The notes beneath the pieces were generated by a model that searched no databases, had not been told where the DNA came from, and was given only the letters and a program-made list of their open reading frames with translations. Below, piece after piece: positions 1 through 64,000 of a stretch of 64,000 nucleotides of DNA. Position numbers and translations under genes: made by a program. The stretch's first letter is position 1, and every line of letters begins with the position of its first letter. The DNA lies in assembly GCA_000733355.1 (NCBI GenBank), contig JNVV01000017.1, positions 519,374 through 583,373 of the forward strand, read 5' to 3'. The stretch comes from Falciphora oryzae (Eukaryota; Ascomycota; Sordariomycetes; Magnaporthales; Magnaporthaceae).

Positions 1-300
1 TTGAACAAAGATATGAAAATAACTATTGTCGATCTTTAATGGAACAAGCCCTAAGGGGAACCTCCAAGGATGCTTGCGCTTCTTCGACTTTCTTCAACTG
101 ATCCAAAGGAACATCCGGAACATCCCTGCTTCCCTCCGGCATATTAATGCTGAAGTTGTTGCTTTCAACATGCCATGTTAGGTGATTCGAAAAGCTTCTT
201 CGTAACAAAAAGCCATAGAAGTTATTAAAAGATTGGCTGTCCATCGTGCGAAGAAAAGAATAGCCAGACTGCCTACGCAAGGTGTCAGCCGCAGCGTCCT

Positions 301-850
301 TAACGCGCGAGTCCGGATCTTTTAACAATGCCGCCACGCCCTGGAGGATCCGTTCCGGCCGGTCCCGCCGCCACCCCTATAACGAAAGCCGCATCGTACC
401 TGGCGCGCGAGTCCGGGTCTTTTAACAATCCTGCTATATTTCGGAGAATCGGTTCCGGCAGGTTCGGCCGCCACCCCATAGCGAAAGCTGCATCGGCTTT
501 AACGCGCGAGTCCGGATCTTTTAATAATGCCGCCACGCTTTGGAGGAACGGTCCCGGCAGGTCCGGCCGCCGCCTTATAGCGTAAGCTGCAACGCCCCTA
601 ACGCCCGAGTCCGGATCTTTTAACAATGCCGCCACGCCCTGGAGGATCCGTTCCGGCAGGTTCAGCCGGCCTTCTATAGCGAGAGCTGCATCGTGCCTAA
701 CGCCAAAATCCGGATCTTCCAACAATGCCGCCACGCCCTGGAAGATCGGTTCCGGCAGGTCCGGCCGCCGCCCTACAGCATAAGCTGCAGCGCTCCTAAC
801 GCCCGAGTCCGGATCTTTCAACAATGGCGCCACGTCCTGGAGGATTTCTG
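301..850 (-). repeat. Tandem 99-bp (33-residue) HEAT repeats
   Basis: Six successive units with an exact 99-bp spacing. The landmark GTCCGGATCT recurs at about 311, 411, 510, 609, 708 and 807; the one 100-bp step contains the extra base that breaks the frame. Each unit encodes LLKDPDSGVR followed by AAAYAIGRRPDLPE and an ILQGVAA helix, the pattern of a HEAT or armadillo-like hairpin. Near-identity between units suggests recent amplification or gene conversion, as is known for ligand-sensing repeat regions of fungal NLRs. Confidence 0.85.
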
Positions 851-1712
851 GTGAAATATTCAGTCTCGCCTTTAGCGAGCGTAGAATTTTCTTTTTCACG
901 TCCTTGGACCCTTCCTTTAAAACACCCCCCAGGATTTGTTCTGGAAATTCCATCTCGCCTGCTAGTTGTGAATGTTCTCCCAAGCTACATTCAAACAACA
1001 GCCACTGCTCCAATTGACCTTCCAGATCCTTTCGAAGCTGCTTGAACCCTGGGATGTCCTGTGACGGAGCCACTTCGCTCAGGCAATGCATGACCAGCCG
1101 TTGATGCACTGGACCCAAGAGGTCGCGTGGTTGGTCCTCGATCCTCTGGAAGAAGGAGCAGAGTTGAGTGTCACCCTTGACTTGAAGCAAGCCGGCGACA
1201 AAGCGCTAAAAGATGTCGTAGCGTGCGTTGTATTTGTGTTGCTGAAGGAACCTGCGGGGATCGGCCTTGACCGGGTGGGCATTTCCACCGTTGAAGTTCA
1301 AGTACGTGAAATTCTCAGTTTCCCACTGCCGCACAAAATACTGCGCTGCAAAGTACTCCTGAAAAGTCAGGTGCAAGAAGTGATAACTTCGGGTGCTGTG
1401 GTCCGCCAGAGGGTTGGACGTTCGCAGAAAGGAAAGCCGTGCAAGCGTCTCGTGCAGCGAGAACTTTGTCTGGAGAGACGACGGGTCCGCAAATATAGCA
1501 TCCAGATGCTGCTTGTCGAACTCTATCACATCGTTGTGCAGTCCAGCAAAGGCAAGGCGTTCTAGGAGGTGGATCTCGCACCGGACCAGGCCTTTAAGCT
1601 CTCCCCACACATGCTCGCGTATGCTTTCATGAGTTACTTGCTTTCCCTGGCGACATTTCTCCAGTCCCACGGCGTCTTTCTTTCAAAGTTCGCGCTCGAT
1701 GGCTTGGTAAAG

Positions 1713-4636
1713 GGGCTGTCTATCCAGCCCCTGCGTTTGGCTATTTGGCCCCAAGATTGCGGGTCCACAGTGCCACCACACACGGATTCGGTACCTCTGC
1801 CAAATCTCCACCTAATGGCGAAAGATCTGGAGGTATTTCATATCAGCCCTATGGATCGTAGAAAATCAAAAAAGCTCAACACCATAAAAAAAGCCGTGAT
1901 AATCTTTTTATGCTCAAAGTCATCTTCTAAAAGGCTTCAACAACAATGCATTCCTGGGTCTCCTGGGCGCCCAATTTAGCCTGTGAGAGCGCCTCTTCAA
2001 CTATACGGTCAAAATCCCCCTCGTTTATCACCGGAATATCGTCATATTCATCATCTGGAAGCGTCATTTGCGAAAACGCGGCCTCAAGTACCTCGTCGTC
2101 AACCTCGTCGGCGAGGCGGGCAAGAAGGCGTGCTGAGCGCCGTGGTGCGGCCGTGCCTGGTTCGTAGAGATCGAGGGGGTGGGAGAGATCCTCTGAGGCT
2201 GGGGGTCGGCTTAACCTTGTCAGGTCAACGGCGGAGGCGCGCCCTGCCAAATTAGCAGGGCGTGACTCGGGCCCGGGTTTGAGCAGGCCCAGTTCAGGGG
2301 CAGACGACGTGGGGGCCTCGTTGCGTGCCAGGGAAGATCCCCTGCTGACAAGGGCCCTGCCTACTGCAAAGGGGGCCGTTGAGGGCGGCAAAGCATCCCG
2401 GGCCTCCTCGAGGCCCGCAATCTCGTGGGCACTTGGCAACCGCTTTGTTGAGTTGGCCCCCGGCCCTGTTGCGATCGAGCCCTTGGGCCTGCCCTTGTTC
2501 CGGATAACCAACGGATCTATAGGTCCAGGCGGTGGCGGAGGTGGCGATAGATGTCCTTCGTCGTCAGAGGAAGCAGGGCTTGCCTCGTTGGCTCCCTGTC
2601 CCTCATAAGGGTGCCACCACCAAAAAGGATCGAACTGGGTGATCTCCAACGGCAGATCTTCCTGCAAGTGGCGGAAAACAACGTGGCGGCAGGGCAGGCC
2701 GTGGGTTGCCGTGATCGTGCAATCGCATGGGCCGTTGCCCGGCGTGGGCGGTGGCAGATCCCACCGGTCACTGCGAGGCTGATCGGGGATCGCCGACTTT
2801 TCTGTCTTGACGAGGCGGAGGGCTTGGTGCACGAGGAGAGTCCTCACCGTGGAAAATAGCACTATTTCATAGCCAAACGGCATTTTATTAGACTGGGTTG
2901 CTCGCAATAACTCGACAGTACTCGCCTGGGTCCTCCAATAGAGGCGCAGCCTTTTATAGACCGTTGCCAGGTCGCCGCCGGCCTTATTGATAAAGGTTTT
3001 CATGCCGGCGTGAAGGGACTCAACGATCGAGGTTGTGCGGTATCCGTAGTGCCGTAGGGCGTTAACCCAGGCGCCCACGAGTTGTTCCTTATAAGGATCA
3101 AGCCACGTGCTTACGGTATAAAGCACAGCGCCCTCCGCGTATTTGCCGGGCCTTTGGAAATCTCTTAAGCGCTTTTCGTAAACCGCTTCCGTAGGTGAGG
3201 CCAAAAGATCGTTCCACGCCTGCAAAAACGACTGAAAACGAGGGTGCCGCTCGATCGAGCCGTCAGCCTGCCTTTGGGCGGGCGGGAAAAAGCGCTTGGT
3301 CTTGGCGAGCACGTTCATGTTGACGTGCCAACGGCAAAGGATACGTGGCACTAAACAGAAGCCGGCGTCGCGTTTGAGGGCGTTAATTAGGGCCAACTCT
3401 CGATCCGTGATCACGAGTTTTGGGTGCGGTAGGTCCTCCTCTTGCAGATACTCTCCCAGCACCCGGAGTGCCCAACGATATTGTTCTTCCTTCTCCGCGT
3501 TGACGAACGCCGCAGCCAGAGAGAAGCTTCGTTTATAGGGCAAAATACCGCAAATGTTAAGCAGGGGAAGGTTGAATCGGTTCGTTTTGTAGGTGCAATC
3601 GAGAGCGAGGAGGTTGGGGGCGGATCGATAGAGAGGGAGGGCCGACTTGGGCGCGATAAAGAGGCACAGAACGCGGCCTTGTTCGTCGCGGAGATCTCGA
3701 TAAAAGTAGTTGGCGGGATCATCTAATTGCTATTGGGATATATAGGTTAGCATATATTTTAATAGGGAAAGCGATGGCAAAGGGAGAAAAGGGGATTACG
3801 TCGTAAAGCCACGCAATTGGGGTTCTGCCTTTGAGCTCCTCTCGCCGATAGATCTGCAGGCAGTTGACGAGATCCTTATAGGTAAAGGCAACGGGCCGGC
3901 CTGTCTCCTCTGCCTCCTCCTCCAAGGCCGCGATAATCGCTCTAGGGCGCGCGCCGGCCCTCCAAAGAGGCAGTATCCGTTGCTTATGCTCTTCGAGATT
4001 GCCTCGCCGGTAGGCAGAAAACGAGGCTGGAGAATCGGCAAGATCATGGTTGTGATCTCCGCTCGGAGGCTCGACGACCCATTTGCCCGTATTCAAGCGC
4101 TTGATACTCGTGCGGAAGAGGCAGCCTGTCATTTTGGTCGCCGTCCGCCGACGTTTATTCTTGTGGGTGGCGGGCAGGGCCGAGGAGGCCACGGAACGGC
4201 CTCTCCCGCACCGGAATCGAACGCGAGAAACGACGCCGTCGGCGCCGACGTACTTGTCCCGGAGGATTATCTCGTAGCCTGCAGCGTGCGCCTGGCTTTT
4301 TAGGGCGGCCGTGGCCTCGTCGGCGGTCGCGTAAGTGGCAGGGAACTCCATGGCGATAGCGTTGTTGGCGTGCGTGGGTGCGTGGGAATAGCTTCAAAAA
4401 GGCGGTGCGGAGGGTTGTTGTTGTTGTGCATGCGTTGTTGTGGGGGAAAATCTTAATTGGAGAGGTGAGGAGTTGGGCGATAGACCGTGGCGCTTTGATC
4501 GGTACATCCGGGGATTCGGGAGCAGGGATTATTTGGGTGGGAAATACATGAAAAGTCGAATCTAATTATGATCCGCACAGTGGATCCACTATCTTGGGGC
4601 CAAATAGCCAAACGCAGGGGCTGGATAGACACTCCC
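1713..4636. mobile_element. Complete Mutator-like (MULE) DNA transposon in the NLR gene
   Basis: The ends form terminal inverted repeats whose core of 41 bp (TGTCTATCC...CCAAGAT) is identical at 1717-1757 and, inverted, at 4591-4631. The flanks carry the direct repeat TTGGTAAAG at 1704-1712 and 4637-4645, a 9-bp target-site duplication typical of MULEs. The single gene inside has both exons open from start to stop. Identical TIR cores, a perfect duplication and an open transposase all point to a recent insertion. The exact first base is ambiguous by one because the TIR tips differ slightly. Confidence 0.93.
1927..4351 (-). CDS. MULE transposase
   Basis: Two exons, 4351-3800 and 3729-1927, joined by a 70-nt intron (3730-3799, GTAATC...GCTAAC...ATAG) give about 784 residues. 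Exon 1 holds a FAR1/WRKY-GCM1-like zinc-binding region (CGRGRSV..., GCLFRTSIKRLNTGKW, DHNHDL). Exon 2 holds the MULE catalytic core: first Asp in LLALDCTYKTN, second in LVITDREL, and Glu in TTSIVESLHAGMK, followed by a SWIM zinc finger CDCTITATHGLPCRH. The C-terminal ~180 residues are low-complexity and acidic. No stop or frameshift is seen, so it is probably functional. Similar in type to fungal Hop-like MULEs; I cannot assign a named family. Confidence 0.9.
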
Positions 4637-6758
4637 TTGGTAAAGGGAGGTCATGGTTTCCGGCAAGGCTCCAGAAAAGGCATTGTCGTCGTAGGTATGA
4701 CATAGCGCATCCAGTTGTATGGGGATTCGAACCAGATCCTGAATGAGCAGATGGTTATGGAGGAATGACTGAACCTGATCGGCTGTTTTTGTGTTTTTAG
4801 AGAAGACCTCCTTGAGATACTGGCTCACTTGCTCTGGATAGAATCCGATTGTCTCTAGATGGAGGTTAAAGTCGGGCATACGAAGTGACGTATGTGGCCG
4901 AGACGTAACGATGACGTTGGGCTGAGTCAAAAGAGTTTGAAGGAAACGGGACATGTCGCCGTCCAAGTCCTGGTATGCTTCGTTCAGGCCGTCGAGGAGA
5001 AAAAGAGTCCTGCTGCTTTTGGTCTTTTCCAATGTGTCCGACAATGCTTTAGCGAGGTCCGGTTTGTCGTTCGGCAGAGAGAAATACTCATGCTTAAGGA
5101 GGTGGGTGAAGCTGTATCCTGGTACCTGGCGTTTTGCTTTTAGCTTCAGATTCCGTAAAGGCACCCAAAGGACGCGGTCGAACAATTGGCTCCATTCGCT
5201 CCATGTGTTACGGGCAAACTTATGGACAGTCTTCTTGCACAGGGTAGTTTTGCCAACTTTAGCTCGTCCTCGGATTAGGATTCTTTTTGGTTGTGGGTGT
5301 GGCCGTCGCGACCTTTACGTGGGTTGAAGAGTGTCGGCAGTTCGATTTGGATGTCCTTATCCGGGGTTTCGGTTTTCAGCCGAGCGTGGAGTGAAAACGG
5401 AGAGGATTGAGGCGGTATATCTTTTTCTAATCTTTTTTCGGAGCGGGTTGCATTACGGCCCGGTTGCTTTACGATGGCGAGATTGATGTAGCATTGATCC
5501 ATCGATAGCTGCTCGCCCGAAAGTCGTTCGATTTTGAGCCTTTCCGCAGTATAGTGGTTGTCGCGGATCCAGGCGTCCGCTTGCTTGAGGGGACTCCCCT
5601 TACGAATGTCCGCGAGCATTTTTTGAATTTGTTTAGCAACACGGTTGTAATTTGGACATTTAGGGCCCGAGAATTTGTTTATTAGGATATGGGGTCGATC
5701 CAATAACAATGGATCCGGGACTATGTCCAAAGTCGCTGATGACGTATCGACTAACTGACGAGCGTTAGCGGCTTTTACGAATATAAATACGAGCTGGAAG
5801 AATTAGAACGGCGAATATTGCACGAGTTTACCAGTTTTTCGTTGGCGAGCCAGTCTGGCAGTAAAGGAAACGCTTTGCGCGGCAAATTCGTCGTTCCTTT
5901 TTCATAGAAGTTGAACAATAGGCAGGGAGGATCGTTGTGTTGGGCCAGGTGAGTGAATTTGCGTACGAGTTCCTTAAGATCGAAGGTTGATCTCTTTACG
6001 CTGTTGAGTAGGCTGTTCACTTCTTGGCCTCTGAACAATGCACGGGCTTTCAGTCCTCGCTCTGCCCATGCTGCTACCTGTTGGAACGAAGTCTTTCGGA
6101 ACGGCGTGGCAAGAAAGAGAATACCGCGCGTGGCTCGTCGGATAGAATCGTAGGTTTTCCTAGTGTCCACAAGAGCTTTCATTAAAATGATGCCCCCGAG
6201 GCACGACGCGATGAAGAAAATTTGCCGATTTTCTCTTTTTGCGTGTTCGCTCGTTGCCGGGGGCCGGCTTTGGATACCGTTGAATAGGAGCAGAGCGAGC
6301 TCCTCCTTAGTTTTTTGGACCAAGTTTGACAGTTGCAGCAGGTCGGCCGGCCAGTCGCATGTGAAGATCCGAGCCGGTCCGACTTTGCTCGGGAGCATAC
6401 GCGGGTCGGAGAGCCAGTTAACACTGGAATCGTTGGGGCTTTTTTTCCAGGTCCACGTGTCCGGCGACCCCGTGTCCAGGCCATGGATGGCGATGATGTC
6501 GATGTTTGTGTCCGCCTTATCCTTCTCAAGGCAGACTTGAGTAAGACGGACGCCTTGTCGCGTGGATCGTGTTGGATGACTGTGATCTGCTCCGGGCCGT
6601 GACTTTTCCCCCGCACAGATAGCCACCGGGTTGGTTTCGTATTGGGCGGTACTGTTGCTCGTCGCCGGTTCGCCAGGGGGATTTCCGGCAGAACCCTTAG
6701 GCGATATTCGCGTTCTCTTTTTAAAAAGGGCCGTCCGGACCCAGATTAGACACCTCAT

Positions 6759-7594
6759 TTCGTCGCTTCGTACCGCGTTGGCCTGACATCGCAGAGCTCC
6801 TCGAATACTTAGTTTAAATGCATATACGACAGCAGGGAGAGAGACATACCTGTCAAGCTAACTCGTCTTAGTTAACGGTGGCCGAATCCATTGGTTCGGC
6901 TACTGGGGAAGTCCGGCATCCACAGTCTCAAAGTGCGGCGGCCAGGTGTTTTCTGCGTACGAGTTCCCCGCCTCTGGACGCTGTAACCTGAGACGGTCTG
7001 CGGGCTGCTTTCAAGGCGCAAGGTGTTTTGTGGCCCTTTTGTGAGATGGCGGCTGGTGATGGATTAAAAGAGCGTCTGATATGCAATTGCTTCTCGTAAA
7101 CGCGATAAAGCGCGGAGTGCTTGGGTTGGAACCGTCGTCGGGTCGCGATGGTCAGGCTGTGACGAGCCACGCATCGCCACGACGCATCTATATCCAATCA
7201 TTTCCAACCCAATCAAGGCGGGCTGCAACATGCGTGGTAAATCGCGCAGGCGGCGACGCATGGCCGCGACCGAACGAACCTTTGGGCACCCACGAGCCTT
7301 TGGGCACCCACGAACCCATCCAGCAAAGCCCGTCAACAGCGCCGGGCTGCGTCAAGCACGAGGAACGACGTGTTTGTTGCCGCTCCCGATCGTATCAACA
7401 CAAAACGACAAAAACGGAGGACAAACGGTGAAGCAAAAGTCCAGTCCCTATCTATCGTTATAAGCTGGCTCGTCCGCTAACAAATTACGCACAGTCGCCT
7501 CCATTTTCCATGCGATTCCTGAAAAAGGCTGAAAGCGCTGACGCGTCCCCGGTCCGACCTCGAGCAGCTCCTGTTGCCCGCACGCGCAGCCTCC
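6759..7594. other. Intergenic, no gene recognised
   Basis: Upstream region shared by the NLR (leftward) and the DUF6601 gene (rightward). A short direct repeat of about 17 bp (TTTGGGCACCCACGA) occurs twice near 7280-7315. No convincing coding exon or RNA gene was seen. Confidence 0.5.
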
Positions 7595-8668
7595 ATGGCT
7601 CAGCTAAACTCCCCACTCTGGCCGGTAAGCTGGCAGCCGCAACGGCGTTCGAAAGTGTCTCCTTACGCTCTAACAACGTCACTCCAGTTCACAACCCAAG
7701 TGTTTAAAAGTGGGGATGGCACCGTAGACGCCTTGCCCGCTTCCTACCACTATTATGAAAGCATTGGGGGGAAGCGCCGTATTGTCGCCAATCCAGTTCA
7801 CGACGTGGCACATTTCCTAAACACGGAACTGTCTCTCGAAGTCCTGGGCGAAATGCTTCCGCATTTGTGGTTTGCCGGCTCGAAGCATCCTGCCAAACAG
7901 CTGCACCTGCAGGTCGCCATGGGCCGACGGATCGTCGTTACCGACCGGATGGATTTGCACCTCCTTTGGGAAAACGACGGGCGGCTCTTTCTTAAACCCG
8001 TCCCGAGCTTCCTTCTCGATCCGAGCTTTTGGCGGAGGCACCTGAGGTGTCCTGATGCCTGTTCGTGCCGAGATCCTCTGCCGGCCTCGTGCCGGCCGGA
8101 CCCGCGGAGAGTCGCTTTGGGCTTCCTCTACACGTACGCCTGTCTTATATCGTCGGAAACCGATTTCTTCGTTGCCAACGAAAAGCGCCTCCTACCTCGC
8201 AAAGCAGACGATTCGACCATCGAATGGGCAGCGTGGAAGAAGCTGGCCAGGGAGCTCCTCGAAAATCACGACCCCGACGAGGTCCACCCGCGCTTCCTGC
8301 GCGCCGAGCTCCGCATGTCCCGCATTGACACCATCCACCGCTTCACCCGCCTTTCGCCCTTCGACCCGTACCTCCGCGGCAGGCATAACTATAGCGGCTT
8401 CTTCCGCGACAACCTCTCCTGGATGGCCGCCGCCGCCGTCTTCGTCGCATTGGTGTTAACTGCCATGCAGGTCGGCCTCGCTACGGAGCGACTACAGGGG
8501 GACGCCGCCTTCCAACAGGCGTCATACGGCTTCACCGTCTTCGCCATCCTAGGGCCCGTCTGCGCGTTCGGCCTAGTAGTCCTGGTGGCGCTGTTCCAAC
8601 TCGTCAAAGACCTGCCGTCGCTTTTTGGGGATCTGATGACGCAATCGCAGGCACCGGCCCAAGTTTAA
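7595..8668 (+). CDS. DUF6601 family membrane protein
   Basis: Single-exon gene of 357 residues from the ATG at 7595 (the open frame extends seven codons upstream without another ATG). Features of the fungal DUF6601 family are visible: an N-terminal HFLNTELSLEVL segment, WFAGSKHPAKQLHLQ, RRIVVTDRMDLHLLW, FLKPVPSFLLDP, a Cys cluster (CPDACSCRD), and a C-terminal pair of hydrophobic helices, AAAVFVALVLTAMQVGLAT and YGFTVFAILGPVCAFGLVV, separated by about 20 residues. Probably an integral membrane protein; no molecular function is known for the family. GC-rich third positions support coding. Family assignment is from memory of its conserved motifs. Confidence 0.85.
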   Translation: MAQLNSPLWPVSWQPQRRSKVSPYALTTSLQFTTQVFKSGDGTVDALPASYHYYESIGGKRRIVANPVHDVAHFLNTELSLEVLGEMLPHLWFAGSKHPAKQLHLQVAMGRRIVVTDRMDLHLLWENDGRLFLKPVPSFLLDPSFWRRHLRCPDACSCRDPLPASCRPDPRRVALGFLYTYACLISSETDFFVANEKRLLPRKADDSTIEWAAWKKLARELLENHDPDEVHPRFLRAELRMSRIDTIHRFTRLSPFDPYLRGRHNYSGFFRDNLSWMAAAAVFVALVLTAMQVGLATERLQGDAAFQQASYGFTVFAILGPVCAFGLVVLVALFQLVKDLPSLFGDLMTQSQAPAQV

Positions 8669-9513
8669 TGACAGTATCCGGAGTTAAATATTTAGACAAG
8701 AGGGCGATTTGACGAACTTTGATCAGGCTACAGTAACAAAACTGGACTGTACAGAATACGGTCGCAGCCTGGCCGACAGCTTCAGGCGCAGCCGCTTCAA
8801 TTCGTGGTCGGCAGCTATGCCGATGTGCAAATAGGAAATGCCTGTAGCATCGCCACCTTGGCTACGGCAGTGCATAGCACTGTGCTTCCTTCCGTAGCAA
8901 TGTCGCCGGCTCGACGCTTGTGGTTGGCGAGCACATGCAGTCGCGCCACCTGCCAAAGAACTTGTGCTCCAGCTCTCCAGATATATGCGGCGCGTCTTCT
9001 CCTGCCAGCCAACCCGTCGCTTATAGGTTGGCGCTTAAATTAAAAGATGCAAAAAGAAAAAGGGAAGTTAGGTTTCTTTACCGCAGTGCAGCTTGCAGGG
9101 AACCTACCAATTTGCATTATGCAGCTGAAAGACTTGATGGCGCCGGCGACTTGTTCAAGGCAGAGTCCGCTAGAAAGACACCAGCCTCAGGGGCACAGCA
9201 GGTGCTGGCTGCTTGGCTGGGGTTGGTCAGAGCAACGAGCGTCCACGCACGCGCCAGGCCTCCAAGAACGCCCGCATGGCAGGTATGTGTAGATTTTGCG
9301 GGCTCCGATGACCGTTGTGACTGGGCAAGCAAAGGGAACTTGACAGCAAAAGATCTCTTAGGGCGCACAGGTCGCCATATCGAGCCAGGCGGTACTTTTA
9401 TCCCGTCTGTCTTTTTTTTCCCCCGATTGTTTGGGTGTTACGTCTCCCGGATGGGGAATTGGGGGGCTTGGGGCGAGTCGGGCGGGCTCAAGTAGAGTGT
9501 GCATGGGTACCTA
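8669..9513. other. Intergenic, no gene recognised
   Basis: 3' flank of the DUF6601 gene. Open frames are short and overlap without codon bias. Nothing further supported. Confidence 0.4.
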
Positions 9514-9788
9514 CAACCGACGGACAAAAGTACCGCTTCGTTTTCAATTTTCCACACCACCCTCAAAATCAACCCTCTATTTCAACGCGCGGCTGCACAG
9601 TCAATTCTATCTAAATTCACACAAAATTTTAGTACGTAAATAAACAAAAGCAGTATATTACGTACGTATTTTTTTTTTCAATATTTTATATACCACGCTT
9701 CCGCAATTGTGCTGGTGGGATTGATGAGAACGCGTGGCGGGGTTGCGGGGCCAAAAAAAATCGAAGCGATACTTTTGTCCTCCCACTG
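9514..9788. mobile_element. MITE, probably Tc1/mariner-derived
   Basis: 275-bp AT-rich element flanked by TA dinucleotides (9512-9513 and 9789-9790). The right end read inward is CAGTGGGAGGACAAAAGTA and the left end CAACCGACGGACAAAAGTA; both continue with CGCTTCG, so the inverted repeats pair over at least 27 positions with a few mismatches. CAGTG termini plus a TA duplication are typical of Tc1/mariner elements. There is no coding capacity. Confidence 0.7.
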
Positions 9789-9790
9789 TA

Positions 9791-10379
9791 CCTGTATACG
9801 GTGGTACTTTGGTAGCAGGGGACGCTGGAAGCGCTGCCTGGGCGTGCTAGCATGGATGTAGCGAGTGGAAACGAACAAGCTAACCAGAGGGGGCTTGCAT
9901 TATTGCCCCTACAAAATCGACACAGGAACGGTGTTGGACAAAACTCCCCGGCGCAGAGCAGGTTTGGTCGTGGCAGCCTGGTGAATGCAGAGTTGGCGGT
10001 TCCCTCCCCTGCTAGTGGATGGCTTGGACGTGCATTCTTGCCCGTCCTAACCCTCACGATGCCCGCTTCATCGAGTTGGTGGCTGGTGGTGGTGGCTGTG
10101 GCTGCGGCTGGTATTTTCCGCACTGTCGTGAGGCTAAGCACCTGGATCGGCGCCAAGGTCCAATTCCGAAACGCATCACAGAATATGGCGTGCCCAGAAA
10201 GCGAGGCAACGAACGCGACCGTCGACCAGCATCACCGATGGCACGGCTGCTCAGTGCGGACGCGGTCCTGATGGGGCGTTTTTCCTCCTACACCATCGCC
10301 AAGGGCGGCTGACGAAGGGGCCGTGTACCTCGCTAGGCAAGTTCCCGCGCCGCGTCGCTGCCCGGGGGCATTTGCTGAC
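9791..10379. other. Intergenic, no gene recognised
   Basis: GC-rich sequence between the MITE and the kinase relic. No exon with family signal was found. The last part may hold decayed N-lobe sequence of the kinase. Confidence 0.35.
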
Positions 10380-11529
10380 CATGTCGGGCGCAGGAACCGG
10401 AGCGGCGAGAGGTGCATCGTTAAAAGCTCAGGGGCCACTGGCGCCTGCGGAACGAAGCCGACGTCCTTGGGCGCTACCAATCCGAGACCCCGTTCCTCCG
10501 CCCGCTGGTCGACGAAATCCGCGAGCCGGCCGACCTGCCCTCCATCGTTCTCCGGTATCTGGACAGCGACGGCCTGACCGAGTCGAACAAAAAGAGGCTG
10601 TCGCGCCGCGAAATCAAACAGTTAGCCCGATGCGTCTTTAAGGCCCTCCACGTGCTACATAAAAACGGCATGATCCACACAGGTAATATCCCCTCACCCC
10701 GTCCGCCGGCGTTTGCTGAGCCATCTAGTCTAAATGTCAAGCTGGATAACATATTCGTCAACCACAGCCAGGTCGATCGGCGCTTTTCCGAAATCCAGCT
10801 CGGCGACCGCGGAAGCGTAATATCCCAGCAGTCCTCGTTCGCGAGGGAAGGGCACGTTATCGGCGCCGGCTTCACCCGCAGCCCCGAAACTACGTTCTAG
10901 CTGCACTGGAGTACCGCGACAAAAATATGGTCGTTCGGCACCGCGATAAAATGGTCCCATCTAGCGGTATCCTCTCCCCCACTAATCCGCCCCAAATGCT
11001 CGGCCTTTTGTTCGGCGGCGGTTACTTATTCAACCCCAAGGTCGAAGGGGTTGACCCGGAAAACGACGCCTACGAGTTCACCGTCCTGAAGCGGATTCAC
11101 AAGTTCTTCGGCCCGTATCCGCGGCCCTATAGCAACTTCAACGACCCGGGAGCCATGATGATCATTAACTTCATCAACCGCCAGGAGTCTCCGGCGAAAC
11201 CGTTCGCTAGAGCGACCCCGAGGGTAGTCCCCCCGGCCGATAAGGAGTTTGCCCTAAGGGCCATGAAGATGGACCCCCGCGACAGGCCGACGGCAGACGG
11301 AGGAGCCACTCGCGGACACATGGTTCACGGAGGAATCGCCGGACACCCGGGACCCGCTTCCCGGGGAGGTTGGGCAGCCCGAGGAGGCGAAGTTGCATGG
11401 AGAGGAGGGACCCGGAACCCAGGGCATATCTAAGGCCATAGCTGCGATGAGCTTGATTATAGCTAATCCGTTATTTAGGCACCTCCGAAGGATCGTATGT
11501 GTATGTATATATGAGCCCGATCACGGGTA
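10380..11529 (+). pseudogene. Ser/Thr protein kinase pseudogene
   Basis: Pieces of a fungal protein kinase in order. The N-lobe/hinge reads NEADVLGRYQ and PSIVLRYLDSDGLTES, then ALHVLHKNGMIHT, the start of the catalytic loop. A 50-nt intron follows whose acceptor is now AA (CTAA before ATGTCAAGC), so the conserved HTD/VKLDNIFVNHS join is lost. The C-lobe has TKIWSFGTA (subdomain IX), FGPYPRPY and KMDPRDRPTA (subdomain XI). Lesions: lost acceptor, an in-frame TAG just before LHWSTAT (probably CAG to TAG), and a +1 shift after RPTA, after which the frame LADTWFTEE...DPLPGEVGQPEEA continues. Clearly dead in its current form; closest to the expanded kinase families of filamentous ascomycetes. Confidence 0.7.
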
Positions 11530-12160
11530 ACCGTGTATCTCACAAAGATCCGCGCTACCAAAACCTCCTCCAATGACTCCGATCCGCCAGGCGCGCCTCA
11601 GCCGTAGTGGCCCAGAGGTGCTATTTGCCGGTGGGGAGATGAACCGTTTGGATGAAGTCCCTGCTGCCGTCAACGCAGACCGCGGTGATACGCGACCCGG
11701 CATCGGCAGCGCTCATGTGATCGCCCTCGCTAGCTACCCGTCAGCAGACGTCCTGCAGATACGGATCTCGATAGCATTACCATATGATGACCTCGGCCGT
11801 GTTGCCGGGGAGGACCGATTCGTTGGCCGCCACCGCTCCCTCCGGCGGCGCGTATCGCACCCCTGGTGCATGTTGCAATCCGGGGCAGCGACACGTATGA
11901 TGCAAATGTTCGCTCAGGGAGAGGGGGCGATACCGGCCCAGAGAAGCCAAGCGGCGACGCATTCAGACATAATGTGGCGTCGGCTGGCGGCCCCAGCCCC
12001 GGCTTCGGCGGACTCTGGGGGAGATAATGAGCAGTTGCCCGTTGAGTAGGCTCTCTCGCGTTCTCGTAGCAGCAGCCGGTCCCCCCTCGCAGGGGCCAGG
12101 CGCGCGCAAAGCGGTGGATGAGCTTGCGCCCACTTGCGCGCGAGATCTGGAGGTCAACAA
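11530..12160. other. Intergenic, no gene recognised
   Basis: No convincing coding exon on either strand; open frames overlap without family signal. Confidence 0.35.
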
Positions 12161-12754
12161 CTAGCCGTGTTGCAGGCAAAGGTAACTGATTGTATTTTGT
12201 GCACTGAGGCGGACTATATAGGACACACCTCGTGTTTCGACATAAACGAAAAAAAAGCCTGATATGGCTTGGAATAGCGTCAGGCATTCCTTGTGCCACT
12301 TAGTCCATTGACGCCCACGGCCATCGGTGTAGAAAGGGCCTCGCTTGTAGAGCTGAGCTTTCCCTTCCAACATTTTTTCGTCGATTTGCCGCACAAGATA
12401 CCGGCGACGTCCGGGAACACCTCCTTCTCGAACCGGGTCTCCACCTCGTCGCTTTCCACGTCCCAGGACGCCGAGGAGCCGGTGGCAGCATCGAGGCGTC
12501 CATCTTTCTGCGGCACTTTTTCCCTGCATCTTTATGTTTTGTTTTTCCTCCTCGCTGAGACCCGAGATCGGTACCCAATCGAAGCCCCGACAATAGTTGT
12601 TAGGATTTCTTCTCACCCACATCTCAAAGGGAGATTTTATACCAGAAATTTCCTGCTGAAGATCACCCAAGACCAGATGCCGTTTGCGATGGGACAAGCC
12701 AGGGGCGTTGGCCCCACAAGCTACCGGAGGTATGGGGCGGGACTGGTGGGGCAA
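12161..12754 (-). pseudogene. Unrecognised gene relic with frameshifts
   Basis: Protein-like text is spread over overlapping minus-strand frames: FEMWVRRNPNNYCRGFDWVP and SGLSEEEKQNIKMQGK in one, KDGRLDAATGSSASWDVES in a second, LVRQIDEKMLEGKAQLYKRG and PFYTDGRGRQWTKWHKECL in the first again. The switch points lie at short A runs, so one-base indels are likely. Composition is plausible for a soluble protein, but I recognise no domain. It may be a decayed gene or chance open reading. Confidence 0.3.
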
Positions 12755-12806
12755 CCAACCCTAATTTGAGCACCGCGGCCCGAGCCTCACTGGGCAAACT
12801 ACCTAG

Positions 12807-12833
12807 GTACCTACCTACCTACCTACCTACCTA
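12807..12833. repeat. (TACC)n microsatellite
   Basis: About six TACC units in a row, inside an otherwise featureless intergenic stretch (12755-13462) where I see no gene. Confidence 0.9.
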
Positions 12834-13462
12834 GCCTGCTCGTAGGCTAGGCTTGGGTCACAACGGCGCTGGGTACACAGGTCGAAATTCCCGGGCCTCA
12901 CTTGCCGGCACTTCTAGGTCCTGACGACATTGGTGCCAGAAAAGACCCTGGAGGACGTAAGGAATGCGACTCCATGTTGTGCGAGGGCTTTCTCTTTACA
13001 CGAGGTCTAGGTTGATCTAAAAAGTGCTAGAAACCACAGCGAACTCTAGCAAAAACAGGGATTGACATGCCATTTACCGCAAAGGAAAAAAATTGAAGAG
13101 CGAACCGGTGCCGACCCCGGGCAGTCCGTTGAACAGAAATCTCTCGCTTTGTGTGGGGAAACCCCTCCCAACGTCGGTTTCGATTCCACGGTCCCGAACA
13201 CCGTTGCAAATGAAATCCGCGCCTCCTGCGGTTCCTGCAAACGCAACGTCCTGTGCACTGGAAGAGATGGGCGCATGCCACGCGCTTCGCTAAGCGTCGT
13301 TAATACCCCAATAGTGTTTAAGCGCAAAAACGCCAGTGTTAACGACAGAGAGGCCGCGGAATATATCTTGGAGCATCATCCGAGCGATAGGGTCGATGCT
13401 AGACATATGGAATCATTTAGATTTAAAATCATATTTTTTTTTTGTCGGATTATGGACCGAAC

Positions 13463-14162
13463 TTACTTCGTAAAAGGAGTGGTGCTTTGTGCACCTGCGA
13501 CCTCCATTTGCTGGTGTTGCTGGCCTGGCATTTGCTGGTTGTAGCTTGCGTGTGGCTGCTAATCAACTGTAAGCATGCGTAGATGTACGCCGGCGTACCC
13601 AGTGGCGGGCAAATGCAAGTGTGCGGGTGACATGTCGTACCTGAAAACGAATGGGCGGCCCCATATTTGGCCACTCGCTTTGCTGAGCAGCCGGGAGCTG
13701 GAAAGCGGATATAGTTGGATTTCCTGTGTATTGTGGCTGCCGGGATAGCTGGTTTTCCAGAAGCCGGTATTCGGAGGCAAGCACAGCGTGTACCCCATCG
13801 GACCGCGGCTGCTGGAGCTGCTGGAGAGGGAGCTGCTGGGACACCGGGATTTGGGAAGAAAAATAATCTTGGGCAACTGCAAAGTGCCCCTCCTGATGCT
13901 GGGCATAGGTGATGGGGGCTGTCCCAAACTGCGGAGGAGGGCGGGCAATGGGCTGCTGGACGGGGGTCATTGCCTGTGTTCCAGCAGTACCATAGCCGTG
14001 AGGCCGCAGTTGCCGGGACGGCGAGGCAGCTTCTCCGTCCATTGTGGGTGGTGTTGTCGATGCGCTGGGCTCGACTGTAGGGTAAGTTGGCCTTGGTGGG
14101 TGATTCCCTTTGTCCGCCGTGAGAGGAGCTCGAGGCTTCTTGACTCTTGATATAGAAGCCAA
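13463..14162 (-). CDS. Gln/Pro-rich low-complexity protein, two exons
   Basis: Exon 1 (to 13641) encodes a P/Q/S-rich chain such as QQPIARPPPQFG and PVSQQLPLQQLQQP. Its end CAG joins through an 82-nt GT-AG intron (13559-13640) in phase 0 to a second exon (13558-13463) that keeps the same character, QPHASYNQQMPGQQHQQMEV, and ends TFTK-stop style at 13463. The matching composition across the junction supports splicing. No in-frame ATG lies at the 5' end of the open frame; the first internal ATG is near 14041 (MDGEAASPSRQ), so the start is uncertain and an upstream exon is possible. No domain recognised; it could be a transcription or RNA-binding cofactor, but nothing shows this. Confidence 0.45.
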
Positions 14163-15028
14163 GGTATGGTGGATAGCCCTACCCTACACCCGCCACCCAC
14201 ACCAAAAGTTGCTGGCGTTAAGACGTAGCCCGATGTTTCGAACAAGAAATCGTCTGGCCGACTCGATTAGGATTTGTTTTCATTTTGCGGGCCCTCGGCA
14301 CATAAACATGCTCCCACCCTCTCCCCCGGTAAGTCCCCCCGATACCCTCAGCCCTGTGTACGCTCCTCCACAGAGAAAAAGGGCGCGTGATGGTGGGGCT
14401 CTTGCGGATTCTTGAGGTGCTGCTAAGCACCGTGACAAGAGAGGTTGGGTGTGATGGGGAGGGGGAACGGGCGGGAGCGCAGGTTGGGCGCGCCAGACAA
14501 AACCATGGAGAAGAGGGAAAAAGAAAAATACGACCCACGATCCAAAAGACCCGTCTTTCGATAGCCGAGGGTAGGAATAAAGCCGGGAACCGGTCGTGCC
14601 CCCGTCCCACCGAAACGGGGGAGCGATGATGTAGTGATAGATGGCGAGGTGTTTCTGCCTCAATTGGGGCAGAATACGGGAGGGGGGTGCCTCTTCTGCG
14701 GGCCGATGCAACGACCTTGATAAACAGCACGAAGGTGTGTGGGTGTGGGTGACCAAGCAAGATGATCTTGGGGGAGGGGACAGACATGCGTCGTGGATGA
14801 TGGCGGCAGTGGTCCCCCCGGTCGGGCCTAGCTGAGCAGACAGGGGGCCCCGACCGGCCCAAGGAACGCCAAAAACAAAGGTAGGGCGTGGGTGCCGAAA
14901 AACGCCCCTTGGACAACGACAACGCTACCGTCTGTTGGGTGGGTACGCAGGGTTGGGTGCCACCCCTCTCCACTACGAAAACGAGTGGCGGCGGGCCAAA
15001 AGCACGGGGAGGGATGCGGGTGTTCGTC
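14163..15028. other. Intergenic, no gene recognised
   Basis: Region upstream of the Gln/Pro-rich gene. Purine-rich runs (near 14460-14530) but no supported gene. Confidence 0.35.
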
Positions 15029-15299
15029 GAATCTGGTGCACAGCTATTTATTGGTGGACATTGGACGAGACGACATCATGGGAAAAATGCGCCACGGGAA
15101 TCTGGTGCACAGCTATTTATTGGTTAGACACTGGACGAAACGACATTATGTGAAAAATGCGCCACGGGAACCTGGTGCATAGCTATTTATTGGTTGGATA
15201 CTAAACGAAACGACATTATGGGGAAAATGCGCCACAGGAATCTGGTGCACAGCTATTTATTGGTTGGACACTGGACGAAACGACATTATGGGAAAAATG
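15029..15299. repeat. 70-bp minisatellite, about four copies
   Basis: The motif ATCTGGTGCACAGCTATTTA starts at about 15031, 15100, 15170 and 15240 (69, 70, 70 bp apart), with a second conserved block ACGAAACGACATTATGGG in every unit. Units differ by a few substitutions and a one- or two-base gap. No coding function is evident. Confidence 0.9.
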
Positions 15300-16836
15300 T
15301 AAAGAAAGCACAGTAGCATTCTAACGTACGCACACCTTTGTAGATCCATGTGCCCTGTAAGATGTTTCCTTTGGATCCCCTACGTAAAAATTGCCTGAAC
15401 CTGCCTAACTCCTGCTGCACCTCCCTTGCCCAATATGAAAAAGACTCCTGAGCCATCGTTGCCCGGCGGCGGGCTCTCTTCATGCCAGCCGCGCTCGCTA
15501 CCTAGCCGGTCCAAGCCAGTAGGCGGACGCCTCTTTGTCCTAAGCTTGTGGCCTACTGCGAACACCAGCTAACAGAAAGTGTTGCCCGGTTCGATGAAGC
15601 CTGGCGATGCATCTATGCCCGAGCGCCGACCCTTCTGCTCCTATATCCGGGTAAAGTTTTGGATTCGACGCACACGTGTACCCCTTAAGCCTGGAGTATG
15701 GGTAGCATGTGGATTAAGTCCCATCCTTTCCCCGTATCAAGCCATTGCCAGCAGGCTCTGCATGAAGGCAACCGAGAAAAAAGACCAAAGGAACTGGCCG
15801 GGAGGCACGCCCAAGGCGTCCATCCGAAGCTGTCGATCTCTCGGTCGTCTAGGGACTACCCCTTGGGGGAACTCCGACTGTGTTCCCTAGCACCCCATGG
15901 GCTAGGTAAGCTAGCTGTCTACACTCCCCCGGGAACTTACCTCACCCAGCTACTGCTCTGCTCGGCATCCGCGCGCCCCAGGAGGAACTCACCTCTACCA
16001 GCCCCCACCCGTTTCGGTTTCCAGTATGCCCGCCAGGTCCAGCTGCAGACACAGCTCCGCCTCGGGGCCCAGCCAGGCCATCATATTGGACAGCACACCA
16101 GGCGCGAACCTGTGCCGCACGCGCAGCAGACTGTCAAGCGCGCCCTCGCGCCTGGCCGGCCACGCCCTCCTCCCCTCAGCATCGTTCTCGCCGCCCCGCC
16201 GCCGCGCGTAGATGCCTGCGTGGTAGTGCAGCATGTCGACACCCTGCTCTAGACTTCCTTTTCCTCTCTGGGCTGTGTCCTCGCTAGCTTTGTGACTCGC
16301 GCCGCGCACGGAAAACGCAACTTGGAGTCGACCGCAGGGGTAGCAACTGCTGTGAATGGTTTGAGTTTCCTACCGTGGCGCACTGCATACGAACTGGTCC
16401 GCGCCGCGATTCTCTTTTTCCCTATAAGTAGCCATGTAGCCATGGGAGAATCACTTGGATCGTGGCATCGTCTATCCCATACGCATCATCTTTTATATTC
16501 TAGCAAGCTTTTGGTTCCCAACTAGCTTTGCCCTCAGCCTTTCTTCTATTTAGCCGCAACGCAAGCATACCTACCTACCTCCTACCTGCACAATGGCCTA
16601 GTTAGTCCCCCCCCCACCGCGGGAATTTTCCGTTTCCCATAGCCCGCTTCCACCATGCGGACCTTGCAAGTGCTACGAGGGTTCCTTAAGGAAGCTACCA
16701 GCCCTATCTTTTACCCACCCCCATAATGTCGTCTCACAAGGACAAAGCGAACCGCCCCTATCAACACCGTCTTCCTCTTTGAACAAAAAAAGATGTTCAT
16801 TATGTACCTCCCACCCTACCGTTTCCGAAGCTGACC
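15300..16836. other. Intergenic with one weak exon-like stretch
   Basis: Mostly unassignable. On the minus strand 16309-15995 an open stretch with GC-rich third positions (VDMLHYHAGIYARRRGGEN, HRFAPGVLSNMMAWLGPEAE) could be an exon, but it has no start, no clear partner and no recognised domain. Confidence 0.3.
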
Positions 16837-17085
16837 GTGGTACCTCTCCGGCACGCCCTCTCTAGCACCCCACGCCAGGCCGCCGCAAAGGCCGCCGAGC
16901 TTGAGCAGCGCCGCCTCAACCACTTCCTCCGCGAAGCCGGCCGCGACGGCAACACGCTCGCCGCGCTGCCGCACCAGGCCGCCGACTCAAAAATGCGTAA
17001 GAAGGCGGCCAAAAAGGCCATGAAAAAAAAGATCAAAAAGATTATGGAGCCCCTGGTCGGGTCCTCTTCCGACGCCGCGGCCTGA
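16837..17085 (+). CDS. Small Lys-rich C-terminal exon (partial model)
   Basis: Open to a TGA at 17085 with strongly C/G-ending codons: TPRQAAAKAAELEQRRLNHF, LREAGRDGNTLAALPHQAAD, then a basic run RKKAAKKAMKKKIKKIM. The frame has no ATG before an upstream stop, so this would be the last exon of a gene whose 5' part I cannot place. The basic stretch could be a nuclear or nucleolar targeting signal. Not assigned to a family. Confidence 0.3.
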   Translation: MVPLRHALSSTPRQAAAKAAELEQRRLNHFLREAGRDGNTLAALPHQAADSKMRKKAAKKAMKKKIKKIMEPLVGSSSDAAA

Positions 17086-17137
17086 GGGACATGATCCTTT
17101 TCCCATTATGATTGTTTTGCAGACAACGAGATTGCTT

Positions 17138-17228
17138 TTAGTTAAGTTCGATCTTGCCGCGCAGGGCCTCGCGTAGCGAGCCGACGCCGAGGGCGTAGGG
17201 GACTTGGGCGAAGCGGAGGCGCGCTTCG
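17138..17228 (-). CDS. C-terminal fragment of an unknown gene, cut by an assembly gap
   Basis: Minus-strand text LRFAQVPYALGVGSLREALR GKIELN (a space is added) ends at a stop at 17138 and runs into the run of N. It reads like the C-terminus of an enzyme, but too little is present to name it. Confidence 0.3.
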
Positions 17229-17474
17229 NNNNNNNNNNNNNNNNNNNNNNNNNNNNNNNNNNNNNNNNNNNNNNNNNNNNNNNNNNNNNNNNNNNNNNNN
17301 NNNNNNNNNNNNNNNNNNNNNNNNNNNNNNNNNNNNNNNNNNNNNNNNNNNNNNNNNNNNNNNNNNNNNNNNNNNNNNNNNNNNNNNNNNNNNNNNNNNN
17401 NNNNNNNNNNNNNNNNNNNNNNNNNNNNNNNNNNNNNNNNNNNNNNNNNNNNNNNNNNNNNNNNNNNNNNNNNN
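17229..17474. other. Assembly gap (246 N)
   Basis: Unresolved sequence. It separates the gene fragment at 17138 from whatever encodes its N-terminus. To the right, up to 18568, I see no supported gene. Confidence 0.99.
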
Positions 17475-18568
17475 ATGGCTGCGGTGGAGAAATGCAAGCG
17501 CGGAAAAGGCCACAGGATGGTATCGCGGAGTGGCACGGGAGAAATCGATGATGACGGCGCTGGGATGGGCGGCCTTGTAATTAAGAGCCCCAGGCTCGGA
17601 GGTCGACGTTAAGCATTAGCAGCGAACATGCAGGCTTCAATGACCCGCTCGCGCCATAACGGAAGCCGAGCCGAGGAGGAACGGGCACAGCATTGGTTGG
17701 CCTATCTGCAAGGGACTTGTTTCCAATCCTGCCTGTCAGCTGAGGTTCAAGGATGCGATCCAGAGGCGTGGAGCGGTGGTGGTACCCTAGAAAGGCGGGG
17801 TTAGCATCGATGTTGGGAGATGCATCGCTGCGCACGTGGTTCTCGTCTTCGCTGAAGAGTCTGGGCGACGCGCAACATTGCACATGGACCTTGCGATGCA
17901 AGACGCGCTGTGGACGACCCGCGCTTGACATTCCCGCTCGTCAGTTTGAGCACTAGCCAGCTATTAGGGAGAGCCAAAGTAGAGGCGTTGTTGCGTGTCC
18001 CAGGGAGCGGCGGCGGCGGCGACGACAACGACACCGCCAGCAGAAAAGGCTTGACGATCACCCGTACACCTCTGTGCTCGGCGTGTCCACCTCTTCTTCG
18101 GTAGTAACGATCACCGCTCCATAGCCTCGCGACGCCAATTTCTGCCGAAAAAGCTTTTTGAGAAGGCGAGCGCCGTGTCAGTTGCGCTATGCAACTTTGG
18201 AGGCTGCTATTTGGCCCACATGAAAGGGGCACATCTTTACACAGCATGTCGCAGGTGGACAGGTGAAAAACGAACGTGGATTGAAAATGAAATCGAGGAA
18301 AAAAACAGAATAAAACTGAAGCGCTACAAACTTTGACAGATACAGCCGCTAAATCGTCCTAAACGCCCAAAAAAAAGTCCAGCCACCTCTCAGCAGCGGC
18401 AAGCTGCGAGAGCCGTCCTGCGGGAGCGTCTTGCAACGCCCCTCCCATCGGTCAAGCCCGGAGCCCCTCCATCTCTGTGCGGACACGATCAGCCCCTTAA
18501 TGAAGCGTCCCAATCTAATCCCGAGAGATTGGGAGCGTGTAAAGCACGTCGCCGGTTTTGCGCCTGGG

Positions 18569-18931
18569 CTAGCGAGCCTCGAGGTGCTCGAGGTCGCGCT
18601 TGACGGCCCCAGGGTGCGGGCCAATCAGTTGGACCCCCCCCTTGTCCTTCCACCATTGACCCGTGCTCCCGCTCCGGTCCTTTGTAGAGCGCTTGGGCTC
18701 GCGAGCCTCGAGGTGCTCGAGGTCCCGCTTGCTCCCCCCGGGCGTCTTCACGACCCTGCATCCAGAGGCCGGGCACGCGGTGATGGGTATGCGCAAGGGA
18801 TCCCCAATGATGCGACGGGCTTCGAGCTGCGTACCAGGTGCGGTGGGCTCGTCCCGGGCCGCGATTACGGGCGCTGCGGCGGCCTGCGTGGCTGCGAGGG
18901 CCAGGAGGGCGGTCAGGGCGGAGAAGTGCAT
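18569..18931 (-). CDS. Small secreted protein with Kex2-type repeats
   Basis: 120 residues from the ATG at 18931. A clear signal peptide (MHFSALTALLALAATQAAAA, then PVIAARDEP) is followed by a short Cys pair (ITACPASGCRVV) and two copies of KRDLEHLEAR, the second ending the protein exactly at the stop codon. KR before Asp is a canonical kexin cleavage site, and a third dibasic site (PKRSTKD) lies between. The layout fits a kexin-processed secreted peptide precursor; an effector role or a RiPP (dikaritin-like) precursor are alternatives, though the repeats contain no Tyr and no ustiloxin-type oxidase gene is nearby. The pyrimidine-rich 5' leader is normal for this kind of gene. Confidence 0.7.
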   Translation of the reverse strand: MHFSALTALLALAATQAAAAPVIAARDEPTAPGTQLEARRIIGDPLRIPITACPASGCRVVKTPGGSKRDLEHLEAREPKRSTKDRSGSTGQWWKDKGGVQLIGPHPGAVKRDLEHLEAR

Positions 18932-20109
18932 TGTGGAAGCGGTGCGAAGGAAATAAAAACAAAAGGAGAAGGACAAAAGGAAAAGACAAAGGAAAGGAGA
19001 CGATAAAAATGAAAAGTTGGAGATAGAAAGGTTTCCTGCAGAGCTGGATGGTGGTAGGTCGAATGGATGGGGAATCTCTCCTTTTTATGGGTTCGACTGC
19101 ATAGACCATGGCGGCCCCGCCTCCGCGCAACCCACCACAGGGGTATCCATCACTGCTTGCGCAAACAGCGACCCCGCACGCGTAAAAGGAGACCCCCCGC
19201 CACATTCCAACTCACACATTTCAACGCGCAACTGCACCACGAAAACAAAACTTCCCAACATGAAATTTGTACCGCTGGAATTGCCAAAAGCAGGAGATTC
19301 TTATGGGTTATTAGCTATGATTAGTGGCTAGGATTGGGGTTAGTGGTTGCGGCTTGAGTTAGGGCTAGGATTCGGGTTATCGGGATTGTGATAATGGAAT
19401 CGATAGCGGTAGTTGGAGGTTGGGCGGGGATTGGTAGTTAAACGCTGCATTTGCCCAATTGGAGGCAAGAATCGCTAGAAATTGTGGGGGCAGGGGGTTT
19501 CCTTTCACGCATGCAGGGGGCTGCTGTTTACGAAGTCGGCTTGCCTTCGAACCCCTGTGGCCCAAATTAGAACCTCTGTGCCTTGGCACCTTTCACCCGT
19601 CAAAGCACTGTTTTATTTTCGGGAGACGTGCTGCTTTTAAGTTTCGCCGCGAGCCTTTTGGCATGGGTGTTTGGTCCACATCGCGCCCCGCATGTCACTT
19701 TTTTCGCGGCATTTTCCCCAAAAGCGCATCATGCTAGATCGAAATGTAATTATTTTTTATAGACGTTCGGACGAGGACATAGGGAACCATGCGAGACGCC
19801 CCATTTATACTTGAGAATGCGGAGCCGGGGTTGTTTGTGCAGGCGAGAGCCAACGAGGACGAAGATAGGTGTCGCCAGCGACGCCATTTGCTATCAAACC
19901 CGGTCGCTGCGGTCGGGTCCTCGGCAACCACTAAACACTGCCGGACCGGAAGGTCCATAATGTTTGCCATTCTCTGGCGGATTTTTGCAACTCGCTGCAG
20001 GCTGCCGCCGGCGTGGGAGTCGTAACCGAAAGCCCGGTGCGGATGATAAAGGGCGTCTCGTCGTTGTCGTCGACGCATTGACGCACTGCTCGGTGCCAGG
20101 GTTCCTGCC
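18932..20109. other. Intergenic, with a telomere-like degenerate stretch
   Basis: At about 19318-19382 the plus strand reads as loosely repeated GGTTAG/TTAGGG-like words (GGATTGGGGTTAGTGG, GAGTTAGGGCTAGG). This may be a decayed interstitial telomere track. No gene recognised in the rest. Confidence 0.35.
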
Positions 20110-20900
20110 GCGTAACGAGAATGAATTGATCTGATTGGTCTGTCTGATGATGCGCCTGGCAGCGTCCTGCCCAACACGTCCGTGCGCCTGACTAATCAAA
20201 CCCGCATCACACCCCCTCAGGGATCGCCTTCAAATCCCGGTAGGGGATAAAATTAGGCCTTCCAAAGTCACGTGGCAGTCGTAATTGGGAGGGTAGGATC
20301 TGTGCCGGCCACCTCCGTGACGACCTCTAGGCCGGCCTCGCCCCCTGGCAGTGCGTCTTCCCTCTTTTCCAGGTCGATCTCCGTCTTTTCTGCCTGTGAG
20401 ATTTGCAGGGAAACGTCGACAAGTCACAACTGCTGTAAAAATCCCTCCCATTTTGCTTTGGTGAGGGGTTTGGTTAACCCATCCGCCAGTTGGGAGTCCG
20501 TTAGGACGTATCCGGCCACTCGCCGGCCGATAGCATTACTACCACCCGCAGCGCTCACAACGCCCTACTGCCGATTGCCCGCTCGCCAACAAGGAGCGCC
20601 GGAACGCGGCCCGACCCCCGTATGCCTTCGGGTTTAACCTGTTGGCCGCTCGATAGCAGCACTATATCCTGGTGTAATCCCAAATCTTTGCAGGGCCAGG
20701 CCTCCGGCCTCCAACCTACTCCGAATACCATCTTTCTGCTCCCCCAATTGTATGCCCTCGACTGCTTTGACACTCCGCGATTCCTGTCGCAGTCTCCGAC
20801 CCCTGTCCCAAGGGCTTGGAGACCGTCGCGGAGGGAATCGACCCTTTATAGATGTTGTGAGAGCTTTGTTCGGTTATTAATGCAAGGGGTCGTTCCCGAA
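20110..20900 (-). mobile_element. Degenerate Ty1/copia fragment with adjoining LTR
   Basis: On the minus strand the text DSQLADGLTKPLTKAKWEGF (20510-20430) matches the end of copia Pol (consensus ADGLTKxL), followed by a tail with internal stops and then a purine tract GAGGGGG at about 20215 immediately before TGTGATGCGGG, the expected polypurine tract and LTR start. Further upstream (20880-20690) VEGIQLGEQKDGIRSRLEAG is open and may belong to the same element. The two blocks are separated by a DR1 copy. The element is truncated and dead. Confidence 0.55.
20516..20677 (+). repeat. DR1 dispersed repeat, copy A (internal part)
   Basis: Shares CACTCGCCGGCCGATAGCAT, CAACAAGGAGCGCCGGAA and CTTCGGGTTTAAC with the other DR1 copies, but lacks the usual 3' end. 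It interrupts the copia fragment. Confidence 0.85.
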
Positions 20901-21069
20901 AAAGATCAGATGTGGTCGTTCTCGATCATGTCAACAGGTCGTTCCGATGAAGACCCCGGGTCGGACCGAGGCGCCCCACCCCGTAGTGGGGCACTGCGCC
21001 GCTGGGCCGCAGCAAGGGCCAGAAAGGCCCGCTAAGCACGCGGAACGCCAAGAAGTCGGGATGAGAGAC

Positions 21070-21620
21070 TTTTTAATCTCCGAATAATGACAGACAACAC
21101 CAGGAATTATGATGAAAGCAGAGGGGATAGACATCCAGGGCCGCAATGTCCCGATTGCCCTCGTAGTTGCCGATGCGAAACTCATGGCGGACGGGGACGT
21201 ACGGCTTGCCGTCATGGTCCATGTAGTAGGCATAGAGCTTCAGCTCACGCTTTAACACCTTTTGCGTGTCATCGGGCTTCCCGTTTTCGCTGTAGAGCCG
21301 CCATGCGGCCTAGTACATCTTGGCGCCCGGGCTTTGGGTGGTAGTGGCGTCTGGGCTCTGCGGGGAGTCGGGCGGCGAGGGGATGTAGAGGAGCTCGCCG
21401 GGCCGGAAGGCCATGTCGAGATCGCTGAAGCGGAACTTGCGCTGACTGGTGCCCGCAGCGTGGTGCTGGAGAGAATCGATGTGCCTCTTGATGAAATCGA
21501 CAAGCTTCCCGGCGTGATGCATGGTGACGGGGGAGTCAAGCATGGGGGCCATGGGCTGCGTACTGAATCGCCCTCCAAACGCCGTCGAATTCGGGATCGT
21601 TGGCCTCAAATTTGCACATA
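21070..21620 (-). pseudogene. AAA+ ATPase N-terminal region (DUF7025-like), broken
   Basis: Two minus-strand frames together give the fungal AAA+ upstream domain: FEANDPEFDGVWRAIQYA, then after a one-base shift FSDLDMAFRPGELLYIPS and PGAKMY, an in-frame TAG where the family has Gln (MYQxAWRLYS), then AAWRLYSENG, KLYAYYMDHDGKPYVPV and NYEGNRDIAALDVYPL. The text stops where the ATPase domain should begin, so this is a truncated remnant with at least one frameshift and one nonsense change (consistent with CAG to TAG). Confidence 0.65.
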
Positions 21621-21756
21621 GAAAAGTGGTCCCCCCTTAGGGACATCGCCCTTTCGTGTGGGATTTCCATTATAGCAGAGTGCCTGGGCACGATCTTGAG
21701 ATTTGTATAGCGTTAGCTACCTCGCACTTTGACCAACAGGTTTGGGGGGTTGTTCA

Positions 21757-22470
21757 TTATATATAAAAGGAAAGTATAATCCTTACTACCCGGCCGGTCG
21801 ACTTGACCACATATTCCTCGATAAAGCTTACGATAGCGTACTTGGATGCAATCGGCCGGAAACCCTCAGAAAGACCCATAAGATCGGGTGAGTTTGGCCG
21901 CAAAAGGTTAAGGTAAGGGTTGGGATATGTTGACCTGGATACCACCATAGCCAAGAGCTTCGCGGCCTTACCCACGAGGTCCGCAACGTCCATTCCGCGG
22001 TGCGGTGTGCCAAAGAATACGATGACTTTGGTGTTGCCGGCAATGCTGCTAAACGATTCCTCGTTGTTTGCAATGCGCAAAGCCTGTGCGGATGAGGCGG
22101 GGGTGTCCATCGGCTCATTTGGCCTTGCTCCATCAATGACCGAAACGCAATAGACGGACCTGCCTGACAATGATTCCCCCATGCCATGTCCGATAAAGAC
22201 AAGTGGGATATGAACGCTGTCTTCATCTTCTTGTTGATCTCTCAACCTACACAGCAAGTTGCGAGCATTTTCTTGAACACCTCCCATATTGTGAAGCCTG
22301 CCGACGAGACAGGCGTTGTATCCGTATGTCTTGATGCGAGTGTTTGGCAGCTTGCGCAAGAGCAGGTCGTTGAGCCACAGTGTCTTCGTCCCTGTGGGGG
22401 ACTCGCTAGTCAAGGACTCGAAGCAGTCGCCTAGTAGGCCATGGACGGCGACAATCCTGAGTTGTGGTGA
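21757..22470 (-). pseudogene. SesB/SERAC1-like hydrolase domain of a truncated NLR
   Basis: After an acceptor at about 22462 (TTGCTAACATG...CTCAG), the minus strand reads RIVAVHGLLGDCFESL, KTYGYNACLVGRLHN, LVFIGHGMG and FFGTPHRGMD, the core of an alpha/beta hydrolase found at fungal NLR N-termini. Splicing out 22084-22159 (GT-AG, 76 nt) would join IIVRQ to ALRIANNEE, the usual continuation, but the preceding G run is one base too short to stay in frame. The nucleophile Ser of GHSxG is Gly here. No NACHT follows, so the gene is cut short. Confidence 0.6.
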
Positions 22471-22532
22471 GTAGTCTCATGTTAGCAACAGTGCGGTCGT
22501 CGAAGAACCCCGAGGGGAAGGGGGCTTCTGCC

Positions 22533-24967
22533 CTACTGCAATGTGGGCTTCCCATGTATCGCTTCCCAATTTGGAGCAATTGGCGGAAGAGTAAACAATC
22601 CCGTGCGGTTGTCGTTGTGAGTCCGGCCGAGATTTCTCAGTTCGAATGGCTCCAATGATGATCCGACCCCGTCGTCGCCGCCCAGTTGCGATAGCTTGCT
22701 ATTTTCCATGTCGCCCAAAAGCTCCTTGATTTGAGCCCCCTGCCAATGGTTCTCTGTTGCCGCCGCGAGAACTCTTTTTGTAACGTTAACCTCAGCTTTC
22801 CTCCGCTGAAGCAGAATGGCCAACACGGCCGACCCCTGCCGTCTATTGCCAGCCGCAGCAACGAGCACGTCTTCGGTGATTTTCACCTCGTCACCTCTGT
22901 AATCGAGCAGAAGGTTCATTGATGCCCCTCCTTCCCGGATGTTTCCTGCTATAGCTTTGGTCACGTCTTCGGTAACCTTGACCTCGTCCCCTCGGTGATT
23001 GAACAGGGTCCGCAAGACTTCGGCATCCAGGGAGCCCGCAATCCAAACGACTCTTTCTCGGCCCAGCGGCGTGCCACGTCGAAGGATAGCCGTGATTGCC
23101 TCGAGCTTTTCTGGTACCAAAGTTCCCTCGTCTTCGTACGTCGATGCTAACTCCTCCCTATTCCTGAGCGTGTCTGGATGGCGTGCTCCTTGTACGCACT
23201 TCCTGGTCTCTATCAGTTGTTCGAGTATTTCCTTTGCCGCTTTCCACTCATGCGATCGTCGATACACCCGTACGAGCCATTCTTTAGCTGCCAGCGTGCC
23301 AAGGTTCTCTCCTCCAAACTCCACCTCCTGGGCGTCGATAATCTGCCGGAGTGCCGCTGCTGCTTCCTGGTACTGTTCGCCGTCGTCCAGAACAGATGCT
23401 GCGTTCCACAATCTGTCCAGCTTGCTCGACTGGCGAGCCGGGATCTTGGTCCCCGGACACACCTGAGCCCGGAATCCCGCCACCGTGTCGTAGTCATCTC
23501 TGCGCTGCGCGCCTGGCTGTGCTGCTTCCCAGTCCCATACGAGCAGCATTCGCAGTGGGAAGCTTGCGACGGCGGCCTGCTCTTCCCCAAGAAGAGGAGT
23601 TGCGATTGCAATGACAGAGAAGTAGTCGCTACACTGCCTGATCAACGTAGGTCTTGCTGCTCCGGCCAGCAAGCACACCAGATCACCGACCTGGGCGGGC
23701 CTTGCCAAAGGAGGAAGCGTCCACCTCTGTGGCGTCTGCACGTCCAGGCGCCCGGACGTACCTTTCAACGCGACAGCGACCTGCTGCTGGTTGTTTCGAT
23801 TATTCTGAATGGTCCAAGACACCTTGCCGATCACTACACCTCTGCCGCTAATGGCGGCCGTTTCTGTGTCAGACCACGCCTCGACCATAACCTGAGTGCC
23901 GAGCAGGAATGTCACGACGCGCTCCAGCAGGACACGCCACTGGATTCCATAATTCGGTGACAGATCGGCGGGCAGCAGGTCGGAGCTCATGCTGATGAGG
24001 GCGAACACCTTGTCGTGGCGGACGGTGGCCTGGCGGGAGTGGTACATGTCTATCAGCTCGCTCAGGGGCCGAATGGGGATGCGAGCCGGTTCCTTTCCCT
24101 GCTGAAACACTGCGCCCCCGATAAGGTACGTCACAGGACGGATCAGGCTCTGCAGGTCTGGAGCGGCTTCGTAGACGGGGTCCAACGCGGCCGAATTGAG
24201 AGCGGCGCTGAATGCGTAGCCGTCAATGCCCGTTGACCCGCATCTAACTAGAATGCTTCGAGCGGCGGCAACCTCTTGAAGCACCTGAACGAGTCTTCGT
24301 CAGCGTTGTGCCCGACGTCGAAGGGAAATGGCCTTGGAATTCTCACCCAGATACGCTCAAACCACCGCCTTCTCAACAACGCGAGCACTCCTTGTTTTGT
24401 TTCTCCACTGATCATCAACTCACTGCTATTACCAGACATTTCCTCAACGGCAACGCGGCGGATCTCCTGCAGCGCCCAATCGCCCCGCTCATCTCCCGCC
24501 TCGTCCAGCCAGACGACCACGCGGTTGGCATGGCTGTAGATGTTGGCCATGAGCCGAATCTGGTCCGCCTTTTCCCCGTCGTCGCCCTGGTTAATACACA
24601 CGGCGTCCACCCACAGGATCCTCTCCAGGTGTCGGTTGCGGAGGTGTCGCAGTGCCGCGTGCAGGTTCGCCGTGACGGGCAGGTCGCGGCCGTCAATGGA
24701 GATGCTGTGGCGCCCGTCTGGCTTGCCCCAAACGTACGAGAGCGCTTCGTACAGATGGGAGTCATACCTCTTCTCTACCTCTCCTGGCCCGAGTAAAGGG
24801 TATTCGAAAAGCTGGCACTGCAGAGGCGCATCTTGTGTCGGGTGCGGCAGCAACCGCAGCAGGCGAATGGTGCCAGGTTTGAGGAAGGGAACATGGCGGT
24901 ACTGGAGCTTGGAGGAGTTGTGATCACTGCGCTGGCCGAGAGCGTCGCTGCTAGGTGCTTGGGACAT
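22533..24967 (-). CDS. HET-domain protein with TPR and ankyrin-like repeats
   Basis: Two exons, 24967-24347 and 24284-22533, joined in phase 0 across a 62-nt intron (24285-24346), give about 790 residues. The HET domain (residues ~55-215) shows YEALSYVWG, ILWVDAVCINQ, and WFERIWVLQEV spanning the splice junction. The middle holds a HET-type tail (HDKVFALISMSSD), then TPR-like text (LDRLWNAASVLDDGEQYQEA, HPDTLRNREELASTYEDEG). The C-terminus carries about three degenerate repeats of the type LLLDYRGDEVKITEDVLVAA AGN seen in fungal STAND proteins. HET proteins trigger non-self cell death after hyphal fusion. The frame is open throughout, so it may be active. The start at MSQAPSSDALG is chosen because it precedes the usual short leader of HET proteins. 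Confidence 0.85.
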
Positions 24968-26218
24968 CGTAGTAGGGAAAACGAGGGCGGAGGGACTCGG
25001 TAATTCCAGTTGATACTTAAGGGTTTGGACAGGATACTGGAGCACAGCCAGTTGAAAAGGAAAAGGGGGGAAATGCTGGATCTTGGTTACGCAGCGAGCA
25101 GACGAGAATGGAGTTTGGCAGGGTACCGGACGCCTTCGGGCTGATCGTCGGGCAAGCCGTTGGGAATTAGGCAAACCTCGGGCAAGATCTTTGTTCTTGG
25201 GGCCCAAGTTGCAGGTCCCAATCTGGCCAATTGGATGGCGAAGCCTGACGAGCCAATTGCCGGCTCCGTTGGGATACGGAAGATGGATATCGGCTTTATG
25301 GACGACCCGAGCGCCGGGAAAGACTCGAGGTGCCACTGGAGTCAGATTGACAGACCGTGCCGCAGCCGACCGGATCGACACCGGCGCGGCCAACTCACTG
25401 CAGCAGCCACCCGGCGAGCCGGACAGATTGACAACAGATCAACTGCTGTCCGCGCCCGGCCCCACTTCGGCCGACCGCCGGTGCATTGTGCTTTGTTATG
25501 CACTACGCGCAGTTCACGCAGTGCAACGTTGGCGCCCGCATAGCGACGGCGACGTGAGCTCGCTAATTGATTGATTGATAGTACAGCGGTGGTGCGCGAG
25601 CATGTTTTCGGGTTTGATGTTATGGTGGCCGATAGGGGGGCCCGCACGAGCGCAGATGGCGCAGCGCCGAAAGCAGTTGGCAGAGCGGCTTGGGCGTTTT
25701 CCAACGTCGAAAGGTCGTTGCAGGTATCGAGCAACGAGCAGCTGAACCCAGCCAGGCCCTCTGGTGCTGCACCTCTCCAATTCAAGCACAACGTGCCCGC
25801 CAATTCGCAGCCTGCAAGGCTGCCCCCTGGCTCTCGAGAGCGGTTCCAGCAGCTGCCCCAACGGCCCGAGACCAACGGTTTGCTCCACCATGCCCGCCCC
25901 ATCCAGGCGAAACTGCAGTGGAAGAGAAACTGTATACCCCGCAAACCCGCTGCCAACCGCTACAGTCCGACACTAGTAATTACATTGTAATGCCATCACC
26001 AACCGGAAAAATTGCACGGCCGCTGCAACAAGGCCCCGCTCCCTCGGGGCGGCGGCCTCATCGGGCACCTCGGACTCGTGGAGATGCACAAGGAAAGGCG
26101 TAAACGCAAGGATTATTCGCATGGAGAAGCGGCGGAAGGCGAAGGAGCGGGAAATGCGGACTGAAAGAAACGCGTCTTCCTTCATTCAAGCTCTACGACC
26201 ACATTGCCCGGGTTTACG
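24968..26218. other. Intergenic, no gene recognised
   Basis: Upstream of the HET gene and downstream of the gasdermin-like gene. Open frames overlap on both strands without domain signal. Confidence 0.4.
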
Positions 26219-27112
26219 TTAAAAATCCTCGTCGTCTCCAGCCACGTGTACGCACAGCACCTCGTCCCCGTCCTCGTCCTGGAGCGCCGCTTCGGCATCC
26301 ATGTCCCACAGATCTGGCAGGTCAGGATCCTCGGGCTTTAGGTCCAGCACCTCGGCCTCGTACTCTCGCGGAGACCCTTCCGCCTCGGCCATCACCTGGG
26401 CGTTCTCTCGCCTCCCGCCACCCTTAGCGTACAGGTCGCCGTTGCGGTAGTCTCGCAGCTTGTTGACGGCCTTGCGCTTGTACAGGATCTCGCGCAGGCG
26501 GTACGAGAAGACGAAGTCGTCCTCGATGTGCCCGGCCACAACCTGGCCCCACTGCGCCACCGCTTGGCCGCCAGCGCCCACCGTCACCGGAGCGCACAAC
26601 GGCGTAGGGTTTGCGCTGAGGTGGAGGTGCTGGCCGCGGCTCTTCGCTGCCGTGATCATGTAATCGGTGCCGCTGGCGATTTGCACGCCCGTGACCATGT
26701 AGAGGTTGGAGCTGAAGCGGCTGCCCCGAAGCGACGCCTGCACCTCGGGCTCGGCGAAGATGGCGTTGATGTCGGCCATGTCCGGGCTGATGGTGACCGA
26801 GGTGAGCGTGCGAAACCGGTACGAGGCCGCCTTGCTGCTTTCGAGCTGCACACCCACGCCAGAGCCCAGCCCCGTGAAGGCAAGAAAGTTGCTCCATACA
26901 CCGAACGCAAAGCCGGCGCGGCTGCTCGGGTTGCGCGTGGCCGCCTGCTCCTTCACCGCTGCTGCGCTGCTCACGATCCGGCGCAGCGTTTCCGAGTTGC
27001 GGCTGTTGAGAGCCATCTCGGGCGTCCGCGGCGACTCGATGATGTTTCCCAGGGCTATGGGGCCTGACGGCGGGCTGTCACGCGTTGGCGCCAGAAAGTA
27101 TGTTTTCGGCAT
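26219..27112 (-). CDS. Gasdermin-like pore-forming protein (HET-Q1/RCD-1 type)
   Basis: Intronless, 297 residues from the ATG at 27112. The N-terminus MPKTYFLAPTRDSPPSGPIA plus LGNIIESPRTPEMALNS fits the conserved start of fungal gasdermin-like proteins as I know it. Further along are a Gly-rich amphipathic stretch (FGVWSNFLAFTGLGSGVG), YMVTGVQIASGTDYMI, FVFSYRLREILYKRK, and an acidic tail of about 60 residues (DLKPEDPDLPDLWDMD, ALQDEDGDEVLC) ending GDDEDF. Known biology: fungal gasdermins are released by cleavage near the C-terminus and permeabilise membranes in allorecognition death. The neighbour across the divergent promoter is an S8 protease, as in het-Q1/het-Q2. Codon use is strongly GC3. 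Assignment rests on remembered motifs; a profile search would settle it. Confidence 0.65.
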   Translation of the reverse strand: MPKTYFLAPTRDSPPSGPIALGNIIESPRTPEMALNSRNSETLRRIVSSAAAVKEQAATRNPSSRAGFAFGVWSNFLAFTGLGSGVGVQLESSKAASYRFRTLTSVTISPDMADINAIFAEPEVQASLRGSRFSSNLYMVTGVQIASGTDYMITAAKSRGQHLHLSANPTPLCAPVTVGAGGQAVAQWGQVVAGHIEDDFVFSYRLREILYKRKAVNKLRDYRNGDLYAKGGGRRENAQVMAEAEGSPREYEAEVLDLKPEDPDLPDLWDMDAEAALQDEDGDEVLCVHVAGDDEDF

Positions 27113-27735
27113 CGTCGTTTGGATCCCGTTGCTGTCCAGACGTCTGGGGAGGTGGTCGGGAGCGGAGGTCCTTGCAGTCCTTACCAAGTGCGCCGGACGA
27201 GTGCCCAGGCGCGCGGTTCGCCCACCCAGTCAGTTCGTGATGCCCTCACGGCCTCGGTTGCTTAGCCTCATTGGGGTAGCCCGGGTGCTGGCTCCGGAGG
27301 GTTCATGTTGTCACATGGAATGGCGCAGCTGAAAGCTGCAGACGCCGCATGATGCATATTCGCTCACACTAGGCAGCAGCCGGCGCCCGATGAGCCGGTG
27401 GACAAATTTGTGAGCCGCGTTTTTCGCCAGCAAAAGTGGGATCCGCGCATTCACTGCACCCCAGTCTCGTTTTCGCCTTAGCCAGCACAACCTGAGCGTA
27501 TTTCGACTGCGTTCGCGTCAGCACTTGCGCTCCCGCGCCCTACATTCTCGGACGCTGCTCTCTGAGGTTCCATTATCTTGCTCGACGGGAGAACCATTTT
27601 TAGCATTACAGTTACGCCATTTTGCGCGGACGCCGATAGCACTCGTCCAATCGCGATGGGATCGGAGACGCGGAGTACGTGCTTCCTCCGCCGGTCCATA
27701 CTAGCCAGTCATCTCGGGTGTTCTAACTTTCGTAG
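27113..27735. promoter_or_regulatory. Divergent intergenic region between gasdermin-like and S8 genes
   Basis: About 600 bp separate the two start regions, which are transcribed away from each other, so regulatory sequence is probably shared. The right half may also contain an untranslated or unidentified first exon of the protease: the sequence TTCTAACTTTCGTAG just before 27736 looks like a branch point and acceptor. No TATA box stands out. Confidence 0.4.
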
Positions 27736-29777
27736 TGGAGAGGCGGCAACTGTTCGACGCCAAAGATGGCGTCGAGGGAGATGAAGCGTAAGTGCTGGCC
27801 CGGGCTTCTCGTTCAGGCCTTGCGCATTCGCTAACCCATCCTTTAGTGCCGCCGAATGGTTTAGAGACCTGGCTAGAATCAACGCGACTTTTGATGAGCA
27901 ACGGATCGGGAGGTTTAAGCGCGTTAAAATCGCTACATTGGACACGGGCATAGATATGACAAACGACGTCTTCAACAATCCAACAGCCAGGGAGCGCATC
28001 AAGCAGCGCGAGGATTTCTTGCGCGAGGATCCCTCGCGGACCGACGCCCACGACAAGTGCGGCCATGGCTCGCACTGCGCCGGCCTGCTGCGACGAGTTG
28101 CCCCGGCTGCCGACATTTACATTGCCTGCGTCGCTAAGGACTTTAGCACGGGGCTGGACGCCGAGGTGGTGATTAAGGCATGTAAAGACTCTCTCCCCAG
28201 ACGGCGAAGTTAGCACCACCGCCGTCGATAAATACGACCCGGGCCACTTTGCTCACATGCCAGCCCAGGCCATCGAACGAGCTTGCGCGCCCAAGATAGA
28301 CAAGGCCGGCTGGGACGTCGACATCATTACCATGTCGTTTGGGCTCCAAGAGCAGATAGAGCCGGTCGAGGCGGCGCTGCGCGAAGCCCTCAACCATGGC
28401 AAGATCATATTCGCCGCCGCCTCCAACAGCGGCGCGCGCAGAGAGATCGCCTTTCCAGCCTGGGTCGGCGGCATCGTATGCGTCAACTCGGCTACGGGCG
28501 ACGGCACACCTTCCACATTTAATCCGGTGGCCCAGCCCCCCAATAACTTCGCCATCCTGGGCGAGAACGTGCGCTCGGCCTGGATCTCTTCGCGGCCGAA
28601 CGCTACCAGGCATGGGGAGACCAAGATCATGTCAGGCACTTCCATGGCCTCGCCCATCGCCGCCGCCGTCTTCTCGCTCCTGCTCGAGGTGGCCTTGAAT
28701 CCCGCTGGAGACGAAGCCCGCCGCATCCTCGGGTACTACCAATCCAAAATGCGCAAAAGCGATGCCGTCCAAACGATACTGAAAAAAACATCAGACAACC
28801 GCGGCGAGTACACGGTCATTAACCTAAGGTTCCTCAAAGAAGTCGATGACCGGCTGGAGGTTGCCTACTGGATCAAGGACGCGCTGTGCGAGAGGTACGG
28901 CAAGCCGGGCGTCTCTGAGAGCCAACAAGGTAAGCCATTCATCCCTCATACCTGGTTCCAGCAACTAAGACCTTGCTCCAACTCCCCCGTCTCCGCAACC
29001 AACAGCCTCTCGCGCTGCCACCGTACCTCCTGCACAGCGAGAAATACGGCCGCCGCCGAAACCACTCCTTTTCTATACCCTGACCTCCAAAAACCATCAC
29101 ATCCGCGAAGCGAACTCCTACTGGGTCCACCTGACCCTGGACGCCTACGAGATATACGAAAGAATATACGAGGACTGCAAAGATCCCGGCAGCGGCTGGG
29201 TTTATTGTAAGTTTGTAATCTCGTCTGCCATTCCTCGCCCTGCCCCGCCGCTAGAACCCCTCAGGGCCTTCTTCCTAGTCTCACGGATGTGTGCTAATTC
29301 TGTTTGGGATGCGCAGACACCAGCTTTGCCCGCCAGTTCACCGGCACAGTGCCGGGGCCGAGCCTGGTCGAGTCGATGTGGGCTACTCTGCTCCGCGATA
29401 AGGGGAATATTACCGGCTCGAAGTACCCCAAAGGCTTCGCCATGGCAGTGCTTTACATGTTACACCTGAAGCGGTTTAGGCCGGAGCTGAAGCCGCTGAA
29501 CGAGGAACGGAGAGTCGGCATTAGCGAGGGGCAGCGCTCGCGGCTCGAAGGCTTTGGTAACTGGGTCGGGTGCCTGTGCAAACCGAACCTCCAGTGTGCC
29601 GTGCTGTGGAACTTTGTCGGCGGGCGTGGTCTGCACCGCGGCGGCAAGCCTAAGTCGTGCCTGCTGGCTAAGTTTATCGACAGCGACGGGAAGGTCGGGA
29701 TCTTCGAATCGGGCAAAATAGAAAGGGCGCTGCTGAAGAGAGCGCGGCAAGACTGGCGGGACAGCCTGAATAGATGA
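27736..29777 (+). CDS. S8 subtilisin-like protease with novel C-terminal domain
   Basis: Exons ?-27787, 27847-28177, 28269-28929, 29006-29206, 29317-29777 keep one frame. The catalytic triad is present: Asp in ATLDTGIDM, His in CGHGSHCAG, Ser in SGTSMASP, with DIITMSFG and FAAASNSG between. The second intron (28178-28268) begins GC (GCATGT), a GC-AG intron or a mutated donor; only this join gives VIKAIERAC. After the protease domain come about 250 residues I do not recognise, including NSYWVHLTLDAYEIYERIY and GFAMAVLYMLHLKRFRPEL and GNWVGCLCKPNLQCAVLWNF. No ATG was found: the first visible exon starts at an acceptor, and the DUF7580-type N-terminal region present in the second protease is absent here. 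Divergent from the gasdermin-like gene; inferred to be its activating protease. Confidence 0.7.
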
Positions 29778-30116
29778 CAGTTGCGTTTTCTCCGTCTTCC
29801 ATGACGCGGGGGTTGCGAGGTAGATTTGTAACGGATTTGAGTTAGAGATCGAAAGGATATTAAAAGCAATGGACCTGCTCCGTAACCATCCGACGCGTGC
29901 GTCAAAGAAGGAAAAAAAAAAAAAAAAAACGCTAAACCCCCCCACCCCCAAGCTACCAAGTATGCAATTACTACCACCTCCCGCCATTCCCTCACACCAT
30001 GGGCCAGACTGGAACAGCTTATGTTGATTAACCAGGCCTCCGTTAGGTTGTGGGCTTCGGCGGGTCCCCCTCTTCGCTCTACGCACCACTTTCCGCTCAA
30101 GCACCTGGCGCGCTCC
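29778..30116. other. Intergenic, 3' ends converge
   Basis: Convergent 3' region of the protease and CFEM genes. Contains an A17-18 run at about 29911-29929. No gene seen. Confidence 0.6.
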
Positions 30117-30872
30117 TCAGCGAGCGGCCGTGCTCGTATTATCGCCCACACTTTCCGGCAGGGTTGCGGGCGCCCCGGGCGGCATTCTGGCCTGCTGTAC
30201 GGGGGGTGGCCATGTCTCCCCCCTGCGCGGGCCGTCGTCCTCGTTGATAAGATTTTCGTGGTACTTGCGCTCCTCCATCCGCTTCCTCCACCACTCCTTC
30301 AACGCCGGTAGGACCTTCCAGAAGAAGGCGATGAGTAGGGCGATAAGGACGACGATGCCGCCGACGACGCCGCCGATTATGGGCCCTGTGTCGGTGGACG
30401 GGGCGGTGGACGAGGCGGTGGACGAGGCGGTGGGGGATGCGGTGGTGGAGTTGTTGCTCAGGGTGGCGCTAACGGTGCTGCTGGACGCCGAGGTGGTGGC
30501 GGTGCCGGCCCTGGTAGTGGTGGCCGAGAAGGCGGCGCACAGGGCCGTGCCGGCCGCGGCGACGTTGCCGATCTGGTCCGCGGGGCACGCGCCGAGGACG
30601 CAGGGGGCGGCGATGGACGCGATGGGGACCGCGGCGGTGCCGCACTGGCAGGCCGTGTCGGTGACCTGGCAGCCGGCGGAGGAGACGGCGGCGCTAATGC
30701 ACGAGGTCTGGTCGTGGTGGGAGGGCGGATGTTAGTGTTAAAGTTCACTTGCCATTAAATGTTGGGACGGTGTAAGTGGTAGGAGGGAAGCTTTTACAGC
30801 GCAGGCGGGCATGCCAGAAAGGTTCTGGGCCAGGGCGCCAGCGGTAGCAGCGAGAATGAAAGTAGTCTTCAT
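30117..30872 (-). CDS. CFEM-domain membrane protein
   Basis: Exon 1 (30872-30798) encodes a signal peptide, MKTTFILAATAGALAQNLSG, and the first CFEM Cys. A 90-nt intron (30708-30797) joins it in phase 0 to the rest. The CFEM domain has eight Cys (MPACA, TSC, AGCQ, TACQCG, AAPC, LGACP, ALCAAF). Then come a Ser/Thr-rich stalk, a single transmembrane helix (IIGGVVGGIVVLIALLIAFF) with WKVLPAL after it, and a basic cytosolic tail. About 220 residues in all. CFEM proteins of moulds bind haem or act as surface receptors/effectors; the TM plus cytosolic tail suggests a plasma-membrane receptor-type member. Intact. Confidence 0.9.
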
Positions 30873-31519
30873 GTTGAGCGAGTTTGGTTGTGCTGGAAGC
30901 AGAGTAACAAACTGGTCCTGATGGCGAGCGAAGGGAGTGGGAGGTGTATTATTGTAAAATGTAATATGGGTAAGGATTCGGTAAAAAACCGCTCGTGGGG
31001 GAAAAAAGGGGGGAAAAGGATGCAGCTGAAAGAATGGATAGGCAAAACGGGCGGGAGTTATTTATTAACGTCGTTTTTTCGTCCTAGTCCCAGCATCGCC
31101 CTTTGATCGGCCGATGCATACGACGCCGACGCTGGGCAACGTACTTGGTTTGCAAACCCAGAGCCAGCAAAGTGCAGGACCGGCAGCTTTCAGCCCAGGC
31201 CGGGGGGCGGGGANNNNNNNNNNNNNNNNNNNNNNNNNNNNNNNNNNNNCAGATGGCGTTTATTAGCAACAGAAGCCCATTCCTTTTCCGGCAGCGCCAC
31301 CAGTCGTCCCATTGGCTGGGCCCGGCAAATGGGCGTTTGGCCAGCCCACTCCTTTATTCGCTGGCCCGCCGTGTTTTCAGCTCGTGTGAACCGGCCGTTT
31401 TCCTCCCCTTTTGGCTGTCGGTTCTTTGCCATGACTTCCCGGCCCCTCTCGCGAAATCCACGGGCATGCAATGTCACCACCTTCTCGTAATGCTACCCCT
31501 TCGGCTCACGCCACGGATC
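30873..31519. other. Intergenic with small assembly gap
   Basis: Promoter side of the CFEM gene, then unassigned sequence with a 36-N gap at 31214-31249. No gene recognised. Confidence 0.5.
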
Positions 31520-31860
31520 GGCTCTCAAGGGTGGTCCCGAGGACCCCCCCCCGCCCTAACCTGGCCTTACCCCTTTTCCAGCACACTCGCCGGCCGACAG
31601 CATTACTACCGCCCGCAGCACTTACAACGCCCCGGCGTGTATACGCCCTACAGCCGATTGCCCGCTCACCAACAAGGAGCGCCGGAATGCGGCCCGACCC
31701 CCGTGTGCCTTCGGGTTTAATTCTGTTAGACGCCTCGATACCAGCACTATAGCCTAGTGTAGACAAGCTTAGGTAGCGCTAGCACGTCGTATGCCCCTAG
31801 GGAGGCAGGGACTGGTAGATCCCGACTGAACGACGTTAAATAGACTCACTCACTCACTCC
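31520..31860 (+). repeat. DR1 dispersed repeat, copy B
   Basis: Matches the other copies from the GGTCCC-rich 5' part through CAACAAGGAGCGCCGGAA, GCTTAGGTAGCGCTAGCACG and GACGTTAAATA, and ends in an (ACTC)n tail at 31843-31860. The tail abuts the broken kinase frame. Confidence 0.85.
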
Positions 31861-32108
31861 TTGTATTGGTGGTTCTGGTACACCTCGAGTTCCAGGCGCG
31901 GGAAGTTGCCGCGGATGGTGGATATGTTGTTATAGCCCTTCGCCAGCCCGAAATTACAGAATTTAACGTAGATGCCGCCCGAGTTTCGGTGTTGGACCAG
32001 TATGTTTCCCGACTTGATGTTTCGATGCATAATCGGCGGGTTGCTTCCGTGCGAGTACTCCAAGGCCGATAGGCATTGCTGGAGAATTGATACACATTAA
32101 GCAGCTGA
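31854..32108 (-). pseudogene. Protein kinase remnant ending at DR1 copy B
   Basis: Minus-strand text ALEYSHGSNPPIMHRNIKSG, NILVQHRNSGGIYVKFCNFG, LAKGYNNISTI and EVYQNHQYKE is the catalytic loop to APE-region of a fungal kinase. The catalytic Asp of HRD is Asn and the DFG Asp is Asn, both G-to-A type changes. The stop after QYKE is made from the complement of the DR1 (ACTC)n tail, so the gene was cut there by the repeat. The N-lobe was not found upstream. Confidence 0.65.
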
Positions 32109-32387
32109 GATGTTAGTGTGCTCGGCTAAGGATTCGCAGGGAACGTATTCCAGCTGCGGTCGTGGTTGGTCCTGCGTGAGATCGGACTTGAGAAGCTTCA
32201 CAACGTGAGGTTGAAGATGTGTTTGATGTTAGAGCAAAGGATGGCATGGTAACGATCGTCGTGGATGCGTATGAACTCGATGATATCGTTTGCAGCGGAA
32301 AAAGGAAAAAGAAAAAAAATTGCACAAAAAAAGGAAGAAGGGAAACAAGCCACCGCGCTGATTGCCTCACAACAATGTCTAAACCGC

Positions 32388-33587
32388 CTACTCGAAGTCG
32401 TCGAGCGAGTCGGCCTGGACCCTCTGGGCGATGGCGGCCATTTTGGGGAACAGCTTCTCCGAGGGCCGGAGGCCGCAGACCTGGGCGGCGACCTGCTCCG
32501 GGTTGTTCTCGGCCATAACACGGGCCAGCTCCTAGCTCTCGGCGTCCTCGTCGACGCTCTGGGACCGGAAGGCCATCTCGGCGGCGTCGAAGAGCGCGCT
32601 GCAATCCTCGCCCTTTTCGGCCAGCTCGGCGGCGCGGCCGACGAAACGCTCCTTGCGGCTCAGCTTGCGGAGGGGCGCACGGCCGACGCGCTCGATGGCG
32701 TCCCCCAGGTGGGGGTTGCCGATGCGGGCTAGAATCTTTTTAACCTAGGCCTTCTAAGCCGTTTCGTCGATGCCGTACTTGACTGTAATAAGGATCGAAG
32801 TGTTCTCGAGCGCCCGGCGCACTTCGGCGTGGATTTCCTTATTCTGCAGCGCGTTGTAAACGGCCCGCTTCTGCTTGTTGTACCCGTGGTAGGCAGCGGC
32901 CGCATGGTCGTTATTAACGGTGTATAATTTACGTTCGATGTAAGGCTCGTGGTGGCCGACCCAATTAATGCCCTCGATGGCCGGCGGGCTGTGGTCTGCG
33001 AAGGGGGTGCGGTCGACGACCCATTCGTAAAACTTCTCCAGCTTAACGCCCAGGCCAGCATGGGGGTTCTAAGCCGGCACGATCTTGTCGATGGCAGAGT
33101 TGGCGAGCCGGGCGCAGTTAGATATGTCCTCGAGCCTGTGCTCCGGGGTGTGCTCCTTAATGAACCCGGCCAAGGTGTCGGTGGCGCCGATGGCGTTCTC
33201 GCAGGCAATAACGGCGGCAGAGGCCAGGTTAGTTGGCCTCCTCTCCAGGCCCCTGGCAATAACAGGGGCGATGAACTTTAGGATGTTGGGCCCGACGGAG
33301 CAGGTGATGATATCGGCAGTGGATAGCTCCTGGATCGGCTCCTCCTCGTGGGTCCGCGAGTTGATGGCCCGGTAGTTGGTGATAATATTCTCCTCGGTGC
33401 CCTTGGCGCCGACCTCGATGACTTTGTACGAGGGCTGGGTGTTAAGGACGTCGACAAGCTTGTCCGTAACATCGGCAAAAACGACCTCATAGCCAAAGTT
33501 GTGCAGGAAACAAGCAACGAAGCCACAGCCAATGTTTCCAGCACCAAAGTAGACGGCCTTAGCGTAGGTAGCGTTTGATGGGGACAT
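32388..33587 (-). pseudogene. mpdA: Mannitol-1-phosphate 5-dehydrogenase pseudogene
   Basis: Full-length (400 codons), one frame, no intron. The N-terminus has the NAD-binding motif [20 protein letters not shown]; later blocks are [53 protein letters not shown] and [18 protein letters not shown]. The enzyme interconverts fructose-6-phosphate and mannitol-1-phosphate. Four internal stops, at 33069-33071, 32754-32756, 32745-32747 and 32532-32534, are all TAG; three sit where the family has Gln (CAG to TAG), one where it has Tyr. No frameshifts. The reading frame is otherwise well preserved, so inactivation looks recent. The gene symbol follows Aspergillus usage. Confidence 0.88.
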
Positions 33588-34137
33588 CTTGTCGAATGTG
33601 TGTGTATGAAGGTATGGGTGTGCTGGTTGGCGCTCCGGTCAGGGGCCCGAGTTTCCCGACTGCCCGGTATTCCTTGGAGCTCCACCCACCACGCCGTTCC
33701 CTCCCTGTACTACCGTATTCTGTATATTCTTGCGGTACGGGCAAGGAGGGGAGGGTTTCGCCCTGGTTAGGGGTGCCTCGGCTCTAGGCTTCCCATACAC
33801 GCGCGTAGCAGGCCGTCGACTACTTTTTATACGCTTTTCGAGCGAGATGGAGTCTGGATATTAAATAAGCCTCTTCCCCCCGCCGCTATTAACATGCCAC
33901 CAACCACAAATTTCAAGCTAAAACAAGCAAAGAGCAACAAGATATATATAACCTCAACTCCTCTAAAGGCTTTTGCTCTTAGCTAACTTAAAAGCTCGGG
34001 ATCCCTATAAACAACCACAACATCTACTCATCTGCTCCCCTCCCGGTACCAACGGGCCCTACCTTACAGCACACAAGCAGAGCCGGGACCCGACGATAGC
34101 TTCAAGGCTACCAGCGCCGCCCTTCACCATATTCGCC
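33588..34137. other. Intergenic, divergent pseudogene promoters
   Basis: Between the starts of the dehydrogenase and bZIP relics. Contains GATATATATAACCTC near 33938-33953, a possible TATA region for the bZIP gene. No other feature seen. Confidence 0.5.
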
Positions 34138-34789
34138 ATGTCCCAGCACCAGAACGCCTACGCGCCCGCTCCGCGGGCCCCGAGGCAGTACTTCGGGACC
34201 AGCAGCGCCTTCAGGCCCGAGGCCAACCCGGACGAGGACTGTACCAAAATCTCAGATCTGGCCGAGCGTCGGAGGATACAGAACCGCATTGCCCAGCGTA
34301 ACTACTGTATGTTGCCCTTCTACCCATCTACGGGATACCTAAATCGAGGCTTCTCACAGGCCTCAAGCTAACCCGCCATATATACAGGCAAGAAGCTCAA
34401 GAAGCACCTTGTGAACCTGACAAGGCACGCGGGCACTTGGGCGGAAACCCGTCCGGGAATGAGAAGTCGACCTCCAGCAACGGAGGCAACGCCAACGCCA
34501 GCGACGGCGGCAACAACAGCAGCAGCAGCAGCAGCAGAAAACTCAGGCCGCGGCTCCATTAACGCCGCCCAAGACCTGCCCCAAACAATTCATGCCCCCA
34601 ATGCAGCCCGAGGACGAGGCCCTTTTCCCGCAACACTACGACGTGGGGGAGAGGTCGCAGGCGCCGCCCCAGTTCTTCCACGCCTACGCCTGCCCCGCCC
34701 CTGAGGCTATGATGATGGCGTCCTATGGGCACGGTGTTCCTAATCACCACCAAGGTGGTTCGTCGACTGTCAAGGTGCCGCCCGGGTGA
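34138..34789 (+). pseudogene. bZIP transcription factor, frameshifted
   Basis: Exon 1 starts MSQHQNAYAPAPRAPRQYFG and carries KISDLAERRRIQNRIAQRNY, the basic region of a fungal bZIP (N-x7-R). A proper intron (34307-34387) leads to KKLKKHLVNLTRHAGT, where the usual RKKL and EDLERRAG positions are altered. After that, protein-like text changes frame twice, first GNEKSTSSNGGNANASDGG, then across a (CAG)n run to QQQQKTQAAAPLTPPKTCPK and EDEALFPQHYDVGERSQAPP, typical of the C-terminal half of these factors. Two frameshifts make the gene non-functional as assembled. Confidence 0.65.
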
Positions 34790-35002
34790 AATGGCGTGCC
34801 CGTTACTCCTCTAACCCCCGGTTAGAACACGAAAGAGGCTGGGGCGCAAATGGACAAACGCGCGGATATTCTCAAATGGAACAAAAGCAAAGAAACTTTC
34901 AAATCAAGGCTACGCTAGCTTAAAAACAAAAACCAAAACCAGCCGCTCAAATAACAATGCGCATCCCCCCCCGAAGCCCATACGCTACCGGGTCAAACGG
35001 AC

Positions 35003-35446
35003 TTAGCAAGAAGCATAAGGGGAGCCGCCGCCGCAGACGGCGAGATAGCGCATGCCGGACCCGGGAGGGGGAGATCCCTTCCTCCTAGGCTGACGGGTCT
35101 CGAGCACGGCGGCCTCGTCGGCCCCCTCATCGGCCTCCTCATCCTCGGCCCGCTTCTCCACGGCGGAGGACTCGTCAGCCTCCTCCTCAAGGAGCGGGGC
35201 CTCGCCGGCCGTCTCGTCGGCGACGTCGCGCTTCGTGACGGGGCGGGGGGTGCCGGCCCTGTAGCTCACGGGCTTTTTGGTGCCCCGCGGGGTCGGGAGG
35301 GGCACAGAGCCCTCCTCGACCGCCTCCTCGCCGGCCGTCTCGTCGGAGACGTCGCGCTTCGAAGTGGGGCAGCGGGCTCCCGTCGGGCACACCTGGGGAT
35401 GTCCGAAGAAGCCCTTGCAGGTCCGGGCCTGGAGCTCCCCGGTGTC
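35003..35446 (-). CDS. Kex2-type secreted protein, last exon
   Basis: An exon beginning after the acceptor TTTGCATGACAG encodes ELQARTCKGFFGHPQVCPTG and ARCPTS, then two long units beginning KRDVSDETAGEE and KRDVADETAGEA, further dibasic sites (EKRAEDEE), acidic spacers and a C-terminal segment with Cys (MRYLAVCGGGSPYASC). The repeated KR-DV-DETAGE units resemble kexin-processed precursors, as in the gene at 18569. I could not find the signal-peptide exon upstream (35447-35830 gives no hydrophobic start), so the model is partial and may be broken. Confidence 0.5.
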   Translation of the reverse strand, partial: DTGELQARTCKGFFGHPQVCPTGARCPTSKRDVSDETAGEEAVEEGSVPLPTPRGTKKPVSYRAGTPRPVTKRDVADETAGEAPLLEEEADESSAVEKRAEDEEADEGADEAAVLETRQPRRKGSPPPGSGMRYLAVCGGGSPYASC

Positions 35447-35858
35447 CTGTCATGCAAAACGGCGGGGGGTGGCATTGAACGGAGCCAGAAATAACATCGA
35501 TCGACACCAAAGTTAAACTGAGGGAATTCAGCAGAGTGGGGAAGGCGCGCTGCCGGGGGTTCGATGCACGGGCTCCGCGTGTTCGTGCCTGGCGCGACCG
35601 CTCGACTCGTGAAGGTGGCCCCGCTGTGCCCAGAATAGGTGCTTAGACCAGGCGTATCCATAAAGTTAGAAGGGTCAAGATGGCCAAGACCTGCCAGAAC
35701 GGGAAATCCAGCCGGGTACCCCATGTTGTGGCTTTGTTGTTTCCATGCGACTCCATGAAACAGCAGGGGAAGATGGAGGTTTGCGCATGCACGCAGCGCT
35801 GGCTGATGCGGTTCTCGCTTGGACAAATCGGGATGGATTCATTTCCCCAACTCCCATG

Positions 35859-36420
35859 CTATTCAATAAGCTGCAGCAGAGTCTCGGCGTCCAAAACGAC
35901 ACGCATCATAGGAAACGTCTGGTCATAATCCGGAGGCTCGGCGCCAACATCCTCAGCAAACGTCGCCACGCCTCGCACGTACGTGGTGGCCTTGCCTCTT
36001 GGGTTGTTCGGGCTGTCCTGCTTCGGCATCGTGCGCACCAGAAGGGCCTTGGAGCTGTTCCGGACGCGGCAGAGCATGTCGCCCGGGCGGGCCACGCCCG
36101 GGACCAGCGCCAGCCGGATCCCCGGCGCCGTCGGCTCGTGGGACACCCTGCCCCCCTCGAGCAGGCAGAAGCGCGGGAGGAAGGCCCCCGAGGCGGGCGG
36201 GCGGCCCGCAAGACGGCTCTCGAGGGACAGCCGCTCGGCCCACTGCGCCGCCTGGAGGGCGGCGTGCCCAAACGTGTCGTCGGCGGCACCCGGCATGTGC
36301 GGGCCCGCGCGGCTCGAGCAGAGGTTGAGGATCCGGTATTCGTCCAGCTGGAGGAGGGAGGCGAAGAGTTTGTCGTTTGCGTAAAGGGCCTCTTCCTTGT
36401 CGGTGGGGTTCTCAAACGAC
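35859..36420 (-). CDS. Hypothetical C-terminal exon
   Basis: After a possible acceptor (GGCGTCCAG) the minus strand is open with strong GC3 bias: SFENPTDKEEALYANDKLFA, SLLQLDEYRILNLC, GIRLALVPGVARPGDMLCRV, VATFAEDVGAEPPDYDQTFP, ending ETLLQLIE. The phrase VPGVARPGDMLCRV resembles the C-terminal part of HET-type proteins, but this is weak. No start exon found. Confidence 0.4.
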
Positions 36421-36429
36421 TTCTGGACG

Positions 36430-37080
36430 CCACAACCATGTCAGATCAGGTTGTCCCCATCCATGACTTTGTCCTCCTGTACACGATACCGTCACCGACG
36501 CAGCCTGGCGCCTCTTCTGGAACCCCGACGACCCTATTGCGTCCATTACTATCACGCCGGAGTGCTTCAGCCCGGACTCGCCGCAGCCCCGCGAGACGTA
36601 TATCCACCGAGGCCCCGACGGCACCGAAGCTTGACACCCCGTCGCAAACGAGCCGTACACCATCAAAAGGCAGCTTCCGTGACTTTGGGCATCGGCCCGG
36701 TCACCGGAAAGGCTGGTATCTGGTGGGAAGGACATGTCGATGATAACTACATGGACGACGAGGAAGGTCGGCCGGCCAAGTGTGCTTGCTACGGCGACCT
36801 CGGGCCCGGCGAGCCCGCAGACGTGACCGTGGTCCCGTCCTCCGGCAACTCGTACGTTACAGTGCACGACGTCGTAAAGACCATGCACGATTTGCTACGC
36901 CGGCACCGGGGGGTGTTATGGGCGTCGTTAACTTCGCACGCGAGATGTATCCCAGACCCGCACCTGCCGCCAGATGAAAAGCTGATGATCATCACCACTA
37001 TAGCCCACAGTATCTATGTCCTCAAGGAGGACGACGCACTTGAGTTAATGCGGAAAAATCGGCAGCACCTATCGTCTTAA
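36430..37080 (+). pseudogene. Unknown fungal protein, broken frame
   Basis: One frame reads VTDAAWRLFWNPDDPIASIT, PECFSPDSPQPRETYIHRGP, then a TGA after GTEA; a one-base shift follows QLP and the second frame continues SVTLGIGPVTGKAGIWWEGH, VDDNYMDDEEGRPAKCACYG and YVLKEDDALELMRKN to a stop at 37080. The two halves clearly belong together. I remember such proteins only as uncharacterised. Confidence 0.5.
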
Positions 37081-37849
37081 AAAGCTAGCGCGTGAAAGGC
37101 ACTGTAGCTTTCTCGCATGCGTGGTACGGTCAGGCGTGGAGAAGAGTGATTCAAGTTTACCTTGGCTTCAGGTGAATGCAACCACTCTCAAATTGCCTCT
37201 CCATAAATATCATAAAGAAACTCCGCACATCACTGTACTTATGTTGGAGCTTTCGGGCCGGGGGGACAATATCGGGAACCCGTCTTGTCGCCGGCGATCG
37301 GGTGGACCTCCCGCCTGGACCAGCTCCCCCGGCGCGGCCGCGGATCACATATGTAGTGCGCGCCATGGGCCACAACAAGCTCGGGCGCTGGCCGAATCAA
37401 GCAATTGAGTGAGTGGTCCGAGCATCGTGGACCAAACGCGCGTCGACGACGAGCGGGAGAGGGAGCAACAGCCAGACTGATACCGTCTGATAGGTGGGGA
37501 TTGACTGGCCTGCAACACGGGAGAGCCAACGGACAATTGACGGTATGCAACGGCGGGATCACTCGCGATGTTGTAAACGTGCTTGGCAAGTCTACCGCCA
37601 AACCCCTTGGACTTTTCGCGGGGTTTGTACCCGTGTTTGCCTTTCAGCTTACATGCGCAGACTTCAGGAAATCACAAAAGACGAAAACCCTCTCTTACGT
37701 TTAGCATTACGCCTCACAAAGTACGACCTGACTCCGTCATGGCAGCAAATTAGTCGCGGCGTACAACAGAGACTGGATCGAGCGGTGAAACGGAGTCGGC
37801 CGAGTCCATCTCCGCCCATGGACTCCCCCTGAGGCCAAAAGAAAACGGC
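37081..37849. other. Intergenic, no gene recognised
   Basis: Mixed sequence upstream of the HET remnant; LTKYDLTPSWQQISRGVQQR near 37720 may be a decayed exon of it. Nothing else supported. Confidence 0.35.
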
Positions 37850-38280
37850 CTCGCTTATAAGGGGCTCTCGCTCGACAGCAGGGCCTTGCACCTCGTCCAG
37901 ATCGAGCCTTCAGCCCATTTGCATAGTCGGACTACCTGCCGCCTCGCAGTCGTTTCTTTGGGCAGGCGGCCCATGTACCAGGCCTTCAGCTGCGTGTGGG
38001 GGGCACCGACACGGCCGCCGAAACCTTTGGCGTAAACGGCGACGCCTTCCAGGTCGGCAGCAACCTGTTCGAAGCACTCCGGTTCCTAAAATATAAGCAA
38101 CAGGATGCCGCCACCAACAGGGACGACTTCTGGATCGACGCCATCAGAATTAACTAGGGAAACGTCGACGAAAAAAACGCGCAGCTGGGCACAATGGGGC
38201 AGATATACTTCAGGGCGAGCTCCGTGCTCGTGTGGCAGGCGAAAGGTCTCGGCTTCCCTTGCCGTTGATAAATCGGCAGG
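37850..38280 (+). pseudogene. HET-domain remnant
   Basis: Two frames give a HET domain: TCRLAVVSLGRRPMYQAFSC then VWG, a one-base shift, DTAAETFGVNGDAFQVGSNL, FEALRFLK, DDFWIDAIRIN, TAG in place of the conserved Gln, then GNVDEKNAQLGTMGQIYFRA and SSVLVW. The text ends at about 38250. One frameshift and one CAG-to-TAG type stop mark it as dead. Confidence 0.7.
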
Positions 38281-38634
38281 GAGAATCGCTTAAACCACCA
38301 TACGAAATCGTCATGTCATCACTGCCGAGCGAAAAATGCAGCTGCTTAAAAATCTGGACTGAGATAGGCACATCCTTCCTCGTACTTATCAATTCTTAGC
38401 ATTGTGCTATTAGTGCACGCTGCCAAATTGCATACAATTCCTTAACACCCACCATTTCAGCGACATAATAGAAACAACCACGCCCGCCAACGGTGCTGCC
38501 GTTGCCAATATCCCCCCTAGCTAATAAGGTGGCACAATACGCCATCCTCGGCGGCCCGCCGGCCCGGAGGAGCGCAATGCTGCCGCCCCGGCCCCCGCGC
38601 ACTACAGCGCAACCGATGACGCCGTCCCCTTTGC
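38281..38634. other. Intergenic, no gene recognised
   Basis: No coding or RNA feature identified between the HET remnant and DR1 copy C. Confidence 0.4.
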
Positions 38635-38850
38635 GGAACGTCCAGCGCCCCGGCGTTTTTACGCCCTACAGCCGATCGCCGGCTCACCAACAAGGGGCGC
38701 CGGAATACGGCCCGACCTCCGTGTGCCTTCTGGTTTAATTTGTTAGCCGCCTTGGTAGCAGCATTTATAGTCAGGTGTCATTAAGCTCGTATGCCCCTTG
38801 ATGGGCAGGGACTGGTAGATCCCGACTTACCGACGTTAAATATACTCTCT
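38635..38850 (+). repeat. DR1 dispersed repeat, copy C (3' part)
   Basis: Aligns from CCCCGGCGTTTTTACGCCCT through CAACAAGGGGCGCCGGAA to GACGTTAAATA with a (CT)n tail. It lacks the 5' half and carries a deletion around the GGTAGCGCTAGC block. Confidence 0.85.
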
Positions 38851-39408
38851 CTCCGCCACAGACGACTGGAGTGCGGGGGGGCTGCGACGTTGCGGTAATT
38901 GGTTGGGTCCGTGGGGCAGGGTCCGGTGCGCTGGATATGGCTTTCTAGAAGCTTGCAAAGCTTTGCAGAGCTTTCACTTCGTCTCCCCAAGGCTCGCCGA
39001 CGTTCCACTGGCGGCCGGTACCCATGCCCCAACCTCCGACACTGTTTCCCGCCGTATGCGGCTGCACTGCAGCATACCCAACACCACCCGCGACCAGGCA
39101 GGGGCCGGTGCTGCTCGATGCAGCCCTAGGATACGATTCACCCGGACTTCCGCCGATCATCCGGATTTCTGCCGATGCCCCGCAACCTACGAATCCATCC
39201 CCCTGTATAGGGTATGGCTTGCCGGGGCGGTGTGCCTCTTTTTCTCTTTTTCCAAGTACACCATGCATGTGACCTATATAAAAACGTTTGAGCGAAGATT
39301 GGCGACCCCGGTCTCGAAGACAGCCCCAAGGCTTTTCTTTCCTCATTTTCCCAATGAACAAACGGATGTAATCGTTCCTCCGGAATCTCGTCTAGAGAAA
39401 ACGACGGC
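38851..39408. other. Upstream region of the MFS gene
   Basis: No gene. TATATAAAA at about 39275-39283, some 130 bp before the MFS start codon, is a plausible TATA box. Confidence 0.45.
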
Positions 39409-41190
39409 ATGTCTACAATGACCGAGACCGTGGCCGCTGCCGGGGCCAGGCGCGTGGATGGCGATTACGAGCTTCAGCCTACTGTGCATAGCCGGCGGCT
39501 GCAAAGTTCTGTCGCCGCAGCGGACAGCAACCTCCCCATTGCCTCCGAGGACGGTAGGCCGAATGGACCAAGAGCCCCTGACGAACCACCGCCGCTAGCA
39601 AAGGTGCCGTACCTGAAGCTGCTGGGCTGTGGTTTCTCCTTCTTCTTTTCCGGCGTCAATGACGGCACGCTGGGCCCTCTAGTACCTTATATCCAAAACA
39701 CCTTCTCCATCGGCCCGGGCGAGATAGCGATCATGTAGGTTCCACGGCCTCGGCCCAGCAACAGCCACCAACCCGCCGTGGAGCTGACAAGGACAGATAC
39801 GCGACCTCGTTCTTGGGCTGGTTCCTCGCTGCATTCATGAACCCCTTCCTGTCGGACGGGCAGCGCCACGTGACGCTGGGACGTGTCCTGGCCCTCGGCG
39901 CGGCGCTGCAGCTCGTCGCGCAGGCCCTGCGCTCCGTCCCGCCGCCGCACCTGTCCCTGCCGCTCTACGCCGTCAGCTTCTTCGTGCAGACGCTCGGCAT
40001 GGCGCTGCAGGACGCCCACTCCAACACTTTCGTCAGCGGTGCCGCCGCCGCCGCCCACCGCTGGCTCGGCTTTATCCACGCTTCGTACGCGGCGGGGACG
40101 CTATTGGGCCCCCCTATCGCGACAGCCATCGCTGCCCCGGGCGGCCAGGTCTTGGGCGGTGCCTGGACGCGGGTGTACTTCGTGCTGCTGGGCCTGGGCG
40201 CCCTCAACATGGTCGGGGTCGTGGTTGGGTTCTCCGGCGACCTCTGGCGGCGGACACCGGCCGTCGAGGGCGGGCCGACGGGTGGGACGACGGCTGATCG
40301 CGCGTCTGCGGGCGATGGCGACGGTCGCACCAAGACCTCCGTAGCCATGCAGGATCTGCGTGACCTGCTCAGCCTCCGGTCGTTCTGGCTGCTTAGTCTG
40401 TTCTATTTCTTCGAGCTGGGAGCCTGGTTGGCGGCTGGGGGTTGGGTTGTTGAGTACCTCGTCAAGGTGCGCGACGGCGAGCTTTCCAAGATGGGGTACG
40501 TGCCCACGGGATGGAACGGCGGCCTACTGCTCGGGCGTATCCTGCTGGCCGAGCCGACTTTCCGACTCGGCGAGCGGCGCATGATCCTGATCTATTCAGT
40601 CATCTGCACGGCTCTCCAGCTCGTCTTCTGGCTGGTGCCCAACATCATCGCCAGCGCGACCGCCCTGAGCATTATGGGATTCCTGTTCGGGCCCTTCTTC
40701 GCGACGGTAGGGATACGAGCTGGCAAGCAATAGTTTTGCGTGGTCGAGAAGCCGCAGTGACTGACGATGCGGCCATGAGGGCGATGCAGGGCGTCTCGGT
40801 CGGCTCCAAGCTCTTTCCGCGCAAGGTCCGAGCTCAAGGTCTCAGTAAGCATTGCACTTGTCTTCCCGATCCCCCGCGCTGGTGGCCATGCGTGGTGGAA
40901 AGTTGGGTGGCTGTTCACGATGGCTGATATTCAACGCTGCGTACCCCAGGCTTCGTCTTTGTTGTGGCTCAAGCTGGAGGAGCCTTGTTTCCCTCACTCA
41001 CTGGCATCATTGTAAGTTGATGGCAACCTCGCCCGACCCTCAAATGCAGACGCTGACTCCGGAAAATGACAAGGCCACCAGAGCTGGTGTCCAGGTTCTC
41101 CAGCCGATCGTTCTCGCCCTCATCATCGCGGGAGGCCTGTCATGGTATCTGATCCCCAAGGTCCCCAGGGATACCACGCCAAACGAATAA
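39409..41190 (+). CDS. MFS transporter
   Basis: Five exons, 39409-39734, 39797-40706, 40790-40844, 40950-41011, 41074-41190, sum to 1470 nt (489 residues) with all joins in frame; the last intron ends AAG. The N-terminal ~70 residues are cytosolic, then about 12 hydrophobic helices follow: YLKLLGCGFSFFFSGVNDGT, FLGWFLAAFMNPFLSDGQRH, LPLYAVSFFVQTLGMALQDA, RWLGFIHASYAAGTLLGPPI, WLAAGGWVVEYLVKVRDGEL, then GVSVGSKLFPRKV, FVFVVAQAGGALFPSLTGII and VLQPIVLALIIAGGLSWYLI. The PHxN-like helix with HSNTF and the H-SYxxG motif fit the fungal MFS group related to yeast Bsc6. Substrate unknown. Appears intact, unlike most neighbours. Confidence 0.88.
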
Positions 41191-42309
41191 ACGGCCAGCC
41201 TGGGGTTTAGTAAGGTATCTTTGGGTGGCTTGCAGCTGTGCGTATCCAGCCTAGAGTTTAGGTAAGACGGGGGATAATTGGGGGAGGGCTGGACAACTGG
41301 CCGGGCGCCATATGTCCCCGTTACAAGGAAGTGACGACGTTTGTGCAAGCCGCTCGAAGTACCTCATACTTGGGGCTACTTTGAGGTTGGGAAAAGCGAG
41401 GAGAAGAAGCTGGGCTTTGCGAGTGTCCCGTGGCGGTTCAAAAGAAGTCCTGAAGCTGGGCTCTCAATTCAGAGCTGGAATTCAGTCGTGTTTTCTGGGC
41501 AGCAATGCCGACAAAATTCGACCGAAGCGTTGCAAAGAGGCACTGCCAAGCATTTGTCTCAAAATCCCAACGGACAACCTAGGCTCGTTGCCGTTGTCGA
41601 GACCCTCAAGTCGTCCACGTTGATTTGCTGAACGGGACAGATATATGAGCAGAGGAGAAAGCGAATGCGGGATCGCGGAGCATAAGCCCCAAGAAAAGGA
41701 GGAGGTCGGGAGACGAGGATGAGGAGAGTGGCGTGGCAGACACGTTTTATAGGAGGGGTTTTAGCAGTCGTGACGATGTGATCGGCCAGGAGGACGACGA
41801 TCCTCCCCGCGGCAGGAAGCGCTGTCGACAGGGTCCTGGTCTGACCCGAGCGACTACGGCGCTCATGGTACCAATGCAGACCTTTCTTTCCCATCCATGG
41901 CTTCACGCACAACGGACGGCAGTTCCCATGCCAACTCTCTCCCTATGACTCCTCTTCCCCTTCAAGACGTCTGCAACGGTATTGACGCCGGGTCAAATCC
42001 CGAAGAAAAAGGACCGGGAGCCTGCTCCGGCCCCAGGGGACTGAGCTCACTGTCCTGTCACAGGTTGGTCACAGGTGATTTAGCCCGAGTTACCCTTTGG
42101 CATTTTTTCATCACTCGCGTAAAGTTGCCGCGGGTCAAGCGGCAGCGCCACACCCCGTGCTCCTAGAACCCGTCTGCTTCCAGGCACCCAGCGCGTCTGG
42201 CAGGCGTCGAGTCCCAGGCTACGGCTGCGCAGTCGTCAATCCGTCTCCACCGGCCGCCCTTCCCTTGGCTGCCTTGCATGACTCACCAGCTCAGATGCTG
42301 GGTAGAGGG
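41191..42309. other. Intergenic, no gene recognised
   Basis: 3' flank of the MFS gene followed by unassigned sequence; no exon with domain signal. Confidence 0.4.
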
Positions 42310-42803
42310 CATTATGCGTAATAAGACAAGGTCGCGACCCGGCCTCGGACGCGCGAGGCCAACGGTGGCCGGAGTAAAGGCTTTGGCCCGGAAAATGGCC
42401 CGAAACGTCCGTAACGCGTGGTTCGAAGATAAGTTTCCGGCACGGTATAAGGTTATAGGCCTCCCGCCGGCACCACAGCATGCACCCGAAGCTTTACAAC
42501 TCCACCGGAGTGCTTTGCAACGGCTGGTAGCTGCACGTACGGGCCACGGGGATTTCGATTGGTACCATCGAAAATTCAAGCACGAGGACGACAATCCGTG
42601 CCGTTGCGGAAAAAAACAAATCCCCTTCCCACCCTGTATTTTACAAGCTGGTTAGGGCGTTAAAAAACAAATGGCCCGTAGCGGACCCCGCCCCGATATT
42701 TGACAGGCCCGGATATTGGAAACGGCTATTTTAAAAGCCCCTCCTTTTTGCTTCATTCGTCGAAGCTACTAACTATTTTACTATCACTAGGCGATAATAA
42801 TAA
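42310..42803 (+). mobile_element. 3' end of a Tad1-like LINE
   Basis: Plus-strand text LHRSALQRLVAARTGHGDFD and YHRKFKHEDDNPCRCGKK matches the C-terminal part of fungal LINE polymerase proteins (consensus ARTGHGDFxxYHxRFxHEDxxxxCxCG). A frameshift follows, then ALKNKWPVADPAPIFDRPGY and FASFVEATNYFT, with one internal TAA. The copy is 5'-truncated. An ATAATAATAA tail lies at about 42795. Confidence 0.65.
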
Positions 42804-42873
42804 ATTTTAAAAGCCTATGCATTACCTTTTCCTTTTTCCTTTAGTTATACCTTTTTTTCCTTTTATCCTTCAC

Positions 42874-43590
42874 TCCAACCGGACCAACAGTAGGCTCGTT
42901 GGTCCCCCGCACCCACGGCCGGGCCCAGNNNNNNNNNNNNNNNNNNNNNNNNNNNNNNNNNNNNNNNNNNNNNNNNNNNNNNNNNNNNNNNNNNNNNNNN
43001 NNNNNNNNNNNNNNNNNNNNNNNNNNNNNNNNNNNNNNNNNNNNNNNNNNNNNNNNNNNNNNNNNNNNNNNNNNNNNNNNNNNNNNNNNNNNNNNNNNNN
43101 NNNNNNNNNNNNNNNNNNNNNNNNNNNNNNNNNNNNNNNNNNNNNNNNNNNNNNNNNNNNNNNNNNNNNNNNNNNNNNNNNNNNNNNNNNNNNNNNNNNN
43201 NNNNNNNNNNNNNNNNNNNNNNNNNNNNNNNNNNNNNNNNNNNNNNNNNNNNNNNNNNNNNNNNNNNNNNNNNNNNNNNNNNNNNNNNNNNNNNNNNNNN
43301 NNNNNCCTTTTCCGGCACACTCGCCAGCCGATAGCATCACTGCCACCCGCAGCGCTCACAACGCCCCGGCGTTTTTACGCCCTACAGCCGATCGCCCGCT
43401 CACCAACAAGGAGCGCCGGAATGCGGCCCGACCCCCGTGTGCCTTCGGGTTTAACTTTGTTAGCCGCCTCGATAGCAGCACTATAGCCTGGTGTAAATAA
43501 GCTTAGGTAGCGCTAGCACGTCGTATGCCCTTAGGGAGGCAGGGACTGGTAGATCCCGACTTACCGACGTTAAACAGACTCACACACACA
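42874..43590 (+). repeat. DR1 dispersed repeat, copy D (contains a 377-N gap)
   Basis: The 5' end ACCGGACCAACAGTAGGCTC, with the stem GGACCAAC/GTTGGTCC, is followed by N (42929-43305), then the standard 3' half and a (CA)n(CT)n tail at 43580-43603. The tail forms the 3' end of the next gene's reading frame. Whether one copy or two flank the gap cannot be told. Confidence 0.8.
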
Positions 43591-46500
43591 CACTCTCTCT
43601 CTTTGCTCCCGCCCCTCGTTTGTGCTTCCCTCCAGCCGGCTTATGGCCGCCTCCTGGTTATGTGCGCGGGAGCCTGCATCGCTAGCCTGCCGCGCCAATC
43701 CCTGTCGGGACTCAAACGACCCAAAATCCGCTGGTGGTGTCGGTGGCACACTCGACTCTACTAAAACGGTCGCTATAACGGTAACGGCGGGCGCCTCCGA
43801 CCTCCTGTCGTCCTCGAAAATGTCGAGGAAGCGCGTGCCTTTAGTGACGATCTTAAATGCCCTCAGGATCATCTCGTCGACGATGTTAACGTCCTCGCTC
43901 GGATCAGGCTGCCGCTGGTGCTCCTGTAACCTTTTGGCCGTCTTGACCAATGCCGAAAGCTCCGACAGCAGCGATTTACGGCTGCGGCGTAGGCCCTCAT
44001 GGCGCTGGATAAGGGCCGACTCCCGTGTTAGGCAGTTTGTCCTCTCCTGCTCCGGGAGAGTCAGTTAGCATTAAAGCCGGAGAATTAAGTAGTTTAAAAC
44101 GCCATTCCGGAAAAATCAAACCGTGGCCGCATGGCTCAGGTGTGTGTAGTAGTAGATCCGGCTAATACGGCGGCAAAACGGAACATTTCCAAAAGGCGGG
44201 AGGCATACCAAAAGGTACCGCACGCCAGCGATGATCCCCTTTATAAATTCCTGGTCTCTAAAAATTTCGCTGTCGTTAACGGCCGTGCTCCTTAGGAGGT
44301 CCCAGAAGTTGAGCAGGGCCTTAAGCAGGTTACGCATCTCATCTGGGTCGTAGGCTTCGCAGTAGTTAGTGGGCAGCCAGCCGCGCGCGCCAGACACGAG
44401 CAGGGTGCCGTCGGCCCAGCCGTTGGTGTGTATCGAGTGCACCAGCACGACGTCCCCTTCGCTCAGCGTCAGCGTCACGGTCGAGTCGGATATGGTGTAG
44501 GTCGGTTGGAATTGGGAGAAAGCCCGCAAAAAGTTGTGGAAAACGGGCGGCGGCGGGCTGACCGCCATCGGCGGATCTTTTTGCGAGACATTGGGCGCCG
44601 CGGGCGGAGTAGCAGCAGCACCGGATCTCGAGTCGGCGCTATTTATCGTCGAGGTATCGGCGCCCAGCTCGGCCAGCTGCCTCGCGACCGCCTCGTGCCC
44701 GTTCTCCTCCTCTCCCAGCACTCTTTTTCTCGTTTCCATCATTTGCACCTCTAGCGATTCGGCCTCCTTCCACCGGCTCTGGCCGCTATACGTCGACGCC
44801 AGGTTGCCCATGCTGGTCAGCGTGTCGGGATGCTCCTCTCCCAACACCCTCTTTTCCATAAGGCCTCCCTCTGCGGCAGTCTGGAGAGCGGCAGGGTCCA
44901 TCCCCTGCTTTAGTAGCAGCTCTACGGTCTTGTCGTGGCCGTTCTCTGCCGCTAACAAGAGCGGTGTTTTGCGTTCCTCATCCCCACCTACTTTGTTGTC
45001 GTCGTCGGCATCGTCGTCCGTTTTCTCCTCCTCTGCTTTCTGTTGCCCGTCGTCGTCGTTCTCCCTGGCAGCCCCAGCCCCGCCTGCGAGATCTAGGGGG
45101 CCTTGCAGGTTAACCAGATCCCCATCCACCACATACCTTTTGGGACCGTCAATGGGCGAACCGGCTTGTGGCGGTCCCGAAGCACCGGCACCAGCAGCGC
45201 CAGTTGTGGATGGTTCTGCCGGTGGCGGGTCGAGGCCGGCAGAGATTGCGTCCCAGTCATGACCCTTGTCCGCCGGGGCTGGAGCGGCGTTTAAGTCGAT
45301 GAGATCCACCTCCCCCTCTTCGCCCGCATTTACCTCATCCCCCTCCTTCCCCTTTTCCTTCTCCTCTCCACCGCCATACTTGGCTTTGCTGTTGTCTTCG
45401 AGATTCTTGGCGGCCTGCCCAACGCAGTAGTAATCGACGGGGTCGGCCCGGTTCCCCACGCTCTGTTGAGGGGCGCTCACGTATCCCGGGTACGTCTGGG
45501 TGCTGGGGGGGATTGTCGAGGACTCGGAGGGAGCGTGGGTCGTCCGGTACTGGTCGAAGGTCGCAGATAGCCCGGAGAAGGTCCTCGAGGTCACGACTTG
45601 GCTCTGGGTTCTCAGGCTGCCGACCCCGGTCCAGGGGCCATATTCACTTGATTCGGGATCGGAGGTATCCAACTCGGCAGCGCTACCCCGGTCGCCTTGT
45701 CGCCTTGAAGACTTATCCTCGGATTTGTCGTCGAAATAGCCACCCTCGTCAAAGTAGCCCGTGTACTCCCTAAGATTCGCTGGCGTAGGTCCAGAGTGGT
45801 CGGCCCCATCGTAACTGCATAGTTTCAGCTCGACCTCTTCCCCATCCTGAAAGGCCGGCTCTCGGATCCAGCGGCCAAACGGGGTTTCAGAGTCTTCCTC
45901 GTCTGGAAGCTTCCATTTTCCAGGTTGCTCCTTCAAGTCGTGCATTTCCGGCTTGGGCCATGGAAGAGCGCGAAGAGCGAAGTCGTAGGCCTCTTGCAGA
46001 ACGTGGTCGACAAGGTCCGGTGCATCTTCGGGTCCATAGGATGAGCAAAACGGGCATGTTGTGATTCCCATCGTTTGAACAGCAGACCAAGAGAGAAGGG
46101 TGGACAGGGAGTTGTCCATGAGCTCGTCTTTGTGATTGGTCTGAAGGTGAAGCCCCATGGTCTCCATCGTGGGCTGTTCCGCGTCGTCGCCTTCGCAGAA
46201 CGGACACTGCCACCGCGGCAGGTGGCTCTTTTTCACATGCGTTTCCCACTCCTTTCGTGTGCAGAAGAGCAGCTGTGGTGTAGGACAGTTTTCGGCGATG
46301 CAGGTGTAAGGACACAGATCCTCGACGACATGCTGCCTGAATGATATTTGTTAGGAGTCGCCATAAAGGGAAGAGGGGCGGAAAACAGAGTGGATATACA
46401 TACTTCCAGAGCTTAGGATCCTTGAACGTCTCCACCTGCAACGACTGACAGCAACAGGGACACTGAAAGATCTCTCGACCTTCAAGTATAACAGGGGGTT

Positions 46501-47407
46501 CTGGAAACTCGGCATCGGAGGCGATGAGAGTAATCTGCGTCTTGGTCACCCCTGGTGTATATCGCTTGCCTAGAGCGTACTTCAAAGTTCCCTCGGCTGT
46601 GGATGCGCGGGAAAATCCAGAAGTAGACGGCGCCAAGAGGGGATCCTTGCCCTTCGTAGAAGACGATGACGGGTAATCCCGAGAACCCTCGGGGTTCCAT
46701 GAATAGAGGGGCCGCTCATCTTTCTCTAGAGTATCATCGACGGATAGCGGAATTCCAAGCGCTGGATGGTGCCTATGTGCCTTTCCTTGGTTCCTCGAGC
46801 GTCTCTGTGCAAGCAGAAACTGGTGTCGTCGCCTGAGGTTTGCGTCGATGAGCCTTCGTTGCAACGCGGACAGCTTGGATGGATCCAGCTCGTCTGAGTG
46901 ACGCCCTTCTTCTGTCGGACGAAGAAGAAGCACACACTCGAGGTGTTTCCTTAATTCTGGGTGTTCGTCAGGGTTGAATGTCCTGTCGGCTCTGCGGCTT
47001 CGCGATGCTTTTCCAGTGCGCCGGATGGCCACACCGATCAAGGCCAAGTTCCGGATAGCAGAGTCGATGTTTTGAAAACCATCGTCGGAGCTTTTGCCCG
47101 CTTGAGAGAGACTCGCGTAGTAGTCGAGAGAGTCAGAAAGCATGAGGAGAATGCTCTTCACCATGGCCAGGTCGCTTGGCCGTGACTGGAGTCTCGAGTC
47201 GAGCGAGAGCCCTGACTCCGCAATGGCACCGACGCCGTCAACCCAGAGGCTGAAGTCTGCCAGGCGGTTTTCTAGCCGTTCTTTGTACGATGGAGTCTGG
47301 GAGGCTAAAGCCTCATCGAACTTGGAGAGACAGGCTTTCGTCAGATCCAGGATCGAGCCTGCTATTCGATCCATAGCAGGCATTGCCGATCCGCCTGGAA
47401 TCGTCAT
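43570..47407 (-). CDS. C2H2 / ankyrin / TPR / SH3 multidomain protein, C-terminus in repeat
   Basis: Exons 47407-46404, 46336-44209 and 44046-43570 join in frame (1202 residues). ATG 47407 has a strong context (GCCACCATGA). Order: helical N-terminal domain of fungal C2H2/NLR type; zinc-finger-like Cys/His region (IFQCPCCCQSL, CPYTCIAENCPTPQLLFCTR, WETHVKKSHLPRWQCPFC); Ser/acid-rich linker; an ankyrin unit (TPLLLAAENGHDKTVELLLK); one kinesin-light-chain-type TPR (RVLGEEHPDTLTSMGNLAST); a second ankyrin half (ENGHEAVARQLAELGAD); an SH3 domain (LTLSEGDVVLVHSIHTNGWA, ARGWLPTNYCEAY); then a helical region as in Cdc25/RasGEF proteins (RESALIQRHEGLRRSRKSLL). The last residues, ERVCVCESV, are encoded by the DR1 copy D tail, so the true C-terminus (perhaps a RasGEF domain) is missing. 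Confidence 0.7.
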
Positions 47408-47722
47408 GGTGGCCAAGCCGCGGAACTTGGTCCTATCGTACACGAGTTGGGCGATGTGACAGAAGGGAGACCATTCGAGCTCTCTGCCCTGCTGAGTGAC
47501 GAGACACGTGGTGGGAGCTGAGCCATCTAACCACCCCGCTCACGGGCGTCGGGAGCGCTGATTTGCCCTGTTCCGACTGTCTCCCAAAAAAGTCCTACCG
47601 GAAGGTCACGTGTCTTCTCGGCCTATCACATCGCAGTTCCAGACCTTTCGGCCTCGCGACATCGGGCGGCGGCAAACCGCACTCCCACCCCCAACCTGAA
47701 GCATTGCTAACCTGCACATAGA
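47408..47722. promoter_or_regulatory. Short divergent promoter
   Basis: 315 bp lie between the start codons of the multidomain gene (leftward) and the DUF7580-S8 gene (rightward), so the two probably share control elements. A Tyr/CT-rich leader precedes the rightward start. No specific motif was recognised. Confidence 0.45.
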
Positions 47723-50700
47723 ATGATGGATAAAAACACATCTACTCTGCTGAGGGAGAGTGGTACGAAGATCGCTAATGCTATCGTCACAGCCGCTGGC
47801 GGACGACGCATCACGCCCTCTGAAGCCTGCTACTCGGTTGCGCACGACGTCGCAGTCAGGCTTCAGCTCATAGACGGATATCTTGGCTCTCTCCCGCCCT
47901 ATTGGATTGAGCCTGATGTCGAAGAGCTTTGCGACTCCCTCCTGCAGGACCTCTCGGATATCACCATTGTAAGAGGCGCGCCCCTTCAGGCACACTGCGA
48001 CCTTCGGGGACTCAGGTGCGACCAGCGGTCGGCAGGCACCTCGGCCGCGAAACACCAACACCACAGATCGATAGAGAACGGGTGGGCTGGAGTGAACGGT
48101 TATTTTAACCGTAGTCAGCAACTGGGAAAATTGGTGGCCGGTCGGGTGTGATCATGCTGACAGATGTACCGCGCCTCAGCTACCAAAACGGCCGTCCAGC
48201 CCCGCCCCATTCCCACATCTACCTCTGAGGTTCTCGTCTCCTTTTGGCAGACCGGAACCTCCGGATCTCGAGACCAGTCTCTTGAATTTCTTCAGAGCAC
48301 AAACCACAAGGGCACGAAAGCTCAAGAGCACCTGCGATGAACTGCTAGCCAAGCTTACCAAGGACGACGCCGAGAACGATACTCAGGAAGTACCTCAAAG
48401 CGCGCTGAAAAACCTCAACTGCGCCGACATGTCAGCTTACTTCAATGGTGGCGTATTCAATGCCCTCCAGCTGATATCCAAATGCAACCCAGAGTCCCAC
48501 GAGAATGTGGTCGAGGATCTCTGGCATCCAGCTCGGCTGTGCCTTGACGACACCGAGGTTGGCATTCGAGTCCTTGTGTCATCTACCACGGGGACGGGCG
48601 ACTGGCAGGAGTTTTGCGTGAGAACGTGCGCATAATTCTCTCTACAATGCTCCCTTACCCACGCTAACAACATAGGAGTAGTCAACCAGGATTCGCCAGT
48701 GACGAACATCGGCCCTTTCTCGAACAAGGGGGATTCTGCGATGTTCTGGAAAGGGAGATCACCGCCCGCCTTTTCTTGTCGTTCATAGAGGGCCGTGGCT
48801 TCACAATCCTCGGGGAGCCGCAACAACTGCAGCAAATGCTCCAAGCTGGTCGCGGGGAGTCACTTGCGACAGTCCTTCGCAAATACGACCTCAAACCAAA
48901 GGACAAGGTTCTCCTTGCGTCCGCAGTAGCACGGGCGTACTGGCAGCAGTAAGTGGATCTTCACTTGTCTATATCCCACAGCGTCCAGTAACAAAAACCC
49001 ACCACCTCACCGAAAGACAAAAACTGGAGTCCGGATGAAAAATCCCTCTCCGAGGATCGTCCTTTCACATTATTTGCACAAGGGAGAATCTGATCCTGAG
49101 CTGCGCAGCTACGATTCGGACCTGATGAGGACCCGATGGACAAGCGACACGATCTGGTTCATGCCTGAGCAAGAAAGCAAAACACGGAAGGATCAACTAC
49201 CCCTGTGCGCGTACCTGTCATTCCCCTTCGGTAGCCCCGATAACTCGTCCAAAGACATCTTCCTGGAAGATCTTCTGACCCATCGATGCCCCCGGATCTT
49301 CGACGTAGGGGTGCTTCTCCTGGAAATCGGTCTTGGGGAGAAGTTTCGGACAGGCAACAAACGAGAGCTCGTCGCACAGCTTAACCTCAACCACAAGATT
49401 GCGACCGACACATTGGAAGAACTGGAGAAGGCAACCTGGGACGGCTTCTTAAACAAGAAGGTCTTTGACCAGGCTGTAAAGTTCTGCCTCGACAGCAAGA
49501 ACTTCATCAGGGCCTCAGAGAAGCCAAAAACTAGCCGGCTCGGTGTAGCGAATCCTCCCGAACCAATGACCGTTGAAGAGCAGAAGAGGGGGATCATCGA
49601 GAGGAGAAGAATCTTCTACCGGCACGTCGTCCAGCCGCTCGCGTGGCTGGCGAGGGAGGGCTTCAAGGCACAACCTGGGCTTATCACCTACGTCAACAAG
49701 AAACGCCCCGAACCTCAACTAGGGTCAGCCGACCCCGCACAGCAACTGGATGGAGAATATCTTTTCCACGGCACGATCGTCCCTAAGATGTGGCTCCAGG
49801 ACATTAAGAAGATCAGTGAATCGGTGGAGCACAAGCGCCGAGCACGACGCATCACGACTCCCGTTCGAGTTGCGATCCTGGACACGGGACTGAACATGGA
49901 TCTGCCCATATTCAAGAAAAAACCAGGCCTCAAGCGTACTGTCAAAGACCATGTAGACTATGTTGACCCCGGCGCGTCGACCATGACGGACACTTTTGGC
50001 CACGGTACCTTGATGACAAGAATCGTCATGGAGTGCGCACCCGGCGCGGAGATCCTCGTTGCGCGGGTCGCCAGAAACAGCAAGGAGCTCAAGACCAGCC
50101 AGGAAAACATTCGACAGGTGAGTGAGACAACCTTTTTGTTTCGTGTTAAGCGGTGATCATGTTAATCGCGTTACCCAACGGTAAACCACGTCAAGGTTGT
50201 GGATCATCCAGAGGGTTGCATACATCTCGGGTCATCTGTACCTGAAGGAGGGTTACGGATATTCCGTGAGATGCTAAGCGAAGTATTCTGACCACTGCTC
50301 GCGGGCCCACGTCGCTAATGCAAGCGGATGCACAGGCTATCCTCTGGGCAGGCCAGCCTGGTAAAGCCGACATTATTTTCATGTCGTTCGGCGTCTCCCG
50401 GAAAGACGAGGGCGGGATCGGCGAGGCTATTGAGGCCGTCGAAAGGGAGCGTAAGGAGGACATTATCTTCCTCGCCAGCGCCGGGAACTCGGACACCGAC
50501 GACGAAAGCTTCCCGGCCTGCCATGCCTCGGTCGTTGCTGTTTACGCAACCGACAAGCACGGAGCACCTCTCTCATCGAATGCAGTAGCCCCCGGTCAGA
50601 ACACCTGGGTTTTGGGCACGTATGGCGACCCGCCAGACTCCCTCCGCGACGAGTTCGATACCCCCTACCCGGGAATCTGCGAGGCGGGCTCATCCATAGC

Positions 50701-51028
50701 CACGGCGGCCATGGCGGGCATTAGCGCGGCGATGCTCGCATACGCCACGGTGCTCCCCTCGCTGGTAGAGCTGCGGTGCAACCACGTGCTGAAACGGCTC
50801 TGGACTGCTAAAGGGATGGAGGCACTTCTCTACCGGCTGGCGCCGGAGTCAAAAGCCCACCCGTGGCTCCTGGCCGTGAAGCCGCCGGTGTTTTGGAAGA
50901 ATTGGTCCGACGATTCGATGAGGCACTGCGTGTTCATCGACACGCAGTCAAAGGTGGAAAGGTTGTTTCCGAGGCGGCCGCGGGCGCCGGCGAAGAAGAC
51001 TGACACCGAGGGCCAGCCCACAGGCTAG
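47723..51028 (+). CDS. DUF7580 / S8 subtilisin-like protease (HET-Q2-like)
   Basis: Exon 1 (47723 on) starts MMDKNTSTLLRESGTKIANA. Later exons give FFRAQTTRARKLKSTCDELL, GFCDVLEREITARLFLSFIE and LKPKDKVLLASAVARAYW, then after a 160-nt intron (48949-49108) HYDSDLMRTRWTSDTIWFMP, the DUF7580 signature. The protease domain follows, split by a 218-nt intron (50118-50335): Asp in VAILDTGLNM, His in FGHGTLMTR, Asn in ASAGNSDTDD, Ser in AGSSIATAAMAG. The C-terminus is short and basic. The last two introns join cleanly, but the first two junctions (about 47965-48250 and 48620-48680) do not keep frame with any GT-AG choice I tried, so there may be one-base errors or lesions there. Downstream on the same strand lies a second gasdermin-like gene. 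Confidence 0.72.
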
Positions 51029-51767
51029 GACCTCCGTGAACTCCTCGTTGCAGGATCATTCATAAGGCGTTTATTCTGTCGGAGGGCATTCTTTGGGTAG
51101 TAAGCGCTAAATAACGATATGCCATCTTCTTACAAACAAATCGACATCTCCTGCTGTTGATCCACCAAGGGGCAGCCAATATCAAGGTCCAACGCTCTCC
51201 GCCCGCGACGGCCGTCGTCCACGAGGGTAAGCTCCGAAGGACGTAGCGACAGTGCAGCGAACGGGGTTACCCCATTACTGGCAGCTCAGCCGCCCGCCCC
51301 ATCGACGCCTGGTGTGTCCGGTTGTGATTGGGTGGCGCAGCCGAACCTGCAGATGGTGGCGCGGAGTCGCACTCGCATCGGTCGGGCTGGGACCTCGAGA
51401 CTGGACATCGGACCTCGTCGTCAACTGCCATTGCGCGAGGAGAAAACCGCCGGCGAGTAGGTATACCGCGAAAAACGGCAAGATGTCGAGCAAGACCTGG
51501 GTATGGCTCTCAACTCCCAACTTGTCTCCCTCAGACCGAAGCACACCGCCACGCGGCCATCCTCTGCCGTCGCATGCGTCGCAGATTCGATGGCCGCCGC
51601 TCCCATCAACCACCTAATCCCTTACCACAAGTCAATCAGGCGCGAAGTATCGAGGTCATCTTTCCGTCCCGCGTCGAAACCATTCACTCATTCACCCCAA
51701 AAGCCCGCGGAGAGCTCGAGGAGATGGTTGGCAGGATGTCGCACAGGCTAACCCCAATGTCCGACAG
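51029..51767. other. Between S8 and gasdermin-like genes; first exon unresolved
   Basis: Probably contains the promoter and first exon of the downstream gene. Open text such as VIFPSRVETIHSFTPKARGE (51650-51715) is protein-like but in another frame. A branch-like GCTAACC at 51747 and acceptor CGACAG at 51767 are visible. Confidence 0.4.
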
Positions 51768-52616
51768 TTTCTCCCCCCAGACTTCACCTTCCTTCCCGAC
51801 GGCGCCATCGCCCTTGGGCGGGTAATCCCCGACCCGCGACGGCCGACCGTGACGCTCGCCTCCCTCGGCCCCCAATCGGAGAACCCGACCATTGCCCTGC
51901 CCGAGACGAAGTCGCTTATCGAAAAGGGTCGCGCCTTCTCGGCCGAAAAGAAACGCTCCTTCGGCTTCGAGCTGCTGGCCAAGTTTCTCGAGCTGGCCTC
52001 GGCCAACGGCAAGACCGACGCGTCGTGGTCGCAGAACAAGAGCTTCAGCGCCGTCGACCACGAGGTGCGCAACCTCAACGGCGTCTTCGCGCCCGAGGCG
52101 CTGCGGGCCATCACCCGCCTGGACGAGGTGAAGCGGCACATTGACAGCGGGCAGTTTGGGAAGCGGTGCGTGTACATCATCTCCGGGCTCCGCGTGGCGG
52201 TGGACTCGTTCACCGTTACGGACGAGAAAGCGTCCAAGGTGTCGGGGTCGGTGGGCGGGTCCGGGCCGGTGCCGGCGGGTGGGATGCCGTTGGAGGTGGG
52301 AGGGGGGCTGTCTGCGGCCAACGAGGACAAGAGCAACCGGTCGTATCAGACGGCACCCGGGATCGTCTTTGCGTACTGCCTGCATGTTATCCGACCGAAG
52401 GGGAAGGACAACGCTGAAGGGGAGGTGTTTTCCGACAGGACGGCGTTCCTCACCGGGGAAGCCGGGGAGAGCGACGACGACGAAGTTGAAGAGATGGAAC
52501 TTGTGGCCGTAGACGCAGAGACGGCCAGGAGCGACCTGGATATGGACCCGGACGCGTTCGGTGACGAGCAGATGCTCGAGGATGGGGATGAGGAGTCCTA
52601 CATTGTGCTGAATTAG
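51768..52616 (+). CDS. Second gasdermin-like protein (partial 5' end)
   Basis: Open from the acceptor at 51767 for 282 residues to the TAG at 52616. It follows the same block order as the protein at 26219: FLPDGAIALGRVIPDPRRP (compare PSGPIALGNIIESPRTP), an amphipathic helix FGFELLAKFLELASANG, VYIISGLRVAVDSFTV (compare YMVTGVQIASGTDYMI), FAYCLHVIRPKGKD (compare FSYRLREILYKRK), and an acidic tail (GESDDDEVEEMELVAVD, EQMLEDGDEESYIVLN). Overall identity looks low, so this is a distant paralogue. It lies about 740 bp downstream of an S8 protease gene on the same strand. Start codon not found in this frame; a short first exon is likely. Pore-forming function is inferred from the family only. Confidence 0.58.
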   Translation, partial: FLPPDFTFLPDGAIALGRVIPDPRRPTVTLASLGPQSENPTIALPETKSLIEKGRAFSAEKKRSFGFELLAKFLELASANGKTDASWSQNKSFSAVDHEVRNLNGVFAPEALRAITRLDEVKRHIDSGQFGKRCVYIISGLRVAVDSFTVTDEKASKVSGSVGGSGPVPAGGMPLEVGGGLSAANEDKSNRSYQTAPGIVFAYCLHVIRPKGKDNAEGEVFSDRTAFLTGEAGESDDDEVEEMELVAVDAETARSDLDMDPDAFGDEQMLEDGDEESYIVLN

Positions 52617-53594
52617 CCTCGAGGCCACTTGCAAACGCGCAACTTCCGCTGGCAGGTTAGGGAGCTATTGGATACGTGCCGATTGTCCTTCAACATAACG
52701 CGAACTCATCTCGTCCATAAAGTTACGGATCATCTGTAAGGCGACATAGACCGGTAGGCAACTGGTATCCGTCAGGTTGTCATCCATCGAGTGATGAGAC
52801 TCCTCGCTTCCGGTTACGGGAGAGGAAAACGTCTCGATGGCTCATACCATCCGATATCACTTGGGCCCGTAGCGGTCCTCGGCGAACAGCCTCAAGCGGC
52901 AAAGCACCATGCCAACTTCAGCGCGACCTAACCAGCTTCTTCATTGTACAAAAGTCGCATCGTCCTCCTGCTGAGAAGCGAGTTCTGCGCGCTGATTTTC
53001 ATCCAGCTGTGGACATCCGGACATGCTTGTCGCGAAATAAGGACCGCTGGCCATGATCCCTCGATTGTTCCAGTCTCGTGCTTATCCACAGCACTTCGGG
53101 GTTGTACTAAAGTGTCTTGCCTTGACACCGCTGTGAGATGCGGAACCAGGCCTTTTATAAAAGTGATAGAAGCCGGGCGTACGCTACGTCAACTACCCAG
53201 CCGTAAAGTCTAAGTCAGAAGATTAAATTTCTCAGGAACCAAAGTGGCCCTGGCGAACGACTGCACGACAGGCCCGCAGTGGGCCGTGCTGGCGATCCGT
53301 TCATGTGCGCTGGGGCTTCGGCGGATCGTGGTTGGAACCCCACCTCGACGCCCCGGCTTCCGGGTCCGAAAGAAGTCGATAGCAAATGTCTCGTCATTTT
53401 GGCGGCTTGATGTTGTATCACGGCGTTTGTTTTCCGGGTTGTGCGGCCGCCCGGCCGTTGTCGAACGGCATTTCAGCTACTGCATGTGATTACTGCCCAA
53501 ACTGAGTCCTCTTTCATGAGGCATTTTCGGCCTGCAGTAGATACCCCCAGAACCTCGACGACGTTACTTTACTACAGCTAGAGTACACCTCACA
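52617..53594. other. Intergenic, no gene recognised
   Basis: No coding exon or RNA gene supported. Confidence 0.4.
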
Positions 53595-53678
53595 ATGGAA
53601 CCGCTCAGCATCACAGCCGGCGTCGTGGGCATCGTCGCACCAACGCTGCACTGCGTGCGAATTTTGATGAAAGACCTG
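53595..53678 (+). pseudogene. Orphan N-terminus of a fungal NLR/STAND protein
   Basis: MEPLSITAGVVGIVAPTLHC and VRILMKDL is the typical beginning of HeLo-like/PigL_N-type fungal NLR N-terminal domains. After LMKDLG the text no longer fits the family and no NACHT, ankyrin or TPR text follows up to 54818. It is therefore a truncated first exon, or the start of a degraded gene. Confidence 0.5.
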
Positions 53679-54818
53679 GGCCTCCAGCGCTTCGCCACGG
53701 CGCAAAGTACGGCTGCTCCGGACACAGCACAGGCTCACAGGGTTGTGCTTGTATGCACTCCACGGGAGGTGCTTGCCGGGTCCGTTTCTTCGGCGGCCTC
53801 ATTAGCCGCATCCACCACTGCCATTTTATCAACTTTGCAGCGGCAATGGCCCAGTAGCGATGCCTATTTCCCAAATGGAATAAATGGCCAAGGCTTCGCA
53901 CGGCGCTATGCGCTGTCGCCGCTGCGCGAAGGTTGGATCGCTGTCTCGAACAACGGTGCGTTGTGACCCGGCCCGTCAGCGCGTCCGGGCTGTTGGCTCG
54001 ATCGCAGCGTCGAGGACCCTGCATGCAGCATCCCAAGCCATCGCGCTTGGCGTGTCGAACACAGTATCGTATTCACCGGCGCTTATTTGGACTGCTTTTC
54101 TCTCCCTCTTGATCAATCCCACCTGTCCTCTTCCCGCAAACATCTCATCAATTTGGATGGACATCGCCTTCCACGGACGGAAGTTATTGGCGCCGTTGTA
54201 AACACAGCGTGCATTGTTGCCATCTCCGAGCTACCTATCCCGCCAGCATATCGGCCGCTCCGGGCATCTGCAGATTAGCACACCAACGCGGAGCATGCAG
54301 GAGGCGGGCGGGCGGGGGCTGCATCTCGTTGCGATCAATTGATCTTTCTGCCCTGCAGTCCCCAGCCCCAAACTCAAATTCTCCCGGCGTGCCCCGGGGA
54401 GCCATCTCGATGCCACCCTGTCGGGCAGCGCAGCCGAAGATAGATAGATCGGTTGCTTATCTGATTACCGGACAGAAAATCGGCGGGGATGACAAGGTGT
54501 TCGTTTGGGGGCGTCAGGCAGGGTGGTGACAGTTTTTAAGGTTGCAAATAAGCTTATGGAGGTCGGCACACCTTTTTCGTCGAGTCCGACCTTCTCGCAG
54601 CAGGTGGGCATCCAGACATACATGAGGAGGCTCGCAAATCTTCTGGTCCATGTGTGATTGTGCAAATTTGTGCAACCTTCAAAAGATATTCAAACAACTT
54701 TGGGCGTCACGTCTATCAACGGGCCAGCTCATCAAGCCCTTCCAGAGCATCACCATCGACGTATCTGCCGCGAAACCGAACCCCCACAACCCGCGAGCCA
54801 AAGGCCAAACAATTCGCC
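53679..54818. other. Intergenic, no gene recognised
   Basis: Nothing supported between the NLR remnant and the SDR pseudogene. Confidence 0.4.
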
Positions 54819-55980
54819 ATGGCTAACAACTTCAGCCAGGCCTTCCCCCGTCTCCCAAGTTCACCGAGAAGGACTTGCCAAATCTCAACGGCGAGGTGAG
54901 TCGACCAATCCAACTGCACACCCACGTCGTCCGCCGGTCTTCCTGACACGCGACAGGTCTACATCATCACCGCCACGAACACGGGCATTGGCAAGGAGCT
55001 CGCCAGGATCCTATGTGCCGAAAATGCGCGCGTCTACATCGCAGCCCGCTCCGGGGCAGGGCCGAGGCGGCCATCGCAAAAATCCAAAAGACCGCCTCGG
55101 GCTCCCAGAGATCTCTGGTCTTCCTGCAGCTCGACCTCGATGACCTCTCGACCATCCAAGTCTCGGCCCAGCGCTTCCTGACCGCCGAGAGCAAGCTGCA
55201 CGGGCTCTTCAACAACACCGGCATCATGTGGCCCAGCGACAAATCGCGCACGCCGCAGGGCCACGAGCGCCACATGGGCATCAACTGCCTCGGCCACTTC
55301 CTCACGAACCTGCTGACCGCGGTCCTGGTCGACACGGCCGGGGCCGAGCCCGCGAGCACCGTCCGCGTCGCCTGGGTCTTGTCCTCGGCCACGGAGCTCA
55401 ACAGCGTCAGGGACACGGGCGTGGACCTCGACAGCCTCGACTACCGCCGCACCGACATCGCCGTCGTGACCTACGGCATGAGCAAGGCCGGCAACTACCC
55501 GCACGGCGTCGAGTAGGCGCGCCGCCACCGCGCCGACGGCGTCGTCAGCGTGCCCCTGAACACGGGCAACCTCACCACGGAGCTGACCCGCGACGCCACC
55601 TAGATTACCAAGCTCCTCATCAAGCTGCTGACCTACCCGGCCGTGTACGGCGCCTACACGGAGCTGTACGCGGGCTTCTCGCCGGACCTAACGCTCGAAA
55701 AGTCTGGATCATGGGGTAAGTGGACCAATAGCTTTTCTTATGCAAATGTCCGTGCCGCTGCTCCGGGCGCACTGGGGCGAGCCAGGCGACCAATGAAGGA
55801 AACGGCCTCACGAAGCTGACGCTGACCTATTTCGTTTGACCTGCAGTTGTCCCATGGGGAAGGATCCTCCCAATTAGGGCAGACCTTCGCAAGGCAACCG
55901 AGCCGGAGGCGTCTGGCGGCAATGGGGCCTCACGCAGGCTCTGGGAGTGGAGTGAGGAGCAAGTCCGGCAGTATCTCTGA
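54819..55980 (+). pseudogene. Short-chain dehydrogenase (Bli-4-like SDR) pseudogene
   Basis: Starts MANNFSQAF; intron 1 (54896-54956) leads to VYIITATNTGIGKELARIL (the TGxxxGIG NAD-binding motif is ATNTGIG here). Then LDDLSTIQVSAQRF, LHGLFNNTGIMWP, GINCLGHFLTNLL, VLSSATE and YGMSKAGNYPHGVE (catalytic YxxxK). Intron 2 (55716-55846) joins to VPWGRILPIRADLRKATEPE and WEWSEEQVRQYL. Lesions: one base missing in a C run near 54845 and in GGGG near 55058, and two in-frame TAG stops (after HGVE and after TRDAT). Complete in outline but not translatable as assembled. Confidence 0.8.
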
Positions 55981-56745
55981 ACAAGTTCAGATGGACCTGG
56001 CCGGGGCATCTGAGGATGACGAGTTTCTTGTAAGTTATTCAGCGTGTAGAATTAGCCAATCGCGAAGATTCCATACCAAGGTCTTTTCCTACCTTGCCGT
56101 GGCCGCTCATCATATGCACTCTCCACCAGTTTTGCGGCAGAGGGCCTGAGCGATTCTGGGCACGAAATCTATGGCAGCTGCCTAGGCCTACGACCTAGTG
56201 GAGACGTGGGTCCACGGCACGCAACAGATGCGAGGCCAGACTTAGACTAATTAATGCAGGGGCGAGGTGAACAATTGAACGGCCGTGGAATCCGCTTCAT
56301 CGAGCATGCCAGCGCCGTCTGACGTGTCAATTGGCCTCCGCATTGCATGGCCGACTTCGACTGCGCCCGGAAAGCGGTGCGCCGCAGGTTGGGCTCTCAT
56401 ACGCAGAGACTGTGGCGGCTGCAAGGAGGCGTGCTGACCTTTCACTGGCTGGTTCTGCCAGCAGAGAGGCCCATTCAATCCGCGCTCCTGTGGCCGACAA
56501 TTGGGCCTCAGCCACACGAAACAAAGCTCGATACCAGGGAAGCGTCGCCATCGTGCACTCTTCTTGAGAGAAACCGACCCGATGAATACAAGCGGGATGG
56601 GTAGCGCCTTCAAGGGTACCTATTTTTCTCCCGTGAGGCCACATAATGTCGTATTAAATCGCCGCAGCCCGAGCCGGCGGGAGCGAGCTTCCGCCGACAG
56701 TTATGGTCTTGGAGCAGTTCATCCGCACCAGCCTAGCATCGCGCA
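55981..56745. other. Intergenic, no gene recognised
   Basis: Upstream region of the C2H2 gene; no other feature seen. Confidence 0.4.
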
Positions 56746-57635
56746 ATGGACTCTGCTATACCTGAGTCTGGACCACGCAACACAGTGGGCACCACGACCC
56801 CAATGGGGATTGAGGACGCTCATCAAAACTCTATCGGGCATCAACATTGGCCCTTTGGATTCTACGAATACAGCGGTTCAGTCCAGTATGACTTCGAGAT
56901 GATGCTCTCGATTAGTCATGTGATCGAGCCCGCGCCCAGCGTGTCATTCAATAGCGTGGCAGCGACGAATGAGTCCACTGCCCTGGACGACTGGAACTCG
57001 GCCAGCCACATGCAGCAGCATTGCCTCGAGAATTGTGGCACTCCTGCCGTCATCGACCAGCTGGCTTACCCCACTACCAGCGTCGAGCTGGACGCGCCCC
57101 TCCCCCTGGAGCCTGCCCCGCACTTGGCCGCTGAGCTTGCCCAACCGGGGCTCCAGGTGCCGATGGCCACTGGCACCTACACTCAGGGCTCGGAGGCAGT
57201 GCTGTCGCTGTGAGCACATTCACCTCGGACCATGAGCGCATTTTTTCCGCAAAACAAGTGAGGTCTTTTGCTGATCAAATTCTGCTTAAACCTACCAGCT
57301 GGGGTCCAGTCCAGGCGGCGACGCCGAAGCCTCACGTGTGCAACTACGTGCACTGCATCGCGTCGTTCGCGATGCAGAAGGACCTGCAGCGCCACATGCT
57401 GTCAGTTCACCGAATCGACGACACCAATTTTTACCGGTGCCATTGCGACAAGAAGACACCGCGCAAGGACAATCATTTGCGCCACATGAAGAGGTGCTCT
57501 TCCTGGGGCGACAGTGGTGGGAGGATGCGCTGTGGGCGATGCGGAACAGAGACGACCTGTGTGCAGGAGCACCATGCCCATGTGAAGACTTGTGGAAACA
57601 AAAAGCCAGGCCGACCGCCCAAGGCCAAGGAGTGA
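56746..57635 (+). CDS. C2H2 zinc-finger protein with AT-hook-like tail
   Basis: Exons 56746-57209 and 57299-57635 join in frame (266 residues) over an 89-nt intron (GTGAGC...CTACCAG). The first ~150 residues are an acidic/Ser-rich region (SISHVIEPAPSVSFNSVAAT). The end of exon 1 plus exon 2 gives LWGPVQAATPKPHVCNYVHC, then a C2H2 finger (CNYVHC...FAMQKDLQRHMLSVH), a second CHC-x-RKDNHLRHMKRC unit and a third Cys/His set (MRCGRCG...HAHVKTC), ending in GNKKPGRPPKAKE, an AT-hook-like GRP core. Probably a nuclear DNA-binding regulator. Intact. Confidence 0.8.
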
Positions 57636-58288
57636 TCAACAGCGGGCACGCAGAGGTCAGGATCTGGCTGCGGCATGAGCGGAAAGGGTGGTGAACAACA
57701 ATAAGAGTCTCTAACGTGAGGAGGACACACCCCGTCTTTAAATATAAGAGGAGGAACCGGTACAAAAGTTCCTTCGTCTAACATCCGTGTAGGCCATTTC
57801 GGTCCAGTAGCATTAGCGCCGACACCTCATGTGAGGCCGGTTTCATCTGCATGGCGATGTTGGAAGGCGCCCAATCATGGGAAGCCACGGACTTTCCATT
57901 GTTTGGTGGCGCGAAATTCCAAGGGGGAACATCATGCCATCGTGCAGGTTGCCCGACGCCAGGGGAGGCCAATTTCGGCTGATTGGCCCATTGAAAGATT
58001 CCAGTGGGCAACATTGTCTGCGTCACTAAAAAGCTCCACATTTGTAGGCACAGACTGCATCAATGAAAAGTCCCAGAGCAGGTGCGTCCAACTTGATTGG
58101 ATCCCACCCACCACCTGCAACCATGCATTCGAACGACCAACGACTTCGCCATCCATTTGCCCTCAGGGCGCTTCGCCCGAAATCCAATGTCATCAAGTTG
58201 GGTCGCCATGCCGCCGGCTCCCTCCGGGAGTCCTAATGATTGGCTGCCCGGGTATTACCAAATGGCACTTTAGCTGGGCACCAAGCTA
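57636..58288. other. Intergenic, no gene recognised
   Basis: 3' flank of the C2H2 gene; no further coding signal. Confidence 0.4.
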
Positions 58289-58655
58289 AACACCGGACCA
58301 ACAGTAGGCTCGTTGGTCCCCCGCACCCCCGGCCGGGCCCAGGGGGGTCCGAAGGTCCCCTCCGCCCACACCCGGCCTTTCTTTTAACCCGGCATACTCG
58401 CCGGCCGAACGCATTACTACCACCCGCAGCGCTAACAACGCCCCGGCGTCTTTTCGTCCTTTCGCCGACTGCCCGCTCACCACCAAGGAGCGCCGGAACG
58501 CGGCCCGACCTCCATGTGTCTTCAGGTTTAATTTGTTAGCCGCCTCGATATCAACACTACAGCCTGGTCTAAATAAGCTTAGGTAGCGCTAGCACGTCGT
58601 ATGCCCCTAAGGAGGCAGGGACTGATAGATCCTGATTGAGCGACGTTAAATATGT
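58289..58655 (+). repeat. DR1 dispersed repeat, copy E (most complete)
   Basis: 367 bp, starting ACCGGACCAACAGTAGGCTC and ending GACGTTAAATA, with every block seen in the partial copies. It has no coding frame of note and lacks a microsatellite tail because an LTR begins directly after it. Confidence 0.85.
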
Positions 58656-59136
58656 GACACCCCGCGCAGAACCACGATTAGCAGTCCTACGGATCACCAC
58701 CGGCGGCCTCAGGGGAGGACTCCGGGTGGAAGCCAGAGGGGCACGGACCCCGACTGACGCGTTGATCAGAAGAGTTTCCCTCTAAAACGCGCATACCGGC
58801 TGGCCCCCGCAGATAACGGACGCTCAACCCGAGCAGGCGCATCCAAACTCCAAACCCTGATAAGGAGATAAAGCATGTCATGCCCCGTACGGGCGCCTCG
58901 GAGGAGGAGGCGCGCCGACGACAGCCGAAGGACAACCGGAGGGCCGGGTATAAAAAGGGCCCTCCAGACCCCCTGTGAAGGGAGTCTGGAGGGCAAGCTG
59001 CCGTTTTCCCGTTTTGTTCACCACCATAGACCTGTTGAGCTTTAGCACCCTAAGCACGAACACGACTGTTGAACCGCTGGACCTTTAAGATCTCCCTGAG
59101 AGAACCCCCCCCCCCCATTTTTGGCATGACACTATT
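58656..59136 (+). mobile_element. Probable solo LTR
   Basis: Begins TGTGACACC and ends GGCATGACA (TG...CA), about 480 bp, with an internal TATA box (GGGTATAAAAAGGGC near 58947) followed by a structured GC-rich stretch (CTCCAGACC/GGTCTGGAG-type inverted pair). This is LTR-like; no internal retrotransposon region and no clear 5-bp target duplication were seen. Confidence 0.5.
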
Positions 59137-59146
59137 AGAGCCTGTT

Positions 59147-59325
59147 ACACAAGGAGCGCCGGAATGCGACCCGACTTTCGTGTGCCCTCGGGTTCGAGTT
59201 GTTAGCCGCCTCGATAGCAACACCGTAGCCTAATGCCAAGCTTAGGTAGCGCTAGCACGCCGCATGCCCCTAGGGAGGCAGGGACTGGTAGATCCCGAGT
59301 TACTGACGTTAACTATACTCTCTCA
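59147..59325 (+). repeat. DR1 dispersed repeat, copy F (5'-truncated)
   Basis: Starts at CACAAGGAGCGCCGGAATGC and runs to GACGTTAACTATACTCTCTC. Its internal GGGTTCGAGTTG is close to a pol III B-box. Confidence 0.85.
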
Positions 59326-59329
59326 CAGC

Positions 59330-59480
59330 GCAACGAGGAATAAATTGGTCTGATTGGATTTATTGTGTGTTCTGTCTGTCTGATCTGATGCTTGTGTTCG
59401 TTCCGACAATCTGCCTGCAAAATTCGCACCCGACGTGTCCTTGTTTATATCGCCCGTGCGTTCTAACTATTACCACACCC
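59330..59480 (-). mobile_element. LTR fragment similar to the copia LTR at 20.1 kb
   Basis: On the minus strand a GCGCGGGG tract precedes TGTGGTAATAGTTAGAACGC; the block AATCAGACCAATTTATTC matches AATCAGATCAATTCATTC at about 20110-20130, and ACACGTC/CACGGGC words occur in both. It is probably a truncated related LTR. Confidence 0.4.
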
Positions 59481-59605
59481 CGCGCGACAGAATCAGCCCC
59501 TCAATCCTTATTCAGTGGGTCCCGGGACAGCCTTGAGCGCCCCCTGAATGACCCGACCATAGAGGAAGGAAACGAAGCATACATAAAATGCCTTGGCTGT
59601 GCATT

Positions 59606-60265
59606 TTAAACTTGCTTGGGGGAGGATTCCGGCAGCGGGTCGCAGGGTTCCAGCATCAGGAGGTAGGATTTCAGCAGCGCGCCGCAGGATTCCCCGCAGG
59701 ACTCCAGCAGCGCGCCGCATTCCTTTTGGATATATGCCCAAGGCATCATCTTGTTCTGCCCCTCGACCATAAAGTGCTGCTGGTAAATGTTGCGGGGAAG
59801 GGGGTCCGTAACAAGCCCTACCATGGCTATAACGAGGTTATTCTCGGGATCGACACAGAGGCGGTCACCCGACGGCTCGCTCTCGTCGTCTACAATCCTG
59901 ACTTGGTCGACGGCGTGGGTGAATTTGGGCATGGTGTCCATGATCGCCCATAAGGGCCCCTCGAACCTGGTGGTAGCGATTTGGTCCGGGATCGTAAGTA
60001 GCTGGAAGAACGTCGAGGGGCTTTGGTGCTCGGCGTATACCTCTGTCTGCTTCTGGATAATAAGGCAAAGGACCGTCTTGGTATCTTTGATGAGCTCCGA
60101 GGGTGTTCGGGCCGGCCACGCGGGGCCATCGAACGAAGCCCCTGGGTCCCACACGGGGTCATTGACCGAGGCTGCGAGGTCCCATACGGGGTCCCATACG
60201 GGGCCATTGACCAAGACGTTCATCGCCAGTGCCCTAAGCATCGCGGATACGGCGTAAGAAGCCAT
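59606..60265 (-). CDS. Hypothetical protein with WDP repeats
   Basis: 219 residues from the ATG at 60265 (an in-frame ATG at 60346 would add 27 residues, but it lies only about 35 bp from the TATA box). The N-terminal part repeats VNGPVWDPVWDLAASVNDPV and WDPGASFDGPAWP; the middle (LIKDTKTVLCLIIQKQTEVY, STFFQLLTIPDQIATTRFEG) looks like a folded globular domain; the C-terminus has a Cys/Gly repeat (ECGALLESCGESCGALLKS). No domain recognised. Confidence 0.6.
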   Translation of the reverse strand: MASYAVSAMLRALAMNVLVNGPVWDPVWDLAASVNDPVWDPGASFDGPAWPARTPSELIKDTKTVLCLIIQKQTEVYAEHQSPSTFFQLLTIPDQIATTRFEGPLWAIMDTMPKFTHAVDQVRIVDDESEPSGDRLCVDPENNLVIAMVGLVTDPLPRNIYQQHFMVEGQNKMMPWAYIQKECGALLESCGESCGALLKSYLLMLEPCDPLPESSPKQV

Positions 60266-60376
60266 GATGGGCGATGGCGATCGAAAAGAGGGCAGACCAA
60301 AATGGATGATGTGTATGCCTGAGGTGGGTGAGGGAGGAAGGAACATGTAGTTGATTGGGGAGAGAAGAGAGAGGGG

Positions 60377-60386
60377 CTTTTTATAT
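60377..60386 (-). promoter_or_regulatory. TATA box of the WDP-repeat gene
   Basis: ATATAAAAAG on the minus strand, about 110 bp before the chosen start codon, followed by a CT-rich leader. Confidence 0.55.
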
Positions 60387-60885
60387 GTGACTTCGGTCGC
60401 TCGCTGTAGGGATTTCCTTTTTCCCTTTGCTCGACTTAACCTTTGTTACTCTTTTGAAGGCCGCCCGCAAAAGAATCAAAGGGCGGATGCGGACCAGGAA
60501 GGATGGAAGCGTGCAGCCAACGTCCATGGGCCGCCACACCTCGTTTCGATAGCGCCTCAAAGCTCAGCTCCCACGCTTTCATTGGCAGGACGCCAAAACT
60601 TGACAACAAAGGTTTTTTGTGTATTTGTTGCGCTTTGAAAACTCGTCGATAACCATAGCCCTTTGTTAAAGATGGACTCGAAAAGGCTGTATCTCTTTCC
60701 AAAGAAAGAAAGGAGGGGAAGTGACACTGTTTCCTTCGAAGGGACTGGTACAAAGAGCGTCATTGTCGAGGCAGCAAGCCCGAGATTCCAAAAAAAGAAA
60801 GAAAAAAGGAGTGCCTTGTGCGAAACAAAGAACACTGTCCATAAAGGCTCGAGATACCACGGGGGCAACACCGTAGGAAAAGATG

Positions 60886-60896
60886 TATATAAAAGG
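60886..60896 (+). promoter_or_regulatory. TATA box of the gene at 61043
   Basis: TATATAAAAGG, about 150 bp before the start codon at 61043; an A/C-rich leader with repeated ACGACA/CATCCAAC words follows. The stretch 60387-60885 between the two divergent TATA boxes has no gene that I can support. Confidence 0.55.
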
Positions 60897-61042
60897 ACGA
60901 CGACCTGCTCGTTCGGCATCTAAAAAAACATCATCCAACGACACCCACCGAACGGACAACGCCATCGGACGACACCGTCCGACAACGCCATCCAACAGCA
61001 CCACCAGTCATACGCCGGGACATCTCACCCGGCGTAGCGAGG

Positions 61043-61840
61043 ATGTTTCCCACCCTCGTCATCGCCATCATACACTCCCTGGCCAGCACGTGGGCCCTCG
61101 GCGTTCCTCTCCGCGCAAACATCATTTCCCACATCATCCCCTTGACGTGTAACCGGAAGATGCTCGCCGCAGTCGCAAACACCCTCTTCGCCACCGGCTG
61201 GTCCAGCGCCATGGTCATCCTCGGTGGGCTCTACATCGCAGCGAAGTTGCTCCCCGGCCTCTTGCGCGCGCTCCACGGGGCCGCGGCAAGAGCGGCGACG
61301 GATCTCGCCATCTCCGCCGAGGCGCTGGTGGCTCGCCGCGAAGCGCAAACCGGAGGCCGCTTTAGCCTCATGGACGGTCTGGAGATGATTCTCACTGCTC
61401 TTGTCGATCGACTGCTGCCCCTCAGCTGCTTCGAGGTCATCGTTGCAGCACTGCGCTGGGGCGGCGGCTTCAGGCTTCTTGCTTCCTGCGGATACCTGAG
61501 CTGCTGGCTGCTCGGGTGGCGCTTCGAGCGCCTGCCGCCGAGGTTTGGCCACATTGCCGGTGGTGACCTTGAGTGCCTCGTGGTCCTCCATGTTAAACTG
61601 CTCGTCATCGCCCTTAATAATATGCTGGTGGGAGGAACCGAAGGAACCATCCCGCTCCCGCCAGCTCTGCTTTGGGGCTGCTGCCTCGTGGTCTGCGCTT
61701 CGCTCGGAATTACGGTCTGGACGGGCATTTGGACGCCTGAGGCTCTCTTTGGGCGCGTGCCTATTCACGCTGCCGGCAACGTCGCGCGTGTCGCAAATGG
61801 AAATGTCAACCTCGAGGTTGGCCGCCTCGAGGTTGACTAG
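61043..61840 (+). CDS. Hypothetical hydrophobic membrane protein
   Basis: 265 residues from ATG 61043. Codons are C-ending (ATC, GTC, CTC, GCC). Hydrophobic segments: FPTLVIAIIHSLASTWALGV, SSAMVILGGLYIAAKLLPGL, CGYLSCWLLGW, LHVKLLVIALNNMLVGG and PALLWGCCLVVCASLGITVW, so perhaps four or five membrane spans. The N-terminal span may act as a signal anchor. The opposite strand is also open over most of this region, but the TATA box and codon bias favour the plus strand. No family recognised. Confidence 0.45.
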   Translation: MFPTLVIAIIHSLASTWALGVPLRANIISHIIPLTCNRKMLAAVANTLFATGWSSAMVILGGLYIAAKLLPGLLRALHGAAARAATDLAISAEALVARREAQTGGRFSLMDGLEMILTALVDRLLPLSCFEVIVAALRWGGGFRLLASCGYLSCWLLGWRFERLPPRFGHIAGGDLECLVVLHVKLLVIALNNMLVGGTEGTIPLPPALLWGCCLVVCASLGITVWTGIWTPEALFGRVPIHAAGNVARVANGNVNLEVGRLEVD

Positions 61841-63017
61841 AGGACTTGTTTGATGGCTGCCTTGTATGCTTTTCTGCGCTTTGCAGACTCGTAATCCGCT
61901 TGGCCATTGCCCTCATCCTGGTCCGCGTACCCAAAGTGGCCCTCTAAGCGCGCGCCGCCGCAGTCGAGGCGCGACAAGAGGCCTGTCCGCTTTTGCTGGT
62001 CGCGCCGGGTACATCCGGGATGACTTTGACGACATCCAAGCCGGCCATCAGCTTTACAACTTCATCAACAAAGTCGCCGAGGCCGGGCTGGTCTGCGCTG
62101 GCTTGAGGTAGGTACATTGTGCATAGCGTCCTTTACACGAGCAACACTGTGGGGAGCGTTGCCGATATCCGCAACATCATTGAGTGGCAAGCTTTGGTTT
62201 AGCCGGCACGCGGTGTGTCGGACCTGGCTGCCACGCCTTTCCAGGACCTGGAATTTGCCAGCTGCAGTCGCCACTGCCCGTTACCACCAACTGGATCGAG
62301 GCCGTAGTCATCTATGCCGAGTTTGACATGGCAGCCGATGTACTTTTCGATCCCCTGTGCGCGCTATGCAATGTTTTATGTAATTTCCTAAATCACGACG
62401 ACTTCTTGCATCATTGTGCGTGCCACTTTTTCTGCCGAGGGGCCAAGAACGGCCCCCAAAGCCGCCTTTGTGTGCCCCAAGCCCCAACCCCGGATTTGCG
62501 CTGTCACTTTAACTGTCGGCTCGAGGCTTCGAGGGCTGGGATCCGTCATGCGCCTTGTCCCCATTGTCAGTTCGCAGCGAGCAAATGTGTGCTGCCTCGG
62601 ACGCCGTTTGGAAACAGGTCTAACGTGGAAAACTTATCCGAGCTATCACGGTGCATCCGAGGACCCGTCAAAAGCGCCCTGCTGCACCTTCAATGATAGC
62701 GGATTGGCCGCGACCAAAATGGATAAAAGCGACAAGCATTTAATATTATAGCTGGCTGTAAAGCTTCCAACATACAAATCGGACAGCGTACCACGAAATA
62801 AAGCCAATGAAAGTAAAAAAGGACCCCGACCACGCGAAACCGCAGAGTGAAAAAGAAGGAAGGATTGAGGTTGCTTTCCCCCAAATACTTCCAAAAATCC
62901 ACAGTCGTTCGTCCCCCGCGGCCATGGCAATATCAGCCATGGTCATACCAGACCCAGCGCCGAGGCCGATGTCTTTCGTGTATGGCTGGCTAGTGCTAAA
63001 AAAAAAAAAAAAAACCG
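61841..63017. other. Intergenic, no gene recognised
   Basis: A short coding-like stretch (DDFDDIQAGHQLYNFINKVA near 62020-62085) and a poly-A/T tract at 62998-63014 are seen, but no gene model is supported. Confidence 0.35.
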
Positions 63018-63755
63018 CTACCAAAACCAAGGAAATGCGATCAAGGAAGAGAAGATGCACAGCGTCCACCAGAAAGAGAAGGCCAGGAACGCAACTGGGC
63101 GCACTTCATCACTCTCTTTGATAAGGAACAACAACAAACCGCCCGCTATGCCTGCCACGACGTGGGCGACGGTGATGGTTGACAGGGGCCAACGGTCGCG
63201 CCTGTGCGCATCGGCGGCTTCGGCTTGGCTCGGGTGAGCATATTGGATGACCAGGGGCGCTCGGGGCTTGTCGCCCGGGCCGTATACGTCGCTGTCGAGG
63301 CAGTGGAAGCGGAGCTCCCCCTTGGTAGGCTGCCAGTCGCGGGTGAACTGGAGCTCGACGGGCTGTCTGCCCTGCGGGATGTCCACGTTCAGCCGGACAA
63401 GGACGGCGGGCTCGTCGGTGAAGTCTTGATCCGATTCGGAGTCGCTGTCCTCGATCAGTTCGGAGAGGGGATGATGGCGCCGGGACCGCGCCACGGGAGA
63501 AGCAGGCGACCGCGCCACGGGGGAAGCATGCGATTGCGCCACGGGCGAGGGACGCGACGGCGTCACGGGTGAGGCACGCGACTGCAGTACAGGCGAAATA
63601 TGCGGCTGCGCCTCTTGCGAAGGACGCCACCACTGGGGCGAGGGACGCGCCTCTTGCGAAGGATCCGGCTGGCGCGAGTGAAGCGACTTGTCCAAGGGAA
63701 TCGACGGGACCCGGTAGCGCGCGGGATGCGATGTTGACGGCTCCGGCAGGCTCAT
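63018..63755 (-). CDS. Hypothetical protein with SPVAxS repeats and two C-terminal membrane helices
   Basis: 245 residues from ATG 63755. The N-terminal half has 27-bp tandem repeats encoding units such as SPVAQSHAS, SPVARSPAS and SPVARSRR, then an acidic stretch (ELIEDSDSESDQDFTDEP), a predicted beta-rich segment (VLVRLNVDIPQGRQPVELQF, KGELRFHCLDSDVYG) and two hydrophobic helices, VAHVVAGIAGGLLLFLI and VAFLAFSFWWTLCIFSSLIA, at the C-terminus. No family recognised; probably tail-anchored in a membrane. Confidence 0.55.
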   Translation of the reverse strand: MSLPEPSTSHPARYRVPSIPLDKSLHSRQPDPSQEARPSPQWWRPSQEAQPHISPVLQSRASPVTPSRPSPVAQSHASPVARSPASPVARSRRHHPLSELIEDSDSESDQDFTDEPAVLVRLNVDIPQGRQPVELQFTRDWQPTKGELRFHCLDSDVYGPGDKPRAPLVIQYAHPSQAEAADAHRRDRWPLSTITVAHVVAGIAGGLLLFLIKESDEVRPVAFLAFSFWWTLCIFSSLIAFPWFW

Positions 63756-63790
63756 GGAGCGCGGCGGCCCTTGGCGGGAGGTGTTGCCAT
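63752..63790 (-). promoter_or_regulatory. Upstream ORF overlapping the start codon
   Basis: A 12-codon uORF (MATPPAKGRRAP) starts at an ATG in a very strong context (CCACCATGG) and its TGA overlaps the ATG of the main frame (ATGA). This would limit or couple translation of the main ORF through reinitiation. Confidence 0.5.
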
Positions 63791-64000
63791 GGTGGGCGTC
63801 GGATGGATAGGTAGCCAGGCAAAGTGATGGGATGAAAAGGTAGGTGAGGTGGTAGGGCGGGCAAGCAGGTAGAGAGCGGTGATCGGATGAACAAAAGCTG
63901 TCTAGAGTGGTGGTGGGATGGAGAACGAAGGGGTCGTGGGGGAAACAGCGATCAAGGTAGAGATTTGTAAACAAAAACGAGGAAAAGGATCCTTTGCGAG

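What the first reader, a model, noticed from the sequence alone, without database searches (positions are those of the whole stretch)
26219..29777. Gasdermin-like gene divergent from an S8 subtilisin: a HET-Q1/HET-Q2-like death module
Seen: a 297-residue protein with the fungal gasdermin-like start pattern and acidic tail at 26219-27112, facing away from an S8 protease with intact Asp/His/Ser at 27736-29777. Known: in Podospora anserina, HET-Q1 (gasdermin-like) is cleaved and activated by the subtilisin-like HET-Q2, and fungal gasdermin genes are often next to protease genes. Inference: this pair is an allorecognition cell-death module. Unlike the second pair here, the protease lacks a visible DUF7580 N-terminus and has an unknown ~250-residue C-terminal domain.
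Basis: partly seen in the sequence, partly recalled or inferred. Interest (0 to 1): 0.9.

Follow-up and report, generated by a model that had tools for sequence, protein, structure and literature searches.

The report
Gasdermin–protease pair with unrecognised domain
A fungal pore-forming protein sits back to back with the protease that probably switches it on to kill the cell, a known kind of pairing, but this protease carries an extra domain that no database recognised, shared with a lipase elsewhere in the genome, and its catalytic part looks stitched together from two old versions of the gene.

Summary

The 'HET-Q1/HET-Q2 allorecognition' label is only partly supported: both intact genes lie in one genome, so they look like a regulated sensor-executioner pair.

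Less ordinary: (1) the protease has no DUF7580, which stands beside 10 of the 13 S8-paired gasdermins, and ends in a ~200-aa domain X without Pfam or PDB match. (2) X recurs behind a patatin phospholipase on contig C1, with an intron at the same place and phase. (3) Protease residues 126-217 have a different ancestry from the rest. Function is inferred throughout; nothing was assayed.

The parts
26219..27112 (-). GSDM1: fungal gasdermin-like protein, 297 aa, no intron
   Evidence: ORF; 40 homologues E<=1e-3; fold matches RCD-1
26426..26443 (-). Candidate cleavage linker N-G-D-L-Y-A (GSDM1 residues 224-229), between the beta core and the acidic tail
   Evidence: G225 and L227 in at least 90% of 41 rows; short patches with hydrophobic residues lie here in the five paralogues aligned. 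Cleavage itself is inferred
26222..26425 (-). Acidic, low-confidence C-terminal tail (residues 230-297), the presumed inhibitory piece
   Evidence: charge count; pLDDT < 50 over 215-277 and 283-297
27113..27655 (.). 543-bp divergent intergenic region, presumed shared promoter
   Evidence: promoter function is inferred
27656..29777 (+). S8-X protease gene, 6 exons (27656-27674, 27736-27787, 27847-28177, 28269-28929, 29006-29206, 29317-29777), 574 aa
   Evidence: homologues P0041-P0044
27914..28901 (+). Peptidase S8 domain (residues 47-345, intron 3 inside); D56 at 27941-27943, H97 at 28064-28066, N187 at 28425-28427, S259 at 28641-28643
   Evidence: Pfam PF00082 (homologues); subtilisin fold of the 84%-identical homologue P0041; P0041 aligned with BPN'; coordinates
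28151..28517 (+). Segment of different ancestry, residues 126-217 (intron 3 inside): like MAPG_10261, the rest like MAPG_12079
   Evidence: sliding identity; 31 of 32 informative sites inside against 19 of 166 outside, 0 of 1000 shuffles; conflicting trees
29074..29774 (+). Domain X: C-terminal ~197-aa domain (residues 378-574, intron 29207-29316 inside), four Cys invariant in six sequences
   Evidence: no Pfam (homologues), no PDB (profile A5); second copy C-terminal to a patatin on contig C1

Best explanation
The two genes form a regulated cell-death module of the fungal fGSDM/Q2L kind. GSDM1 is made in an autoinhibited form; its acidic tail of about 70 residues keeps the pore-forming beta-sheet core silent (inferred). 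The divergent gene makes an S8 protease whose C-terminal domain X holds it in check or senses a signal (inferred from two things: other gasdermin-linked proteases carry DUF7580, TPR or similar modules beside the S8 domain, and X is reused behind a patatin phospholipase, another effector enzyme of fungal immune receptors). On the signal, the protease cuts GSDM1 in the conserved N/K-G-[DA]-L-[YF] linker, the core assembles RCD-1-like membrane pores and the cell dies. Shown by computation: the gasdermin fold, the subtilisin fold of a close homologue, the triad, adjacency in other genera, the shared domain X and the mosaic ancestry of protease residues 126-217. Inferred: cleavage, pore formation, the role of X, the signal, and the biological setting (defence, allorecognition or both).
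Against: No sequence-level match above noise to a solved gasdermin (best E 0.26); the model's mean pLDDT is 62.7, so the fold match rests on the core. No Pfam family hit. The cleavage site is only a conserved motif; the one mapped site (HET-Q1 F238, 40 residues lost; PMC10989679, passage) leaves a shorter tail than the 68-70 residues expected here. The fold of domain X is unresolved (most of it pLDDT < 50; only 4 of the 26 aligned rows are known to carry X). 12 of the 16 tagged gasdermin homologues had no next-door protease, a search that scored a capped list of candidates. No expression, cleavage or toxicity data.
Confidence: 0.8

Rival explanations
1. It is a het-Q-type allorecognition locus: death occurs mainly when strains with different versions fuse, and the mosaic protease reflects balanced old alleles.
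For: Allorecognition genes are often drawn from gasdermin, NLR and HET families (PMC10197012, passage). Two divergent classes of the protease segment cut across genera: MAPG_12079 goes with G. hyphopodioides (95/92, only 73/75 in the smaller set), the window with MAPG_10261. A HET-domain ORF lies beside GSDM1.
Against: Both intact partners are in one genome, unlike the het-Q configuration as described. M. poae ATCC 64411 is listed with both protease versions (MAPG_10261 and MAPG_12079), which argues for paralogues rather than alleles. No population data.
Confidence: 0.15
2. The protease does not act on GSDM1; the neighbours share only a promoter, and the protease serves another substrate.
For: For 40 of the 53 S8 loci counted in this genome the four gasdermin queries found no gasdermin nearby. 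No cleavage has been shown.
Against: 13 of 14 gasdermin loci have S8 nearby, and the pairing recurs in other genera. Identity of three homologous gasdermins to GSDM1 runs with that of protease segment 126-217 (81/87, 77/74, 67/57%) rather than with the rest of S8 (68, 67, 70%), though n = 3.
Confidence: 0.05
3. For the mosaic only: residues 126-217 look foreign because of convergent selection, or because the public MAPG_12079 model or the assembly is wrong, not because of recombination or gene conversion.
For: The segment boundaries were chosen from the data. MAPG_12079 lies on a 4,295-bp contig. Only five close relatives were at hand. No DNA of the relatives was fetched.
Against: 31 of 32 informative sites inside against 19 of 166 outside; 0 of 1000 shuffles reach this with the best segment chosen anew each time. 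The trees reject the alternative on both partitions (p 8.6e-5 and 3.0e-4). The MAPG_12079 segment is 70% identical to that of G. hyphopodioides, so it is real protease sequence.
Confidence: 0.1

Closest known systems
Podospora anserina HET-Q1 / HET-Q2
   Same: A gasdermin with a short C-terminal inhibitory tail and an S8 subtilisin-like protease; the same proposed activation by tail cleavage (PMC10989679 and PMC12881547, passages).
   Different: HET-Q2 is 388 aa and is proposed to be a derived, constitutively active protease in a strain-incompatibility setting; here both intact genes sit in one genome and the protease (574 aa) carries domain X. The tail here is about 70 residues, against 40 removed from HET-Q1.
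Neurospora crassa RCD-1 (RCD-1-1/RCD-1-2)
   Same: Best structural match of GSDM1.
   Different: RCD-1 works by meeting of two allelic forms, not by cleavage (PMC12881547, passage); GSDM1 has a protease neighbour and an acidic tail of about 70 residues.
fGSDM/Q2L two-gene clusters of fungi
   Same: Gasdermin beside a sensor protease; about 63% are clustered with S8 genes (PMC10197012, passage). In this genome 13 of 14 gasdermin loci have S8 nearby.
   Different: Partner modules named in the passages read are WD40, ANK, TPR, NLR and kinase-like; domain X is not named there. In this genome DUF7580 stands beside 10 of the 13, not here.
Bacterial gasdermin systems with protease genes
   Same: Weak PADLOC matches: GSDM1 to bGSDM (E 0.0055), P0041 to a 'subtilase' model (E 1e-7).
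   Different: Eukaryotic, divergent genes, the protease with introns; no prokaryotic relative of domain X found in one pattern-based scan.
Magnaporthiopsis poae MAPG_10260/10261, Monosporascus DL769_004432/004433, Gaeumannomyces hyphopodioides RB595_001432/001433
   Same: Homologous pairs with the same protease architecture, S8 plus X.
   Different: Listed as hypothetical proteins. M. poae also has MAPG_12079, nearest in backbone but with a different segment 126-217.

Membership tests
Fungal gasdermin (fGSDM) | Gasdermin N-terminal pore-forming fold | tested here: met
   AF2 model matches RCD-1 first, then gasdermins of bacteria and animals
Fungal gasdermin (fGSDM) | Sequence family conserved in fungi | tested here: met
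   40 homologues, those with an organism name all fungal; five paralogues of this genome align over their length
Fungal gasdermin (fGSDM) | Membrane pore formation and toxicity after activation | not testable with these tools
   needs expression
HET-Q2-like (Q2L) S8 protease | S8 domain with Asp/His/Ser triad | tested here: met
   window piece, residues; homologues
HET-Q2-like (Q2L) S8 protease | Gene within 10 kb of a gasdermin gene | tested here: met
   543 bp apart
HET-Q2-like (Q2L) S8 protease | Cleaves the neighbouring gasdermin | not testable with these tools
   conserved linker motif only
het-Q allorecognition system | Gasdermin and active protease carried by different strains, death on fusion | tested here: not met
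   In the one genome examined both intact genes are adjacent; other strains and fusion were not examined
DUF7580-S8 protease (the type beside most other gasdermins here) | DUF7580 N-terminal to S8 | tested here: not met
   No DUF7580 hit beside GSDM1 in the whole-genome search; 543 bp upstream
Known Pfam or PDB domain for the C-terminus | Match to a described family | tested here: inconclusive
   By sequence none: Pfam up to E 10 on X of P0041 and P0043, PDB best E 0.19 with profile A5. By fold not tested, since the model there is mostly below pLDDT 50

The most novel reading that the evidence does not exclude
Domain X is an undescribed sensor or control module of fungal immune effectors. It is attached as a C-terminal unit to at least two death-linked enzymes, a gasdermin-activating S8 protease and a patatin phospholipase, and possibly binds zinc through four invariant cysteines. 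In addition, protease residues 126-217 form a substrate-reading cassette that moves between old protease lineages and must match the neighbouring gasdermin.
Probability: 0.4. Interest if true: 0.75.

Novelty: new variant of a known kind. Interest (0 to 1): 0.52.

Why it matters
A review read here calls the stimuli that activate these putative sensors a major open question (PMC12881547, passage). A compact protease with one accessory domain, whose only other copy found in the genome sits behind a different effector enzyme, makes that question testable: domain X can be examined as a sensor apart from the enzyme. The mosaic segment gives a second test: which part of such a protease decides which gasdermin it cuts. 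Three natural versions (window gene, MAPG_10261, MAPG_12079) differ in just this respect.

Tried and rejected
Rejected: 'all other gasdermin partners in this genome carry DUF7580'. This held for the first 5 of 5 but not after the wider census: 10 of 13. The exceptions are GSDM1, C4 (its S8 piece abuts frames that look like a retroelement by eye) and C52 (not resolved: an N run at one end, no exon with the Asp located). C70 has gasdermin hits in broken frames and no S8 hit. Rejected: 'no other copy of domain X in this genome', which one search suggested; searches with the more distant MAPG_10261 found the C1 copy. Rejected: 'the gasdermin was replaced together with the protease segment'. The gasdermin tree (window with MAPG_10260 95/95, then G. 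hyphopodioides, Monosporascus outside) is what descent with the species would give (species relations recalled), although a clade of window, MAPG_10260 and Monosporascus is not rejected (p 0.10). What remains is the n = 3 parallel between gasdermin and segment identity. Rejected: GT-AG reading of intron 3, since relatives lack the three extra residues.

Led nowhere: Pfam, NCBIfam, PADLOC and PDB on domain X (the Pfam, NCBIfam and PADLOC hits lay in the S8 part); the AF2 model of domain X, mostly below pLDDT 50; prokaryotic relatives of X (38 pattern matches, none a relative). In the held library, 0 papers for DUF7580 and 0 for gasdermin with Magnaporthiopsis. The region search with X returned P0041 itself, P0043 and P0044 out of 356 candidates and missed P0042, which has X, so its recall is limited and the spread of X outside this genome is unknown. 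dN/dS and DNA-level breakpoint tests were not run because only proteins of the relatives were at hand.
Full report
1. What is there. The window belongs to a 50.2-Mb assembly in 123 contigs (contig C17, bases 519374-583373). The nearest named relatives of the two proteins are in Magnaporthiopsis poae, with Monosporascus and Gaeumannomyces hyphopodioides next; outside the odd segment the protease is 89-93% identical to M. poae MAPG_12079. I take the fungus for a member of that group (Magnaporthales, recalled; inference). At 26219-27112(-) lies an intronless 297-aa ORF. At 27656-29777(+) lies a six-exon gene for a 574-aa protein. The genes diverge from a 543-bp gap.

3. The second protein is an S8 protease with an unrecognised tail. 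Pfam S8 matches a window exon piece at E 2e-13 and the four X-bearing homologues at E 3.5e-20 to 7.8e-26. The model of MAPG_12079 (P0041, 84% identical) is a subtilisin, and D56, H97, N187 and S259 are in place. Residues 378-574 form a domain, here called X, with no Pfam match in the homologues and no PDB match. It is present in P0041, P0042, P0043 and P0044 and not seen in the four other S8 relatives aligned with them (one of these, P0045, is labelled a fragment). The precomputed Pfam column gives TPR or DUF7580 domains, or S8 alone, for most other fungal relatives.

4. The pairing recurs. Gasdermin and protease homologues have consecutive tags in M. poae (MAPG_10260/10261), Monosporascus (DL769_004432/004433) and G. 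hyphopodioides (RB595_001432/001433), all with X, and in the lichen fungus Kuettlingeria (Q9207_004809/004808), with TPRs. That is 4 of 16 tagged gasdermin homologues; the other 12 had no next-door protease, which scored a capped list of candidates.

5. Census of the own genome. Four gasdermin queries give 14 loci at E <= 1e-3, some weak (C2:52.9k, 9.5e-4). S8 hits lie within 0.3-1.1 kb of 12, 3.1 kb from one (C2:43.7k), and none was found near C70. Merging the 63 hits gives 53 S8 loci, so about 1% of the genome lies within 5 kb of one. DUF7580 stands beside 10 of the 13 pairs, not beside GSDM1, C4 or C52. C4 abuts retroelement-like frames (by eye) and C52 is unresolved, so GSDM1's partner is the only complete one seen without DUF7580, but C52 is open.

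6. Domain X has a second home. A search with the X of MAPG_10261 found one further place at E < 1, C1:3690882-3691133 (E 5.1e-6). There X follows a patatin-like phospholipase (Pfam E 7e-22; motifs GGGVRG, GTSTG and DGA, recalled as the patatin active site). The five-exon model reads open to its stop (585 aa). The A5 profile scores this X at 67 bits against 8.4 for the best of 2000 shuffles; hhalign gives probability 98.8 over 159 columns. The intron inside X falls at the same place and phase in both genes, in the codon of an invariant tyrosine. Four cysteines are invariant in all six sequences, a pattern that would suit a metal site (inference). Patatin and Peptidase S8 are both listed among the twelve N-terminal effector domains of fungal NLRs (PMC4986451, passages). 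X therefore sits where those proteins have their sensing part. That is the main reason to read X as sensor or regulator; it is not a proof.

7. The protease is a mosaic. Against MAPG_12079 the window protein is 82-98% identical in the 40-residue windows outside residues 101-240, and 46-67% in the four windows spanning 121-220, where it is 82-92% identical to MAPG_10261. Of 198 informative sites, 31 of 32 within residues 126-217 side with MAPG_10261, 19 of 166 outside; none of 1000 shuffles reached this. Trees: segment, window with MAPG_10261 (96/97), window with MAPG_12079 rejected (p 8.6e-5); rest of S8, window with MAPG_12079 (99/96), window with MAPG_10261 rejected (p 3.0e-4); domain X, window with MAPG_12079 (100/99). 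The boundaries were chosen from the data, so these p-values flatter. In the segment a clade of window, MAPG_12079 and G. hyphopodioides is rejected (p 0.012), while one of window, MAPG_10261 and Monosporascus is not (p 0.51), so the window lineage looks like the receiver. No second copy close to MAPG_10261 was found in this genome. The segment holds the S157-F-G strand and oxyanion N187; in P0041 these stretches align with the S-L-G and N stretches of subtilisin BPN', which from recall (S125-G127, N155) help to shape the S1 and S4 pockets. It may therefore affect substrate choice. Identity of the three tagged pairs to the window is 81/77/67% for the gasdermin, 87/74/57% for the segment and 68/67/70% for the rest of S8: suggestive, n = 3. 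The gasdermin tree itself looks like plain descent.

8. How it works. Best supported: an autoinhibited gasdermin, an S8 protease kept silent by X or waiting on X, a signal, a cut in the 224-229 linker, pores and death. Cleavage and pores are inferred from HET-Q1/HET-Q2 and RCD-1 (reviews, passages; the primary paper, PNAS 2022, was not held). Because both intact genes are in one genome, the pair differs from the het-Q incompatibility configuration proposed in PMC10197012 (passage).

9. Novelty. The pair is a new member of the known fGSDM/Q2L kind. The S8-X architecture, the patatin-X relative and the mosaic make it a variant. The held library gave no paper with the word DUF7580 and none with gasdermin and Magnaporthiopsis together; domain X has no name to search by, so I cannot say it is unpublished. 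The ~1500 Q2L proteins in the literature, of which roughly a third fell into annotated architectures (PMC10197012, passage), may well include these.

Noticed in passing
window 48930-51025(+) (gene start not modelled, upstream of it) and 51483-52616(+): A second, tandem pair: a DUF7580-S8 protease followed by GSDM2 (288 aa, intron 51501-51767). GSDM2 has a 61%-identical relative at C2:43756-44532.
   Followed up: partly
window 21760-25438(-): Beside GSDM1 lie a HET-domain ORF (24251-25438, Pfam E 7.2e-35), a TPR/DUF7104 ORF (22536-24299) and an ORF that looks hydrolase-like by eye (21760-22476, no Pfam hit): the stretch looks like a cluster of incompatibility-type genes.
   Followed up: partly
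window 4592-5314(-) and 44119-46350(-): A NACHT NTPase piece and a frame with TPR, ankyrin and SH3 matches: more NLR-like material in the same 64 kb.
   Followed up: no
window 1930-3729(-): MULE transposase domain, Pfam E 4.7e-20.
   Followed up: no
L034 3309-5365 (G000:C1:3689308-3691364): Patatin-like phospholipase carrying the only other copy of domain X found in this genome at E < 1.
   Followed up: yes
L031 (G000:C4:1240500-1249500): A gasdermin hit next to an S8 piece whose upstream side abuts frames that look like a retroelement by eye.
   Followed up: partly
P0002/P0043, Monosporascus sp. CRB-8-3: The gasdermin of this fungus, which I recall as distantly related (Xylariales), is 77% identical to the window's, above that of G. 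hyphopodioides (67%): possible horizontal transfer or uneven loss.
   Followed up: partly
P0015: Carries a precomputed Pfam PF26164.1 match, but the local Pfam scan gave no family.
   Followed up: no
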